Positions 1-64,000 of a stretch of 64,000 bases of DNA are shown here, one piece after another (position 1 is the first letter of the stretch; every line of letters starts with the position of its first letter). Source of the DNA: Colwellia sp. (lineage in GTDB: Bacteria > Pseudomonadota > Gammaproteobacteria > Enterobacterales > Alteromonadaceae). A model generated the notes under the pieces. The model was not told the origin of the DNA. It was given only the letters and a program-made list of their open reading frames with translations, and ran no database searches. The stretch spans positions 620,001 to 684,000 of the forward strand of contig NZ_JABSPA010000002.1 in NCBI RefSeq assembly GCF_013214175.1. Direction: 5' to 3'. A program made the translations under genes and the position numbers.

Positions 1-1
1 C

Positions 2-418
2 GCGCAACCAGAGCTTGATCAGCGCTTAGCCAAAACAGAATTTCGCCAACTAAGGCAACGCATTACTTTTGCCTATAAATTAAGGCCGATGAATGCCAAT
101 GAAGTACAGCAATATATTCAACACAGATTATTAGTAGCGGGTTATAAAGGTGCAGAACTCTTTCCGGTGGCAATTTGCAAAAAGATTGCCCGAGTGAGCC
201 AAGGCGTACCGCGCTTGGTCAATGTGTTATGCCACAAAATGCTAATGCTTGCTTATGGTCAAGGACACTACAAAATGACGGTTAAATTACTTAAAGCCGC
301 AGTTAAAGATACTGAAAGTATCGAGCAAGGCTCAAATAAAAGCCTATTAGTTTTTTCATGCCTGGGCATCTTAAGTGCCCTGTTTATGGCTTATTATACC
401 TTGGTGGTTAAATCATGA
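2..418 (+). CDS. mshM: MSHA biogenesis AAA ATPase MshM, 3' part only
   Basis: The reading frame is open from the window edge, so the start and Walker A motif lie upstream and only about 138 C-terminal residues are visible. They begin with the ExeA/GspA-type stretch AQPELDQRLAKTEFRQLRQR, whose arginine-rich end is typical of the small AAA+ lid in MshM. One hydrophobic segment near the C-terminus (SLLVFSCLGILSALFMAYY) suggests a membrane anchor. In the family MshM is an inner-membrane-associated ATPase of MSHA pilus assembly. The stop overlaps the mshN start by 4 bases (ATGA), which implies translational coupling. Confidence 0.85.
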   Translation, partial: AQPELDQRLAKTEFRQLRQRITFAYKLRPMNANEVQQYIQHRLLVAGYKGAELFPVAICKKIARVSQGVPRLVNVLCHKMLMLAYGQGHYKMTVKLLKAAVKDTESIEQGSNKSLLVFSCLGILSALFMAYYTLVVKS

Positions 419-1671
419 GTGTTATTAATCAGATGCTAAAGGATTTAGATCAGCGAACCCCTGACGCTGATGCGCTTGCTGCACAGCCAAATTACCTTGC
501 ACCTGTGCATTCACCAATGAAAACTGTCGCTATAACCACTATTTTAGTGCTGGTTGTCTGCTTGACTAGCTTTTATGTGTGGTCGTTGCAGAATGAAAAT
601 AAAGCCTTAAAAGCGGTGTACAGTGCGACTAAAGCTAGCTCAGTTCAACTTGTACCTTTAGGTAATATAGCTTCGGACATTATTCCTTCAGACATTGTAC
701 TTGGAGGTATCGGAGCTTCGACAAAAATCCCAACTAAAGAAGTTACCAAGCAAGCCAAAACGTCAGTAAATGATAGCGCTACTTTTAAAGCATCGACCAG
801 CAAGGCTCAAGAAATTAAGGCTAAGACTATTGTCGATAATGGCTCAAGTCGAGTTACCCCGGCAAAGAAAGCTGCCGTTATCGCTCATACTGAAGTTAAC
901 GTTGAAGATAGTCGTGCAGGTTATAACAAAAGCCATGCCGCAGCTCATAGCCAAGGTAGCACTAAATATAGTACCAAAGAGAATACTCATAGTCATCCAC
1001 ATATACCACCGGAGCAAAAGCACGCCAGCGTAGTCAAAGCTAATTCAAGTGCTAAGCCAAAAGTACAGGCAAATAAAATTTCGGTATCACGTCGGCAGTT
1101 GTCCGCGGATGAGTTAGCACAACAAAAAATTGTCCAAGCTGAAAAGGCACTTGGGGCTAAACAAATTGCCAAAGCAGAGAACTTGCTCGAAGATGTGCTT
1201 ATTATCAAGCCGACGGATAGTCAAACCCGTAAAAAATTAGCAGCACTGTGGTTTGGTCGACAAGCCTATCAAGATGCAGTGAATTTGTTATCACAAGGTA
1301 TCGCCTTAAATGGTCAAGACAGCAGCTTACGTGAGATGCAAGCTCGTATTTATTTACAGCAGGGACAGGCAAGGGCCGCATTAAATACCTTAAAACCATT
1401 AGCGAGCCTTAAAGATGAGCAGTATCAAATTATGCTGGCAAATATTGCGCAGCAAGCACAGCAAAATGAAGCAGGTATTGCTGCTTATAAAGTGCTGATA
1501 ACCATGCAGCCTGAGATGGGGCGTTGGCAGTTAGGCTTAGCGGTATTGTATGATAAAGATAGCCAATTTAAATTAGCAAGTAAGGCTTATGCAGCAGCAC
1601 TAGCAAAAAATGATTTATCAATTTCATCAGAGAACTTTGTTAAGCAACGTATACAGGCAATAGGACAGTAG
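415..1671 (+). CDS. mshN: MSHA biogenesis protein MshN (TPR protein)
   Basis: The 418-residue protein starts MSVINQMLKDLDQR, the usual MshN/GspB-like N-terminus. It has one transmembrane helix at about residues 37-57, a long low-complexity linker rich in Ala, Lys, Ser and His (about 60-235), and a C-terminal tetratricopeptide region (about 235-418). This is the expected layout for an inner-membrane protein that presents periplasmic TPRs during MSHA pilus assembly. It overlaps mshM by 4 bases. The last 51 codons, from the MGRWQLGLAVLYDKDSQ segment on, are repeated twice downstream of the stop. Identity rests on sequence style plus its position between mshM and mshE. Confidence 0.88.
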   Translation: MSVINQMLKDLDQRTPDADALAAQPNYLAPVHSPMKTVAITTILVLVVCLTSFYVWSLQNENKALKAVYSATKASSVQLVPLGNIASDIIPSDIVLGGIGASTKIPTKEVTKQAKTSVNDSATFKASTSKAQEIKAKTIVDNGSSRVTPAKKAAVIAHTEVNVEDSRAGYNKSHAAAHSQGSTKYSTKENTHSHPHIPPEQKHASVVKANSSAKPKVQANKISVSRRQLSADELAQQKIVQAEKALGAKQIAKAENLLEDVLIIKPTDSQTRKKLAALWFGRQAYQDAVNLLSQGIALNGQDSSLREMQARIYLQQGQARAALNTLKPLASLKDEQYQIMLANIAQQAQQNEAGIAAYKVLITMQPEMGRWQLGLAVLYDKDSQFKLASKAYAAALAKNDLSISSENFVKQRIQAIGQ

Positions 1672-1684
1672 GAACTAATCTTAT

Positions 1685-1830
1685 ATGGGCCACTGGCAAC
1701 GTGCTGTACCGCTATTGTACGATCAAAATAGCCAACTGACGCTAGCAGATAGAGAGAGTTAATAAAAAGTGATTTATCTATTTCAACAGAAAAATTTGTT
1801 AAACAACGCATACAGGCAATAGGATAGTAG
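1685..1830 (+). pseudogene. Decayed extra copy of the mshN 3' end (copy 2)
   Basis: Read from ATG 1685, this stretch gives MGHWQRAVPLLYDQNSQLTL, clearly related to the mshN C-terminal segment MGRWQLGLAVLYDKDSQFKL. A one-base deletion near 1758 shifts the frame to a stop. Beyond it the original frame resumes as LIKSDLSISTEKFVKQRIQA, matching the mshN tail NDLSISSENFVKQRIQAIGQ. The final CAG codon of mshN is TAG here. It is about 90% identical to the next copy and more distant from mshN itself. Confidence 0.85.
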
Positions 1831-1843
1831 GAACCTATCTTAT

Positions 1844-1990
1844 ATGGGCCGCGGGCAACTTGCTGTACCGGTATTGTACGATAAGAATAGCCAATTGACG
1901 CTAACAGATAAAGAAGCGTTAATAAAAAGTGATTTATCTATTTCAACAGAAAAATTTGTTAAACAACGCATACAGGCAATAGGACAGTAG
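1844..1990 (+). CDS. Intact 48-codon duplicate of the mshN C-terminus (copy 3)
   Basis: ATG 1844 to TAG 1990 is open without interruption and encodes 48 residues starting MGRGQLAVPVLYDKNSQLTL and ending FVKQRIQAIGQ, a duplicate of the last part of MshN. A TAGGAA sequence 8 bases upstream of the ATG could serve as a ribosome binding site. The stop is followed by TAGGAC, which appears to be the mshE ribosome binding site. Whether it is translated is unknown. It could be a passive relic whose only function is to carry the mshE translation signal. Confidence 0.45.
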   Translation: MGRGQLAVPVLYDKNSQLTLTDKEALIKSDLSISTEKFVKQRIQAIGQ

Positions 1991-1998
1991 GACAAATT

Positions 1999-3711
1999 AT
2001 GGCAGCTCCCAAATTAAAGATGCGCTTAGGTGACTTATTGGTTCATGAAAATATCATATCCAATGAGCAGCTAATGCAAGCGTTATCGAGTCAAAAGCAA
2101 ACGGGTCGAAAGCTCGGTGATACCTTAATTGAGCTTAGCCATCTCTCTGAAAGACAATTGTTGCAATTTTTAGCGCAGCAACTCAATGTGCCTTTTTTAG
2201 ATATTTCCCAGCATAAAATAGCGCCGAATGTTGCCAGTTTACTGCCGGAAGTGCATGCGAGACGTTTAAGAGCCTTGATCATTGAAGACCGAGGCGCTTC
2301 AGTATTACTCGGTATGAGCGACCCTGCCGATTTAAGTGGCTTAGATCAATTAGAGCGGATGTTATCGCCTAAGCGTATTGAACTTGCGGTAGTGATGGAG
2401 TCACAAATTTTTGATGCCTTCGACAGCTTATATCGCCGTACCGCTGAAATTGAATCTTTTGCCAGCCAACTAGAGGAAGAATATGAAGAGTCTTCTAGTT
2501 TTGATCTTGCCACTACCTTCCTTGATGAAGGTGGTGATGCCACAGTAGGGAAATTACTACAATCGGTATTTGAAGATGCGGTACAAATGCGTGCATCCGA
2601 TATTCATATTGAGCCAGAAGAACATCAATTACGTATTCGTCAGCGTATAGATGGTGTCTTACAAGAAAAAATTCTGAAAGAAAATAAAATTGCTTCTGCT
2701 ATGGTGTTGCGCCTTAAGTTGATGGCGGGTCTCGATATCTCAGAAAAGCGTATCCCGCAAGATGGCCGCTTTAATATAGATATTAGTGGTCACAATATTG
2801 ATGTGCGTATGTCGACCATGCCGGTTCAATTTGGTGAGTCGGTAGTAATGCGTTTATTAGATCAATCTGCGGGGTTGTTATCCCTAGAGCAAACGGGTAT
2901 GCCGGCAGATATTGTTAAACGTGTCCGCCAACAAATCCGTAGACCCCATGGCATGGTGTTAGTTACCGGGCCAACGGGTAGTGGTAAAACAACGACACTC
3001 TATGCGGCATTAAATGAACTTAATGAAGCCAGTAAAAAAATCATCACGGTTGAAGATCCGGTCGAGTATCGTTTACCCAGAATAAACCAAGTACAAGTAA
3101 ATACTAAAATCGATTTAACTTTTTCAAGAGTATTAAGAACAGCACTTCGCCAAGATCCAGATATTATGATGGTGGGTGAAATGCGCGACCAAGAAACAGT
3201 AGAAATAGGCTTACGAGGCGCGATAACCGGTCACTTAGTGTTATCAACACTGCATACCAATGATGCCATTACCAGTGCGCTGCGTTTAATTGATATGGGC
3301 GCAGCAGGGTTTTTAGTGGGTAGTGCACTCAGAGCTGTCATAGCTCAACGCTTGGTGCGTAGAGTCTGCGACTCTTGTACCACTGAATACAAAGCGGATG
3401 AACAAGAAATATTTTGGCTAACGAACTTAGCGGGCGAGCAGGCAAAAACTAGCCAGTTTAAGCAGGGTAAAGGTTGTCAATCTTGTCAATATACGGGTTA
3501 TAAAGGTCGAATAGGTGTCTTTGAAATACTTGAAATGAATCAAGAGATGATGGCGGCATTAAAACGTAATGATAGTGAAGCCTTTGGTCAGTTAGCCAAA
3601 GCAAACCCTAGCTTTACTCCGCTTGCTAAAGCGGCTTTTGATTATGCTGCCAAGGGCATTACTACAGTAGAAGAAGTGTTACGTTTGGTTGAAACAATTG
3701 ATATTAATTAG
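1999..3711 (+). CDS. mshE: MSHA pilus extension ATPase MshE
   Basis: This 570-residue GspE/PilB-family hexameric ATPase powers MSHA pilus polymerisation at the inner membrane. The N-terminus carries two MshEN repeats, RLGDLLVHENIISNEQLMQA (from residue 9) and KLGDTLIELSHLSERQLLQF (from about 38). In the Vibrio cholerae homologue this tandem module binds cyclic di-GMP. The Walker A motif GPTGSGKTT is at about residue 323, followed by the Asp box and Walker B (about 385). A zinc-type tetracysteine set C457, C460, C493, C496 matches assembly ATPases. The glycine usual in the first MshEN repeat is Glu here (HENI). The ribosome binding site TAGGAC overlaps the end of the mshN duplicate upstream. 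Confidence 0.95.
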   Translation: MAAPKLKMRLGDLLVHENIISNEQLMQALSSQKQTGRKLGDTLIELSHLSERQLLQFLAQQLNVPFLDISQHKIAPNVASLLPEVHARRLRALIIEDRGASVLLGMSDPADLSGLDQLERMLSPKRIELAVVMESQIFDAFDSLYRRTAEIESFASQLEEEYEESSSFDLATTFLDEGGDATVGKLLQSVFEDAVQMRASDIHIEPEEHQLRIRQRIDGVLQEKILKENKIASAMVLRLKLMAGLDISEKRIPQDGRFNIDISGHNIDVRMSTMPVQFGESVVMRLLDQSAGLLSLEQTGMPADIVKRVRQQIRRPHGMVLVTGPTGSGKTTTLYAALNELNEASKKIITVEDPVEYRLPRINQVQVNTKIDLTFSRVLRTALRQDPDIMMVGEMRDQETVEIGLRGAITGHLVLSTLHTNDAITSALRLIDMGAAGFLVGSALRAVIAQRLVRRVCDSCTTEYKADEQEIFWLTNLAGEQAKTSQFKQGKGCQSCQYTGYKGRIGVFEILEMNQEMMAALKRNDSEAFGQLAKANPSFTPLAKAAFDYAAKGITTVEEVLRLVETIDIN

Positions 3712-3776
3712 TCACTTTAGTTAATTAATAAAATGATTAATCAACTAATAACGTATGTTAGAGCATAGAGATATTT

Positions 3777-5006
3777 ATGGCGTCATTTAATTATACCGGG
3801 CGAAATGCCAATGGTAGTAAGGTAAAAGACAGTATTGATGCGGCCAATTTAGATGCGGCTGCTGAAAAATTATTCAAAAAGGGTATTACACCTATTTCTA
3901 TCGTTGCCGGTGGGCAAGGGAATAGTAGTATTGCTAGTACTGATATTTTTGAGTTACTCAATAATGGTCGGGTTTCCTTAGAAGAGTTGATTATTTTCTG
4001 TCGGCAAATGTATGCCTTGATGCGCTCTGGTGTGCCTATATTGCGCGCTATTAATGGCATGGTTGAATCGGCCAATTCCAATACCCTTAAAAAAGCGCTC
4101 TCGGATATAGGCAAACAGCTGGAAGGTGGTTATAGTTTTTCTTCTGCACTTAATCATCATCCAAAAATCTTTGACCATCTCTTCGTTTCCTTGGTCCATG
4201 TGGGTGAGAATACCGGTCAGCTTGATCAAGCTTTTTTTAAGTTAACCACTTACCTTGAACGTGAGTTAGATACCCGCAAGCGTATTAAAGCGGCATTGCG
4301 CTATCCAAGTATGGTGCTTATTGCCTTATCAGCCGCTTTGGTTATTTTAAACATTTTTGTTATCCCAACGTTTGCCGATATGTTCTCTCGACTAGGGGCC
4401 GACTTACCCCCGATGACACAATTTATAATTGCCAGCTCTAACTTATTTACCAATTATTGGTATTATATGTTACTTGCCATAGTGGTGACTTACTTGATGA
4501 TCAATAAGTCGCTAAAAACCAAGCAGGGACGTTATCAGTGGGACCGCCGCAAGATTAAAATTCCCATTATTGGCAGCATTATTGAACGTTCGATATTGGC
4601 ACGCTTTTCCCATAGTTTTGCCATTGTCTTAAAGGCGGGTGTGCCTATGACTACAGCGTTAACCTTAGTTGCTGAAGCGGTAGATAATACCTATATGCAG
4701 GAGAAAATTGCCTCGATGCGACAAGGTATAGAAAGTGGTGAAAGTTTATTACGTTCATCTGTTGCCAGTAATCTTTTTACTCCCTTGGTATTACAAATGG
4801 TTGCGGTTGGTGAAGAAACTGGTCGAGTTGATGAATTATTGGCAGAGGTCGGCGATTATTACGAACGAGAAGTTGATTATGATTTAGCCACTTTAACCGC
4901 AAGAATTGAACCGCTATTATTAGTGGTGGTCGCGGTAATGGTATTAGTTTTAGCGCTAGGTATTTTTACGCCTATGTGGGATATGGCTTCGGCTATGCAA
5001 GGTTAA
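3777..5006 (+). CDS. mshG: MSHA inner-membrane platform protein MshG
   Basis: The 409-residue protein belongs to the GspF/PilC family. Two homologous T2SSF domains (about residues 70-195 and 270-395) each contain the helical LLRSGVPI- or LKAGVPMTTAL-type segment and the GE(N/E)TG(Q/R) turn (GENTGQ, GEETGR). Three hydrophobic membrane segments lie near 170-195, 215-240 and 375-400. GspF proteins form the cytoplasmic-membrane platform that couples the assembly ATPase, here MshE, to pilin extraction. The gene lies 65 bases after mshE and continues into mshF. Confidence 0.93.
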   Translation: MASFNYTGRNANGSKVKDSIDAANLDAAAEKLFKKGITPISIVAGGQGNSSIASTDIFELLNNGRVSLEELIIFCRQMYALMRSGVPILRAINGMVESANSNTLKKALSDIGKQLEGGYSFSSALNHHPKIFDHLFVSLVHVGENTGQLDQAFFKLTTYLERELDTRKRIKAALRYPSMVLIALSAALVILNIFVIPTFADMFSRLGADLPPMTQFIIASSNLFTNYWYYMLLAIVVTYLMINKSLKTKQGRYQWDRRKIKIPIIGSIIERSILARFSHSFAIVLKAGVPMTTALTLVAEAVDNTYMQEKIASMRQGIESGESLLRSSVASNLFTPLVLQMVAVGEETGRVDELLAEVGDYYEREVDYDLATLTARIEPLLLVVVAVMVLVLALGIFTPMWDMASAMQG

Positions 5007-5017
5007 TAACAGATAAT

Positions 5018-5509
5018 ATGGCGAATCCACCGGGAAATATTGAAAAAAAACAAGAGTCTACTATTGAGTTTGTTATTGTTGTGGTGATTATTGCAGTGTT
5101 GATGAAGTTATTATTGGATATGTTTTTTACTCAGCAAGAAAAAATAACCAATACAGCTTTTGTTAGCCTAGCACAAAGTTTTACCAGTAAAGTCAATGTG
5201 GTTCATGGCCAATGGTTAATGGATAAAGAGCCTAATATTGTGGTATTAAGCCGTTTAAATAGTAAAGAAAAGCAATATGTTAATGTGAACAAATCTGGCT
5301 GGATTGATAGCGACCATACCAGCTTGGCTTGCCATGAAATTTGGCAGCAAACCTTAACAATGCCATTACAAGTCGTTAAATCTGCGGTAGTGGCGATTGA
5401 AATTCAAAATAAAGCTATTAAAAACGGCCGCTTATGCCGATATAGTATTGCTAATGGGCAATCTTTTGATTATCGTAGTGATACAGGGAAAGTGAAGCAG
5501 GTAAATTAA
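5018..5509 (+). CDS. mshF: MSHA biogenesis protein MshF
   Basis: A 163-residue protein begins MANPPGNIEKKQESTIEFVI and has a single N-terminal transmembrane helix (about residues 17-37), then a periplasmic-type domain with two cysteines. It sits where mshF lies in Vibrio and Shewanella loci, between mshG and mshB, and matches the family in size and topology, but there is no catalytic motif to confirm it. The frame extends upstream to an ATG at 4976 inside mshG. ATG 5018, just after the mshG stop, is preferred because it avoids a 31-base overlap. Function within the pilus machine is poorly defined. Confidence 0.78.
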   Translation: MANPPGNIEKKQESTIEFVIVVVIIAVLMKLLLDMFFTQQEKITNTAFVSLAQSFTSKVNVVHGQWLMDKEPNIVVLSRLNSKEKQYVNVNKSGWIDSDHTSLACHEIWQQTLTMPLQVVKSAVVAIEIQNKAIKNGRLCRYSIANGQSFDYRSDTGKVKQVN

Positions 5510-5719
5510 TTCTGCTATTGAATAAATTATCATCAGAAAATTATTCATCGGCTAATTTATTTAATAAGTACAAGTGATTAGCTATATTCGAGATTGAAAA
5601 GTGGTGTGCTACTGACCAAAATGGTAACATTATGTTTCTGGCAGCTAAAGATATAAATTTGCAGCTGATGCTATTGAGAATAAACTCAAAGTATTGGCTG
5701 ATATAAGAAGGTTATCTCA

Positions 5720-6403
5720 ATGATAAAAAGCATTTCCAAGCAAGGTATTGTTCAACATAGCCATAAACAGCTAGATGTTCGCACGACTAAACAGGCGGGC
5801 TTTACCTTAATTGAATTGGTTATTGTTGTCGTTATTTTAGGGTTTTTGGCCGCTACTGCTATTCCTAAGTTTATTGATTTAACCGTACAAGCTAAGCAGG
5901 CAAATATTCAAGGTATGGCTGGTGGCTTTGCCACGGGCGTATCTTTAGCTCGCTCGCAATGGGAAGCTGAGGCTCGTCCCAAAGATACCGACGGTGTCAA
6001 TATGGTTAATTATGATGGCACTACCATTTATTTAACCAGTGAAGATAGCACTACTACCCCAACCATTAATCCAGGTTATATTGTTGGTACTGATAGTGGT
6101 AATGGTATAAATGGAAAAACCATGGCCGTAGCTGACTGTATTGCGGTATGGAATAGTTTATTGCAGCAACCACCTTTATTGGCCAGTAGTGTCACAGAAA
6201 TTAATGATGATGGAAGCTTTAGGTATTTAGCAAATGTTGAAGGTAGTGGCTCAAGCACATTATGTCACTATCATTTAAAAGAAACATTAACGCGCGATAG
6301 TAATGGCGCTTACCTTGCTCCAGCAAATTTAACCCAAGAGGGTAATAGTTTTAGTTACCAGCCAGCAAATAGTTCGGTAATTATTTATATCAATGATAAC
6401 TAG
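5720..6403 (+). CDS. mshB: MSHA pilin-like protein MshB
   Basis: A 227-residue type IV pilin-like protein with a long 26-residue leader ending in the prepilin peptidase site [16 protein letters not shown], where Glu+5 is present. The N-terminal helix continues TAIPKFIDL, almost identical to the major pilin encoded next, so mshB and mshA are paralogues. The globular part contains two cysteines (about 136 and 176), which could form the pilin disulfide. MshB is regarded as a minor pilin of the MSHA system. The start is supported by AAGG about 9 bases upstream. Confidence 0.88.
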   Translation: MIKSISKQGIVQHSHKQLDVRTTKQAGFTLIELVIVVVILGFLAATAIPKFIDLTVQAKQANIQGMAGGFATGVSLARSQWEAEARPKDTDGVNMVNYDGTTIYLTSEDSTTTPTINPGYIVGTDSGNGINGKTMAVADCIAVWNSLLQQPPLLASSVTEINDDGSFRYLANVEGSGSSTLCHYHLKETLTRDSNGAYLAPANLTQEGNSFSYQPANSSVIIYINDN

Positions 6404-6428
6404 TTACGGATAACTATTAATTGATTTT

Positions 6429-6457
6429 TTGACCGTGCATTAAGCACAAATTAACTT
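6429..6457 (+). promoter_or_regulatory. Predicted sigma-70 promoter for mshA
   Basis: TTGACC (6429-6434) is separated by exactly 17 bases from TAACTT (6452-6457), followed at 6480 by a strong GAGGA ribosome binding site 7 bases before the mshA ATG. A dedicated promoter is expected because the major pilin must be made in excess over its assembly proteins. The -10 element is only a fair match. Confidence 0.45.
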
Positions 6458-6489
6458 AAATAAATTTATTCGTAAATTGAGGAAAAAGC

Positions 6490-6981
6490 ATGAAAAGTAG
6501 TATGAATGTAAAAGTAAATCAACAGGGTTTTACCTTAATTGAATTGGTAGTAGTTATTGTTATTTTAGGTATTTTAGCGGTAACAGCGGCACCTAAATTT
6601 ATTGATTTAACCAGCGATGCTAAAGCTTCCACCGTCGAGGCAGTAAAAGGCGCACTTAACTCAGCTGCCGATATGGCCCATGCTAAAGCTTTAGTTGAAG
6701 GTATTACAGCCGGTGATTTAAGTATTGCAGGCAAAAGTATTAAGTTTATTAATTCTTATCCTACAGCTGGGTCTATTAACGATCTGATGGATATTAATAC
6801 TTCAGCTAGTGGTGGCAATGGTGATTTTTATGTTGCTACAACTGATGCCGATGCAGATGATGGCGTAACCACTTATACTCATCCTACTGCTGTAGATGGA
6901 ACTGAATGTTTAGCTACTTATACTGCAACAGATGATGTAAATGTTAAGCCTGTAATAGCTAGCGATACTGATAAATGTTAA
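6490..6981 (+). CDS. mshA: MSHA major pilin MshA
   Basis: A 163-residue type IVa pilin with a 13-residue leader cleaved before [20 protein letters not shown], Glu+5 present, then the MshA-typical [14 protein letters not shown]. The C-terminal part has two cysteines (in TECLA and at the C-terminal residue), consistent with the pilin D-loop disulfide. It is the subunit of the mannose-sensitive haemagglutinin pilus used for surface and chitin attachment in relatives. It has its own promoter candidate, a strong ribosome binding site and a terminator immediately downstream, so it can be expressed as a high-level monocistron. An oligosaccharyltransferase-like gene lies next to it. Confidence 0.93.
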
Positions 6982-7008
6982 TGACTAGCTAAGCTAGAAG
7001 TTAAGATG

Positions 7009-7034
7009 AAAACCGAGCTTTGCTCGGTTTTTTT
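7009..7034 (+). terminator. Rho-independent terminator after mshA
   Basis: AAAACCGAGC and GCTCGGTTTT form a 10-bp stem with a 3-base loop followed by a T run, 27 bases after the mshA stop. It separates the pilin transcript from the convergent minus-strand gene. Confidence 0.9.
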
Positions 7035-7157
7035 ATGTCCAAAATTAACCCAATAAAACAAGGAGCATTGCATCACAAATCTAATTTAGTTTAATTGTTA
7101 TGTACAATGAAAATATCCTTATAGGCATCGGCTTATTTACAATAAGCTGTATTAACT

Positions 7158-8855
7158 CTACTTTGCCTTCTTGGGCTGTAAAATGCTATCCTGCCAATTA
7201 GTATGTTGTGGGTAAGTATATTTAGCTTCATTTAGCAGTAATTGGTATGGCTTATCTTTTCCAAGAACCTTTAATATCAATAAGCTATTCTCATATAGGC
7301 TCTCTCTAGGTTTATGTTTGATTCGTTTTAATGACCAAGCCAAGTACCTTTCTAGTTTATTAACATCCCGCTCACGCATAGCTGAAATAAGAATGTTTGC
7401 ATAAACAGCTGCATCTAAACGGCTTTGCCAAGCAATAGGGTTAATGATGTCGTTTAATCGCTCTAATGATTTCGTGTCTCGAGTATTTTTCTCATATTCA
7501 ACAAGAATGTTAGCCGTATGCAAGGTAGTTAATAAAAAGGGAATAAATATACCGGGTATTAAAATGGCAAGAAATCGAATTAAGAACGTTTGTGGACAAG
7601 CCATAAAGCGATACGTTAAACCCTCTACTAGCGCATATTTATCCACTAACCAAAGCATGATTAAAAAGACTAACCAGTGGCTGACAGAGCTATAAAAAGG
7701 GAATTCTAACTGGCTATGTAATAGCATGGGCAATAGCAGGGAAAATATAACTAGCCCTTTGTAAATCGGTATTTTACGCCAAGTAAAAATATAACCCAGA
7801 GTAAAAAATAGAAAAGCAACTAAGGCGATAATGCCGCCCTCAACCACCCAAAAAAGCAATTCATTGTGTGGGTGAGATAGGTTAGTAATGGTATTGCCTA
7901 TCTCAGGGTTCTTTAGTGCATACTTATTGAAATGATCAATAAAGCCACGCTCAAAACCACCATAGCCGTAACCAAGCAGTGGCTTTTCTTTGACCATATC
8001 GGCACTAACTATAAATATGACATCACGAGCACCGACGTTTTCATAAGTCTGTTCACCTCTAATCGGTGTTGTGGAGTTTTCAAAACTGGTTATGGCGAGC
8101 AGTGCGGCAATAACGATAATCGCTAAGTTAGTGGTTAACTGTTTTTTGTTTTTTTGATATAAATACGGCGCAGTAAGGGCGAGTACTGCAATGGCGGCGA
8201 CAAAACCGGTACGAGATTGCAGTAATATCAGCAGAAAACTGCTAACAAACAGGCTAAAAACTATTAGGCTATTGAAAGCTAATTTATTCTCAATAACATT
8301 ACTTTTTACTGACAGGAATAAAGCAATGGCTAGACCTGTAACCATAAAGCTGGCCATAACATTTGGTTGAATGAAAACACCATGTGGTCGGCTACTACCG
8401 ACAATATAACCGCCCCAAAACCCTTTTTCAAAGAGAAAGAATTGCACTAAACCAAAGCATGCTTCGATAACTACCGCCAGTAGAATTAGTGTAAGTAAAT
8501 GCAGCGCATCAAGCTTGGAAAGTTTAAATTGATAAAGTGAAAAAAGAAAAAGTAATCCGCCAACTAAGGCTAAAATTCGTGGAATAGCATGGTCAGTAAA
8601 TTCGAAATGATAAAATACCGGAATTATTAAACAAACACAGCCCAATGTTAGCCAAAGCAGCATCTTGCTATAGTAAATTTTCTTATTTAGGGTGATTTGC
8701 CACAGGCCTAGTGAAATAAGAGTTGTGGTAATAAGCCAAGCAATAACATTATAGGAATAATATAAACCGACACCGCCAGGGGTATCTAAAATAACATGCA
8801 TGCCGACAAGGAAATAAAGGATGAGGAAAAATTTATAGTAGGGTAATAGAGACAA
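7158..8855 (-). CDS. PglL/Wzy_C-family O-oligosaccharyltransferase, probable pilin glycosylase
   Basis: The 565-residue polytopic membrane protein has about ten hydrophobic segments, then a soluble C-terminal tail from about residue 440. Two signatures fit the PglL_A/Wzy_C superfamily: SSRPHGVFIQPNVMASFM (about 153-170), resembling the RPxGxFxQPN element of protein O-oligosaccharyltransferases, and the periplasmic loop LSHPHNELLFWVVEGG (about 325-340) with the conserved HPHNE histidines. Such enzymes transfer lipid-linked glycans onto pilins or exported proteins; the related O-antigen ligase WaaL and Wzy polymerases are alternatives. Its location inside the MSHA locus, convergent to the major pilin gene, favours MshA or a minor pilin as substrate (inference). 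Confidence 0.75.
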   Translation of the reverse strand: MSLLPYYKFFLILYFLVGMHVILDTPGGVGLYYSYNVIAWLITTTLISLGLWQITLNKKIYYSKMLLWLTLGCVCLIIPVFYHFEFTDHAIPRILALVGGLLFLFSLYQFKLSKLDALHLLTLILLAVVIEACFGLVQFFLFEKGFWGGYIVGSSRPHGVFIQPNVMASFMVTGLAIALFLSVKSNVIENKLAFNSLIVFSLFVSSFLLILLQSRTGFVAAIAVLALTAPYLYQKNKKQLTTNLAIIVIAALLAITSFENSTTPIRGEQTYENVGARDVIFIVSADMVKEKPLLGYGYGGFERGFIDHFNKYALKNPEIGNTITNLSHPHNELLFWVVEGGIIALVAFLFFTLGYIFTWRKIPIYKGLVIFSLLLPMLLHSQLEFPFYSSVSHWLVFLIMLWLVDKYALVEGLTYRFMACPQTFLIRFLAILIPGIFIPFLLTTLHTANILVEYEKNTRDTKSLERLNDIINPIAWQSRLDAAVYANILISAMRERDVNKLERYLAWSLKRIKHKPRESLYENSLLILKVLGKDKPYQLLLNEAKYTYPQHTNWQDSILQPKKAK

Positions 8856-9026
8856 AATAAGCTCGTTGTGGAAAATGCAATGGCCGAGTATACAATCTAT
8901 AGCTAAAGTGTTGTAAGATAATAACTATATTTTTGTTGGTAACTTGATTGTTCTTTGTTTTGATATTTATGATGTTAGTTATGTTGATACTTTCTGTGGA
9001 AAAAGCGCTAGAGGCAATAGAGATAC

Positions 9027-9545
9027 ATGATAAATAGTAAAGGCTTTACTTTAATCGAATTAATTGTCGTGATCATTCTTATTGCTATTTTAGCGGTGTC
9101 AGTGGCACCAAAATTTGATGGTACTTCAGGCTATGAAGCTCATACTCATAGAGCGCAGCTTATCTCGGCACTACGCTTAACCCAACAGCGCGCCATGCAG
9201 CAAACAAATTCTACCGATGGTTATTGCCATGAAATTGTATTTGATGACGTTGAAAGTCGCTATGGTATTCCAAATCGAGTTGATTGCACGGAGACTAACC
9301 CGGTGTTTTTACCAAGTTGGCAAGCAGATGCTACCGGACATACAGTTGATAGCCGTTACCAAATTACTTTCAATATTGATGGTTTACCTAACCCACAAAC
9401 CGTTGGCTTTGATTGGATGGGGCGTCCTACCGAATCTTGCTCTGGTGGCTGTGAAATTAATGTTAGCCAAGCAGAAGGGCAGACACTTAAAATATATATA
9501 GAAGAGGAGGGCTATATTAATGTATTCACCGAGCTCCACCCCTAA
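9027..9545 (+). CDS. mshC: MSHA minor pilin-like protein MshC
   Basis: A 172-residue prepilin-like protein with a very short leader (MINSKG) before FTLIELIVVIILIAILAVSV, followed by SVAPKFDG. The body contains four cysteines, two of them close together in a CSGGC motif. GspH/FimT-type and MshC proteins are minor pilins thought to initiate or cap fibres. The gene starts a mshC-mshD-mshO run with overlapping ends, after the interrupting glycosyltransferase gene on the opposite strand. The 171 bases upstream are AT-rich and must hold its promoter. Confidence 0.88.
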   Translation: MINSKGFTLIELIVVIILIAILAVSVAPKFDGTSGYEAHTHRAQLISALRLTQQRAMQQTNSTDGYCHEIVFDDVESRYGIPNRVDCTETNPVFLPSWQADATGHTVDSRYQITFNIDGLPNPQTVGFDWMGRPTESCSGGCEINVSQAEGQTLKIYIEEEGYINVFTELHP

Positions 9546-10068
9546 TAGAATTCAGCAAGGCTTTACGTTAATAGAGCTAATTGTTGGCATAGTTGTACTG
9601 AGTATTTCATTAGCAATTGTCAGTACATTAATCGCTCCAGCAGAAGAGAAAAGTGCCGATAATGTCTTGCAAATTAAAGCCTCTGAACTTGGCCAAAGTA
9701 TGATGAATGATATAACTAGCCGTGCTTTTGATCACAATTCAGATATGTCTGGTGGTTTAGTTAGGTGTGGTGAACCAGCTGATGGGTCAAATGATTGTAC
9801 TGCTGAAGCTGATTTTGGGCCTGAGACAGGAGAAACAAGTAGAAGTCAGTATAATGATGTTGACGATTTTGATGAGTTTGAAGATTTAGTGAACTCCACA
9901 GGTGCTGATCTTGACGGTGGTTATAGTGAATTTAATATTCATGTCAGTGTTATATATGCCGGTGCTGATTTAGGTTTGGCAAATGATTTAGCAAAACGCA
10001 TTACTGTTACGGTAACGACGCCATTAGGCACAGCCATAGAATTTACTAGTCATAAGGCCAATTTCTGA
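9520..10068 (+). CDS. mshD: MSHA minor pilin-like protein MshD
   Basis: A 182-residue prepilin-like protein with leader ending [21 protein letters not shown]. The later region is acidic and includes a cysteine pair (about 83 and 93). It resembles PilV/MshD minor pilins. The start lies inside the end of mshC (26-base overlap) and is supported by a GGAGGG ribosome binding site 7 bases upstream, so translation is probably coupled. The stop overlaps the mshO start codon (TGATGG). Confidence 0.87.
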   Translation: MYSPSSTPNRIQQGFTLIELIVGIVVLSISLAIVSTLIAPAEEKSADNVLQIKASELGQSMMNDITSRAFDHNSDMSGGLVRCGEPADGSNDCTAEADFGPETGETSRSQYNDVDDFDEFEDLVNSTGADLDGGYSEFNIHVSVIYAGADLGLANDLAKRITVTVTTPLGTAIEFTSHKANF

Positions 10069-10961
10069 TGGCGAGTAGCAAAGTTAAACATAGCATGAAA
10101 GATAGCTGTATTAAGCGAAAGGCAGCTCAAGGCTTCACGCTAATGGAGCTAATATTAGTTATTATTATATTAGGCATTATGTCTGTGGGTATCAGTGGCT
10201 TTATCACCTTATCGACACAAACTTATTTAAATGCCACCAACCGTGATGAGCTAATTGGTAATGCTCGCTTTGCCATTGAGAGACTAAACCGTGATTTGCG
10301 CAATGCGGTACCAAGCAGTATTCGTATAAAGGAATTTGATGGTAATAGAACACAATGTATTCAATTCACCCCCATTAAAGCTAGTACTATTTATACCGAT
10401 ATCCCTGTGTTGCCTGAGGTAGCCAGTCAAACTCTATCAGTCATTCCTTTTAATGGTGAGGGTGGTGCACATTATGAGTGTGACGCGGATTGTACTGATA
10501 TGGTAACCGTTTACCCATTAGATAGTGGCGATATATATGCAAATCACTTGGATGCAACGGGTAAAGTATTCCTCGTTGATAATGTTGATAAAACGGTCGT
10601 TCCTTGGAAGATTAACATACTGAATGGGGCAATTCATTTTGATGAAGACTCACCCACCCAGCGGCTATATATCACAGAGGAGCAGGTTAGTTATTGTGTT
10701 ATTTCAACAGGCTCAGGGGGGATTGGCGGTATAATGATTCGCTATCGCGATAAAATTACCGAGGGAGACCAAACATCACCAGGCTCTAAACCTTTTCTAA
10801 TGGCAGGTTATTTAATTAATGATATTAGAGGCCAGTTCCCTTTTAATTACCAACAAGCGACATTACAGCGTAATGCAGTAGTGCAAATTCATCTGCATTT
10901 TACAAAAGAAGATGAGCACTATGTATTTGACCACGAAGTGCATATTAACAATGTACCTTAA
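10068..10961 (+). CDS. mshO: MSHA minor pilin-like protein MshO
   Basis: A 297-residue prepilin-like protein with a 22-residue leader and cleavage motif AQG/FTLMELILVIIILGI; the LME variant keeps Glu+5. The stretch ARFAIERLNRDLRNAVPSS after the helix is characteristic of PilW/GspJ/MshO proteins. It ends the tight mshC-mshD-mshO cluster. The next standard member, mshP, is about 880 bases further on because an unrelated gene lies between. Confidence 0.88.
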   Translation: MASSKVKHSMKDSCIKRKAAQGFTLMELILVIIILGIMSVGISGFITLSTQTYLNATNRDELIGNARFAIERLNRDLRNAVPSSIRIKEFDGNRTQCIQFTPIKASTIYTDIPVLPEVASQTLSVIPFNGEGGAHYECDADCTDMVTVYPLDSGDIYANHLDATGKVFLVDNVDKTVVPWKINILNGAIHFDEDSPTQRLYITEEQVSYCVISTGSGGIGGIMIRYRDKITEGDQTSPGSKPFLMAGYLINDIRGQFPFNYQQATLQRNAVVQIHLHFTKEDEHYVFDHEVHINNVP

Positions 10962-10977
10962 TAAATCTATCGACTTA

Positions 10978-11040
10978 TCACTGTTTTAGCGTATTTTTGT
11001 GTCTGTTTTTTTTACATTTGAAATGTAAGTAAAACAGTGA
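10978..11040. repeat. Nested perfect inverted repeat after mshO
   Basis: Outer arms TCACTGTTTTA (10978-10988) and TAAAACAGTGA (11030-11040) are perfectly complementary. Nested inside is a second perfect inverted repeat, TTACATTT (11012-11019) and AAATGTAA (11021-11028). The T-rich tract at 11004-11013 precedes the inner stem. It could be a terminator-like or regulatory structure for mshO or the following gene, or a relic of the event that inserted that gene. Confidence 0.6.
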
Positions 11041-11107
11041 ATTTAAAAAACACTAACAATATCAATCAAGTGTTGTAGTGGTTCGCTTCTTGCAGCACTA
11101 TCTCTAT

Positions 11108-11716
11108 ATGGAAACACCCTTAAAGATTAATTATAGAGATTTAATTTTGAAGTTATTAAAAATATTAGCCTTAGCCACTTTTTTCTCCGTTAGCACTTTG
11201 GCCAATGCCTCATTAATGTTGACAGATGATGATTTTATTACCGTTGATCACAATGGTATTGATTTAGACTGGGCTTGGGCTTCGAATTATAACGTACAGT
11301 ATTATTATAGTGATGCTGAACTTTTCAATGAATTATTTGCGCCAACGATAATTGATGGCTGGCGTGTAGCAACAACTGAAGAGTTTAGCTTTTTTTCAAA
11401 TAATGTCACCGCACTAAACTTTAGACGGGACACTGGAGGCTATAAAAATGCAGTCAAATTTTTTAACTCTAATGATACCTTAGCTATTAGTGCTATGGAC
11501 TTTAATGATGGTGATATTAGTGGTGAGTTTCGCGAAGACGCAATCTATGATACGGCAAACTTCTTGAAAAGAGCACCTAATTCTTGGTTTGATACCTTCT
11601 ACGTTCGTAACGCTCTGCCTCAAGGCCCAAAACCAATCCCTGAGCCGTTAACTATTATCATTTTTGCAACTGCGTTAATTGCTTTGCAAATCAAACTGAG
11701 AAAAAAATCAGTTTAA
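11108..11716 (+). CDS. Small exported protein with PEP-CTERM-like sorting tail
   Basis: I do not recognise the family of this roughly 200-residue protein. It has a signal peptide (KLLKILALATFFSVSTLANA/S). The body is rich in Asp, Asn and aromatic residues, with the segment DLDWAWASNYNVQYYYSDAE. The end, PIPEPLTIIIFATALIALQI then LRKKSV, has the order PEP motif, hydrophobic helix, basic cluster that defines PEP-CTERM proteins sorted by exosortase. The start is uncertain: GTG 11078, ATG 11108 and TTG 11147 are in frame and none has a strong ribosome binding site; TTG 11147 would give the tidiest signal peptide. It separates mshO from mshP and has its own terminator, so it looks like a later insertion. 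Confidence 0.7.
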   Translation: METPLKINYRDLILKLLKILALATFFSVSTLANASLMLTDDDFITVDHNGIDLDWAWASNYNVQYYYSDAELFNELFAPTIIDGWRVATTEEFSFFSNNVTALNFRRDTGGYKNAVKFFNSNDTLAISAMDFNDGDISGEFREDAIYDTANFLKRAPNSWFDTFYVRNALPQGPKPIPEPLTIIIFATALIALQIKLRKKSV

Positions 11717-11758
11717 TATGTTTTATATAATCGGTTAAATTCGATAGCACATTTTATT

Positions 11759-11784
11759 AAAGCCCCGTTTTACGGGGCTTTTTT
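11759..11784 (+). terminator. Terminator after the PEP-CTERM-like gene
   Basis: AAAGCCCCG and CGGGGCTT form a GC-rich stem with a 5-base loop and a T run, 43 bases after the stop. It would stop transcripts before mshP, implying a separate promoter for mshPQ or substantial read-through. Confidence 0.88.
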
Positions 11785-11840
11785 ATGCTTTATATTGCAA
11801 AAATAAGTGCTTAGCGTTACCTTTGTAGTACCTTTGCCAT

Positions 11841-12374
11841 ATGAATTGTAGCCGTAACGCCCAGATGTCTATTCGTTATCAGCATTTGCCTGAAATAAAA
11901 AAATCATTCTCCTTACTCCAAAGCTCTAAACAGCAAGGTAGCTCTCTAGTCTTAGCCCTATTTGTTATAATTATATTGACCTTATTAGGCAGTGTTTTGA
12001 TGCGTATGATTTCTACTAGTAATGAAACAGTATCGCAAGAGGTACTCGGTGCTCGCGCTTATATGGCGGCAAACTCTGCTATGCAGGCGGAGTTACAGTT
12101 ATTATTTCCGCTAAATGTCACTTCATCAAATACTTGTGATACAGCATTTACAGATAAACCTTATGAGTTACAAACGATTTTGAATGAAGATATCCCTGGA
12201 TTATATGATTGTACAGCTGCTACAAGTTGCGACAATTACCACACAGGATTGGATGGTACTAAATACTACCGTTTAACCAGTACTGGTGAATGTGGCAGTG
12301 GTGCTATGGAAGCTGATAGCAAGGTTATAGTAAAAAGTAGTCGTACAATTCAAGTTGAAGCGAGGAGTTTATAA
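11841..12374 (+). CDS. mshP: MSHA biogenesis protein MshP (PilX-like)
   Basis: A 177-residue protein with hydrophobic N-terminal helix QQGSSLVLALFVIIILTLLG (about 33-52), followed by RMISTSNETVSQEVLGARAY, the PilX/MshP pattern of a prepilin-like protein in which the usual FTLIE is replaced by SSLVLAL. The remainder has several cysteines. ATG 11841 and ATG 11865 are both possible starts and neither has a convincing ribosome binding site. The stop (TAA) is immediately followed by the mshQ ATG, so the two genes are translated together. Confidence 0.85.
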   Translation: MNCSRNAQMSIRYQHLPEIKKSFSLLQSSKQQGSSLVLALFVIIILTLLGSVLMRMISTSNETVSQEVLGARAYMAANSAMQAELQLLFPLNVTSSNTCDTAFTDKPYELQTILNEDIPGLYDCTAATSCDNYHTGLDGTKYYRLTSTGECGSGAMEADSKVIVKSSRTIQVEARSL

Positions 12375-15300
12375 ATGTTGTCTCGTTTATATTTATTACT
12401 GATTTTAATGTTTACTCTAGGGTTAGTTTCACCCGCTAATGCTTTAGAGCAATGTTTAGCCATTTTTCCTGATGTAGAGCAAGAGTTTGGGCCGCAATTA
12501 ACATTACCTAATTTTGAATCTAGTGATGAAGATATTAGCGATTTGAGTGGTTCAAATTTGTCTTTAGTTGAAGGTCAATATAAAGATATCGTTGTAACAG
12601 GAGAGGGATTAGCTTTCTTTGCCACCCTTGGGGGAGCCTACAGTATAACTAAACTTGATGTCGGTGAAAAATCAACGGTAATTTTTGTTGGCGGTGATTA
12701 TTTTATTGATACTTTAATTCTAGGCAAAGAAACTACTCTTGCAGTTACAGGTAGTGATACGGTAAGAATTTATGCAAACAGTATTAGCATTGATGAAGAA
12801 GTGCATATTAATGATGCAAATGGTTCATTAATAATGGTTAGTTATGGTGATATAAGTGCAGGTGAAAAATTGCACTTTACTGGGGTTATGTATGCTCAGG
12901 AAGAGCTCGACTTTGGTGAAGAATCTGTCATTGTTGGTTCAATTACTGCTGATGAGGTAGATATAGATAGCCCAACGTCTTCTTCATATCAAGAATCAAG
13001 TATTACGGGGGCCGATTTTAATGGCATGTGTGACGTGCCATCAACCACACCAATAGACTATTGTGAAACTACCTTTATTAATGGCGCAACATCATTCACT
13101 AGTAATGGCAAAATTGAATACCAAAATAACCCCATCATTTATAATGATCGAAATGGTGTGTTAGCAGCCAAAGAATTGGACCCACTTGGAGGTAACCCAA
13201 GTTTAATCTGTGACGGTTTTGGTAGCTGTACATCTTCAGGAACACCAACCCAATCATTAGACTTAGGTAGTTTTGTTAATAGCAACGATAACACGGCATT
13301 AACTATTTCATCGGCAGTGACACTTGGGATTGGCAATTACAACACGGATAGCTTTGGTAATATCACCATAGAAAATGGTGGCAACCTAAACTTTTCTGCG
13401 AACTATGGTACTTACTATATTAAAAATCTCACGGTACTTGATGGCGAGCCAAATAATAGTTCGGCGACTATAAATTTATCGCCTGGTGATTATTATATAA
13501 AAAAAATAAAAACTAAGCTCAATACCACTTTTAATATTATCGGCGATGGTGCAGTAAGGATTTTTATTCGTGATAATAGTAATTTTGAAGGTAATACTCG
13601 CGTTAATATTAGTGGTGCACCAGAAAATTTTCTCGTCTATGGCTTTAAAAATATCAATATTAAAAATACCAGTGAATTTTATGGCTTAATCTATTCTAAA
13701 ACTAAAGCGGAACTAAAAAATAGCGTTAAGTTAACCGGTGCCATTTCAGCTAACACTGTAAAATTAAAAAATACCAGCCAGATATATTATACCTGTGCTG
13801 CAATTCCTCAAGTACAACCTATTCTGAATTTCCGCTTTGACGAATGTAGTTATTCGGGTGTTGCAGGTGAAGTTATAGACCAAATAGGGAATTACTCAGG
13901 TCAATCTTTTGGGAGTATGGATACTAATACAGGGGGACAAATTGCACGTTTTTCTGATATATACCTTGAAGACCATCATATTGAGACTTCAGTCCCTCTA
14001 CCTGCAAGCTACTCTGTTTCCACTTGGTTCAAAAAGCCGAACTCAAATTCCGATAGTCCCTACTTTGCTTTAGGTGCAATGCAAAATGGCGGTGATTTAT
14101 TATATGTTGATCGGACTAATAATTGGCGTTGGGGAATATATAACCCGAATACAGGGACTAGTAATGGTTCTTTTTCATTTGCGACTTTGGACAATAATTG
14201 GCATCACATGACCTTGGTATATAGTGGTGGCGGAACTCAGCTTTATATTGATGGTGTGTTTACAGATTCAGTGAATAGAGCTCCCGCGGGCACGCTAAAG
14301 TATATAGGAACTTCTTTTGATGACGTTAATAGCAATAACCCTCAGGGCTTCAGAGCACCTTTGGATGAGTTTCTTGTTTATGATGTAGCGCTTAGCGCAG
14401 CGGATATCTTAAGCATCTATGATAATCAGCTAGCTGGGAATAATTATGATGCTAGTGTCCGTGCACCGGTTTCTTGTTCAACATTATTAGCCTTTTATCA
14501 ATTTGAACAAACAGATTTTACTAGCCAAATAGATGATACCAGTGGTTTAAATAATCATGCGGAAAATATTTTTGGCGGTTTATCTACACCGGATGGTAAA
14601 TACTGTCGGGGTTTTGAGAGTGAAAGCCGAAATGATTATAACGGCATAACAGATGCTTTTCGTTCAAGTTTAGATGTTAATGATGATATTGGCTTACAAG
14701 GCACCATTAGTTTTTGGTTTAACAGTAGGATTGACTGGAATCAAGGGCAAGAGCGAGTGTTGTTTGATGCTAGCATTGGTAATTCAGTTAGCGATAAGTA
14801 TTTTGTATTAGAAATTCAGCAAGATGGTCGACTGAAATTTGCTTTTGAAGACTCCGCTGATACCGATTTTAATTTAGTTGAGTCATCAACAAATAACAGA
14901 ACCGCAGATACTTGGTATTACTTAACTGTTACATGGGATTACCTTGCTAATGACTTTGCCATTTATGTTGATGGAACACTACAAATTCAGCAAAGCAGAA
15001 ATACTAATGGTGCTATGGGGGAACTCAACCAAATAGTCTTTGGTGATAACGCTTCAAATTATACTCAAACAGGAAACTCAAATATCGCTTCACCGTATTC
15101 ATCACGTGGTAATTATGATGAAGTCAGAGTCTATAACAGTGTATTGACATCAGTTGAAATTCAAGCAGATATGAACCAGAGTTTTGGTTGTAATGTCATA
15201 GATCATTTTGAAATTAATACCTTAAATGCGCAAGGCCTAACTTGCGAGGCGGATCAAATCATTATCAGAGCTTGCGCTGATGCATCATGTAGTACTGTTA

Positions 15301-17426
15301 ATCCAGATGCGGTCGATGTTAAATTATTTATTAATAATATTGAAAATAAAACGGTTACCGTGTCAGGAGTCAATGGTACCAGTACAAGTTACTCCCATAC
15401 TAGCGTGGGCAATGCTGAGTTAAGTTTAGATCAAACCTATGAATGTATAAATGGTTCTCCTACTGATTGTGATGTCACTTTTGCTGATGCAGGCTTTAGG
15501 TTTATCAGTACAGCGGGAACGAGTTTACCTATTCAGCTTGCAGGTAAACCATCAAACATTGGCTTTAATGCAGATATTTTAAAAGTTGAAGCTGTCAAAA
15601 CTGATAACTCAGGAGCTTGTGCTCCATTATTGGTGACAGGTGAAAGTATAGATATGGCTGCGACTTATCAATCACCAATATCAGGTACACAAGCCGTTAA
15701 TATCGCAGGACAGAATATCGGTACGGCTGTTAGTGGTACTGCATTTGATAGTTTACCCTTTACCTCGGTTCTCTTAAATTTTGGCAGTGATACTCAAAAT
15801 AGCGCTGAATATATATTTAATTATCCTGATGCTGGTTCCGTAGTTTTAAATGCCCGTTATGAGTTACCTGATGATGATGGTAATCCTTCAGGTAATTTCA
15901 TTAAAGGTACCTCTAACTCTATAGTTGTTCGTCCGTTTGCTTTTGATATGTTTATTGAAACTAACTTAGATAATTCAGATTTAGGGTATAAAGTTAATCC
16001 AGCGACAACGAGTGCTACGGGTGATATTTTTACCGTAGCAGGGCAAAGTTTATTAATTACTTATCGCGCGGTAGCTTGGAAAGCAGGTGATGATACTGAT
16101 GCCAATGGTATGCCTGATGAAGATGAAATTTCAGCTTCTAATGTTACAACGACTAATTACACTAATGAAATTTTAACAAGTTTAAACTATAACGAAGTAG
16201 CGCCGATTGGTGGTATTACAGACGCGTTAGATATCTTAGATACCACAGCACAATTTATTAATGGAACTAAAACCGATAAAATCAGCTATGACGAAGTGGG
16301 GATTGTTTCACTTACCGCTAGGCGTAATAAATACTTATTGATAGATGGTGTTGATATCGAGGGGTATGCACCTTATGTTGGCCGTTTTATCCCTAATAAT
16401 TTTAAAGTTACCCAGCTTATTGATGGCGATATATGGGCGTATTGTAATTCTAGTGTTATGCAAACTGAAAGTATACCTTTTGCCTATAGTGGGCAAATGC
16501 TTGTTAATGATTCAAGCAGTGGCGCATTAGTTTATGAGGTTACACCTGGTTTTATTATTGAAGCACGCAATAAAAAAGATGAACTCACTCAAAATTATAT
16601 TGATACTTTTTTTAAACTTACGGATGCTTCTTTTACACGTTTGACTTTACAGTACGCTAATAACAATCCTATTTTAGCGCCCATTGAAGATGCTACTACT
16701 CCAGGAAAAGACCCATTAACTAAGGTAAGGTTAACGGCAAATTTAGGTGATGGTAGTTTTGATGATGATAAAGGGGTAATTACTTATAGTTATCATAATA
16801 ATGATAACTATATTTATGCCCACGAAAGTAATAGTGAGGTTATCGAGTTTCCAGCGGATATAGATTTATCCATGGTATCAATTATTGATGGTGATACTGT
16901 TGTTACTCAAGATGAAGATAACGATGTTAGTAATGGTATATTTACCTTAAACCCAACGGCACCAAAAATTCGTTTTGGTCGCGCTCAACTTGAAAACAGC
17001 TATGGACCAGATACATCAGACTTACCGCAAACGTTATCAATTAACTATTTTACAGCAAACGGTTATGTGCTTAGTGCAACTGATACCTGTACTCTCTATA
17101 ATTCTACGAATATTGCGTTAACTAATATTGATTTAGGTGAATCAAAAACCGCAGTGAAAACCCTTGTGGATGGTAAATTTACAGATGAATTACCTTTCGG
17201 TGAAACCCGCAGCATTATACTAACGGCGCCAACAACGGGCCCAACTGATATCAATATTGGGCAAGTAGAAGTTATTTATACTATCAGCGAATGGCTGCAA
17301 TACGATTGGGCTTATGACACTGAAGGAGTAGATGGTCTTTTTAACGATAATCCACGCGCAGTTGCTACCTTTGGCATTTATCGCGGTAATGACCGTATTA
17401 TTTACCAGCGTGAGATAGAAAAATAA
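12375..17426 (+). CDS. mshQ: MSHA giant exoprotein MshQ with two LamG domains
   Basis: A 1683-residue secreted protein with a signal peptide (about 1-24). Two related beta-rich segments follow (about 57-203 and 295-475) with repeated phrases such as GDYFIDTLILGK/GDYYIKKIKTK and VRIYANS/VRIFIRD, an internal duplication. Two LamG/concanavalin-like domains follow (about 482-690 and 704-938), each with the WHHM or WYYL...LYIDG/IYVDG pattern and a closing DE(F/V)xVYxxxL strand. The last 740 residues resemble the conserved MshQ C-terminal region (DUF6701-like). MshQ is the large, probably pilus-associated or tip adhesin-like last gene of msh loci. LamG domains suggest glycan binding (inference). 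It directly abuts mshP. Confidence 0.87.
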   Translation: MLSRLYLLLILMFTLGLVSPANALEQCLAIFPDVEQEFGPQLTLPNFESSDEDISDLSGSNLSLVEGQYKDIVVTGEGLAFFATLGGAYSITKLDVGEKSTVIFVGGDYFIDTLILGKETTLAVTGSDTVRIYANSISIDEEVHINDANGSLIMVSYGDISAGEKLHFTGVMYAQEELDFGEESVIVGSITADEVDIDSPTSSSYQESSITGADFNGMCDVPSTTPIDYCETTFINGATSFTSNGKIEYQNNPIIYNDRNGVLAAKELDPLGGNPSLICDGFGSCTSSGTPTQSLDLGSFVNSNDNTALTISSAVTLGIGNYNTDSFGNITIENGGNLNFSANYGTYYIKNLTVLDGEPNNSSATINLSPGDYYIKKIKTKLNTTFNIIGDGAVRIFIRDNSNFEGNTRVNISGAPENFLVYGFKNINIKNTSEFYGLIYSKTKAELKNSVKLTGAISANTVKLKNTSQIYYTCAAIPQVQPILNFRFDECSYSGVAGEVIDQIGNYSGQSFGSMDTNTGGQIARFSDIYLEDHHIETSVPLPASYSVSTWFKKPNSNSDSPYFALGAMQNGGDLLYVDRTNNWRWGIYNPNTGTSNGSFSFATLDNNWHHMTLVYSGGGTQLYIDGVFTDSVNRAPAGTLKYIGTSFDDVNSNNPQGFRAPLDEFLVYDVALSAADILSIYDNQLAGNNYDASVRAPVSCSTLLAFYQFEQTDFTSQIDDTSGLNNHAENIFGGLSTPDGKYCRGFESESRNDYNGITDAFRSSLDVNDDIGLQGTISFWFNSRIDWNQGQERVLFDASIGNSVSDKYFVLEIQQDGRLKFAFEDSADTDFNLVESSTNNRTADTWYYLTVTWDYLANDFAIYVDGTLQIQQSRNTNGAMGELNQIVFGDNASNYTQTGNSNIASPYSSRGNYDEVRVYNSVLTSVEIQADMNQSFGCNVIDHFEINTLNAQGLTCEADQIIIRACADASCSTVNPDAVDVKLFINNIENKTVTVSGVNGTSTSYSHTSVGNAELSLDQTYECINGSPTDCDVTFADAGFRFISTAGTSLPIQLAGKPSNIGFNADILKVEAVKTDNSGACAPLLVTGESIDMAATYQSPISGTQAVNIAGQNIGTAVSGTAFDSLPFTSVLLNFGSDTQNSAEYIFNYPDAGSVVLNARYELPDDDGNPSGNFIKGTSNSIVVRPFAFDMFIETNLDNSDLGYKVNPATTSATGDIFTVAGQSLLITYRAVAWKAGDDTDANGMPDEDEISASNVTTTNYTNEILTSLNYNEVAPIGGITDALDILDTTAQFINGTKTDKISYDEVGIVSLTARRNKYLLIDGVDIEGYAPYVGRFIPNNFKVTQLIDGDIWAYCNSSVMQTESIPFAYSGQMLVNDSSSGALVYEVTPGFIIEARNKKDELTQNYIDTFFKLTDASFTRLTLQYANNNPILAPIEDATTPGKDPLTKVRLTANLGDGSFDDDKGVITYSYHNNDNYIYAHESNSEVIEFPADIDLSMVSIIDGDTVVTQDEDNDVSNGIFTLNPTAPKIRFGRAQLENSYGPDTSDLPQTLSINYFTANGYVLSATDTCTLYNSTNIALTNIDLGESKTAVKTLVDGKFTDELPFGETRSIILTAPTTGPTDINIGQVEVIYTISEWLQYDWAYDTEGVDGLFNDNPRAVATFGIYRGNDRIIYQREIEK

Positions 17427-17450
17427 ATTAGTTTTATCAGTCGCATTATG

Positions 17451-17478
17451 AAATGAGACTAGCGTCTCATTTTTTTTT
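17451..17478 (+). terminator. Terminator at the end of the MSHA locus
   Basis: AAATGAGAC, loop TAGC, GTCTCATTT and a run of T residues directly follow mshQ. This marks the end of the msh transcription unit before mreB. Confidence 0.92.
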
Positions 17479-17582
17479 GCGCTTCTTTAGTGCTTTCTTT
17501 TAAAAAAGCAACACATTAACTAAATACTAAGGTATGATTATCCGATCTGTTATTCGCATCTTAACAGCGTCTATTTAATTAG

Positions 17583-18650
<1,068 letters not shown>

Positions 18651-18824
18651 TCGTTGGAAGTTTTTATTGCTACTTAGTCCAATTACTTCGGTAAAAGTAC
18701 TCATTGACTAGCGTCAACTCCGTGCTATTGCCTTGTACTTGGATTAACTAGCTGCAAAAACATCTCAGCTTAACTTTCTTTTTTTACTGTTGTTTTTTCA
18801 CAGTACCCTTCATAACTGACTTTT

Positions 18825-19724
18825 ATGAACCCAATCTTTAATCAAGGCACATCCCCAGCACACCGACTTATCTTGGTACTTTTCTGCTCGGCGGCCTTGA
18901 TTTTTTTCGACCATAAAATGGCAAGTTTTGAAACCGCCCGTGGTTATTTACAGTCGTTAGTGAGTCCTTTGCAATATATGGCTAATGCGCCTAAGCAAAT
19001 GATGACTTGGGCTGCAGAAAATATCGTTATTCGTCAGCAATTGATGAAAGAGAATCAAGCCTTTCGTGAAAATGAACTGTTTTTCCATGAACAAGGGATG
19101 CAGCTGAGTATGGTTCGACAAGAAAATGAACGCTTACGCTCATTACTTTCCTCTCCAGTTCGCGATGAAATAAAAAAAATGTTTGCCGAAATCCTCTCGG
19201 TAGATAGCGACCCTTATTCCCATCAAGTGGTGATTAACCGTGGTGCTAATGATGGTGTCTACGAAGGTCAGCCGGTCCTAGATGAAAAGGGCATTGTTGG
19301 GCAAATACTGCATGTCGGTGTTAGTAGCTCCCGAGTGATTTTAATAAGTGATATTTCTCATGCTATTCCAGTGCGTATTCAACGTAACGGCATAAGGCTT
19401 ATTGCCTCGGGTAGTGGCCAAATTGATCGTCTTATTCATAACTTTGTGCCACACAGTGCCGATATAAAAGAAGGTGATTTATTAGTTACCTCAGGTTTAG
19501 GTGGTAAATACCCAGAAGGTTATCCAGTATCTCGCGTAGTATTTGTGCGCACCGATGAGTCACGCGAATTTGCCACTATTTATAGCAAGCCAGTCGCGCA
19601 AATCGATAGGTTACGTTATATGTTATTGCTTTCTAAAGAAGAGTCTAACAAGCAGTCATCATCACCTTCAGTTAATGATGCTAACTCTGCCAAGAGTATT
19701 AAAGCAATTGCGGGTAAATCCTAA
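18825..19724 (+). CDS. mreC: Rod-shape determining protein MreC
   Basis: A 299-residue bitopic protein with one N-terminal membrane helix (about 13-30), a coiled coil rich in Glu, Gln and Leu (about 65-110), and the beta-domain with the family motif VVINRGANDGVYEGQPVLDE (about 128-147). MreC links cytoplasmic MreB to periplasmic PBP2/RodA activity. The C-terminal tail after about 275 is Ser/Asn/Lys-rich and probably disordered. Its stop overlaps the mreD start by one base (TAATG). Confidence 0.96.
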   Translation: MNPIFNQGTSPAHRLILVLFCSAALIFFDHKMASFETARGYLQSLVSPLQYMANAPKQMMTWAAENIVIRQQLMKENQAFRENELFFHEQGMQLSMVRQENERLRSLLSSPVRDEIKKMFAEILSVDSDPYSHQVVINRGANDGVYEGQPVLDEKGIVGQILHVGVSSSRVILISDISHAIPVRIQRNGIRLIASGSGQIDRLIHNFVPHSADIKEGDLLVTSGLGGKYPEGYPVSRVVFVRTDESREFATIYSKPVAQIDRLRYMLLLSKEESNKQSSSPSVNDANSAKSIKAIAGKS

Positions 19725-20203
19725 TGTTTAGTAATAATGGTTTTATTATTCTGCTAACTTTGCTTATCGCATTGATGGCCAGCATTACCCCTATGCCACT
19801 TAGTGTCGATGCTTTTCGCCCTGATTGGGTACTCATTGTTTTAGTCTACTGGTGCTTAGCTTTACCGAATAAAGTAAACATTATTACCGCTTGGGTGATG
19901 GGCTTTATTCTTGATGTATTACTTGGTTCCGTGCTTGGCGTTCACGCCTGTGCAATGGCTTTATCTGTTTATATTGTTGTCGTTAATTTTCAAAAAATTA
20001 GAAATTTTTCAGTTTGGCAGCAAGCACTCATTATTGGTGTACTTTCAGCACAATATCATCTGGTTGTTTTTTGGCTACAACGTTTCTTAAGTGATGTGGT
20101 TTTCCTGCCGAATTATTTATATCCAGTGTTAACGACTATAGTCTTGTGGCCTTGGGTATTTTTATTGTTACGCCGTGTTCGTCGTCACTTTCGTATTAAA
20201 TAA
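19724..20203 (+). CDS. mreD: Rod-shape determining protein MreD
   Basis: A 159-residue integral membrane protein with about five or six hydrophobic helices and no large loops, matching the usual MreD size (about 160). The segment PLSVDAFRPDWVLIVLVYWC near the N-terminus and the DVLLGSVLGVHA motif are typical of MreD. It forms the MreCD complex of the rod system. It is coupled to mreC by a one-base overlap. Downstream lies a tract of 15-base repeats. Confidence 0.95.
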   Translation: MFSNNGFIILLTLLIALMASITPMPLSVDAFRPDWVLIVLVYWCLALPNKVNIITAWVMGFILDVLLGSVLGVHACAMALSVYIVVVNFQKIRNFSVWQQALIIGVLSAQYHLVVFWLQRFLSDVVFLPNYLYPVLTTIVLWPWVFLLLRRVRRHFRIK

Positions 20204-20204
20204 C

Positions 20205-20312
20205 GGTGTATCAAGTAACTACGTTTTAAATAGCGATGTTTTAAATAACAATGTTTCAAGTAATCATGCATTAAGTAACAGAGCGCTATCTAGTAACTAA
20301 CAATAAGTAAGC
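20205..20312 (+). repeat. Degenerate 15-bp-period tandem repeat after mreD
   Basis: Seven consecutive units follow a consensus close to xATGTTTTAAGTAAC: GGTGTATCAAGTAAC (20205), TACGTTTTAAATAGC, GATGTTTTAAATAAC, AATGTTTCAAGTAAT, CATGCATTAAGTAAC, an 18-base unit from 20280 and TAACAATAAGTAAGC. Because the period is a multiple of three, one frame reads as five-residue repeats (GVSSN, YVLNS, DVLNN, NVSSN, HALSN) up to a TAA at 20298. That frame is offset by one from mreD and has no evident start. Confidence 0.75.
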
Positions 20313-20368
20313 AGCACATAATCCGACATTTCTTCAAGGGCTAGCTACAACAGCAGTAAATAATTTTT

Positions 20369-20998
20369 ATGACAAACCCTATAGCTAATTCAAAAAATAC
20401 TAGTCAAAAGCTAATTTTAGCTTCGCAATCGCCAAGACGTAGGCAGTTGTTAGCTCAATTAGGCTATCAATTTACCGTACAGGTCAGTGATATTGATGAG
20501 ACAGTAGCAGATACTGAAACCGCTTATGATTATGTACTACGCTTAGCCAAGCAAAAAGCGCAACATATACAGGATTTATTGCCTGAAGCGGAGCAAATCA
20601 ACAGCCAGGTGTTAGGCTCAGATACTTGTGTGGTATTAAATGGCCAGATTTTAGGTAAGCCTGATAACGAAGCCGATTGTATTAAGACTTTATCGCTATT
20701 ATCCAATAATCAGCACCAAGTATTAACGGCCGTTGCCTTAGCTAGCCAAGCAGGAGTGCAAGGGCAGGTAATTACCACCGATGTCGTTTTTAAAACGCTG
20801 ACAACAGCAGAGATTAAAGCTTACTGGTTAACCGGTGAGCCGCAAGATAAAGCGGGTTGTTATGGTATTCAAGGGATTGCCGGACAGTTTGTTAAATCCA
20901 TTAACGGTAGCTACTCAGCTGTAGTGGGTTTACCGTTATATGAAACAGCCCAACTGCTGGCTAAGGCCGGATTTATTGGCGCTATTCATGCAAAATAA
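20369..20998 (+). CDS. maf: Maf-family nucleotide pyrophosphatase
   Basis: A 209-residue Maf/YhdE-type protein opens with the phosphate-binding SQSPRRRQLLAQLG motif (about 20-33) and has the catalytic SDTCVVLNGQILGKP segment (about 90-104) and GCYGIQGIAG near the C-terminus. YhdE-type Maf proteins hydrolyse dTTP, UTP and modified pyrimidine nucleotides to monophosphates, a house-cleaning role; YhdE is the member encoded between mreD and rng, as here. The gene lies 22 bases before rng and is probably co-transcribed with it. Confidence 0.95.
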   Translation: MTNPIANSKNTSQKLILASQSPRRRQLLAQLGYQFTVQVSDIDETVADTETAYDYVLRLAKQKAQHIQDLLPEAEQINSQVLGSDTCVVLNGQILGKPDNEADCIKTLSLLSNNQHQVLTAVALASQAGVQGQVITTDVVFKTLTTAEIKAYWLTGEPQDKAGCYGIQGIAGQFVKSINGSYSAVVGLPLYETAQLLAKAGFIGAIHAK

Positions 20999-21020
20999 TT
21001 TATTGAAGTAAGGGCTATAT

Positions 21021-22478
21021 ATGAGTGCCGAGTTATTAATTAATGTTACTCCTAGTGAAACACGTGTTGCTTTGGTGGAAAATGGTTCACTGCAAGAAGT
21101 GCATATTGAGCGTCAAGGCAAGCGTGGCATTGTTGGCAATGTTTATTTAGGTAAAGTGATTCGTGTTTTACCGGGTATGCAAGCCGCTTTTATTGATATT
21201 AATTTAGAAAAAGCGGCGTTTTTGCACGCTTCTGATATTAAAAGTAAACTTATTTTAAATGAAGATAATGAGCAAGTAGCCGATATTCGATCCTTAGTGC
21301 ACGAAGGGCAGAAAATTATGGTGCAAGTGGTTAAAGATCCGCTTGGCTCGAAAGGCGCTCGATTAACTACAGATATAACCATAGCTTCACGTTATTTAGT
21401 GTTGATGCCTCACTCTCAACATGCAGGTATTTCATTACGCATTGAAGATGAGAAAGAGCGTGAACGACTAAAAGATATTGTTAGCCCCTATTGTGATGAG
21501 CAACAAGGCTTTATCGTCAGAACCGCAGGTGAAGGTGCCGGCGAGCTTGAGCTACAACATGATGCCGAGTTCTTACGCAGAGTATGGCAAAAAGTATTAA
21601 CCCGTAAACAACGTAAACAAACCAAGTTACCTTTATATCAAGATTTGTCATTGTCATTTCGCGTACTGCGAGATTTTGTTGGTATTGAATTAGAACGTAT
21701 TCGGGTTGACTCTAATCTTACTTACCAAGAGTTGGAGGTTTTTACCAAAGAATTTGTCCCTGAATTGACGCCACTGTTAGAATATTACCCAGGTGAACGT
21801 CCTATTTTTGACTTGTTTTCTGTCGAGAACGAAATTCAGCGAGCATTGCATCGTAAAATAGAGCTTAAATCGGGTGGCTATTTGATCATAGATCAAACCG
21901 AAGCTATGACTACCATAGATATCAATACCGGCGCTTTTGTTGGTCATCGTAACTTAGCTGATACTATTTTTAGTACCAATATTGAAGCGACTCAAGTTAT
22001 TGCCAGGCAGCTAAGGTTAAGAAACCTCGGTGGTATTATCATTGTCGATTTTATCGATATGCACAATGAAGATCATAAACGTCGGGTATTACACAGCCTA
22101 GATACGGCGATGAGTAAAGATAAAGTAAAATACAGCCTACATGGCTTCTCAGCTCTTGGTTTAGTTGAGATGACACGGCAACGAACCCGCGAAAGCTTAG
22201 AACATGTATTGTGTGGTGAATGTCCACTTTGTACTGGCCGTGGCCACCTTAAAACAGTAGAAACAGTCTGCTTTGAAGTCCTTAGAGAAATCGTTCGGGT
22301 AAATCGTGCCCATGACGCAGATAAATTCACTGTCTATGCTTCAAGTGCGGTTAGTGAGTCTTTGCTTAATGATGAATACCATAACTTAGCTGAAGTTGAA
22401 GTTTTTATTGGTAAGGTGATTAAAGTACAAGCCGAACCCATGTATAATCAGGAACAATTTGACGTTGTTATGATGTAA
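21021..22478 (+). CDS. rng: Ribonuclease G
   Basis: A 485-residue RNase E/G family endonuclease. An N-terminal S1-type RNA-binding segment (GNVYLGKVIRVLPGMQAAFIDI-like, about 35-60) precedes the catalytic DNase-I-like region with RNLGGIIIVDFIDM (Asp residues that hold Mg) and the zinc-link CGECPLCTGRG (about 400). RNase G matures the 5' end of 16S rRNA and trims some mRNAs. At this length it lacks the long C-terminal scaffold of RNase E. The ribosome binding site AAGGG precedes the ATG. Confidence 0.97.
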   Translation: MSAELLINVTPSETRVALVENGSLQEVHIERQGKRGIVGNVYLGKVIRVLPGMQAAFIDINLEKAAFLHASDIKSKLILNEDNEQVADIRSLVHEGQKIMVQVVKDPLGSKGARLTTDITIASRYLVLMPHSQHAGISLRIEDEKERERLKDIVSPYCDEQQGFIVRTAGEGAGELELQHDAEFLRRVWQKVLTRKQRKQTKLPLYQDLSLSFRVLRDFVGIELERIRVDSNLTYQELEVFTKEFVPELTPLLEYYPGERPIFDLFSVENEIQRALHRKIELKSGGYLIIDQTEAMTTIDINTGAFVGHRNLADTIFSTNIEATQVIARQLRLRNLGGIIIVDFIDMHNEDHKRRVLHSLDTAMSKDKVKYSLHGFSALGLVEMTRQRTRESLEHVLCGECPLCTGRGHLKTVETVCFEVLREIVRVNRAHDADKFTVYASSAVSESLLNDEYHNLAEVEVFIGKVIKVQAEPMYNQEQFDVVMM

Positions 22479-22527
22479 TGCCCCAGCACGATTACAGCAT
22501 AACAAATATAGGACTATCTAAGCTTTA

Positions 22528-25500
22528 ATGAGTATTGTAAGCACTTCTAATCGTTGGCTAAATCGCCTTTATAAAACAGTTGCCATCTTATTGGTGCTGT
22601 TAGCGGTATTAATTAGTGCCTTTCGTTTATTTTTACCTTATGTGCAGCATTACAAGATCCCTCTGCAAGATTATTTAAACGAAATATCGCAAACGAATAT
22701 TTCCATTGGCAGCTTAAGTATGACTTGGCAGCAGTCAGGGCCTATTCTTGTTATTGGTGATGTGCAAATACTTGAAACTGAAAGGGCTTCTGTCTTTATT
22801 AAACGACTTGAATTGCAAGTTGATTTTTGGCGCTCTCTGACAGAACAAAGCCTTATCACTAAAAACCTAATTCTTTCCGGTGCTCAAGTTGATATCTCCC
22901 AAAGCTTGTGGCTATCATCAAAAGAAGACAATATCCCCGAGATCGTCGATACAAAAAATGAAGCCAATGATATTGAAGTTATCAGTAATCTTTTTCTGCA
23001 TAGTATAAAGCGCTTTTCTATTCGTGAAAGCCAATTGACGGTTCGAAATAAGGCGATTGCCCGTAACATTGGCCTCAATCAATTAGATTGGTTAAATACC
23101 GATGGGCGTCATCAAGGACAAGGCAGTGTGGTCTTAAATGGCTTAAGTTCGAATAATTTACAGTTGAAGGTAGATTTGCAAGGAGAGCAGGGTCGTACTT
23201 TATCTGGACAAGTTTACTTACAAGCAAATCATATCGATATAACTCCCTGGTTAGATAGTGTTTTAGTACTTGAAGATGATAAAACTAAAACCGATATTAA
23301 TTTTTCCGCTTGGTTACGTGTCAATAACGGTGAGTATGATCGCTTACAAATAGATATCGCACAAAGCAGTATGAATTGGTTATTTGACCAAAAGCAGCAA
23401 AAGCTGATTTTAAATAACGGGCAAGTATTACTGGTTAAAGGTAAGGCAGAGCAAAGTTTTAAGCTGTATAGTACGCCGTTATCATTACAGTTTAACGAAC
23501 AAGCACCTCAACAATTTACCGCTATGCTAGCGAAGCAGGGCGATGATTTTTCACTACACCTCTCCGAAATAGATGTTGCTATGTTAGCGCAATTAGCGCC
23601 GTTAATCGTGGCGAAAAAAGCAACACGTAACGTGCTAGCAGATATGAGTTTAACGGGGAAAGTTGAAAATCTACATATTCGTAGAGATAATGACGAGCTG
23701 CAAATACTGACAAGTTTTACCTCATTTAATAACAACTTTAGTCACGGTATACCGGGCTTAGAAAATGTTTCTGGCAAGCTAAGTTTTGTTGGCAATTATC
23801 TATCTGTTGATTTTAACGCCGAGCAGGGTAAGTTAGATTTTGATAAGTTGTTTGTACAAGCCTTTCCCTATCAAGGTTTATCAGGACAGCTCAATGCAGA
23901 ATTTGATGATAAGGGTTGGGCATTAACGGTTGAAAAATTTGATTTTACTTCAAAAGAAATTAACTTATCGGCACAAATAAAAGTCGAGGCGCCGCTTGAT
24001 GGCGAAGTGAAGCTAGCGCTACTGGCTAATGTCTCCAATGCCAATGCGGGCTTGGTGGGCCGTTACTTACCTTTACCTATTATGAGTGATAACTTAGTTA
24101 GCTATCTTAATTCCGCGGTTGTCTCTGGTCGTGTTGAAAATGCCCAGATCTTAATAAATGGTCCTATCAGTCGTTTTCCTTTCACCGATGGTAGTGGTAT
24201 TTTTGTTGTTGATGCCGAATTAAGTAAATCTGAGTTTAAGTTTGTTGAAAACTGGCCAGCCATCACTGACTTTGTTGCTAATTTAAACTTCACTAATAAT
24301 TCTATGTTAATTACCGGTCGAGGGGGAAAATTGACCGGCTTGGATGTAACTGGAGTGCGTGCAGGTATTGCTGATTTAGCCCATGGCCAAATTTTAACGG
24401 TAGATGCAGAGATAAAACCAACAGAACCGCGCTTTATTGGCGATTTGATGAATCAAAGCCCATTTAAAGGTAGCGTTGGTAGTGTTTTAGAGCAATTAAA
24501 AGTAACGGGTGAGGTCAGTGGCGAGTTTCATTTAAATTTACCACTGAACGATAATGAAAAAGCATTGGCAAGTGGTACTATCGACTTTGCTAATAATAAG
24601 GCTAGTTTGCAAACACCGCAGATGAATTTTACTGAGGTTAACGGTCAATTAAGTTTTAGTAATGATAAAATTAGTACTAAAAATTTAACCCTTGTTTGGC
24701 AAGGTTTACCTATTGCCCTTGATATTACTGGCATGGACAAAGCTGATTATTACGATACTGATATTAAACTTTCTGCTTTATGGCAAGAAGGGCAATGGTT
24801 GGCTAATGTACCGCAGCAATTACAACGATATACCCAAGGTGAACTGCCATGGCAAGGGGATTTATCCTTACACCAGCACCACCAAGGTGGCTTTTCTTAC
24901 AATGCCAATTTTTATTCTGACTTAAATAAAACTCAGTTATTGTTACCGCCACCTTATGATCGTAGCGAAAAACAAGAAAATCACTTATCGGTGCAAATTA
25001 ATGGTCAGATGGAGCAGTCTAAAGTCGTGCTCAATTATGGCGATAAAATGCAATTCTCCGGCTTATTAGAGCACGACACTACGGCATTCACTCGTGCTAA
25101 TTTGATGCTGGGTCAAGGCACTATGGCATTGGCAAGTGACGGATTTCATATAACGACTAAGTTAGATCAAGCAGATTTTTCATTATGGCAACCACTGATC
25201 AGCGATATTCTCGACAGTATTAATCAACCAACTATAAGCACAAGCACAAGTATAACTGCAGCTACAGAGTTAGAAAATACTACGCCTTTTTTAGCGAAAC
25301 CTAAAAGAATAAGAGGCTCAATTGGTCAGTTAAAAATACTAGGCCAGCAGCTCAATAATGTTTCTTTTAACTTGTTAGATAAGCCTGAGTGGTGGCTATT
25401 ACAACTGGATGCCAAAGAAACTCGTAGCCAAATAAAAATTTATCCCGATTGGCTAGCCCAAGGTTTAGATATCAATGCTGAATTTTTAAAACTGACACTA

Positions 25501-26496
25501 GCTAAAAAATCAATACCGAAGGCTGAGCTGCTTTTACTAAATAAACAGCCAGACAAAGCGGAAAACGATAATATCTTTGCCAATATCCCGCCGATAAAAT
25601 TTCATTGTGATAGTTGCGCTATGGGCTCAGTAGAGCTAGGGGAAGTTGATGTAAATATTAAGCGCATTGACAAACAAACCATAGAGTTTACTAACTTAAC
25701 CGCTAAACGTGGGGAAACACAATTAAACCTTACCGGTAGCTGGCTTCATAACGAGCAAGAATCGATAACCTCGTTAGTAGGTAATCTATCGGTGGCTGAT
25801 ATAGAGACAGAATTAAAAGCCGCGGGTTATGACTCCATAATTAAAGACAGTGGGGCTAAATTCAAAGTAAACCTAAACTGGGCGGGAGGTCTACATGACT
25901 TCGATGTTAGTCAGTTAAACGGTACTATCAATGGTCGTCTTGATGATGGCTATTTAGCGGATGTTAGTGATAAAGCAAAGATTTTTTCTGTGCTAAGTTT
26001 GCAATCTTTAGTACGTAAGCTAACGCTGGACTTCCGTGATATCTTTAGTGACGGTATGTTTTACAGTAATATCACCGGTGACTATCAATTAAGTCAGGGG
26101 CTGTTAACTACAAATAATACCGAAATGAAAGGTACTGCCGGTGATTTGTTTATGACGGGGCATACCAATTTAGTAACGGGTGAGCTAGCTTATGATATGT
26201 CTTACAAACCGAATCTGACCTCTAGTTTACCGGTACTTGCTTGGATAGCTACATCTTTGAATCCAGTGACTTTTCTTGCAGGCGTTGCCATTGATCAAGT
26301 CGTTAGGTCTCAAGTTATCTCTGAAGTTAAATTTGAACTAACTGGCACTGTGGATAATCCTGACTTTAAAGAAGTTGATCGTAAAAGTAAGAGCATTAGT
26401 CTCAAGGGCACAGCGCCAACTGAAGATGAAAAACAAGATGAGTCAAAGGGTGATAAACCACTAGCAGCTATAAGTAATGAGGTAATTGATGGTTAA
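22528..26496 (+). CDS. yhdP: AsmA-like inner-membrane lipid transport protein YhdP
   Basis: A 1322-residue protein with a single N-terminal membrane helix (about 14-35) followed by a very long beta-rich periplasmic region, as in YhdP/TamB/AsmA bridge proteins that carry phospholipid between inner and outer membranes. The C-terminal part contains the AsmA-type segment KFKVNLNWAGGLHDFDVSQL and the closing region LTSSLPVLAWIATSLNPVTF. The length fits YhdP (about 1270). It follows rng, as in Escherichia coli, and overlaps the next gene by 8 bases. Together with mla and lpt genes elsewhere in the window it belongs to outer-membrane lipid homeostasis. Confidence 0.93.
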   Translation: MSIVSTSNRWLNRLYKTVAILLVLLAVLISAFRLFLPYVQHYKIPLQDYLNEISQTNISIGSLSMTWQQSGPILVIGDVQILETERASVFIKRLELQVDFWRSLTEQSLITKNLILSGAQVDISQSLWLSSKEDNIPEIVDTKNEANDIEVISNLFLHSIKRFSIRESQLTVRNKAIARNIGLNQLDWLNTDGRHQGQGSVVLNGLSSNNLQLKVDLQGEQGRTLSGQVYLQANHIDITPWLDSVLVLEDDKTKTDINFSAWLRVNNGEYDRLQIDIAQSSMNWLFDQKQQKLILNNGQVLLVKGKAEQSFKLYSTPLSLQFNEQAPQQFTAMLAKQGDDFSLHLSEIDVAMLAQLAPLIVAKKATRNVLADMSLTGKVENLHIRRDNDELQILTSFTSFNNNFSHGIPGLENVSGKLSFVGNYLSVDFNAEQGKLDFDKLFVQAFPYQGLSGQLNAEFDDKGWALTVEKFDFTSKEINLSAQIKVEAPLDGEVKLALLANVSNANAGLVGRYLPLPIMSDNLVSYLNSAVVSGRVENAQILINGPISRFPFTDGSGIFVVDAELSKSEFKFVENWPAITDFVANLNFTNNSMLITGRGGKLTGLDVTGVRAGIADLAHGQILTVDAEIKPTEPRFIGDLMNQSPFKGSVGSVLEQLKVTGEVSGEFHLNLPLNDNEKALASGTIDFANNKASLQTPQMNFTEVNGQLSFSNDKISTKNLTLVWQGLPIALDITGMDKADYYDTDIKLSALWQEGQWLANVPQQLQRYTQGELPWQGDLSLHQHHQGGFSYNANFYSDLNKTQLLLPPPYDRSEKQENHLSVQINGQMEQSKVVLNYGDKMQFSGLLEHDTTAFTRANLMLGQGTMALASDGFHITTKLDQADFSLWQPLISDILDSINQPTISTSTSITAATELENTTPFLAKPKRIRGSIGQLKILGQQLNNVSFNLLDKPEWWLLQLDAKETRSQIKIYPDWLAQGLDINAEFLKLTLAKKSIPKAELLLLNKQPDKAENDNIFANIPPIKFHCDSCAMGSVELGEVDVNIKRIDKQTIEFTNLTAKRGETQLNLTGSWLHNEQESITSLVGNLSVADIETELKAAGYDSIIKDSGAKFKVNLNWAGGLHDFDVSQLNGTINGRLDDGYLADVSDKAKIFSVLSLQSLVRKLTLDFRDIFSDGMFYSNITGDYQLSQGLLTTNNTEMKGTAGDLFMTGHTNLVTGELAYDMSYKPNLTSSLPVLAWIATSLNPVTFLAGVAIDQVVRSQVISEVKFELTGTVDNPDFKEVDRKSKSISLKGTAPTEDEKQDESKGDKPLAAISNEVIDG

Positions 26497-27376
26497 ATTG
26501 ACAGCGATACAATTATCATCAGCGGCTAATGTTGCCACCAACCTTGCTAAAATAGCTGAGTTACTCGCTAAAATTACCGCGGGTCCGATAAGGGCTAAAA
26601 ACGGCAGTACTAACATAGGTAAACATGATGATACTGTTAATGAGCCGATTCAGCATTTAGTGGTTTTACCTGAGTGTTGTTTATACTTTGGTAGCAAAGA
26701 CAGCGAACAGCTAAGTTTGGCAAAAAAATCAGCACTCGCGAACGATCTTTGTTCTTCGCTTGGACAACTAGCTAAGCGCTTTAAGGTATACCTAGTCGCA
26801 GGTACTGTGCCTATTCTAACGTCTTCAGCTAAAAAATTTACTAACAGCAGTTGTGTCTTTAGTCCTAATGGCGAATTAATAGGGCAATACGATAAAATTC
26901 ACTTATTTGATGTCAATGTCAGTGATAGTACTAACAGTTATTGTGAATCGCGTTATACCCAAGCTGGTAAAGAAATAAAGGTTGTTAACACCGAATTTGC
27001 TAACATTGGTCTATCAGTTTGTTTCGATTTACGCTTTCCTAACTTGTTTCAACAACTAGTAAAAGCGGGGGCAGAGATAATTACCGTACCCAGTGCCTTT
27101 ACTAGAGTAACAGGGAAAGCACACTGGCAAACATTATTGCAAGCACGCGCGATAGAAAACCAAGTCTATATTGTTGCCGCAGGACAAGAAGGCGTTCATG
27201 AAAATGGCCGGGAAACTTGGGGACATTCAATGATCATTAACCCTTGGGGTGAAGTTGAACAGAGTATCGCCACGGGTGAAGGTTTTATTACCGTTGAATA
27301 CCAACAACAAGAAGTAACACGTATACGTCAAAGCATGCCTTTGACTACACCTTTAAACACGCCGCTGAATAATTAA
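26489..27376 (+). CDS. Carbon-nitrogen hydrolase (Nit/omega-amidase family)
   Basis: A 295-residue nitrilase-superfamily amidase. The Glu-Lys-Cys catalytic triad is visible: Glu in VVLPECCLYFG (about 55), Lys in GQYDKIHLFD (about 136) and Cys in GLSVCFDLRFP (about 175). This branch (Nit2/YbeM-like) typically hydrolyses deaminated glutathione or alpha-keto amides; the exact substrate cannot be read from sequence. ATG 26489 was chosen over the in-frame TTG three bases earlier because GAGG at 26479 gives 6-base spacing. It overlaps yhdP by 8 bases and precedes tldD. An insertion around residues 33-52 (TAGPIRAKNGSTNIGKHDDT) is low in conservation. Confidence 0.88.
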   Translation: MVKLTAIQLSSAANVATNLAKIAELLAKITAGPIRAKNGSTNIGKHDDTVNEPIQHLVVLPECCLYFGSKDSEQLSLAKKSALANDLCSSLGQLAKRFKVYLVAGTVPILTSSAKKFTNSSCVFSPNGELIGQYDKIHLFDVNVSDSTNSYCESRYTQAGKEIKVVNTEFANIGLSVCFDLRFPNLFQQLVKAGAEIITVPSAFTRVTGKAHWQTLLQARAIENQVYIVAAGQEGVHENGRETWGHSMIINPWGEVEQSIATGEGFITVEYQQQEVTRIRQSMPLTTPLNTPLNN

Positions 27377-27422
27377 TTGCAGCGCTTATAATTAAAGAAC
27401 ATAGAAGTAGAGCTTATACCTA

Positions 27423-28868
27423 ATGAATATTGTTGAAAAATCCTTATTAAGTGATAGTCATATTGATGATGAAGTATTAGCAAAAACCTTAAGAAGCATG
27501 ATGGGACGAAAAGTTGATTATGCTGATTTATATTTTCAAGCAAGTCAGCATGAATCCTGGGTGCTAGAAGACGGTATTGTTAAAGAAGGCTCGTATAATA
27601 TTGAGCGTGGCGTTGGTGTAAGAGCAATTTCCGGCGAAAAGACCGGCTTTGCATATTCGGATGAAATATCTCCTGAAGCACTGCAACAGGCCGCTGATGC
27701 AGCTAAAGGTATTGCTGATAGTGGTACAGGCGCTACCGTTAAAGCTTTTACTCGTCAATCACCTATTCAGGTTTATCAAGCCGTTGAGCCACTTGGCAGT
27801 TTAAGCCAAGAGCAAAAGATTGATTTACTGCACAAGATCGAGGCACATGCGCGTCAAACTGATAGTCGGGTTAAACAGGTTATTGCGAGTATTTCTGGTG
27901 TCTATGAAACTATTTTAATCAGTGCCAGCGATGGTACTTATGGTACGGATATCCGTCCATTAGTACGGTTAAACTGCTCAGTGTTAGTTGAAGAAAATGG
28001 CAAACGAGAGCGCGCAAGTGCTGGTGGTGGTGCACGTACTGATTACAGTTACTTCTTTGAAGTTGAACCTGGCGATAACAAAGCCCGTTACCTGGCTTAT
28101 GCCGAAGAGTCGGTTAGACTAGCGTTAGTTAATTTAGTTGCCATTGAAGCCCCCGCAGGTACTTATCCAGTGGTGCTGGGAGCTGGTTGGCCTGGAGTAT
28201 TATTGCATGAGGCCGTTGGTCATGGTTTAGAGGGTGACTTTAACCGTAAAGGTTCGTCGGCTTTTTCTGGTAAAATTGGTCAGCAAGTTACCTCCGAGCT
28301 TTGTACCATTGTTGATGATGGCACCTTAGCTAATCGTCGAGGCTCTATTACTATAGATGATGAAGGTACACCTGGACAATATAACGTCTTAATCGAAAAG
28401 GGTATCTTAAAAGGCTACATGCAAGATAAACATAATGCCGGTCTAATGGGGGTAAAACCCACAGGTAATGGACGACGTGAATCTTATGCGCATTTACCTA
28501 TGCCTCGCATGACTAATACCTATATGTTAGCTGGTGAGTCTAGCCCTGAAGATATTATAAAGTCAGTGAAAAAAGGTATTTATGCGCCAAACTTTGCCGG
28601 TGGTCAGGTTGATATAACCTCTGGAAAATTTGTTTTTACCACGTCAGAAGCGTATTTAATTGAAGATGGTGTAATAACCTCACCAGTAAAAGGCGCTACC
28701 TTGATAGGTAATGGTCCTGAAGCGATGAAACGAATCAGCATGGTGGGTAATGACTTAAAGCTTGATGGCGGTGTTGGTATCTGTGGTAAAGATGGCCAAA
28801 GTATACCTGTTGGAGTCGGTCAACCGACGCTGAAAATTGATGAGATGACTATTGGTGGTACCCAGTAA
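27423..28868 (+). CDS. tldD: Metalloprotease TldD
   Basis: A 481-residue TldD-family protein. The zinc-binding [11 protein letters not shown] motif (HExxxH, about residues 261-271) distinguishes active TldD from its partner PmbA/TldE. The glycine-rich [16 protein letters not shown] and the C-terminal [20 protein letters not shown] are also canonical. TldD and TldE form a heterodimeric peptidase that trims unfolded peptides and matures microcin B17 and CcdA-type substrates in E. coli. The partner gene pmbA lies about 900 bases downstream across darP. Confidence 0.97.
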
Positions 28869-28901
28869 TTAGCCTTAGTTAACAGCTAACCTTGATATGT
28901 T

Positions 28902-28933
28902 AGCAAGCACTGACTTTTCAATTAGTGCTTGCT
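28902..28933. terminator. Hairpin between convergent tldD and darP
   Basis: AGCAAGCACT and AGTGCTTGCT form a perfect 10-bp stem with a 12-base loop, 34 bases after tldD and 63 bases beyond the darP stop on the other strand. There is no strong T run on either side, so termination in either direction is inferred from position. Confidence 0.55.
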
Positions 28934-28995
28934 GATACTTAGTAGCTTTACCTTTTTAGCTAATATTTTACGGTATTAACTTTTAGGTGCTTTAA

Positions 28996-29538
28996 TTAGG
29001 CATTAGCTTTTAGGTAAGTGAACAAGTTTTTATAATGTTTACCTAGTTTTTCAGCTTTTTTCTCTTTCGCGGCATTGCGAACTAACTGCTTGATTTTTTG
29101 TCGCTCAATTTTAGGAAATTCACTTATTAATGCTTCAACAGCGTCATTACCTTGCGCTATTAATTCATCTCTAATAGTTTCTAAACGGACAAATTTTGCC
29201 GATTCTTGTTGATGCTTATTAGCCATAACTTCGATAGCATGGTGAATTGGCTCTAGGTCAGTTTCCAATAATATCTTAGCTATATGACGAATGTGACGAC
29301 GCAAAGCTTCATGTTTATTGGAGATTTTGTCAGCTAAAACCATAGCGTATTTTAGGTCCTCACTTAAAGGCAAGCGACTACGCTGATGCTTAGACATGTC
29401 CACTAAGCTTTGGCCGAAATCTTGCAATTGATGCATTTCACGTTTTATTTCGGTTTTACTTTTAAATTCTTCTTCCATTTCTTGTGATGAATCGTCGATA
29501 TCGTTGGCTGACTGGGGCATAATAATGTCTAATACCAT
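28996..29538 (-). CDS. darP: Ribosome biogenesis factor DarP (YjgA)
   Basis: A 180-residue, highly charged, largely helical protein of the DUF615/YjgA family, with conserved segments KSKTEIKREMHQLQDFGQSL (about 25-44), SLPLSEDLKYAMVLA-like and DEALEALISEFP-like (here NDAVEALISEFPKIERQKIK). DarP promotes late assembly of the 50S peptidyl transferase centre. A Met at residue 7 (29520) is an alternative start; neither has a good ribosome binding site. It is divergent from pmbA, as in E. coli. Confidence 0.93.
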   Translation of the reverse strand: MVLDIIMPQSANDIDDSSQEMEEEFKSKTEIKREMHQLQDFGQSLVDMSKHQRSRLPLSEDLKYAMVLADKISNKHEALRRHIRHIAKILLETDLEPIHHAIEVMANKHQQESAKFVRLETIRDELIAQGNDAVEALISEFPKIERQKIKQLVRNAAKEKKAEKLGKHYKNLFTYLKANA

Positions 29539-29773
29539 GGTAAAATAAATAATAATTACCCTTATTATATCACTAAATTTATAGGGGCTGTTGATCTTTT
29601 GCGGTCAAACCTTGTTCGAGATAAAAGCGTTTTAATCACGGCGAGCGGTATCCAGCTTAGTCGCGCCAAGAAAATAGCTTAATATAATCTCGATAGTTCA
29701 CAGTACTTAATATGTAAAGTTACTGTTTTAACCTTGTTACTCCTTAAAAAGAAAAGAGAAAGTAGAAACCAAT

Positions 29774-31135
29774 ATGACCCCAGCCTCCAAATCGAATGAT
29801 CTAATCTACCAACAACTCAGTGAAGTAAAAGCACGTGTTGCCACTGTACTTGAACTCGCTAAATCTCTTGGCGCAGATGGTGCTGAAGTTGCAATGAGCC
29901 GTCAACAAGGTTTAAGTGTTAGTACCCGTATGGGTGAAGTAGAAAATGTTGAATTTACCAATGATGGTGCTTTAGGCATTACTGTTTATCGGCAGGGGCG
30001 TAAAGGCAGTGCTTCTACAGCTGACTTATCTGAACAAGCACTCACTAAAACGGTTACCGCTGCAGTAAACATTGCCAAGTATACTTCGGTTGATGATTGC
30101 TCAGGTTTAGCGGATAAAGCACTGTTAGCAATGCAGCCACTTGATTTAGATTTATATCATCCACATGAAATAAGTACCGAAGAAGCAATTGAGCTGGCAA
30201 AAGAATGTGAGGAAAGCGCATTAGCAGTTGACCCACGTATTAGTAATTCAGACGGCGCGAGCTTTGATAGTTTTTCTGGCTTTAAAGTCTATGGTAATAG
30301 CCATGGCCAGTTGGTGGGTTACCCAAGCACTCGCCATAGTTTAAGCTGTGTGATGATTGCCAGCGATGGTGACGATATGGAACGTGACTATGCCTATACG
30401 GTTAATCGAGATTTTTCTTTACTTGAAAGTGCCAAAAATGTTGGTCTACAAGCTTCGCAAGAGGTGTTATCTCGCCTAAAACCACAAACAATAGCGACCG
30501 GAAAAGTACCGGTATTATTTAGAGCAGATATTGCCAATACCATTTGGGGACACTTTATTGCCGCGATCAGTGGCGGCAATTTATATCGTAAATCGTCATT
30601 TTTACTTGATGCCATTGGTAATGATGTATTCCCTAAGTTTTTGAATATCAGTGAAAGACCTCATATTGCTAAAGCGTTAGCCAGTAGCGCTTTTGATAGT
30701 GAAGGCGTATTAACCCAAGATAGGGAGATTATTAGCCAAGGTGCATTACAAACCTATTTACTGACTAGCTACTCAGCCCGTAAATTAGGGCTAACTACTA
30801 CAGGCCATGCCGGTGGTATTCATAATTGGTTCGTCGACGCACAAGGTCATGATGGTAGCTTTGATGCTATGTTAAAAACCCTAGGAACAGGTTTACTGGT
30901 AACTGAATTAATGGGCCAAGGCGTTAATGTTATTAATGGTGATTACTCTCGCGGCGCGGCAGGATTTTGGGTCGAAAACGGAGAAATTGCCTACCCAGTG
31001 AGTGAAATTACTATCGCTGGGAATTTAGCGCAGATGTTCAAAGGTATTGTTGCTGTTGGCTCTGATGTGGATTTACGCGGCAGTATCAGAACTGGCTCTA
31101 TTTTGATTGATGAGATGCAAGTCGCGGGACACTAA
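29774..31135 (+). CDS. pmbA: Metalloprotease subunit PmbA (TldE)
   Basis: A 453-residue PmbA/TldE protein, paralogous to the TldD encoded upstream but without the HExxxH zinc motif, as expected for the non-catalytic partner. Conserved segments include AAVGSDV-type C-terminal GIVAVGSDVDLRGSIRTGSI, HNWFVDAQGHDGSFDAML (about 352-369) and the preceding GHAGGIHN. TldD and TldE act as a heterodimeric peptidase. The 235-base divergent region with darP contains the promoter. A clear terminator follows. Confidence 0.96.
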   Translation: MTPASKSNDLIYQQLSEVKARVATVLELAKSLGADGAEVAMSRQQGLSVSTRMGEVENVEFTNDGALGITVYRQGRKGSASTADLSEQALTKTVTAAVNIAKYTSVDDCSGLADKALLAMQPLDLDLYHPHEISTEEAIELAKECEESALAVDPRISNSDGASFDSFSGFKVYGNSHGQLVGYPSTRHSLSCVMIASDGDDMERDYAYTVNRDFSLLESAKNVGLQASQEVLSRLKPQTIATGKVPVLFRADIANTIWGHFIAAISGGNLYRKSSFLLDAIGNDVFPKFLNISERPHIAKALASSAFDSEGVLTQDREIISQGALQTYLLTSYSARKLGLTTTGHAGGIHNWFVDAQGHDGSFDAMLKTLGTGLLVTELMGQGVNVINGDYSRGAAGFWVENGEIAYPVSEITIAGNLAQMFKGIVAVGSDVDLRGSIRTGSILIDEMQVAGH

Positions 31136-31276
31136 CCGCTATTTTTACTTACTTCATCGGCAAACTGACTTGCAATAGGCTTCCTATTGACGCGTAAGTT
31201 TTTCTTGAATTAAGCAAAACTATCAAGTTAGAAAGTTGACTTAAACTTAACCACTACTCTGTGGAATAAGTAGAAT

Positions 31277-31310
31277 AAGCGTTATCTATTTGATTAGGTA
31301 ACGCTTTTTT
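31277..31310 (+). terminator. Terminator after pmbA
   Basis: AAGCGTTA (31277-31284) pairs with TAACGCTT (31299-31306), followed by a T run. It lies in the gap between convergent pmbA and mgtE; on the minus strand the T run is weak, so it mainly serves pmbA. Confidence 0.8.
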
Positions 31311-31340
31311 GTTGAGTAATATTTAGCTAACTAACTATTA

Positions 31341-32699
31341 CTAGGTAAGCAGCAGCGTTGCTGTTCCTAGGAAAGCAAAGATACCTACTACATCCGTTAC
31401 TGTGGTAATAATCACACTACCTGCCAGAGCAGGGTCTATCTTCATACGTTTTAATATCAATGGAATACTTACACCAGCAAGGCCAGCGGCGGTCATATTC
31501 ATCAACATGGCGAAAGCAATAACGCCACCAAGCATTAAATCTTGTTTCCAAATAGCTACGACAGTAGCAATTAACGTCGCCCAAATAATGCCATTTAAAA
31601 AGCCAATCGCTACCTCTTTACTCAATAATGCCCGAGCATTACTGTCACCGACATGACCTAATGCCATACCACGGATAACCAGTGTTAAGGTTTGATTACC
31701 GGCAACGCCACCCATACTAGGAACCAAAGAGTTCAATACGGCTAGAATAGCTAGTTGTTGAAAGACACCTTCAAACATACTGGTAACGGCTACAGCCATT
31801 AATGCGGTAATAAGGTTAACACCCAGCCACAATGAGCGCTGCTTAGTACTCTTGAGTACAGGAGCAAAGGTATCTGCTTCATCGTCTAAACCGGCCATAC
31901 TCATCATGGAATGCTCTGCGTTTTCACGAATGATATCGATGACGTCATCAATGGTTATACGACCGAGTAAGTGACCATGTTTATCAATAACGGGGGCAGA
32001 AAACCAATCGTGACGTTCAAAGAGCTGAGCAACATCTTGCTCATCCATATCGGCTTGAACCGCTTCAACTTCCGCCTTGATTAAACGAGATACAATCATA
32101 TCTGCTTTGGCTGTCACTATGGCAGCAAGTGACACTACACCAATAAAACGATTATTACGGTCAACAACATAGAAGGAGTCGGTTGCCTCGGGCAAGTCAC
32201 CCTTTAGACGTAAATAACGTAACACTACATCAACACTTACGTCAGGACGTAGGGTGATAGTATCGGTATTCATTATGCCGCCAGCAGTATCTTCTTCATA
32301 AGATAATGCCGTTTCGACTCGGCTACGGTCTTGCGAGTCCATCGAATTAAGCACTTCGTTAAAAGTACTGTCAGGTAGGGTACGTAAAACTTCAGCTAAA
32401 TCATCAACGTCCATACCTTCGGCAACAGCCGCAAGCTTTTCCGGTCGCATGCTTTTAAGAATACCTTTACGGACTTCTTCATTAAGCTCTTCGAGTACTT
32501 CACCATGAAAATCAGGATCAATAAGTTGCCAGAGTACCGGTCGACTTTTTGCAGTGGAGGATTCTAATATAAGGGCGAGATCGTAAGCCGGCATGTTTTG
32601 CAGTAGTTTTCGTACATAGACGAACATACCACTGCTAAGTGCTTCGTTAACTTGCTGTAATCTTTTTTGGTTAAATTCTTGTTCTGATACTTCTGGCAT
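31341..32699 (-). CDS. mgtE: Magnesium transporter MgtE
   Basis: A 452-residue MgtE channel. The N domain of helical repeats (about 30-130, with LAEVLRTLPDSTFNEVLNSM) is followed by two CBS domains (about 135-255, including AGGIMNTDTITLRPDVSVDV) and a five-helix membrane domain (about 285-452) with the signature SLVPSMGGVAGNQTLTLVIRG, which lines the Mg pore. Cytosolic Mg binding to the N/CBS region gates the homodimer. It is the last gene of the minus-strand ptsO-side cluster, 194 bases after ptsO. Confidence 0.96.
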   Translation of the reverse strand: MPEVSEQEFNQKRLQQVNEALSSGMFVYVRKLLQNMPAYDLALILESSTAKSRPVLWQLIDPDFHGEVLEELNEEVRKGILKSMRPEKLAAVAEGMDVDDLAEVLRTLPDSTFNEVLNSMDSQDRSRVETALSYEEDTAGGIMNTDTITLRPDVSVDVVLRYLRLKGDLPEATDSFYVVDRNNRFIGVVSLAAIVTAKADMIVSRLIKAEVEAVQADMDEQDVAQLFERHDWFSAPVIDKHGHLLGRITIDDVIDIIRENAEHSMMSMAGLDDEADTFAPVLKSTKQRSLWLGVNLITALMAVAVTSMFEGVFQQLAILAVLNSLVPSMGGVAGNQTLTLVIRGMALGHVGDSNARALLSKEVAIGFLNGIIWATLIATVVAIWKQDLMLGGVIAFAMLMNMTAAGLAGVSIPLILKRMKIDPALAGSVIITTVTDVVGIFAFLGTATLLLT

Positions 32700-32907
32700 A
32701 GCGACTCTGCTTCTTTAGTGTTTGTGCACAGAAACCCTTCAAGAGAGTATCGCTGAGAAAATTGGCGAGACTTAGGGTTATTTGATGATGAAAAGAAAAA
32801 AAGCTTTCTTTGGAAAATAGTTCAAGTTTATCGTAACTCAGTGGTTTTATCAGCTTTTTATCTTGAGCTAGGTACTGCTTTAGTCGGTTTATGTTATTCG
32901 TTTTCAT
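32671..32907 (-). CDS. Doubtful 78-residue open frame between ptsO and mgtE
   Basis: This frame fills the gap between ptsO and mgtE, overlapping ptsO by 14 bases at its start and mgtE by 29 bases at its end. The product is basic (MKTNNINRLKQYLAQDKKLI at the start, SRYARSIRTRI at the end) and matches no family I know. No ribosome binding site precedes the ATG and both overlaps are in foreign frames, so it may be chance. It is recorded only because nothing else explains the gap. Confidence 0.22.
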   Translation of the reverse strand: MKTNNINRLKQYLAQDKKLIKPLSYDKLELFSKESFFSFHHQITLSLANFLSDTLLKGFCAQTLKKQSRYARSIRTRI

Positions 32908-33184
32908 CGAATTTATCAGAAATAAGTTGGCATATTTCAGTTAACGCTAGCTGGGCATCTTCGCCTTGAGCGGTAATGTTGACGGTTTTTCCTTGGCCAC
33001 CCGCTAATAACATCAGCGCCATAATACTACTCGCGTCGGCTTTTTTTCCTGCCAATTCCAGGGTGATTTTTGCGGAAAACTTTTGGCTTAATTGCGCGAG
33101 TTTAGTAGCCGCACGAGCATGTAAGCCTAACTTATTACAAATGGTCACTTGTTGAGATTGTTTTTGCAGTACTATCGCGCTCAT
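32894..33184 (-). CDS. ptsO: HPr-like phosphocarrier NPr of the nitrogen PTS
   Basis: A 96-residue HPr-fold protein with the phosphorylatable histidine in NKLGLHARAATKLA (about residue 22) and the conserved DASSIMALMLLAGGQGKTV (about 50-68). In the PTS-Ntr chain, NPr passes phosphate from EI-Ntr to EIIA-Ntr (PtsN), also encoded here. It lies 15 bases after rapZ in the rpoN cluster. The C-terminus is acidic (DKFDENE). Confidence 0.95.
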   Translation of the reverse strand: MSAIVLQKQSQQVTICNKLGLHARAATKLAQLSQKFSAKITLELAGKKADASSIMALMLLAGGQGKTVNITAQGEDAQLALTEICQLISDKFDENE

Positions 33185-33199
33185 TGATTATCCGTTTGG

Positions 33200-34054
33200 T
33201 TAGGTTGATTTAATATGAATATCTCTATGATGCGTTTGAATATCTTCGCGCTCTTTACGGAAGTTTTTTGCTAACATTTCTGCGATATAAACAGATCTAT
33301 GTTTACCACCAGTACAACCAATAGCTATGGTGACATAACTACGATTATTACGTTCTAAATGCGGTAACCATGTCATCATAAAGCTGTTAATTTGCCATAT
33401 AAACTTAGTAACTATTGCTTGGCTAGCAAGAAAATCTTTGACCTCTTGATCGACGCCTGTTTTACCCTTAAGAGATTTCTCCCAAAAAGGGTTAGGTAAA
33501 AACCTTGCGTCAAAAACATAATCAGCATCGGCAGGAATACCATGTTTGAAACCAAACGACTCAAAGACTAGGACCATGGAACCAGTCTTCTTGCCTAAAA
33601 TTCTTTCCCTAACTAAATCAGCTAGTTGATGAGGAGTCAGCTGGCTAGTATTTATGTATAAACCGGCATTAGTTGATATTGGCTCTAATAATGATTTTTC
33701 TAGGGCAATTGCTTGCTCAAGGGCCATATTCTCTTTAATAAGCGGGTGTAAACGACGTGTTTCACTAAAACGTCTGATTAACTCTTTATCATCAGCATCA
33801 AGAAATAGCGTATTAACGTCAACTGCTTTGGGTAAGTAAGCAATAATTTCCGGAATATCTTGTGGGTCTTTAGGTAAATTACGCACATCTAAACTGACCG
33901 CAACGTTTTCATAGTCATTAATTACAGTATGAGTTAATGCCGGCAGGAGATTAATTGGGATGTTATCGACACAATAGTAGCCAAGGTCTTCTAACACGCG
34001 TAGGGCAACTGATTTACCTGAGCCTGAGCGGCCACTGACTATAAGTAGTTTCAT
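33200..34054 (-). CDS. rapZ: RNase adapter protein RapZ
   Basis: A 284-residue protein of the YvcJ/RapZ family, usual length. The Walker A SGRSGSGKSVALRVLEDLGY (residues 7-26) is followed by DNIPINLLPAL and, at the C-terminal half, the signature AIGCTGGKHRSVYIAE (about 248-263). In enterobacteria RapZ guides RNase E to the GlmZ sRNA and thus tunes GlmS, linking this cluster to amino-sugar and envelope precursor supply; whether GlmZ exists here is unknown. It lies between ptsN and ptsO, the common order. Confidence 0.97.
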   Translation of the reverse strand: MKLLIVSGRSGSGKSVALRVLEDLGYYCVDNIPINLLPALTHTVINDYENVAVSLDVRNLPKDPQDIPEIIAYLPKAVDVNTLFLDADDKELIRRFSETRRLHPLIKENMALEQAIALEKSLLEPISTNAGLYINTSQLTPHQLADLVRERILGKKTGSMVLVFESFGFKHGIPADADYVFDARFLPNPFWEKSLKGKTGVDQEVKDFLASQAIVTKFIWQINSFMMTWLPHLERNNRSYVTIAIGCTGGKHRSVYIAEMLAKNFRKEREDIQTHHRDIHIKST

Positions 34055-34075
34055 TCTTGAATTCCGTGTACTTTA

Positions 34076-34546
34076 CTATATGGCATCTATGGTATGACTA
34101 GCTTGTTGAATTAAGTTATAGAGGGCTTGATTATCATGGCACCTTCGCACTTGCTTAATCACCTTTTTATCACTAAATAACTTAGCGATACTTTGTAAGG
34201 TAGTTAAATGTTCTTTGCAGCTGTTTTCTGGGACAAATAAAGCAATGAAGATATCGACGTTTCTATTATCTATGGCATCAAAGTCAATCGCTTGCTCGGT
34301 TGTTACTAATACGGCGACAGCTTTACTGGTATTAGGTAATCGACCATGAGGTATGGCAATGCCGTTACCTATGCCTGTGCTACCCATTTTCTCTCTATTG
34401 AGTAGACTTTCTAATAGCTCATCTTGTTCTATATCTCCAACTTGGTTGGCGGCGAGTTGACAAATTCTTTCTAGAATGCGTTTTTTACTGGTAACTTTTA
34501 CATCACAACTGGTACAGCTGATAGTTAATATTTCTGTTAATTGCAT
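34076..34546 (-). CDS. ptsN: Nitrogen regulatory EIIA protein PtsN
   Basis: A 156-residue EIIA-Ntr with the active-site histidine in GIAIPHGRLPN (about residue 68) and the C-terminal LQSIAKLFSDKKVIKQVRRC typical of the fructose-type EIIA fold. It is the final phosphoacceptor of the PTS-Ntr and regulates potassium transport and stress responses by protein contacts. It follows hpf by 109 bases and precedes rapZ by 21, so it is probably in the rpoN transcription unit. Confidence 0.95.
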   Translation of the reverse strand: MQLTEILTISCTSCDVKVTSKKRILERICQLAANQVGDIEQDELLESLLNREKMGSTGIGNGIAIPHGRLPNTSKAVAVLVTTEQAIDFDAIDNRNVDIFIALFVPENSCKEHLTTLQSIAKLFSDKKVIKQVRRCHDNQALYNLIQQASHTIDAI

Positions 34547-34655
34547 AATGGTGTTAGTAGTGTTTAGGCGCCCAATCGTGCTAATTCATTTAGCTTAGGG
34601 CGCCAGATTTACATGCTTTAATTTCATTTAAAGCGTTGTTATGGTTTAGTTCAGC

Positions 34656-34943
34656 TTAGTGCTGAGCTAGCTTACCTTTATACTTAAGGATTTGTCGATC
34701 AAGCTTATCAACTAAAGTATCAATAGAGGCATACATATCGCCGTTAACCGCTGAGGCAAAAACTTCACTGCCATTTATATGGACATTGGCCTCTGCTTTT
34801 TGGTTAAGCTTTTCTACGGTAAGTACGACGTGAATATTATTGATATGATCAAAATGTCGCTCTAGTTTTGAGAATTTCGTATCTACATATTCGCGTAATG
34901 AACGTGTTACTTCTACATGATGGCCAGAAAGATTAATTTGCAT
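34656..34943 (-). CDS. hpf: Ribosome hibernation promoting factor HPF (short form)
   Basis: A 95-residue short HPF starting MQINLSGHHVEVTRSLREYV, with the conserved KLERHFDHINNIHVVLTVEK segment. HPF binds the 30S decoding region and helps form inactive 100S ribosomes in stationary phase. ATG 34943 is preferred to the in-frame ATG six bases earlier because AGGA then sits 8 bases upstream instead of 2, and because family members start MQINL. It lies just downstream of rpoN, as in most gammaproteobacteria. Confidence 0.95.
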   Translation of the reverse strand: MQINLSGHHVEVTRSLREYVDTKFSKLERHFDHINNIHVVLTVEKLNQKAEANVHINGSEVFASAVNGDMYASIDTLVDKLDRQILKYKGKLAQH

Positions 34944-34969
34944 AAGCATGATCCTTTTATTGTAGTGAT

Positions 34970-36487
34970 CTAAAGTAAACTCTTACGTTGGTTAGACGGC
35001 GGTATCGCTAATGATTCACGGTATTTAGCAATAGTGCGTCGTGCCACTTTTATTCCCTGCTCGGCCAATATATCAGCCATTTTACTATCACTTAACGGTT
35101 TAGCAGGCGTTTCCGCTAAGATAAGTTTTTTAATTAAAGAGCGAATTGCTGTAGACGAACACTCACCACCATTTTCAGTACTAACATGGCTGGAGAAGAA
35201 GTACTTCAACTCGAAGATGCCTCTAGGGGTGTGCATATACTTTTGTGTAGTAACTCGCGATATGGTCGATTCATGCATATCAACTGCTTCGGCAATATCG
35301 TTTAGAACCATAGGGCGCATCGCTTCAGCACCATGTTCTAAAAAACCTTGCTGGCGTTGCACAATACAGTTAGATACTTTAAGCAGGGTGTCATTGCGAG
35401 ACTCTAAGCTCTTAATAAACCATTTGGCTTCTTGTAAGTTAGATCTAATAAATTGACCATCATTGGTTGATGATTTCATTGTTTTAGACATAGCTGCATA
35501 TTGCTGATTAATAGATAGCTTTGGCGCTGTGTCAGAGTTTAATTCAACCACCCAACGACCATTTTTCTTTTCAACGGTTACATCAGGAATAACGTATTGG
35601 TCATCGCCTTTAATAACAGCATCACCTGGGCGAGGGTTTAAGCTTTGGATCAAGCGCATAACTTCACGCAGTTGATCTTCTTTTAGCTTGGTTTTCCGCA
35701 TTAACTGGCGATAATCTCGGTTACCAAGTAAATCAATATGTTCATTGATAATTAATTTACTTTCTTTTAGGTAAGGGGTATCAGCACTAAATTGATTTAA
35801 TTGAATAAGTAAACAGTCAGGAATTGAGCGAGCAGCGACACCAATGGGGTCAAACATATTAATACGTTTTAAGACCGCTTCCACTTCATCGAGCTCAAGG
35901 CCTTCAGTGCCAACACTTTCTAGAATATCTTCTGGTGATACTGTTAAGTACCCGGCATCGTCAACCGCTTCAATAATAGCAATAGCAATGGTTTTATCGG
36001 TATCAGTGAACGGCGTTAATTCCATTTGCCACAATAGATGATCTTGAATGGAATCAGTGGTTTCACCTTGATAGGTATAATCATCTGCGGGACTGCTGAC
36101 TGCGCCGGTATTTGAAACCCCAGCACTGTAACTCTCTTCCCAGGTAGTATCGATATTAAGCTCTTCTGGGATGTCCTTTTTTTCCATGGCCTCAGTGGTG
36201 CTAATTTCGTCAATACTTGCCGGTTGCTCTTCACTGCCATCACTTGTTGGCAACTCAGTGCTAGTTTCAGCGGGACTGGTTGAAAAAGCTTCTTCTAGAT
36301 TATTTTGTTCACCAGTACTTTCACTTTGAACTTTTTCATCAAGCTCAAGTAATGGATTGCTTTCTAAAATTTCTTGAATTTCTTGTTGTAACTCTAATGT
36401 CGACAATTGCAGCAGTTTGATTGCTTGTTGCAATTGGGGAGTCATGGTTAATTGTTGTCCAATACGGAGCTGTAATGTAGGGCGCAT
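34970..36487 (-). CDS. rpoN: RNA polymerase sigma-54 factor RpoN
   Basis: A 505-residue sigma-54. The N-terminal glutamine-rich activator-interaction region begins [21 protein letters not shown] Glu/Ser/Thr-rich acidic linker follows (about 50-125), then the core-binding domain, the helix-turn-helix (about 390-410, [17 protein letters not shown]) and the RpoN box [12 protein letters not shown] (about 485-496) that reads the -24 element. It is co-directional with lptB upstream and hpf-ptsN-rapZ-ptsO downstream. Confidence 0.98.
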
Positions 36488-36593
36488 CTAGGTTATATGT
36501 TTTCCTATTTATTATTCTTAGTAGTTATCACGGGTAATGTTTAACTACTTTGCTATTAAACTGTTCTGGCTAGAGCTACTTTATATAACTTTA

Positions 36594-37355
36594 CTATAGC
36601 GTGAATTGTTCGCCTAGGTATACATCTCTCACTTTTTGATTCGCAAGAATTTGCTCGGCGTTGCCTTGGGCAATTATTTCACCGTGGCTAACTATATAAG
36701 CATGTTCACAAACGTCTAAAGTTTCTCTTACATTATGATCGGTAATTAATATACCGATACCTCGTTGCTTTAATTGTAATATTATTTTTTTAATATCGCC
36801 AACCGAAATAGGATCAACACCGGCAAAAGGCTCATCTAATAAAATAAATTGTGGATCTGCCGCTAATGCTCGGGCAATTTCAACACGTCGTCGTTCACCA
36901 CCTGATAAGCTCATACCGGTATTATCTTTGATATGACAGATATGAAACTCTTCTAAGAGATGTTCAAGCTTTTCTGCGCGTTGTGTTTCATTAAGCTCTT
37001 TACGTGTTTGTAATATAGCCATGATATTGTCAGAAACGGTAAGTTTTCTAAAAATTGATGCTTCTTGCGGTAAATAACCTATGCCACGACGAGCTCTTTC
37101 ATGCATAGGAGCAAGCGTTAAGTCTTCGCCGTTCAGTTTAATGGTGCCATTGTCATTAGGTACTAAGCCAACGATCATATAAAACGAGGTGGTTTTTCCT
37201 GCACCATTGGGCCCTAATAAACCAACTATTTGCCCAGCATCAACTTGCAAACTGACATTTTTGACAACCTGCCTGCTTTTATAAGACTTAGATAAACCCT
37301 CGGCAATTAAAGTGTTTTTAGGGGAGGTACTATCGATATTAGTTTTCACTGCCAT
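36594..37355 (-). CDS. lptB: LPS export ABC transporter ATPase LptB
   Basis: A roughly 253-residue ABC ATPase: Walker [15 protein letters not shown] (about 45), Q-loop [13 protein letters not shown], signature [15 protein letters not shown] and Walker [16 protein letters not shown], the LptB-specific FAGVDP form. With LptFG (not in the window) it extracts LPS from the inner membrane and drives it through LptC-LptA-LptD. ATG 37355 (MAVKTNIDS) is preferred to the in-frame TTG at 37382; it overlaps lptA by 17 bases. Confidence 0.97.
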
Positions 37356-37959
37356 TACCTTTTTTTTCTGATTTTTTATCAACTACTTTATCAGAGGCTT
37401 TTTCTGCTTTAGACTTTTCGTAAGTTTCTTTTTGTTTCTTTAATATTGTTGGTTGCAGGACGGTAGTAACAGACTGATTCTCTGAGCCTTGTGCTTCTAG
37501 TTTTTCGCTTAAGGTATTGTAAGTAATTTCATTACCTCGGACTTCACTACCTGCTTGCTTGACTAAAGCATTACCTGAAATTGTGATCATATTAGCGTTA
37601 GGGATATAGGTGATTTCATCGGCTTGTAATTTAATTAAGCTACCGTCTTCGAGTTTCTGTTGAAAGACCGCTGGATTACCTTTGGCTAGATAGGTATCAG
37701 TTTTCTCACCGCTGTTTTTATCGATACTGCTAAAGACCATAACTATATCGGCGGTAATAGAAATAGAGCCTTGTTGGATGCTAACATTATCTAAATAGCT
37801 GGCAATTTTGTTTTTAAGATCGGCAGACTGGCGTTGTGATTTAATAGTTATTTCTTGCTCTAAATCTTCTTTAGCAGCTTGGGCGCTAGTGAATAAGAAT
37901 AGACTGCAAGTTAGGGCCAGTACTTTTAATGCACTTGGGTGTAAATTAGCTTTCATCAT
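37339..37959 (-). CDS. lptA: Periplasmic LPS bridge protein LptA
   Basis: A protein of about 206 residues with signal peptide ([21 protein letters not shown]) and an OstA/LptA beta-jellyroll domain, including [20 protein letters not shown]. LptA polymers span the periplasm between LptC and LptD. The ATGATG at 37959/37956 overlaps the lptC end by about 14 bases and is preferred to an ATG at 37983. The C-terminal 40 residues are Lys/Glu/Ser-rich and probably disordered. Order lptC-lptA-lptB-rpoN is conserved. Confidence 0.93.
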
Positions 37960-38515
37960 GTTTTTTATAAATAGTACGTTCATGCTGGGTTAGGGTCATT
38001 TTTTTAGTGTTTAAATCGATAATTAATCCTGAGCCGTACATGGTGAAGTCTTTGCCGACCACAATAACGGCTTGCTCTGAACTAATGATATTGGTTTTTA
38101 AATCTAATGCTATTGTTTTGCAATAAATCTCTTTTATTAAGCTATCAACTTCAGTTGCCTGAATATGGACCTGTGTTTTGAGTTCAACACGATTATCTTT
38201 GTACAGTGTCGCTTCTTGAGCGCTAACTTTCCATGGCTGACCATCTTTTTGTGGGTACAAAGTATAATGTGGCGCTTCAAAGTAACTCACCTCTAAATCA
38301 GCATAATGCTCCATTCGCTCTGCTTCAATGGTGTGAGATAATTGCCCCATTTCATTATAAATTCTACTTTTTAGTTTCTCAGCGATAAAATCAGGGCGCT
38401 CTACATCAACAATTAAGGTATCTTGTTCAATGGCTGCCGTACGCCATTCGATAATGCCATATATTAGCGCACTAAGCAGTAAAACAAATAGCGCTAGGCT
38501 ATTTAATCGGTTCAT
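37946..38515 (-). CDS. lptC: LPS export protein LptC
   Basis: A 189-residue bitopic protein with an N-terminal membrane helix (about 5-23, LALFVLLLSALIYGIIEW) and a periplasmic jellyroll containing EAPHYTLYPQKDGQPWKVSA and the C-terminal ALDLKTNIISSEQAVIV region, the LptC/YrbK pattern. It docks LptA to the LptBFG transporter. The start overlaps the kdsC stop by 4 bases (ATGA). Confidence 0.94.
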   Translation of the reverse strand: MNRLNSLALFVLLLSALIYGIIEWRTAAIEQDTLIVDVERPDFIAEKLKSRIYNEMGQLSHTIEAERMEHYADLEVSYFEAPHYTLYPQKDGQPWKVSAQEATLYKDNRVELKTQVHIQATEVDSLIKEIYCKTIALDLKTNIISSEQAVIVVGKDFTMYGSGLIIDLNTKKMTLTQHERTIYKKHDES

Positions 38516-39057
38516 ACACTAGCGCCTGTTGCGCCATCTAAGTTGCCTTGGCTTTGCATAATTAAGTCACAAATTTCTCGTACCGCGCCAAAACCGCCGC
38601 GGGTAAAAGTAATATAATCAGCGCCACGCAATACCAGTGGATGAGCATCTGCGACACAAATGCCTAATCCGACCGCTGCAATACAAGCTAAATCAGGGAC
38701 ATCATCACCTATATAAGCTACTTCGTTAAGGTCAATGTTTAATTGCTGAGCTAAATTAATTAATGCCGGTAATTTATCTTCTTGACCTTGAATAATATGC
38801 GCGACATTTAAAGCTTTCATACGATTTGCTACGATAGCAGAATTCCTACCGGTAATAATTGCTACCGCAACACCACTTGCACCTAAGGCTTTTATGCCAA
38901 AACCATCTTTAGTGTGGAAAGCTTTTAGTTCTTCACCATCATTACCCAAATAAATTCTACCGTCAGAAAATACGCCATCAACATCACAAATGAGTAACTT
39001 TATTTGCTCAGCTTTGACTAAAATTTTGTTGTGGACATCACCGTATAAGGTATTCAT
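38512..39057 (-). CDS. kdsC: 3-deoxy-D-manno-octulosonate 8-phosphate phosphatase KdsC
   Basis: A 181-residue HAD phosphatase with the nucleophile motif DVDGVFSDGRIYLGN (about 24-38), the AIITGRNS motif II (about 72) and GDDVPDLACI motif IV (about 120). It releases Kdo from Kdo-8-phosphate, the third step of Kdo synthesis for LPS inner core. It shares one base with kdsD upstream and four with lptC downstream, so the Kdo and LPS-transport genes form a single tightly coupled operon. Confidence 0.97.
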   Translation of the reverse strand: MNTLYGDVHNKILVKAEQIKLLICDVDGVFSDGRIYLGNDGEELKAFHTKDGFGIKALGASGVAVAIITGRNSAIVANRMKALNVAHIIQGQEDKLPALINLAQQLNIDLNEVAYIGDDVPDLACIAAVGLGICVADAHPLVLRGADYITFTRGGFGAVREICDLIMQSQGNLDGATGASV

Positions 39058-40022
39058 TAAAGTACTCCAGAACTTAATAAGTCATGCATATTCATGGCAC
39101 CAACAGGAGTATTGTTGTTATCAACAATAATCAGGCCGTTAATTTTTTTATCTTCCATTATTTTTAGGGCCTGCGCCGCGAGCATATCGCTTTGGGCAAC
39201 CTGCGGGTTGTGGGTCATTACTGTACTAATACTATCGCTGTGAATATCTATTCTGTTATCCAGTACTCTGCGAAGATCTCCATCAGTAAATAAGCCGACT
39301 ATTTGCTGTTCATTGTTAACTATCGCGGTCATGCCTAAGCCTTTCAATGACATTTCAACCAAGGCATCTTTGATAAGTGCATGCTCAGAAACCACTGGCA
39401 CTCGTTCACCTTGATGCATAATATCGTTGAGGCGCAGTAATAAGCGTTTACCTAAACTACCACCTGGGTGAGATAAGGCAAAATCATCAGCGGTAAAGTC
39501 ACGGGCATTTAATAAAGCTACAGCTAAGGCATCACCCATTACTAGGGCGGCGGTCGTGCTTGATGTTGGCGCTAAACCAAGTGGGCAAGCTTCAGCAGAG
39601 ACTTTAATGCAAACATGGGTGTCGGCTAATTTAGCTAGGGTAGAGTCTTTATTACCCGTCATTGAAATCAGTTTCGCGCCAATGCGCTTAATCACCGGGA
39701 TGATAGCGAGTACTTCGCTGGTTTCACCTGAATTAGAGATGGTTAACACTACATCGTTACCGGTGATCATACCTAAGTCACCATGGCTGGCTTCGCCGGG
39801 GTGAACAAAAAATGACGGTGTGCCAGTGCTAGCAAGGGTGGCTGCTATTTTTCCACCAATATGACCTGACTTGCCCATACCAATAACAATCACTCGACCT
39901 TTACAATGGAACATAAGTTGACAGGCAAGTTCAAAGCTATCATCAATGAATTGCACTAATTCAGCAATGGCTTGCTGCTCAATCTCAATTACGTTTTTTG
40001 CTAACTGTTTGAAATTTTTCAT
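39057..40022 (-). CDS. kdsD: D-arabinose 5-phosphate isomerase KdsD
   Basis: A 321-residue sugar isomerase: SIS domain (about 35-185) with VIVIGMGKSGHIGGKIAATL and STGTPSFFVHPGEASHGDLG, then two CBS domains (about 205-321), the usual KdsD layout. It converts ribulose 5-phosphate to arabinose 5-phosphate, the first committed step of Kdo synthesis. It is 25 bases after yrbG and one base overlapping kdsC. Confidence 0.97.
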   Translation of the reverse strand: MKNFKQLAKNVIEIEQQAIAELVQFIDDSFELACQLMFHCKGRVIVIGMGKSGHIGGKIAATLASTGTPSFFVHPGEASHGDLGMITGNDVVLTISNSGETSEVLAIIPVIKRIGAKLISMTGNKDSTLAKLADTHVCIKVSAEACPLGLAPTSSTTAALVMGDALAVALLNARDFTADDFALSHPGGSLGKRLLLRLNDIMHQGERVPVVSEHALIKDALVEMSLKGLGMTAIVNNEQQIVGLFTDGDLRRVLDNRIDIHSDSISTVMTHNPQVAQSDMLAAQALKIMEDKKINGLIIVDNNNTPVGAMNMHDLLSSGVL

Positions 40023-40047
40023 AATGATTAATTTATATCAACTCTGC

Positions 40048-41028
40048 TTATGATAATCGACTAAAAAGTAATACTTGATAAGCAATAAAGCTTAACAGTA
40101 ATAATACGCCTTTTGCACGAGTAATTCTAAATGCGCCCAATCGGCGACTAAAACATAAAATAAATAGCAATAAAGTAACACCTAACATATAGGGGGCATC
40201 TCTACTGGCGGCTGAAGGGTCAATATCACCGGGAGAAATAAGGGCCGCTAGTGGCAATACCGCTAAAATATTAAAGATATTTGAGCCAATTATATTACCC
40301 AAGGCTAAATCGTCTTCTTTTTTGATTATGCTCATAATACACGCGGCTAGCTCGGGTAAGCTAGTACCTATAGCAATAATGGTTAAGCCAATCACTAGGT
40401 CACTAATACCAAATGCTTTAGCAATAAATACCGAAGAATCCACCAAAAAGCTCGCACTTAATGGTAATAAAATGATTCCAATACCTAACCAAAGTAAAGA
40501 TAACTTCATACTTACTGCTGGGGCAACATCATGTTCAGCTTCAATAATTAAGGGGTCATCACTGGGCTTCCCTTGAGTTTTCTTTAATGTGATAACGAGT
40601 AGCGCAATGATGTAAATAGCAAAGCCGGACATTAAAATAATGCCTTCATAAAAACTAAAGTGGTTATCACTAAGTACCCAATAGCCTAATGCGGTGATGG
40701 CTAAAATCAGTGGGATTTCCCGTTTTATTGTTTGTGATGATACAGTTAAAGGTTGTAACAAGGCGGTAATACCAAGCACCAAAGCAATATTAGTAATATT
40801 TGAGCCAATGGCGTTACCAATGGCGGTATCTGGATTACCTTGCAAAGATGCCGTTGCCGCTACCATCATTTCGGGTGCTGAAGAACCCATTGCAACAATG
40901 GTTAAACCAATAATCATGGGTGAAATGCCTAAATTTCTCGCTAATGATGAAGCACCAAATACGAATTTATCGGCGCTCCAAACTAAAGCAATAAGGGCAA
41001 TGAGTAATATAAAAATTTGTTCTAGCAT
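40048..41028 (-). CDS. yrbG: Calcium/sodium antiporter-type exchanger YrbG
   Basis: A 326-residue exchanger of the CaCA family with ten to eleven hydrophobic helices and the two inverted alpha repeats AMGSSAPEMMVA (about 50) and AIGTSLPELAACI (about 210), whose acidic residues bind cation. YrbG sits upstream of kdsD in many gammaproteobacteria; its physiological ion is not established. ATG 41028 is chosen over an in-frame TTG at 41040 because TTGGAG lies 6 bases upstream. A repeat element begins 17 bases upstream of the start codon. Confidence 0.93.
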   Translation of the reverse strand: MLEQIFILLIALIALVWSADKFVFGASSLARNLGISPMIIGLTIVAMGSSAPEMMVAATASLQGNPDTAIGNAIGSNITNIALVLGITALLQPLTVSSQTIKREIPLILAITALGYWVLSDNHFSFYEGIILMSGFAIYIIALLVITLKKTQGKPSDDPLIIEAEHDVAPAVSMKLSLLWLGIGIILLPLSASFLVDSSVFIAKAFGISDLVIGLTIIAIGTSLPELAACIMSIIKKEDDLALGNIIGSNIFNILAVLPLAALISPGDIDPSAASRDAPYMLGVTLLLFILCFSRRLGAFRITRAKGVLLLLSFIAYQVLLFSRLS

Positions 41029-41044
41029 TAATGACTCCAAGGTG

Positions 41045-41322
41045 ATACCAAGTCGACTAAGTTTTTTCCCGCTCAGCGAGAATTAAAAAGGTTTAGAGGC
41101 AAGACATTGATTGCAGAGAATGGTTATTCCCTTGTCAAAATCAATAACGCAGCATATGAACCTTTACCTATATATTAGGTACTCGCCCTTTGGGAGTTTA
41201 TTAGCAAACTGATAACTGCCCAAAATTAATGAAATATAGAATGACTATGTTTAATCAATTTTTCTTGTTTTAAGCTCGCTAATATAGCTCTGAGTTGGGA
41301 GCAAACTGAATCGAATTGGTAT
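41045..41322. repeat. Dispersed structured repeat, copy A, with terminal inverted repeats
   Basis: This 278-bp element is homologous throughout to 50471-50735. The left end ATACCAAGTCGACTAAGTTT (41045) matches the reverse complement of the right end, ATACCAATTCGATTCAGTTT (41303-41322), giving imperfect terminal inverted repeats of about 26 bp. Inside, ATTGATT (41106) and AATCAAT (41139) can pair, and a GAATGGTTATTC hairpin sits between them. It encodes no protein. It lies between divergent yrbG and mlaF, immediately upstream of the yrbG ribosome binding site. The size, ends and lack of coding resemble a MITE or REP-like element. Confidence 0.85.
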
Positions 41323-41588
41323 TATGAGCAAATTGTCGCTGGTTGTTGAGCAAAAAAGAAGTAAATAATGTCAACAACAGGCAAATAGTATTAATTTGTC
41401 TTAGTTTTAAGCGAAAACGATCACTTTCTTACAATTTAGCTTAGAGTTTTTACACTTATTGCCTCGTTATTGGTTTATTTCTAATGAAGAATTGTTATGG
41501 CTCAGGTAAAATCACGGGCTACTAAAGAAATTATATTGCGGACTTAGTCTAATGGTCTGCGGCAATAAATTAACAGTGACGTTGAACA
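41323..41588 (+). other. AT-rich leader/promoter region of the mla operon
   Basis: This 266-base stretch follows repeat copy A and precedes mlaF. It contains no open frame of interest. An imperfect inverted repeat, TTGCGGAC and GTCTGCGGCAA around 41537-41565, could form a hairpin in the mlaF leader. The mlaF ATG has only a weak GTGA-type ribosome binding site. I could not assign a convincing -35/-10 pair. Confidence 0.4.
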
Positions 41589-42404
41589 ATGACAAAGCCT
41601 GCATCTGAAGAAAATTTGGTTGAAATTGAAAACCTAACCTTTAAACGGGGTGAGCGAGTTATCTTTGACGATCTCAGCTTGTCTATTCCGAAAGGAAAAG
41701 TGACCGCAATCATGGGACCCAGTGGTATAGGCAAAACAACCTTGCTGCGTTTAATTGGCGGTCAAATAAAACCAGAAAGTGGTAAAATACTCTTTGCTGG
41801 CAAAAACATACCTTTGCTATCACGTAGCGAGTTATATGAAGCACGTAAACATATGAGTATGCTTTTTCAAAGTGGCGCCTTATTTACCGATATGAATGTT
41901 TTTGACAATATAGCCTTCCCCATTCGAGAACACACCAAATTATCTGAAGCCATCATTGAAAAAATAGTATTAATGAAGCTAGAAGCCGTTGGTTTACGTG
42001 GTGCAAGGCATTTACAGCCTAGTGAACTTTCTGGCGGTATGGCTCGTCGAGTAGCATTAGCGCGTGCAATCGCTTTGGATCCCGAGCTGATTTTGTATGA
42101 TGAACCCTTTGCTGGCCAAGACCCTATTTCAATGGGGGTAATAGTGCGATTAATACGTTCATTAAGTGACGCGTTAGGATTAACTTCAGTGGTCGTTTCA
42201 CATGATGTCCCCGAAGTTATGAGTATCGCTGATTATATTTATATTGTAGCGGAAAAGAAAATCATTGGTCATGGTACCCCAGAGCAAATACGCCAAGATA
42301 CCTCGCCTTTGGTACAGCAGTTTGTGCAAGGTGAAGCTGATGGCCCAGTACCTTTTCATTATGAAGCGCCAGCTTATCGTGATGAACTTATGAAAATATC
42401 TTAA
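41589..42404 (+). CDS. mlaF: Phospholipid ABC transporter ATPase MlaF
   Basis: A 271-residue ABC ATPase: Walker A GPSGIGKTTLLRLIGG (about 42), signature LSGGMARRVALARAI (about 146) and Walker B LILYDEPFAGQDPIS. The LSGGMARR variant and FAGQDP form are typical of MlaF. With MlaE, MlaD and MlaB it forms the inner-membrane complex that moves phospholipid between the inner membrane and the periplasmic carrier MlaC. It is the first gene of mlaFEDCB, divergent from yrbG. Confidence 0.97.
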   Translation: MTKPASEENLVEIENLTFKRGERVIFDDLSLSIPKGKVTAIMGPSGIGKTTLLRLIGGQIKPESGKILFAGKNIPLLSRSELYEARKHMSMLFQSGALFTDMNVFDNIAFPIREHTKLSEAIIEKIVLMKLEAVGLRGARHLQPSELSGGMARRVALARAIALDPELILYDEPFAGQDPISMGVIVRLIRSLSDALGLTSVVVSHDVPEVMSIADYIYIVAEKKIIGHGTPEQIRQDTSPLVQQFVQGEADGPVPFHYEAPAYRDELMKIS

Positions 42405-42459
42405 GGGATAGTGAGTAAATGAACCTTATTCGAAATAGTAAAATTCGAGGCGTTAATTA

Positions 42460-43236
42460 GTGCAAAAGTTACATTATTTAGGTAAAAAAACCCTTAGCAT
42501 GATAAGTGGTTTAGGACGCGCAGTAATTTTGTTGGTATCAGCGTTAATGCATGTGCCTAATATACGTAAGGGTACACCTTTACTTATCCAGCAGCTTTAT
42601 AGTGTCGGTGTTTTGTCTTTATTGATAATTATCGTCTCGGGTACGTTTATAGGTATGGTGTTAGCTTTACAAGGCTATACTATTCTTGTCGGCTATGGCG
42701 CAGAAGCTAGCTTAGGTCCTATGGTTGCGCTGTCGTTATTACGAGAGCTTGGCCCTGTGGTTGCCGCGTTATTATTTGCTGGCCGAGCAGGCTCTGCTCT
42801 AACGGCTGAAATAGGTTTAATGAAAGCCACTGAGCAATTATCAAGCTTAGAGATGATGGCCATTGATCCATTAAGAAGAATTATTGCACCACGCTTTTGG
42901 GCCGGTTTTATTAGTTTACCTTTATTGGCCGCTATTTTCTCAATGGTGGGCATACTCGGTGCTTACGTCGTTGGTGTTGATTGGTTGGGTGTTGATGGCG
43001 GAACTTTTTGGTCAGTGATGCAAGATCAAGTCGATTTTGAAAAAGATATCCTCAACGGCGTAATCAAAAGTGTCGTATTTGCTTTTGTAGTGATGTGGAT
43101 AGCGGTATACAAAGGCTATGATTGTGAGCCTACCTCAGAGGGCATTAGTCGGGCAACTACCTCTACTGTGGTACAATCATCATTATGGGTTTTGTGTCTA
43201 GATTTTATTTTAACGGCGTTAATGTTCGTAAAATAA
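42460..43236 (+). CDS. mlaE: Phospholipid ABC transporter permease MlaE
   Basis: A 258-residue MlaE-family permease with five hydrophobic helices and the family motif [20 protein letters not shown] plus [20 protein letters not shown] (about 108-147). It starts with GTG at 42460, 9 bases after a GAGG ribosome binding site, the N-terminus [20 protein letters not shown] fitting the family. It lies 55 bases after mlaF. Confidence 0.96.
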
Positions 43237-43303
43237 TCACGGTAAGAGTTAATCAGTCAGATGTTTATATTGAATTTTTTATTACAAGGCGTTGGTGAAA
43301 GAC

Positions 43304-43777
43304 ATGGTGTCTAAGAAAGTAGAGTTATTGGTAGGTTTTTTTGTTGCATTAGGCATAGCTGCCTTATTAATGTTGTCGCTAAAAGTTGCAGATGCAGGTC
43401 TTGGCGGTGGTAGTGAAAGTTATCAGCTTTTTGCTAAGTTCGATAATATTGGCGGTTTGAAAGTGCGCTCGCCTATTAAAATTGGTGGCGTTGTTGTCGG
43501 CCGTGTCAGCGATATATCGCTAGATGACGAAGATTATACACCTGTAGTCACTCTTGATATTTATATTCAATACAATAAGTTATCAGAGGCTACTTCTGTG
43601 GCAATATTAACTGCCGGTTTATTAGGTGAACAATATTTAGGTGTGCAACCAGGCTTTGTCGATGAGTCGGTTGATACTTTGCAACCAGGTGATTTTATTG
43701 AAGATACTAAGCCAGCCTTAGTATTAGAAGAGTTAATTGGACAGTTTTTATTTAGCCAAGGAAGTGGTGATGAATAA
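43304..43777 (+). CDS. mlaD: Phospholipid transporter MCE protein MlaD
   Basis: A 157-residue protein with one N-terminal membrane helix (about 9-29) and an MCE domain with YQLFAKFDNIGGLKVRSPIK and IGGVVVGRVSDISLD. The LLGEQYLGV segment and C-terminal ALVLEELIGQFLF match the helix that forms the hexameric MlaD pore. ATG 43304 (MVSKKVELLVGFF) aligns with the family N-terminus; an in-frame GTG at 43295 with AAGG is an alternative. It overlaps mlaC by 8 bases. Confidence 0.95.
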   Translation: MVSKKVELLVGFFVALGIAALLMLSLKVADAGLGGGSESYQLFAKFDNIGGLKVRSPIKIGGVVVGRVSDISLDDEDYTPVVTLDIYIQYNKLSEATSVAILTAGLLGEQYLGVQPGFVDESVDTLQPGDFIEDTKPALVLEELIGQFLFSQGSGDE

Positions 43778-44558
43778 GTTAGAGAATATAAGTAAGCTAT
43801 ATATAGGTAAGTGCAACAGTAATATTTTTGTTGGCTTAGTTTTAGGCCTGCTACTGAATAATACAGCTATGGCTAATACAGAAGCCGCAGCAACTAAGTT
43901 ACCTGTAGAGGCTACTAATCTCCCTTCACAGCCAACTAGACTTCTTGTTGACCAAAGTAATCCTTATAAAATGGTACGAGGTGCTGCCGAACAGACCTTT
44001 AAGCGCTTTGCTGCAGAGCAACAAGCTATCCAAGCAAACCCCAATTTGCTAAAGGATATAGTTCGTGAAGAGCTTATGCCTTATATCAATCATAAATATT
44101 CTGCCTTTAAAGTTATTGGTAAGCATTTAAAGAAAACAACCGACGCTGAACGTCGCGCATTTGTACCTGTTTTTCGTGAATACTTAGTGAGCTCTTATGC
44201 ACAAGTCTTTACTTTATATGATAATCAAGCGGTGGAGTTTTCCCCTGAAAAGTCTTATGAGGGTAAAAGAATTGTTGCGGTGAATACTCGCATTATCATG
44301 CCAGGTAGAGCTAATATTAATGTTGCTTTCAAAGTAAGACTTAATAAAAAGACTAAAGAGTGGCAAGCGTTTGATATGGTAGCAGAAGGCATAAGTTTAC
44401 TTGACTCAAAGCAAGCCGAGTTAGGTAGTATCATTAGGCAAAAGGGCCTACCTTATGTGACTGAATTATTAAAAAGAAAAAGCACTCGAGACATTGTCTT
44501 TAAAAGTCGTGCAGCCAAAGACAGTGGCACAACTGCAAAAAAAGCACAGCAAGGGTAA
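43770..44558 (+). CDS. mlaC: Periplasmic phospholipid-binding protein MlaC
   Basis: A 262-residue exported protein. The signal peptide spans about 1-35 (hydrophobic core NIFVGLVLGLLLNNTAMA). The Tol-Tol-Ttg2 (MlaC) domain follows, with FKVIGKHLKKTTDAERRAFV and WQAFDMVAEGISLLDSK. MlaC shuttles phospholipid between the outer-membrane MlaA complex and MlaFEDB. ATG 43770 follows AAGGA with 8-base spacing. The C-terminal tail after about 235 is Lys/Ala/Thr-rich. Confidence 0.94.
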   Translation: MNKLENISKLYIGKCNSNIFVGLVLGLLLNNTAMANTEAAATKLPVEATNLPSQPTRLLVDQSNPYKMVRGAAEQTFKRFAAEQQAIQANPNLLKDIVREELMPYINHKYSAFKVIGKHLKKTTDAERRAFVPVFREYLVSSYAQVFTLYDNQAVEFSPEKSYEGKRIVAVNTRIIMPGRANINVAFKVRLNKKTKEWQAFDMVAEGISLLDSKQAELGSIIRQKGLPYVTELLKRKSTRDIVFKSRAAKDSGTTAKKAQQG

Positions 44559-44561
44559 ATC

Positions 44562-44864
44562 GTGAGTAAAGCGAATATAGTTCTAAATCATGGTACTCTT
44601 ACTATTGCGGGTGAATTAACCCGTCATAGTGTCGCCGAAATTAAAAAAAATGCCTATGTTAACTGGTTTGCCCATGGTGCGGTGAACGTTGACCTAAGCC
44701 AAGTCAACAAGGCCGATACGGCTGGACTTGCTTGGTTATTTTACCTTTTGGAGCAGGCATCTCATCATAGCTGCCAATTAAGCTTTAGTAATGTTCCTGA
44801 GAAATTAACTAAACTAATTAGTTTAAGTGGCGTGGACGGTTTATTGCCCTTAGCATCTGATTAG
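44562..44864 (+). CDS. mlaB: STAS-domain protein MlaB
   Basis: A 100-residue STAS protein with GTG start (44562), AAGGG 8 bases upstream, and the family segment VDLSQVNKADTAGLAWLFYL (about 44-63). In E. coli MlaB binds MlaF and is needed for transporter stability and activity. It lies 3 bases after mlaC, consistent with the mlaFEDCB operon. Confidence 0.93.
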   Translation: MSKANIVLNHGTLTIAGELTRHSVAEIKKNAYVNWFAHGAVNVDLSQVNKADTAGLAWLFYLLEQASHHSCQLSFSNVPEKLTKLISLSGVDGLLPLASD

Positions 44865-44896
44865 TAACCATAAAATAACGTACATAGGAGACTCCC

Positions 44897-45157
44897 TTGG
44901 AAGTTAAAGAAATTGAAGACTTAGTAAGTAAACTGATTAATGAAGCACTAGAACTTGATGAAGTGCATGTGAAATTTGATGGCTCACAATGCCGTATTAA
45001 TGCAGTGAGTGATATGTTTGATGACTTAAGCCGCGTTAAGCGTCAACAAGCTGTGCTTAAGCCGTTAGCTGATATTATAAAAGACGGCACAATTCACGCG
45101 GTAACCGTGAAAACCTTTAATAAGGCGCAATGGCAGCGTGATAAATTATTTAATTAA
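44897..45157 (+). CDS. ibaG: BolA-family protein IbaG
   Basis: An 86-residue BolA/IbaG protein starting with TTG at 44897, 6 bases after AGGAG. It has the class II KH-like fold signature with the RQQAVLKPLADIIKDGTIHA helix and the C-terminal VKTFNKAQWQRDK. IbaG is an acid-responsive protein that forms Fe-S complexes with monothiol glutaredoxin. Between mlaB and murA is its standard position. A terminator follows. Confidence 0.93.
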   Translation: MEVKEIEDLVSKLINEALELDEVHVKFDGSQCRINAVSDMFDDLSRVKRQQAVLKPLADIIKDGTIHAVTVKTFNKAQWQRDKLFN

Positions 45158-45186
45158 TGGTTAAGTTGTTACTTAATTGTATTTTT

Positions 45187-45217
45187 AATGCCTAGCTTTT
45201 TAATGCTGGGCATTTTT
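45187..45217 (+). terminator. Terminator between ibaG and murA
   Basis: AATGCCTAGC and GCTGGGCATT form a 10-bp stem with one mismatch, followed by a T run. It would separate mla-ibaG from murA, which therefore probably has its own promoter in the 50 bases before its start (TATACT at 45221 is a possible -10). Confidence 0.75.
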
Positions 45218-45256
45218 GTGTATACTGGCTGAATATTGTTTCATCATTTTAAGTAA

Positions 45257-46531
<1,275 letters not shown>

Positions 46532-46586
46532 TTATCCACTAGGGTTTGAATTAATATCGCTAGCGGCAGTATTAATTCAAAACTAT

Positions 46587-46621
46587 AAAGGCTAGTACTT
46601 GCAAAAGTTCTGGCCTTTTTT
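46587..46621 (+). terminator. Terminator after murA
   Basis: AAAGGCTAGTACTT, loop GCAA and AAGTTCTGGCCTTT form a stem with one mismatch and one bulge, followed by T residues, 56 bases after murA. Confidence 0.85.
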
Positions 46622-46837
46622 GTGTCTGCAGAAAGTGAATAAAATAAAAGTTGCAGCGATAGTTATGGAGGTGAAATTTTTGCATGGTAACAAAGGGCTT
46701 AAATATTTTTCCTAGTAGTTAGGCTATATAAAGAGGCGCGGTCAGATACTGAAGATGATTAAAGCTTAAGTTAATTAGTTGTATTGAAGGGATCTGTTTG
46801 AGAGCTAAATTTTCCAAGGCATAAATTTAAGGCAATA
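46622..46837. other. Intergenic stretch between the murA and csp terminators
   Basis: Together with the flanking hairpins this completes the 386-base gap between convergent murA and the cold-shock gene. I see no open frame, repeat or clear promoter in it. It is AT-rich, non-coding spacer as far as I can tell. Confidence 0.5.
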
Positions 46838-46870
46838 AAAAAGGACATCCTTTACAGGAATGTCCTTTTT
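46838..46870 (-). terminator. Terminator of the cold-shock gene
   Basis: AAAAAGGACAT (46838-46848) and ATGTCCTTTTT (46860-46870) form a perfect 11-bp stem with an 11-base loop. Read on the minus strand it ends in a T run, 48 bases after the csp stop; it can act in both directions. Confidence 0.9.
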
Positions 46871-46917
46871 CAAACATCTAATGTTAGTTAGCTAATAGCT
46901 AACTTAACAATTGCTAA

Positions 46918-47124
46918 TTAAAGAGCTACGATGTTTTCAGCTTGAGGGCCTTTTTGACCTTCAGTAACTGTGAATTCAACTTTTTGACCTTCAGCAAGAG
47001 TTTTGAAACCGTCACCAACGATAGCGTTGAAGTGAGCAAAAACGTCTGGACCGTTTTCTTGCTCGATAAAACCAAAACCTTTAGCTTCGTTAAACCATTT
47101 TACTGTACCAGTAGTAGTAGACAT
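46918..47124 (-). CDS. Cold-shock protein (CspA family)
   Basis: A 68-residue single CSD protein with both RNA-binding motifs, KGFGFIEQ (RNP1) and DVFAHF (RNP2), and N-terminus [20 protein letters not shown]. CspA-type proteins are RNA chaperones. The ribosome binding site AGGATA precedes the ATG. It is preceded by a consensus sigma-70 promoter and a leader of about 180 bases, the arrangement of cold-inducible csp genes whose leader senses temperature. It may nevertheless be constitutive; the family does not decide this. Confidence 0.96.
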
Positions 47125-47304
47125 AATGTATCCTATATATATTTAAGAGTAATTGTGCTGCCAATTGCTTATGCAAATAGCTAGCGGGTTTGCTAAAAAG
47201 AGTTGCTATTACTTATAAATCAGGACGTGTTACAGATATCTTATCTAAGGTAAGCATGAGATAACATCGAAATGGTGTACAAAAAAATAAACTAACTTCA
47301 AGCT
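47125..47304 (-). promoter_or_regulatory. Long csp 5' leader, candidate cold-responsive UTR
   Basis: Between the predicted transcription start (about 47304) and the csp ATG are about 180 untranslated bases. Long structured leaders of cspA-type mRNAs refold at low temperature to expose the ribosome binding site. Here the evidence is length and position; I did not compute a fold. Confidence 0.5.
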
Positions 47305-47310
47305 GGGGGC

Positions 47311-47338
47311 ATTATATAGTTAGCGCGCCATATGTCAA
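47311..47338 (-). promoter_or_regulatory. Consensus sigma-70 promoter of the cold-shock gene
   Basis: On the minus strand, TTGACA (47338-47333) and TATAAT (47316-47311) are both perfect hexamers with a 16-base spacer. This is the strongest housekeeping promoter I see in the window. Confidence 0.85.
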
Positions 47339-47353
47339 CCATAAGTGCGCTTT

Positions 47354-47390
47354 AAGCTGCAAGTAAACTAGAATATTATACTTACAGCTT
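47354..47390 (-). terminator. Hairpin between the chemoreceptor gene and csp promoter
   Basis: AAGCTGTAAGTA and TACTTGCAGCTT (minus-strand reading) form a 12-bp stem with one mismatch, 10 bases after the chemoreceptor stop. There is no T run, so termination is inferred from position. Confidence 0.5.
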
Positions 47391-47400
47391 ATGTTTATCC

Positions 47401-49419
47401 TTATAATTTAAACTCTTGCACCGATTGCTGTAGTTCTTCTGCTAAACGAGCAACCTCACTGCTTGATGCTGCAGTTTGTTGCGAACCAGCAGTGGTTTGC
47501 TCAGCAATAGTCACAATAGACTCAAGGTTTTCACTAATTTCATGGGCGACAACACTTTGTTCTTCGGCTGCCGTAGCAATTTGTGTACTGCGATCAAATG
47601 CCTCATGCACTGCATGGGTAATGACTTCCAGTGCTTGATCTGCTTCTTCACTTTGGCTGACACAATCACTGGCTTTAGCTTTACCGGCATCCATTACCGT
47701 TACCGCTTTACCTGCGCCGGTTTGCAGCGCCTCTATCATGGTTTGAATTTCTGAAGTCGACTCTTGAGTTCTGCTTGCTAAGGTTCGTACTTCATCAGCA
47801 ACTACGGCAAAGCCTCGACCTTGTTCACCCGCTCGAGCTGCCTCAATGGCCGCATTCAAAGCTAGTAAGTTTGTTTGTTCAGCAATTCCACGAATTACAT
47901 CTAAAATGCCACCAATTGAAGCACTGTCTTGCTGTAATTGATTGATAACCTGAGATGCTGAGTCAACCTCACTGGCTAATAATTCTATCGTCTGGCGGTT
48001 TCTCGCTGAAATAACTTTAACACGCTCAGCTTCGTCATCGGCATGCTTTATTTCGCTCAATGCATCATTAGCACTTGCCAGTACGCTTTGAGCAGTACTG
48101 CTCATTTCTGTAGTGGCAGAAGCGGCTTGTTCTACTTGATTGCGTTGCTCTTCAATGGCAGTGGTACTTTGCGCGGTAACTGCAGATGTTTGCTCTGCGG
48201 CGGCAGCAAGTTGAGCGGAGCGATTAACAATACTCTCTATCAGGTTACGTAAGCTATCTATTAATAAATTGCAGTTTCTTGATAGCTGAGCAAACTCATC
48301 ATTACCACTTTCATCAAGTTTCATTGAAAGGTCACCAGAGGCAACAATATTAAGCATTTCATTAACGCGAGCTAGTGGGCGAGTAATGCCGATAAGCGTT
48401 GCTCTAGCAATAAATAGGGCGACAACAATTGAGATAAGCATGATAACTGTTGTTTGGGTATTACCACTACTTACAGCGTCTTCTATCAACTGACTTGCTT
48501 TGATGGTGGTTTGATTAGCTAACTCAATTTGTTTTTCTAAAGCGCTATTAACTTGTTTAGCCGATAGCTCTTCTTGCTTGAGCATACGAGCTGCTTTTTT
48601 ATTAGCGGCAAGTTGCGCTGTTTTATGAGCAAGAATGCCATCTTCTTGAGATAAAAGTGCTTGAATTTCCTTAAAGGCTAGGCTGACTTGCTGTGAAATG
48701 TCGCCGATATTATGGGTATCTAATTCAGAGATGATATCGTCTACAGACTTGTTTGCTTCACTTAGGCTGCGTGAAAGCTCACTCTCGATGAGTTTGGCGG
48801 TACTTGCATCGAGGATATCTCGGTATTCAAATGAGGAAGATACTATGGAGTTAAATTGGTTTTCTAAATGTTCGCTTAAACTGATTGCACGTTGTAGTTT
48901 AGTGTCAGCAAGCTCATGATCAGCTAGATCTAAAAGTAACATCACTGTGTCATCAGCTTGCTCTTCTAAAGTATCTATTTTTTCTATTAATTGTTGCTGT
49001 TGTTCGATACTTATTTTATGGCTACTAAATAAACCAAGGCCAGCACTGTGAAAATTAGCGGAAAGTTTGTCTACCTGTCCCAAGTTTGCTAACAAATTTT
49101 GCTCGGTAGCAACAATTTGTTTTAGCTCTGATAATTCTTTTGAGAAAAGACTATTAATTTTCTTATAATCTCTCAGCTGTTGAGCTAACAGATTAAGATC
49201 TGTTTGATAGTAACCTTTTAAAGTTAAATTACTCATTTGGCTCAACTCAAGGGCAAGTTTATTACTGGCTTTAAGAGTTGGGATTGCCAAAGTATTTTGT
49301 TGCTGAGTGGCCTCACTTATAGTATCTAAGTTCGATAGCGATATGATACTAATTACTACCAGTAAAATTGAAATAATGGCAAAGCCACCAATAATTTTTA
49401 CAGCTACAGTTAAATTCAT
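47401..49419 (-). CDS. Methyl-accepting chemotaxis protein
   Basis: A 672-residue chemoreceptor. Membrane helix 1 (about 8-28) and helix 2 (about 325-345) flank a long helical periplasmic sensor with no family I can name. A HAMP domain follows (about 345-400, [20 protein letters not shown]), then the signalling domain with the hairpin tip [20 protein letters not shown] and [15 protein letters not shown] (about 515-550). The ligand is unknown. ATG 49419, after GGGTGGA, is chosen over an in-frame GTG at 49428. A sigma-28-type promoter lies about 75 bases upstream. Confidence 0.95.
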
Positions 49420-49493
49420 AGAATCCACCCAATTGGTAGGCTACTTGCCTAGTTAATACGTTAATTTGTTTTGATATTTATCAAGTTTAGCTT

Positions 49494-49520
49494 GTATCGG
49501 CGCGCAATAGGAAATATTTA
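49494..49520 (-). promoter_or_regulatory. Predicted sigma-28 (FliA) promoter of the chemoreceptor gene
   Basis: On the minus strand, TAAA (49520-49517), exactly 15 bases, then GCCGATAC (49501-49494) matches the FliA consensus TAAA-N15-GCCGATAA with one mismatch. The site is 75 bases before the chemoreceptor start codon, so the gene is probably a late flagellar-class gene. Confidence 0.75.
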
Positions 49521-49613
49521 ATTTTATTTCCAACTACTGTTAACATTATACTAAGTGAAAATATATCCGCTATGGATTCTTTGCTTTTATCTTATATAAA
49601 ATTCTTTATTATT

Positions 49614-50465
49614 CTATATGCTCAGTATTGCCGCTTGACTGAAGTATTTTTTATCATGCCAGCGAAGCATGGTCAATTGATTCCCCCAGACACACCCTGT
49701 ATCTAAGGGATAAATATTAGTGTGTGAACATTGGCCCATTAACGAAGCCCAATGACCAAAAACCCAAGCAGTATTATTGATAGTTTTAGATAACTCATAC
49801 CACGGCACTATGCTGGGAAAATTAATATCATCAGGAGATTCTTTTTGGTTAAACTCTAATGAGCCGTCACTAAAGCAGTAGCGCATGCGGGTAAAGGCAT
49901 TAATACTATAGCGAAACTTGTCAATTTCACTTTTTGCTTGCAGCCAACTATTAGGCTCTTCACCATACATAAGTGCTAACCAGGTATTACGTTCACTACT
50001 GGCAAGTTTAGAGTGGACAAACTGAGCTTGCTCTATGGCATCGGCTAGTTGCCATTGTGGGGATATGCCCGCATGGCTCATGTAGGCATCATTAGTTATG
50101 GCTTGTTGTTTAGCTTGAGAATATAGCTGAGGTATTTTTTGTAATAAGGGTTGCGCCGCTAGCCAGTCCATCAAGTCATCAATATCATCAGCAGCCAATA
50201 GTGCAGCTAACTGATCTGATTTTTTAGCTTTTTTAATACCAGCATGCACTGCTAATAAATGTAAATCGTGATTGCCTAAGACCACCTTGGCACTTTCACC
50301 AAGAGATTTTACTAAGCGTAAGGTTTTTAAAGAATCAGGGCCGCGAGCGACTAGGTCGCCCGCAAGGTAGAGGGTATCTTTCTTGTCATCAAAATTAACT
50401 TGCACTAACAGAGCCGTTAATTCGTTAAAACAACCTTGTATATCGCCTACCAGATAGATCGCCAT
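49614..50465 (-). CDS. apaH: Diadenosine tetraphosphatase ApaH
   Basis: A 283-residue symmetric Ap4A hydrolase with the metallophosphatase motifs GDIQGCFNEL (7-16), GDLVARGPDS (about 36-45) and GNHDLHLLAVHAG (about 64-76). It cleaves Ap4A to two ADP and also removes Np4 caps from RNA in E. coli. The start codon lies 5 bases from a repeat element, and no ribosome binding site is visible upstream, which is unusual. apaG, its usual upstream neighbour, is not present here. Confidence 0.96.
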   Translation of the reverse strand: MAIYLVGDIQGCFNELTALLVQVNFDDKKDTLYLAGDLVARGPDSLKTLRLVKSLGESAKVVLGNHDLHLLAVHAGIKKAKKSDQLAALLAADDIDDLMDWLAAQPLLQKIPQLYSQAKQQAITNDAYMSHAGISPQWQLADAIEQAQFVHSKLASSERNTWLALMYGEEPNSWLQAKSEIDKFRYSINAFTRMRYCFSDGSLEFNQKESPDDINFPSIVPWYELSKTINNTAWVFGHWASLMGQCSHTNIYPLDTGCVWGNQLTMLRWHDKKYFSQAAILSI

Positions 50466-50470
50466 AAGCT

Positions 50471-50735
50471 ATACCATTTTGATTTAGTTTCTTTTCACTC
50501 AGCGAGAGTTAAAAGGTTTAGAGGCAAGGCATTGATTGAAGAGAATGGTTATTCCCTTATCAAAATCAATAACGTAGGATGTAAGCCTTTTAAACTCGCC
50601 CTTCGGGAGTTTGTCAGCGACTCGATAACCGCACTGAATTCCTTTCATATAGAAATAACTATAATGTAAAAAATTCAATTTGTTCTCAAACCGCTGATAA
50701 GCTATGAGTGGGAACAAACTGAGTCAAATTGGTAT
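50471..50735. repeat. Dispersed structured repeat, copy B, with terminal inverted repeats
   Basis: This 265-bp element is the second copy of the element at 41045-41322. The ends ATACCATTTTGATTTAGTTT (50471) and, on the other strand, ATACCAATTTGACTCAGTTT (from 50735) are imperfect terminal inverted repeats. Three nested inverted pairs are visible: GAGTTAAAAGG (50506) with CCTTTTAAACTC (50586); ATTGATT (50531) with AATCAAT (50564); and hairpin AAACTCGCCC/GGGAGTTT (50592-50612). It encodes no protein. It fills the whole gap between ksgA and apaH, where apaG is expected, and its last base is the last base of the ksgA stop codon. Confidence 0.87.
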
Positions 50736-51640
50736 TACTCTGCTTCTGGCGCAGAGTCCTTATTTAAATCGTTTTTAGCACGTTGAGCTAGTCTGCTTTT
50801 TGACATATGTCTTTTTTCTTTTACTGGCTCAACCTCTGGTGGGTTATCAAAAATAAAGTTGGCAAGCTTAATATATTCATCAATGCTTAGGTTTTCTGGG
50901 CGTAAATTTGCATCAATATTTAATTCAGCTAGCTGCGCTACGCTAACTAGTTTCTTAAAACTATTTCGTATAGTTTTCCTGCGCTGACCAAAGGCGGCTA
51001 AACAAATAGTATTTAAGGCCTTGATATCTTTAACAGGGTTAGCAATATGTTCGTGCGGGATCAACCGAACAATGGCAGAATCAACTTTCGGTGCGGGTTT
51101 AAATGCTTCTGGACCAATTTCCATCACAGGGAATACTTGGCACTGGTATTGAGTCATTATTGATAAACGACCATAGGCTTTACAATGAGGACCTGCGGCC
51201 ATACGCTCGACCACTTCTTTTTGCAGCATAAAGTGCATATCTTTCACTTTATCTTTGAAAGTAAGTAGGTGAAAAATTAGTGGCGTGGAAATGTTATAAG
51301 GTAAGTTACCAAAAATTCGTAATGGTTTTTCTTCGCTAGCTAACTGAGCAAAATCAAATTTCAAGGCATCTGTTTCATAGATGGTTAAGTCATCGGCTAT
51401 AAAAGGATGGTGACGCAGTCTATGAGCTAGATCTCTATCTAATTCTACTACCGATATTTTACCTGCTCGTTCAATCACTGGCTCAGTTAATGCGCCTAAA
51501 CCCGGGCCTATTTCTACAAGGTTTTCACCGGGCTCTGGATTAATAGCATCGACAATATCACTGATAACAGCTTCATTATGGAGGAAGTTTTGTCCAAAGC
51601 GTTTTTTGGCTTGGTGACCTAAATGTTTTTTATCGTTCAT
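50735..51640 (-). CDS. rsmA: 16S rRNA dimethyladenosine transferase KsgA/RsmA
   Basis: A 301-residue Rossmann methyltransferase with the SAM-binding [14 protein letters not shown] (about 42-55) and catalytic [11 protein letters not shown] (about 111-121). It dimethylates A1518 and A1519 of 16S rRNA, a late 30S assembly checkpoint. It is about 28 residues longer than the E. coli enzyme: after DNPPEVEP a basic/acidic tail ([20 protein letters not shown]) extends to a stop codon that coincides with the boundary of the downstream repeat. It lies between pdxA and apaH, the usual order apart from missing apaG. Confidence 0.97.
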
Positions 51641-51658
51641 AACTCTTTCTTTGTTAAT

Positions 51659-52639
51659 CTATTTGTTACTGGCTAAGTTGATAGCATTGCGCATCGCTTC
51701 AATGAAACTACCTGAATCCGCGGTACCTGTACCAGCAAGATCTAGTGCTGTGCCATGGTCGACCGAAGTGCGAATAAAAGGTAGCCCAAGGGTAATATTT
51801 ACCGATGAACCAAAGCCTTTATATTTTAGCACGGGCAGACCTTGATCATGGTACATGGCTAAAATAGCATCCGCTTCAACAAGGTACTTTTCTTGAAAAA
51901 TGGTATCCGCAGGCAAAGGACCAATGATATCAATGCCATCGGCACGAAGCTCGGCAAAAGCAGGCTCCATTACGTCAATTTCTTCACGGCCTAAATGACC
52001 GTCTTCTCCGGCATGAGGATTGATGCCACAGGCATAAATTTTAGGTGATTTAATACCAAATTTTTCTTGTAAATCCTGGTGTAAAATACGGGTTACTTTT
52101 TGTAAACGTTCAGCCGTTATAGCTTTAGCAACATAGGCTAGCGGTATATGTGTGGTAACTAAAGCGACTCTTAAGCCTTCAGTCGCCAGCATCATCACCA
52201 CGTCGGTACAATTAGCTTGATTAGCAAAGTATTCAGTATGACCACTAAAGGCAATGCCAGCTTTGTTTATCAAGCCTTTATGTACTGGGCCAGTAACTAT
52301 GGCATCGAATTCGCCAGAGATATTTTTTTCACTGGCTATTCGCAACGTTTCTACCACATAAGCACCGTTGGCACTGTTTAAGGTCCCAGGGGTAGAGGGC
52401 TCAGCCAGTTCGACATCAAGCACTGTTAAACTTCCAGATTTTTGTGGGCTTGCGGGAGCATGCTGATCATAATCGATTATGGTCAATGGTAAAGAGAGTA
52501 GTTTTGCACGCTCTAATAGTAATGCTTTTGAAGTAATCACCACCATTTCTACTGGCCAATCTCGCTGGGCAATACTAATGACTATATCGGGACCTATACC
52601 TGCAGGCTCGCCTGGCGTTATTGCAATGCGCTGAGTCAT
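51659..52639 (-). CDS. pdxA: 4-hydroxythreonine-4-phosphate dehydrogenase PdxA
   Basis: A 326-residue Pdx[11 protein letters not shown] (9-18) and the metal-binding region with HTEYFANQ (about 138), [14 protein letters not shown] (about 204-217) and [15 protein letters not shown] (about 266-280) are canonical. It oxidises 4-phosphohydroxy-L-threonine in DXP-dependent pyridoxal phosphate synthesis. The ATG overlaps the surA stop by one base (TAATG) and the gene ends 18 bases before ksgA. Confidence 0.97.
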
Positions 52640-53940
52640 TACTTGTTATCCTGTTCGAAAATTTCAATGTAGGCTTCATCTCGAGTCTCTTTCAACCAGC
52701 GAGTACTCTCCATACCATACTTACGGTTAAAGAGAATTTGATGAGCGCGATTTGTATTCATTTGTGAGGTGGCATCAACCATGCGGCGATCGTTCAACTG
52801 AATTATATGCCAGCCAAAAGATGAGCGGAATGGTTTATGTAGTTCGCCTTTCTTCATTGATGCTAACGCATCTTTAAAGGCTGGATCGTAGCTGGTTGGA
52901 TCTGCCCAGCCTAAATCACCGCCACGTACAGACGTCGGCCCTTCAGAGTGCTCTTTAGCTAAATCTTCAAAAGTGGCTTCTCCAGCGTTAATTTGGTTTA
53001 AGAAACCTTGTAGTAGGTCCTGTGCTTTTGCATCACTCAAAATAATCGAAGGTTTAATTAATATGTGACGTGCTTTTACTTCTTCGACTTCAACAATTTT
53101 TCGGCCACGAATATCGAGTACTTTAACTATGCTGAAACCTAAGCCCGTACGGATAGGGCCAACAATAGTATCTTTAGGCTTTTCGTTAATGAGCTCGGAG
53201 AAAAGAGTCGGCATTTCATTAATATTTTTCCACCCCAAATCACCACCTTTTAAAGCATTAGCATCACCTGATGAGGTAATGGCTATTTTGGCAAAGTCAG
53301 AGCCATCATTGAGTAGTTCAACAACTCTATCGGCGCGAGTTTTTGCTGCGGCTAAGTCCTCTTGGCTCGCATTAGCGGGGAACTCAATTAAAATATGACC
53401 TAAATGATATTCAACATTATTACTGGTTTGTTCTTTCATTATGTTGAGTAAGTTATCGATTTCTTGTGGTGAGACAAATATCCGACGTCGAACACTATTA
53501 CGGCTTACTTCGCCAGAAATTAGCTCGGTACGGACATTTTCTCGGTATTTTTCATAGCTACTACCCTCATCAATAACTTTTTGACGAAATTGAGCTAAAG
53601 TCATTTTATCGTCTTTAGCCATATTGTTTAGCGTCTGATCCAGCTGAGCATCACTAATTTGGATACCCATACGCTGGCCCATTTGGCTAAGCAGGCTGTC
53701 ATTAATTAATTTATCCATCACCTGAATACGTAAAGCTTTATCCGATGGTAGTTCTTGGTTATTACTTTTAGCTTGTTGTTTTATGCTGGCAAGTAAATCA
53801 TTAACTTCAGATTCAAGTACTACGCCGCTATTAACTATGGCAGCTACTCTATCGAGCAATTCCTCATTGGCGTGAACGGGGGATACAGCACTAACGATAA
53901 GGCTAGATACTAACAATATTGTTTTAATGGTATTTTTCAT
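52639..53940 (-). CDS. surA: Periplasmic chaperone and peptidyl-prolyl isomerase SurA
   Basis: A 433-residue exported protein with a signal peptide (about 1-24, ends SPVHA/N). The SurA N domain (about 30-165) includes [20 protein letters not shown]. Two parvulin domains follow (about 175-275 and 288-385), each with GGDLGW. SurA escorts outer-membrane barrel proteins, including LptD encoded just upstream, to the BAM complex. Confidence 0.97.
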
Positions 53941-53994
53941 TATTTAGGTCTTGTTTTATATTTTATAATTTTCGAAGGTGCTAATTTCTTTATG

Positions 53995-56307
53995 TTAATT
54001 TTGCAAATGATAAGGGCGTTTATAACCAAATATGCTCTTATCAAACATTTCTTGAGTGCCGATGGCTGATTGCTTGCCGTCTAAGCCCTTAATGATGAAC
54101 TTGATGCTAATGCCAGTATCAAACTCTTCTCTACTCTCCTCAGCAAAACTAGCTGGGTCTAAATTAGAATTAATATGGCGATGATAGGCAATACGTACTG
54201 CCCAGCAACAGCTTTCATACTGAAAGCCTGCATATGATTCTAAACTTCTATTTTGCTGTAAATCTTGCGTTAAACGTCCGACAAAGGCCCAGTTTTTGTT
54301 AATCGCGAAGCTAGTTAATAGTGAAACTTGTTCTAAGCTATCTCCTGAGACATTACGAGTATAGCGATGGTTCAATTGTACTAGATTATATTTATCAATT
54401 TGATAATCAACTTTGACTTGCCCTTTGTTGGTAAAGTCTTCGATGGTATTGTATTGAATATCGCCACTCACCTGCCACTGATGATTAACCCGATAAAACA
54501 AATCAGCTGCGACTGAGGACTGATTATCGTTAATGCTGTCATTATCAATTAACAAGGGGTCATTGGCAAGGTCAGTATTTTTATCACCAAGATATTGAAT
54601 GCGGCCAATACTCACTCGAATTATTTCCATGTTTTCTTCATCAAGCAATCGGCTAGTAAGCCCCCAGGTATACTGGTTAGCTGCTGCTATTCTATCTAAA
54701 CCACTGTAACTTGTATCTCGAAATATACCATGAAAATCGTCTTGCAAGAGCGTGGTATCGTATAAACCAATGTTTGATTGATCTTTTTCTGGCACGTAAA
54801 GGTATTGTAACTGTGGCTCTAAGGTATGACGGTAGCTTTGCCCAAAAGCAACTAGCTCTCTATCAAAATTAATACCACCATGAAGACGCACTTTCGGTAA
54901 GGTTCTTTCGACAGTCTCATCCAAGTTGCTTCCTTGAGTAATATTATCTTGCTGATAATAAGTGTGCATTACTTTTATTTCAGAATTTATAAACCAAGCA
55001 GGTCTAACTATAGGGAAAATAAAGCCCGCCTCAACATGGTAACGATTAGCTTCTACTTGATCTTTTTCTGAGGCTTGGAAACTCGTTACTTCGGAATAAA
55101 GTTCAAATTGGCCAGCTAAAAAATTTAACGGTTGCTGGGCTGATAATTCAATGTGCGGTAAAGTTTTATAACTCGGTTGATGATCACCTAGTACTTCGAA
55201 ATCTTGTACTTGCATTGTCGCTTGCCATTGCTCACCAAAGTATGCCAACTCACCCGTTTGATAAAGGTAAGCATCATTTGAGTTATATTGCTTACTGCCA
55301 ATATCGACTAAATAATTATCATCACTGATGGTGGTATAATCGATATAAGCGCGGAAGTCGTCAGAAAAAGTACCTACATGTTGAAAGCGGGCTAAATAAC
55401 GTGGATCGTTATTAGACTTTATTGCTTTGTCATTATCTAAATACTCAAGATCAATTTTACCTGATTGCATATCATTTAAATAACGAAATTCAGTTTGTAA
55501 TTGCAAGCCACGCTTAGACATATAACGTGGTGTAATGGTGGCATCATAATTTTCGGCAATATTGAGATAAAACGGTGCGGTAACTTCAAAGCCAGTATTG
55601 GTACTTGTTTCTATTTGAGGGTATAAAAAACCGGTCAAACGTTTTTTTGAAATTGGAAAAGAAAAATAAGGCACATAAAATATTGGTACATCCAATACCC
55701 TAAATTGTGCATGGTAAGCTTCACCAAAATCGCCACTGGCAGATAAATTAATTTCAGCGGCTTTTATTTGCCAGTCAGGCACTTCTTGCAAGCAAGTAGT
55801 AAACGTTGAGTCCACTAAACTGAGTAGGCCATCACCATCAATGGACAAACTTCCTGCTGTACCGTGGCCAGGATTACCGTGGAGTTGATATGAGGCAGCA
55901 GTCATCTTTGTGGCGCGATCTACTTTACTTGCACTAAGGGTCTCTGCAAAAATGTTAATTTGTTTGCCTTGGTAATGAATATTGCCAACCGCTTCTATTT
56001 GCATTTTTAATCGATCGAAGGCCAGTTGGTCGGCAAGTATTCTTTGGCTTTTATCAACCAAAATAACCGAGCCATTAAATTGAGCTATTTGATCTTGTTT
56101 AATACTGGCGTGTAATGATGAAATACGGATGTTGTCATCAAGGACCTCAGGAATGTCGATGGCAATATCATCAAACTCAGGTAATGGGCATATCATTATT
56201 TGAGTTTCAGGCGCTTGGCTTTTTACATCAGCGTTCGCTTGCGTGACTTTTGATAAGCATGCTAGCAACGTAACTAAGGTAAATTTCAATGTACGGGAAA
56301 AAAGCAT
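53995..56307 (-). CDS. lptD: Outer-membrane LPS translocon LptD
   Basis: A 770-residue protein. The signal peptide (about 1-26) is followed by an OstA/LptA jellyroll (about 50-190) and a large C-terminal beta-barrel. The disulfide cysteines have the E. coli pattern: Cys40 (QIMICPLP), one near 176 (STFTTCLQ) and an adjacent pair near 701-702 (YESCCWAV). LptD with lipoprotein LptE inserts LPS into the outer leaflet. It precedes surA by 54 bases on the same strand. Confidence 0.96.
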
Positions 56308-56408
56308 TTATTGTCCGATAAAGGGTGAAAGTTTTTATAAATTGATTTTCTAATGGTGAATCAAGTATTTTAACGGCTAATTGCTTTATGATATAGCAAT
56401 TTTTTCAG

Positions 56409-56436
56409 TTGGACTAAATTCTTCTGTCATAGTTCA
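56409..56436 (-). promoter_or_regulatory. Possible sigma-E promoter for lptD
   Basis: On the minus strand, TGAACT, 16 bases, then GTCCAA resembles the sigma-E consensus GGAACTT-N16-GTCTAA. In E. coli lptD-surA is a known sigma-E target. The match is partial and the leader would be about 100 bases, so this is tentative. Confidence 0.35.
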
Positions 56437-56475
56437 CCAGTAAACAAGATATTATTATAAGGAATGCTCAAAAAT

Positions 56476-57291
56476 ATGCATATTTGGGGTAAGGTTTTAG
56501 GGTTTTTGTTTGGCTTTATGCTCAGTAAAACCATATTTGGTGCTTTACTTGGCCTTTGGCTTGGTCATATTTTTGATCGTGGCCGTGGTTTTAATTTTAA
56601 TGGTTTATCTGGCGGTAAAGAAGATGATATCTCTAGACAAGCCGCCTTCTTCTACACCACTTTTTCGGTTATGGGCCATGTAGCCAAAGCTAAAGGGCAG
56701 GTGACTAGCCATGAAATTGCTTTTGCTAGTGCCTATATGGATAAACTGGGACTAAGTACTGAATTACGACAGCAAGCTCAAGATGCCTTTCGGGAAGGTA
56801 AGTCTTCAGGCTTTCCGCTCAAAGACCGTCTGGTAAAATTTAAGCGTTTGATGGGCAATAGACATGACTTATTGTTAATGTTTCTGGAGATTCAAATTCA
56901 AGTCGCTTTTAGTGACGGCGAGTTAGATAGTGCCGAGCGTTCAGTTCTGCATACCATCGCTAAGTTTCTAGGCTATTCCGCTCGTGAGCTTGATAATTTG
57001 CTGGAAATGATTATTGCCGGTGCTAACTTTCAGCAGCAAGGTAGCGGCTACCGTCAGCGAGGGCAAGCACCTACTAGCGGACAACAACTTGCCAATGCCT
57101 ATAAAATACTCGGTATTGAGCAAGGTACAGCGATGCCTGCCATCAAAAAAGCTTATAAAAAATTAATGTCTCAACATCATCCTGATAAATTAATTGCCAA
57201 AGGTCTACCACCAGAAATGATGGAAAGTGCCAAACAAAAAACTCAAGATATTCAAGCAGCCTATGATGTGATTGTTAAACAGCAAAAGTAA
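56476..57291 (+). CDS. djlA: Membrane-anchored DnaJ-like co-chaperone DjlA
   Basis: A 271-residue type III membrane protein. One N-terminal membrane helix rich in Gly (MHIWGKVLGFLFGFMLSKTI, about 5-28) is followed by a TerB-like central domain (about 55-175) and a C-terminal J domain (about 205-271) with the DnaK-activating HHPDKL motif. ATG 56476 aligns with the family start. The in-frame ATG at 56464 directly abuts AAGGA and cannot use it. It is divergent from lptD. Confidence 0.94.
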   Translation: MHIWGKVLGFLFGFMLSKTIFGALLGLWLGHIFDRGRGFNFNGLSGGKEDDISRQAAFFYTTFSVMGHVAKAKGQVTSHEIAFASAYMDKLGLSTELRQQAQDAFREGKSSGFPLKDRLVKFKRLMGNRHDLLLMFLEIQIQVAFSDGELDSAERSVLHTIAKFLGYSARELDNLLEMIIAGANFQQQGSGYRQRGQAPTSGQQLANAYKILGIEQGTAMPAIKKAYKKLMSQHHPDKLIAKGLPPEMMESAKQKTQDIQAAYDVIVKQQK

Positions 57292-57387
57292 TCATAATTA
57301 AGTTAGGAAATTCATGCAGAAAGCTAAAGTAGAAAGATAAAGAAGAAAGTAAAGCTGAATAGTCTTAGTACTTGTGTGCAGAGAGCT

Positions 57388-58347
57388 TTACCAACCAATA
57401 GCTTTTAGCCACCCATTGATTTGATTCAATAACTCCTTTTCCGGGTAATAGCCGGTAACATTGTTATTGAGTTGGCGCTGGCGGTAATACACTTTCATTT
57501 CTTGTTGGGCAAAAGACTTTCTTTGTGCTGCTTTTGCTAATACCAGTGGGTTATCGTGTTTAAGGTATAGATCAAGTACTGGTAGTTCAGTAAAGGCTAA
57601 TTGACGGGCAAACTCTTCATTGACGCTGTTGGTCAGAGCTTGATTACTTTTTCTATAGCCACTTAGTAATATAAGCGCGTTTGGTAATTGGTTACCTGTT
57701 TTACTATATAAGTCTACCAATAGAGCGGCATTATTCCCCTGAGCAATGACCAGCACTATGCCAGGGTATTCTTTTGCTGTATTCATCACGGCATTCAGCA
57801 TTGCCCCAAGTTTGTTTTTATACTCTTTAAGTATTAATTCATTTTCTTTTTTCTGCTCGGCAACTGTTATCGCCGTCGAGGGATAATTGTCTGGTTTGTT
57901 ACTAGGTTGTATGGCAATGGTACTCCAACCTTGCGCAGGTAAAGCATTACGTAAAAAGTTGATCGCTTTTGGGTTGGTAGCTCCTTGCTGCCATTCAGGT
58001 AATAAAATAGCCACGCCTTTACTATTCGCACTGGTATACCTTTTCACTAACGTTAGATAATCATCAGGTCCTGCCAATAAAGGTTTCACTTGTTCACTTG
58101 CTAGGTAGTGTTTGAGGTCTGCTTTATATTGCTTGGTTAACGGGATCGGTTCTTTTATTGTTGTTGCAGTATTAGCTTTCTTTTGAGATTTATCTTGTGC
58201 AGTATCAGCTTTTTTTTCTTCAGCAACCGAGGGAGCGATTGTGCAAATATAAATAAGCGAGCAGATAAGTAAAGCCCATAACTTTGAACTGCCTTTCCTT
58301 TGACTGTTTGTGCTTCGAATTTCTTTATCAAGACTTATCTGTTGCAA
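57388..58347 (-). CDS. DUF3530-type exported alpha/beta-hydrolase-like protein
   Basis: A 319-residue protein with a signal-anchor-like N-terminus (about 23-42, LWALLICSLIYICTIAPSVA), a Lys/Ala/Thr-rich linker, then a domain with KGVAILLPEWQQGATNPKAI and VLVIAQGNNAALLVDLY, where QGN replaces the usual GxSxG nucleophile elbow. It fits the DUF3530 family of gammaproteobacterial proteins of unknown function; a catalytic triad is not evident. It lies between rluA and djlA, which are neighbours in E. coli. Confidence 0.75.
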   Translation of the reverse strand: MQQISLDKEIRSTNSQRKGSSKLWALLICSLIYICTIAPSVAEEKKADTAQDKSQKKANTATTIKEPIPLTKQYKADLKHYLASEQVKPLLAGPDDYLTLVKRYTSANSKGVAILLPEWQQGATNPKAINFLRNALPAQGWSTIAIQPSNKPDNYPSTAITVAEQKKENELILKEYKNKLGAMLNAVMNTAKEYPGIVLVIAQGNNAALLVDLYSKTGNQLPNALILLSGYRKSNQALTNSVNEEFARQLAFTELPVLDLYLKHDNPLVLAKAAQRKSFAQQEMKVYYRQRQLNNNVTGYYPEKELLNQINGWLKAIGW

Positions 58348-58421
58348 TTATCTTTCCTCTACGGACTAAACTTCCTACGCTTTATATCGACCATAGAATA
58401 AAAAGCGTGAAAGAAATAACG

Positions 58422-59105
58422 TTAAATAAATGGACAAGGCGCGTTAAAACTAATGGCTTGCTCAGTACTTGGGTGAAACAAACTTAACTGCAAAGCATGT
58501 AGCTGTAATCTATTTCTCATTGTTAATGCTGGCTCTGGAGCATAAAGTCTATCCCCTAGAATAGGATGGCCTAAGGCGAGCATATGTACTCTAAGTTGAT
58601 GTGAACGGCCAGTAATAGGTGTTAACTCAAGCAAGGTACTTGCATGTTCATCTGTTGAATTACTACGGCTAAGCACGCGATAATGGGTTAATGATTGTTT
58701 GCCATTTTCATGGTCTACTTTTTGTTTTGGTCTATTGGGCCAATCACATATCAAGGGTAAATCGACACTGCCTTCATCTTGCGCGACCGAGCCAAAAACT
58801 CGGGCAAGGTAACTTTTTTTGGTTTTTCTCTGTTCAAATTGACGGCTAATGGCGACATGGGCAGGTTTGTTCAATGCCATAATCATTATGCCTGAGGTTG
58901 CCATATCTAATCTATGCACAATAGTGGCAGTGGGTAATACTCTTTGCACACGGTTTTGTAAACAATCTTGGTGTTCAGGTAAACGCCCTGGCACACTTAA
59001 AATACCACTCGTTTTGTTTATAACCACAAAATCATCATCTTGGTAAATAATATCAAGATAAGGTGACATGGTGGGGAGGTAGATAAAATCGGGATTTGCG
59101 CTCAT
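58422..59105 (-). CDS. rluA: Dual-specificity 23S rRNA/tRNA pseudouridine synthase RluA
   Basis: A 227-residue RluA-type synthase without an S4 domain. The catalytic Asp is in HRLDMATSGIMIMALNK (about residue 65). It makes pseudouridine 746 in 23S rRNA and 32 in several tRNAs. The short length and the position next to rapA favour RluA over RluC/D. The C-terminal half retains the ELTPITGRSHQLRVHMLALG motif. Confidence 0.95.
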   Translation of the reverse strand: MSANPDFIYLPTMSPYLDIIYQDDDFVVINKTSGILSVPGRLPEHQDCLQNRVQRVLPTATIVHRLDMATSGIMIMALNKPAHVAISRQFEQRKTKKSYLARVFGSVAQDEGSVDLPLICDWPNRPKQKVDHENGKQSLTHYRVLSRSNSTDEHASTLLELTPITGRSHQLRVHMLALGHPILGDRLYAPEPALTMRNRLQLHALQLSLFHPSTEQAISFNAPCPFI

Positions 59106-59230
59106 TACTTTCTCATGAATTTATGGCAGAGCTAAACTCAAAACAACCTAGCCCTGCGTCATTAATTTAATACAATTGCTGTTATAGCAATCCGCATAAA
59201 TAAGAGGTCACTTTTTATACTGATTTTTTA

Positions 59231-62158
59231 TTAATGGGTAACCACTATCATGCGAATTGCTTCAAAGGTCAATTGTGCCTTATCAATATAGTGGCTTAAC
59301 TCATCTTGTTGTTGGCTAATAAAATCAATCTCTTCTTGGCGAACACTTGGATTGATTGCCTTTAACGCGGTTAATCGTTGTTGCTCTAAAGAAAGTTTAT
59401 CGTTCATCGCCGCTAAGGACTTTTCTTGGATAGCTTTAACTTGCTTAGTACCGTGGGTTTCGGCTTTAGCAACCAAAGGTGTAATTTGAGGTTTAAGCGC
59501 TTTGATAAGTTGTAAGGCCATTTGTTTTTTAACTGGCGATAATTGTTTATCAAGTACTTTTTCACTGACCTTATCCGCTAAGTTAGTGCCATTTTTATCT
59601 ACTAAAATCCTAATAGGCGTAGTCGGTAAGTAACGACCTAGTTGTAAATGTGCTGGCGCAGTTGCTTCCACAGTAAATAAGCACTCAAGGAAGAAGGTGC
59701 CTACCGGTAGCGCTTCATTTTTTAACAAGCCAATACTGGCATTACCAATTTCATCACTTAAGACTAAGTCCATGACGCCACGCACCATAGGATGATCCCA
59801 AGTTAGTAATTGGTAGTTTTCATTGGCTAAAGCAGTATCTCTATCAAAAGTAATTGTGGTGCCGTCTTCTGGTAAACAAGGGAAGTTGCTATTAAGCATA
59901 TGTTCGCTTTGATTTAAGGCAATGGCATTATCGGCTTTATCATCTTGTTGCACACCAAAAACATCCAGCGCTTGAAACATAAACTGCGGCAACCCTATGT
60001 CATCATCGGCTTGTCGAATCTTTTCAACTAATTCAAGTGCGCGCCCTTGACCCGAAGAGTTCAGTTCTAATAATTTGTCTCGCCCTGACTCTAGCTCAGC
60101 TTTGATGGTTAAGTGCTTTTGCCAAGTATCGCTAATAAGCGCTTCGGCCTCAGCGGATTGCTGCTGGCAAGTTAACGCTAGCGATAATAATTGCTCGCCA
60201 AAGCTTTCAAATACTACTCGACCGGTAATACAGGTGTGCTCAAAAGCTTGCATACCTTGCTGATACCAATCAAATAATAATTGCTGTGCAGAGTCTTCAA
60301 AGTAAGGCACGTGAATACGGATTATCTCTGTTTGACCTATACGATCTAAGCGACCAATACGCTGCTCTAATAAATCAGGATTACTTGGTAAATCAAACAA
60401 TACTAAATGATGAGCGAATTGGAAATTACGCCCTTCACTACCGATTTCAGAACAGAGTAAAAGTTGTGCGCTATCTTCATCTTGAGCAAAATAAGCGGCG
60501 GCTTTATCACGATCAAATATTGATAAACCTTCGTGGAACACTGCGCTGCGAATACCTTCTTTAATGCGCAGAGCAGCTTCTAAATCAATGGCAGTTTGCG
60601 CGTGGGCACAAATTACTAATACTTTTTCTTTATTAAGTGATTGCAGTAGCTCAATTAAATAATCAACTCTAGGATCAAAATCAGTCCAAGTGTCATTTTG
60701 TAGGTTTAAACCATGGAGCATTTCCGGGGTAAATATATACTTAGCTTGCTTAGATTTAGCTAATACTCCTGGGCAGTCACTAAGCATAAATTCATTGATG
60801 TTATCTTGATACTGCTCTGGCATAGCTAATGGTGCGGGTACTACTTGGCGTGCCGGAAAGCCTTTAATTGTGTTGCGCGAGTTTCTAAATAAAATACGGC
60901 CAGTACCATGTCTATCGAGTAATTGTTTTAATAAATTTTGGCGTACCTTGGCTGAACTTGCCGAGTCAGCCTGATTTAATTCAGTTAACTGGGCGCTGAT
61001 ATCGGTTTCTTTTAACAAGTCAGCCAATGTTTTTTCTTGCTCAGCGTTAAGTTTTTCACCATCGACTAAAGCATTAGCGGCATCAGCAACCTCGCTATAG
61101 TGGGACTCTTCTTCGGTAAATTTTTGATAATCATAAAATCTGTCAGGATCAAGTAGACGTAAACGGGCAAAGTGGCTTTCATGACCTAATTGATCAGGGG
61201 TAGCTGTTAACAATAAAACCCCAGGGATAACTTTTGCAAGTTGCTCAATACATTGGTATTCAATACTTGGCTTGTCTTGTTGCCAGTTTAAGTGGTGCGC
61301 TTCATCAACGACCATTAAATCCCAGTCTTCACTGACAAGTGCGTCATACCATTCTGGATTATTAGTAATAAAGCCTAAGTTAACCAGTACCAGTTGCTCT
61401 GAACTAAAAGGGTTAGCTTTTTTACCATCAACATAATTATCTTGGCTGGTTTCAACACAACGTTCATTATCAAAAATACTAAAATTAAGATTAAAACGGC
61501 GTAGCATTTCTACTAACCATTGATGCATTAAAGACTCTGGTACTATGATGAGAATTCTTTTAGCGCGGCCAGTAACTAATTGTTGATGAATGATTAAGCC
61601 TGCTTCAATGGTTTTACCTAAACCCACTTCATCGGCGAGTAAAACACGAGGAGCAAAACGATTACCCACTTCATCGGCAATATAGAGTTGATGTGGTATC
61701 AAGCTAACTCGACCACCTGTTAGGCCCGTTAAGTCAGATTGTTGCTGCTGATATTGATGTTGTAAACAGTCTTTACGCAAGCGAAACCAATCTAAACGAT
61801 CTACTTGGCTATTAAGCAAACGGTCGTGCGGCTTATTGAATTTAATAAAATGATCTATCATCACTTCTTTTAAGCTTGCTTGCTCTTTGGTGTCCTGACG
61901 TATGCCCGCATAAGTCAAAATACCATGTGATTCACTCTTTGACTCTACTTTTAACATCCAGCCTTCATGGCTGGGAACAAGGTCACCTTGATTGAAGATA
62001 ACACGGGTTAAAGGAGCATTTTCTTTAGCATATTGTCGAGACTCTCCGGTCGCAGTGTAAACAATATTAACAAAGCGGTGTTCAACCCCAGTTACTGTAC
62101 CCAATCCTTGATCTGATTCACTGTCACTGATCCAACGCTGACCTAGCTGAAATGGCAT
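59231..62158 (-). CDS. rapA: RNA polymerase recycling ATPase RapA
   Basis: A 975-residue SWI2/SNF2-family ATPase. The N-terminal Tudor-like region (MPFQLGQRWISDSESDQGLG) is followed by helicase lobe 1 with ADEVGLGKTIEAG (about 173) and the DEAH box VVDEAHHLNW (about 284), lobe 2 with CSEIGSEGRNFQFAHHLVLF and DLLEQRIGRLDRIGQT (about 590-620), and the RapA C-terminal domain. RapA frees stalled polymerase from post-termination complexes. It is upstream of rluA as in E. coli. Confidence 0.97.
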   Translation of the reverse strand: MPFQLGQRWISDSESDQGLGTVTGVEHRFVNIVYTATGESRQYAKENAPLTRVIFNQGDLVPSHEGWMLKVESKSESHGILTYAGIRQDTKEQASLKEVMIDHFIKFNKPHDRLLNSQVDRLDWFRLRKDCLQHQYQQQQSDLTGLTGGRVSLIPHQLYIADEVGNRFAPRVLLADEVGLGKTIEAGLIIHQQLVTGRAKRILIIVPESLMHQWLVEMLRRFNLNFSIFDNERCVETSQDNYVDGKKANPFSSEQLVLVNLGFITNNPEWYDALVSEDWDLMVVDEAHHLNWQQDKPSIEYQCIEQLAKVIPGVLLLTATPDQLGHESHFARLRLLDPDRFYDYQKFTEEESHYSEVADAANALVDGEKLNAEQEKTLADLLKETDISAQLTELNQADSASSAKVRQNLLKQLLDRHGTGRILFRNSRNTIKGFPARQVVPAPLAMPEQYQDNINEFMLSDCPGVLAKSKQAKYIFTPEMLHGLNLQNDTWTDFDPRVDYLIELLQSLNKEKVLVICAHAQTAIDLEAALRIKEGIRSAVFHEGLSIFDRDKAAAYFAQDEDSAQLLLCSEIGSEGRNFQFAHHLVLFDLPSNPDLLEQRIGRLDRIGQTEIIRIHVPYFEDSAQQLLFDWYQQGMQAFEHTCITGRVVFESFGEQLLSLALTCQQQSAEAEALISDTWQKHLTIKAELESGRDKLLELNSSGQGRALELVEKIRQADDDIGLPQFMFQALDVFGVQQDDKADNAIALNQSEHMLNSNFPCLPEDGTTITFDRDTALANENYQLLTWDHPMVRGVMDLVLSDEIGNASIGLLKNEALPVGTFFLECLFTVEATAPAHLQLGRYLPTTPIRILVDKNGTNLADKVSEKVLDKQLSPVKKQMALQLIKALKPQITPLVAKAETHGTKQVKAIQEKSLAAMNDKLSLEQQRLTALKAINPSVRQEEIDFISQQQDELSHYIDKAQLTFEAIRMIVVTH

Positions 62159-62459
62159 AAACTTACTTCTCCGACGATTGCTTAGTAATTACTTTCTATT
62201 TAATAAAACTAGAGACTAAGCATTAAAAACTTGGGGTAAAAAAAGGGCGCTATAATACTCTTTATCATAGACGGAATCATTAAAAAATTGTGCTTGCTTC
62301 ACGATAATTTAGAGATTATTGTGGAACAGACCAATTCTATTAATTTATTGCTAGCTCAGCGCCGCATTAATAGGCTTGGTATAAGCTATACTTTAGTAGG
62401 TATAGATTAAAGTATTGCTCTTTTATATTTGTTTTGTCAGTGACTCACGGAGATAGCCC
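62159..62459. other. Divergent intergenic region between rapA and the PhoH-like gene
   Basis: This 301-base region must carry promoters for both flanking genes. On the plus strand a perfect TATAAT lies at 62251-62256 without a good -35. A small open frame reads from GTG 62321 to TAA 62410 (29 residues). The ribosome binding site GGAGA before ATG 62460 has 6-base spacing. No repeat or hairpin stands out. Confidence 0.5.
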
Positions 62460-63911
62460 ATGACTAAAGAGAATATGAATAATGAGAATATGTTAAGTGA
62501 TAAATTAGCCCATCCATCTTCAGCCGAAGAGACCGCCGACCAACAAATTGTCTATATTTTAGATACCAATATCCTTTTGCACGAACCTTTCGCTTTTTTA
62601 TCGTTTAAAGAGCACGATGTAGTTGTGCCTATGACAGTGCTAGAAGAACTCGATTCAATTAAAGATAGACGTAAAGATGTTAGTCGTGATGCTAGAGTTG
62701 CAATTCGAGCATTGGAAGACACGCTAAGAGATGCCAGTCCAGAGGAGGTGCTTGCTGGCGTTAAACTGCCACAAAATGATGAACAGCATCCCAGTGGTTG
62801 TCTCGCTATTATTAATGATTATGCCTTAAAACAAACAGCGCATACGTTATCTTTTAATGAAAATGATAACCGTATCATTAACGCCGCCTTACATATTCAA
62901 AAGAAAACCCCACACAAGAAAATTGTTTTAGTGACTAAAGATATTAATATGCGTTTGAAAGCTAAGGGAGCAGGGCTGGCGCATGTTGAAGATTATAGAA
63001 CAGATCAACTGATTGATGATATCCAATTTCTCACTAAAGGTTATCATCGATTTGAAGGGGATTTTTGGCAACAAATTCAGTCCGTAGATACTGAGACAGA
63101 AGGACGAAATACCACTCATTATGTTGCTCGCGATGCAGTGCCTTTAGCTTATATCAATGAATATTTGCTTGATGATGGCGATAGTTTTGCTGGTAAAGTT
63201 ACAGGCTGGGATGATGATCGTATTTCCATATTAGATCTTGGTCGAGAGCGCTTGTTAGCCAAAAATGCCTGGGGTATTCATCCTAAAAATGTTTATCAAG
63301 GCATGGCGATGGACGCTTTACTTGACCCTAATATTGATTTGGTCATTCTTACCGGACCGGCAGGCTGTGGTAAAACCCTACTTGCCTTGGCAACTGCTTT
63401 AGAGCAAGTGATAGAACGTGGTTTATATGACAAAATTATTGTCACGCGAAGTACGCCGGAAATTGCCGAGTCCATCGGTTTTTTACCTGGTACTGAAGAA
63501 GAAAAGATGGCGCCTTGGTTGGCCGCAATAACCGATTCACTTGAGGTATTGCATAAACAAGATGAAAGTATGCATGGCAGTTTGAATTACATTATAGAAA
63601 AAGCCAATATTCAATTTAAGTCGGTAAACTTTATGCGTGGCCGCAGTATTCAAAATGCGCTAGTACTTCTTGATGAATGTCAAAACTTAACCGCGGCTCA
63701 GCTAAAAACTATTATCACCCGCTGTGGCGAAGGCACTAAAATAGTGTGTTCAGGAAATTTGGCACAAATTGATAGTAACTATTTAACCGCAGTTACTTCA
63801 GGGTTAACTTATATTGTTGAGCGTTTTAAGGACTTTCCTGGTTCTGCTACGGTTAATTTAAATGGCGTGGTGCGAAGCCGACTGGCTTCTTTTGCCGAAG
63901 AGAATTTGTAA
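62460..63911 (+). CDS. PIN domain-PhoH ATPase fusion protein
   Basis: A 483-residue protein. The N-terminal PIN-type nuclease domain (about 28-180) shows Asp residues in YILDTNILLHEP and in VLEELDSIKD. After a linker, a PhoH ATPase domain (about 250-483) carries Walker A GPAGCGKTLLALA (about 299) and Walker B ALVLLDECQN (about 400). PIN-PhoH proteins of this type (PhoH2/YlaK-like) have been described as RNA helicase/RNases; here the role is inferred. The product is full length. Confidence 0.93.
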   Translation: MTKENMNNENMLSDKLAHPSSAEETADQQIVYILDTNILLHEPFAFLSFKEHDVVVPMTVLEELDSIKDRRKDVSRDARVAIRALEDTLRDASPEEVLAGVKLPQNDEQHPSGCLAIINDYALKQTAHTLSFNENDNRIINAALHIQKKTPHKKIVLVTKDINMRLKAKGAGLAHVEDYRTDQLIDDIQFLTKGYHRFEGDFWQQIQSVDTETEGRNTTHYVARDAVPLAYINEYLLDDGDSFAGKVTGWDDDRISILDLGRERLLAKNAWGIHPKNVYQGMAMDALLDPNIDLVILTGPAGCGKTLLALATALEQVIERGLYDKIIVTRSTPEIAESIGFLPGTEEEKMAPWLAAITDSLEVLHKQDESMHGSLNYIIEKANIQFKSVNFMRGRSIQNALVLLDECQNLTAAQLKTIITRCGEGTKIVCSGNLAQIDSNYLTAVTSGLTYIVERFKDFPGSATVNLNGVVRSRLASFAEENL

Positions 63912-64000
63912 CTTTTCATAGAGAAAGTAGCAACGACTTCTAAGTAAGGTGATTAAACCTTACTGAATGAGCTTCTATTTTTTCGATCTATTTTATTAAG

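What the first reader, a model, noticed from the sequence alone, without database searches (positions are those of the whole stretch)
41045..50735. New-looking structured repeat family: two 265-278 bp non-coding elements with terminal inverted repeats
41045-41322 and 50471-50735 share a core (from CTCAGCGAGA to GGGAGTTT) and both ends. Each has imperfect terminal inverted repeats of about 26 bp, ending in ATACCA...TGGTAT, and a nested set of internal inverted repeats, some with compensating differences between copies (for example GAGTTAAAAGG/CCTTTTAAACTC in B and AAAGGTT/AACCTTT in A). Neither encodes a protein and no transposase is in the window. They look like a MITE or a REP-like structured element mobilised in trans. 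No target-site duplication is evident to me.
Basis: partly seen in the sequence, partly recalled or inferred. Interest (0 to 1): 0.72.

Follow-up and report, generated by a model that had tools for sequence, protein, structure and literature searches.

The report
Two-headed RNA cargo on miniature transposons
Two short non-coding sequences in this marine bacterium are copies of a small inserted element with relatives in all 39 genomes of its genus that were searched; each carries two mirror-image hairpin arms whose mutation patterns differ by strand, so each arm likely folds as RNA from its own strand and would work whichever way the element lands.

Summary
A (41046-41321) and B (50472-50734) belong to a multi-copy family, here called M262: at least 44 and 42 BLAST matches (pieces included) in the own genome, and matches in 39 of 39 genomes of the genus. 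The copies are insertions. No transposase with matching ends was found among the loci that could be read.

The new result concerns the inside of the element. It folds as a three-way junction with strong covariation. In 143 copies, wobble-type changes are strand-asymmetric in opposite senses in the two arms: arm 1 GU 82 / AC 27, arm 2 46 / 88, terminal stem 51 / 47; arm 1 against arm 2 Fisher p 1.6e-10. Profiles link the arms when read on opposite strands. So each arm appears constrained as single-stranded nucleic acid, most likely RNA, on its own strand.

The same arm also sits in a second element, K262, with unrelated ends and, at one site, a 2-bp duplication. The RNA's function, and transcription itself, are untested. 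Verdict: a MITE-type element that is a new variant of a known kind.

The parts
41046..41321 (+). Element A, full copy of the M262 family (276 bp), between yrbG (minus) and mlaF (plus)
   Evidence: filled/empty comparison
41043..41045 (.). Left target-site duplication of A (TGA; empty sites mostly read TTA here)
41322..41324 (.). Right target-site duplication of A (TTA)
41046..41075 (+). Left terminal inverted repeat of A
41291..41321 (-). Right terminal inverted repeat of A
41076..41186 (+). Arm 1 of A, including a 12-nt extra stretch (ACCTATATATTA, 41166-41177) seen in some copies
41194..41290 (-). Arm 2 of A; the arm 2 profile matches some K262 arm 1 copies when read on the minus strand
50472..50734 (+). 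Element B, full copy of the M262 family (263 bp), between apaH and ksgA (both minus)
50469..50471 (.). Left target-site duplication of B (CTA)
50735..50737 (.). Right target-site duplication of B (TTA); on the minus strand this is the TAA stop codon of ksgA
50472..50501 (+). Left terminal inverted repeat of B
50705..50734 (-). Right terminal inverted repeat of B
50502..50599 (+). Arm 1 of B; conserved loop pieces GGCAAGG at 50523-50529 and AACG at 50571-50574
50607..50704 (-). Arm 2 of B

Best explanation
These are two copies of a non-autonomous insertion element of about 263 bp, likely moved by a transposase supplied from elsewhere, that carries two inverted hairpin arms, likely copies of one arm, each of which is predicted to fold as RNA from its own strand. 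Shown here: multi-copy family, insertion at TNA with a 3-bp duplication, empty sites in relatives, covarying three-way-junction structure, opposite strand asymmetry of wobble changes in the two arms and none in the terminal stem, profile matches linking the arms on opposite strands, and the same arm inside a second element type (K262) with unrelated ends and, at one site, a 2-bp duplication. Inferred: the terminal repeats are kept alike because a DDE transposase reads them as DNA (TNA duplication, IS5/PIF-like by recall), whereas the arms are kept as RNA hairpins. Because the arms point opposite ways, a transcript in either direction would contain one arm in its proper sense. My commitment on function is that the arm likely acts in cis in the transcripts it lands in, as a processing or stability element that makes the insertion tolerable to neighbouring genes such as ksgA-apaH. 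That last step is a guess.
For: Copies. TSD: 24 of 54 identical 3-mers against a shuffle mean of 13.0, 0 of 2000; 49 of 88 against 24.4, 0 of 1000 (this set shares some copies with the first). Empty sites: ksgA-apaH 13 of 30 loci with 5-7 bp between the genes; A's site empty in 13 of 17 aligned loci, the 17 being those I chose to align of 29 measured. Position: 0 of 59 intact elements of three families inside a selected ORF of 110 aa or more, coding fraction 0.83-0.86. Structure. Wobble test: first 53 copies arm 1 GU 35 / AC 13, arm 2 18 / 32; 39 copies not in that set 23 / 7 and 13 / 24; 51 further copies 32 / 7 and 21 / 32; pooled 143 copies 82 / 27, 46 / 88, stem 51 / 47. Robust to taking the structure from the minus-strand fold, to shared pairs only, to pairs at least 85% Watson-Crick, and to bootstrap over pairs. 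Not a mutation bias: unpaired arm 1 sites show C>T 5.7 against G>A 7.3 per site. Separate family S157, arm 28 / 12, p 0.017. Arm links by strand.
Against: No transcript data. In the 33-copy K262 set the asymmetry was absent (21/18 and 20/22); with 51 copies it leans the predicted way without significance (34/20 p 0.076, 28/38 p 0.27). In S157 the terminal stem also leans to GU (39/23, p 0.056), and on internal branches so does the M262 stem (16/6, p 0.053). M262 arm 2 alone is not significant in any single set (p 0.065, 0.099, 0.17) and not on internal branches (9/14). Some copies of the later sets are orthologues of earlier ones, so the sets are not wholly independent. The link of M262 arm 2 to other arms is weak (5 of 51 K262 arm 1 and 1 of 51 K262 arm 2 copies). 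G-T is tolerated better than A-C in single-stranded DNA too (recalled), so RNA is favoured rather than proven. No orientation preference relative to co-directional neighbours (my count from the rows: M262 4 sense / 8 antisense, S157 6 / 9). No mobilising transposase was found. The closest pair of own-genome copies within a family in the 2.38 Mb held is 96.2% identical, so recent activity is not shown.
Confidence: 0.7

Rival explanations
1. An ordinary MITE: only the ends matter, and the inner palindromes are kept perfect by template-switch (quasi-palindrome) correction rather than by selection on RNA.
For: Type II MITEs share with autonomous elements only their TIRs (review section '2. Prokaryotic MITEs'); palindromes can be corrected by template switching (recalled); no function is shown for the arms.
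Against: Template switching restores Watson-Crick pairs and has no reason to favour G-U over A-C in opposite senses in the two arms. Several unpaired positions of arm 1 are nearly invariant: A53 1.00, A57 0.97, A58 0.99, A104 0.99, A105 1.00 of 92 copies, while others vary. The arm is shared with elements whose ends are unrelated.
Confidence: 0.17
2. A REPIN/BIME-like element: the arms are single-stranded DNA hairpins recognised by a Y1 (RAYT-type) transposase, two of them in inverted orientation.
For: Inverted pair of hairpins with conserved unpaired bases and strand-specific constraint, as in REP doublets (recalled).
Against: The own genome has no PF01797 match and 12 of 39 genomes have none, among them G003, G011, G020, G029, G035 and G038 with 19 or more matches to B. 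The 3-bp TSD and long TIRs are not Y1 features (recalled). Whether arms flank Y1 genes in the other 27 genomes was not seen: those loci could not be cut out.
Confidence: 0.06
3. The arms are kept as DNA because they carry an IHF-type protein-binding site, as reported for Correia elements (passage of PMC2229807).
For: The consensus WATCAANNNNTTR (recalled) lies in 83 of 92 M262 copies (the 0 of 92 printed was a letter-case error of my script) and 38 of 51 K262 copies, against 0.05 expected per 263 bp of contig C1.
Against: It is absent from all 42 S157 copies, and protein binding to double-stranded DNA cannot give a G-U/A-C asymmetry. It could coexist with the best explanation.
Confidence: 0.05
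4. The arm is a twister-sister-like self-cleaving ribozyme.
For: The conserved loop pieces GGCAAGG and CGC..CAU recall the catalytic loop of twister-sister RNA (recalled resemblance).
Against: No Rfam match at E up to 1 for B, and only one unrelated match (mir-722, E 6.7) in 20 stretches holding copies of the three families at E up to 10. The CA at the presumed cleavage site is not kept in the S157 and K262 consensus (my reading).
Confidence: 0.02

Closest known systems
Type II MITEs mobilised in trans by IS transposases (e.g. RUP with IS630-Spn1, Correia/NEMIS, ERIC)
   Same: Short, non-coding, AT-rich, TIRs, TSD, many copies, transcript predicted to be highly paired (passages of PMC2229807; PMC10969869 section '2. 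Prokaryotic MITEs').
   Different: RUP targets TA (passage) and ERIC duplicates TA (recalled); M262 makes a TNA duplication. M262 is a three-way junction with two arms constrained on opposite strands; the passage gives repeat units of about 100-200 bp and, CIR apart, no arms.
CIR repeats of Caulobacter
   Same: Repeat RNA predicted with two arms joined by a linker (passage of PMC2229807).
   Different: M262 adds a long terminal stem and a 3-bp TSD, and its arms look like inverted copies; strand-specific constraint is not mentioned for CIR in the passage I read.
BIME/REPIN (inverted REP pairs with RAYT)
   Same: Two inverted hairpin units per element (recalled).
   Different: M262 has TIRs and a TSD, and occurs in genomes without any Y1 transposase match.
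IS5-group / PIF-Harbinger transposons with TNA or TWA target duplication
   Same: The 3-bp TNA duplication (family attribution recalled).
   Different: No transposase here. Of the PF13359/PF13586 loci read in the genus, those with recognisable ends have GGGGCTGTTGATC-like or GGCGTGTTGACC ends, not TACCA; the rest showed no clear ends.

Membership tests
MITE (non-autonomous DNA transposon) | Terminal inverted repeats | tested here: met
   25 pairs over the outer 30 positions; 94.4% of that helix's cells paired in 53 copies
MITE (non-autonomous DNA transposon) | Target-site duplication | tested here: met
   3-bp TNA: 24/54, 49/88 (overlapping set), both above every shuffle; empty sites
MITE (non-autonomous DNA transposon) | Repeated, dispersed, intergenic, presence/absence polymorphism | tested here: met
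MITE (non-autonomous DNA transposon) | No coding capacity | tested here: met
   No ORF of 100 aa or more lies within A or B; one listed ORF overlaps the start of A
MITE (non-autonomous DNA transposon) | Autonomous partner with the same ends | tested here: inconclusive
   None seen in 3.5 Mb of held DNA. Loci read around transposases: 5 of 5 PF13359 matches, 6 of 13 PF13586 matches, and for PF01609 the own-genome ORF plus 5 loci of more than 150 matches; none has TACCA ends. Most transposase loci of the genus were not read, and Type II MITEs can be orphaned
REPIN / BIME | RAYT (Y1) transposase in the genome | tested here: not met
   PF01797 absent from the own genome and from 12 of 39 genomes, own included
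Known Rfam structured RNA, including twister-sister ribozyme | Match to the curated covariance model | tested here: not met
IS5-group / PIF-Harbinger-mobilised element | Movement by that transposase | not testable with these tools
   Only the TNA duplication points there

The most novel reading that the evidence does not exclude
A mobile, orientation-independent RNA device: one structured RNA arm, carried as an inverted pair and selected separately on each strand, has been taken up by at least two unrelated transposon chassis (TNA-duplicating M262, TA-duplicating K262, and perhaps the one-armed S157), so that the RNA rather than any transposase is the lasting unit of the family, and it may be a new class of processing or catalytic RNA.
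Probability: 0.4. Interest if true: 0.85.

Novelty: new variant of a known kind. Interest (0 to 1): 0.6.

Why it matters
Whether the structures drawn for bacterial MITE transcripts are selected or just by-products of inverted repeats is an open doubt. Here the same element provides its own control: the terminal stem shows no strand preference, while the two arms show opposite ones. If that holds, selfish elements carry RNA modules kept on both strands, and an arm can outlive a change of transposon ends. With matches in all 39 genomes of the genus, the element is a ready system for testing what such RNA does to operon transcripts in cold marine bacteria.

Tried and rejected
Conserved leader: rejected by empty sites. 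IS630-type TA duplication for M262: rejected because 3-mers, not 2-mers, match across the element and the empty sites read TTA or CTA. Autonomous partner: a TIR-pair scan to 6 kb in 2.38 Mb of the own genome lists one long pair with near-perfect TACC ends, which is two S157 copies around host genes; the other long pairs of that list were not examined for content and look like chance. A scan to 3.5 kb in 3.5 Mb of held DNA gave 11 pairs, 8 of them around an ORF of 150 aa or more, none a transposase by my reading of the first 80 residues. PF13359, PF13586 and PF01609 loci that could be read lack TACCA ends; the others were not read. Stop-codon targeting: 5 of 59 elements abut a gene's stop codon exactly; my rough expectation was 2 to 3, so no claim. 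Ribozyme: see rivals. Phages: no match; plasmids: 2 Pseudoalteromonas records. Host-gene origin of the arm: of 167 overlapping arm-profile hits in 2.38 Mb, those more than 60 bp from known elements reduce to one place (E 8e-4). K262 flanks: TA on both sides is so constant that the shuffle test says nothing (16 of 25 against 15.7).

Dropped rows: 8 of 81 places without two clear ends; 3 of 56 full copies left out of the 53-row alignment; 1 of 40 stretches; 47 of 98 copies for being 97% or more identical to an earlier copy, duplicate, or odd in length; 3 of 20 S157 stretches. The 51-copy set comes from loci found by an exact 36-letter pattern inside arm 1 plus loci of earlier calls.
Full report
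Check of the observation. They are not a pair but a family, which I call M262 after its usual length: of 92 aligned copies 85 are 261-265 bp. The own genome (5.01 Mb) gives 44 BLAST matches to A and 42 to B, pieces included, with 40 candidates scored each. All 39 genomes of the genus match; 29 give 19 or more matches (the search scored at most 19 candidates per genome), the other 10 give 1 to 18. In the order, 40 of 295 genomes and 17 of 99 genera match, with two candidates scored per genome, so this is a lower bound. An exact 36-letter pattern from arm 1 hits at least 113 stretches in named genomes; the 80 listed are mostly Colwellia, with Pseudoalteromonas, Thalassotalea, Psychromonas and Litorilituus among the rest. 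Rfam has no match in the window at gathering scores, nor around B at E up to 1.

Insertion. B lies between apaH and ksgA. Of 30 orthologous loci, 5 hold a full-length match there, 1 a 25-bp remnant, 13 have only 5-7 bp between the genes, and 11 have other or longer spacers. A lies between yrbG and mlaF. Among 17 loci that I aligned (of 29 measured) 3 hold A, 1 holds both ends with the middle deleted, and 13 are empty at that site. The flanks show a 3-bp duplication TNA: 24 of 54 exact against a shuffle mean of 13.0 (0 of 2000), 24 of 39 in later copies (no shuffle run), 49 of 88 against 24.4 in a set that overlaps the first (0 of 1000). The ksgA stop codon TAA is the right-hand duplication of B, so the insertion left both genes intact.

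Two more families. In 2.38 Mb of the own genome that could be read, profile searches find 36 hits to a 157-bp family (S157), 28 to M262 and 23 to K262 (some hits are pieces of one element). S157 shares the TACCA ends and the TNA duplication (15 of 19 pairs exact, my count). K262 has unrelated ends (TACCC...GGGTA); 17 of 20 fetched copies have TA on both sides (my count). In one filled/empty comparison (L113 against L115 and others) two bases are added beside the element, so the two target copies would read TA and TC: a 2-bp duplication, judged on one site with mismatches. None of 59 intact elements of the three families lies inside a selected ORF of 110 aa or more.

Structure. Across 53 copies a three-way junction of 91 pairs is 94.4% paired; covariation exceeds 500 of 500 shuffles and all slid versions. 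Arm 1 and arm 2 branch from a terminal stem formed by the TIRs.

Which strand? A G-C or A-U pair that mutates once by transition gives either G-U (still a pair in that strand's RNA) or A-C (not a pair); on the other strand these swap. The idea is in the spirit of RNAstrand (PMC1892782, seen only as listing and start of abstract). Parsimony events in the first 53 copies: arm 1 GU 35 / AC 13, arm 2 18 / 32, terminal stem 24 / 21. I then drew copies not used before, some of them orthologues of earlier ones: 39 gave 23/7, 13/24, 9/8; 51 others gave 32/7, 21/32, 27/18. Pooled 143: arm 1 82/27 (p 1.3e-7), arm 2 46/88 (p 3.6e-4), stem 51/47 (p 0.76); arm 1 against arm 2 p 1.6e-10; terminal branches alone 70/27 and 37/74; internal branches 12/0, 9/14 and stem 16/6. 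The result survives deriving the structure from the minus strand (88/42, 49/110), using only pairs found in both folds (69/23, 46/88), or pairs at least 85% Watson-Crick (71/26, 33/57); bootstrap over pairs gives GU fractions 0.64-0.85 and 0.21-0.46. Balancing for which side of the helix changes leaves z = 3.1, -3.2 and, for S157, 2.2. Unpaired sites of arm 1 have no such asymmetry, so a mutation bias is unlikely. P values treat events as independent and the tree as right, so they are indicative.

Arms look like inverted copies. Profiles of each arm find the others mainly on the strand that the wobble test picks: K262 arm 1 with M262 arm 1 (E 7e-25), K262 arm 2 read on minus with M262 arm 1 (87 of 92 copies, best 2.6e-8) and with K262 arm 1 (23 of 51, 1.3e-9), M262 arm 2 read on minus with K262 arm 1 (5 of 51, 3e-4). 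Because the arms are palindromic, profiles also match their own arm on the other strand, and between arms there were 2 and 1 other-strand hits (M262 arm 1 to K262 arm 1 and back). The S157 arm is only weakly linked (best 8.5e-4). So one arm type sits in elements with two kinds of ends.

Results against. K262 showed no asymmetry with 33 copies and only a lean with 51. S157's stem also leans to GU. Arm 2 of M262 reaches significance only when pooled. Elements show no orientation preference relative to co-directional genes (my count). No mobilising transposase was found in what could be read. G-T tolerance exists in single-stranded DNA too.

Interpretation. TIR identity with no strand preference fits recognition of both ends by one DNA-binding transposase; arm pairing with opposite strand preference fits RNA folding, one arm per strand. 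Function is inferred: a cis-acting RNA element in host transcripts is my best guess, by analogy with ERIC and NEMIS, where orientation-dependent RNase E effects and proposed RNase III effects are described (passages of PMC2229807).

Literature. Searches for Colwellia with MITE terms, palindromic repeats, MITEs with Shewanella or Pseudoalteromonas, transcribed bacterial MITEs, Alteromonadales MITEs, and TNA-type bacterial MITEs listed no paper that I recognised, from titles and abstract starts, as describing this family; the library holds open-licence papers only. Of PMC10969869 I read the outline and the section '2. Prokaryotic MITEs'; of PMC2229807, PMC11620745 and PMC6154101 passages; the last two only to weigh the ribozyme idea.

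Noticed in passing
L376, L396, L429; own contigs C12:297875, C1:582887, C14:89733: A nested module of about 50 nt (CAGGAG...CTCCTG hairpin plus, in most, a second hairpin like CTACATCCATGTAG) sits at the same terminal loop, after GGTTATTC or a variant, in arms of one M262 and several K262 elements (9 pattern matches).
   Followed up: partly
L368:2588-3819 (Candidatus Colwellia aromaticivorans): A 33-bp internally deleted element and a full M262 copy flank a complete gene with identical outer 20-bp ends; each has its own TTA on both sides, so two separate insertions are likelier than a composite transposon.
   Followed up: partly
G000:C12:753346-755151: Two inverted S157 copies flank two host genes (coaE- and zapD-like by my reading); outer 24-bp ends match at 23 of 24.
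   Followed up: no
G000:C1:545990-546512: Two K262 copies lie back to back, two bases apart.
   Followed up: no
window 50465-50735: apaG, which in E. coli lies between ksgA and apaH (recalled), is not between them here; in 13 of 30 relatives the two genes are only 5-7 bp apart.
   Followed up: no
arm 1 of M262 and K262 copies: An IHF-consensus motif, mostly AATCAATGCCTTG in M262, recurs (83 of 92 M262, 38 of 51 K262, 0 of 42 S157).
   Followed up: partly
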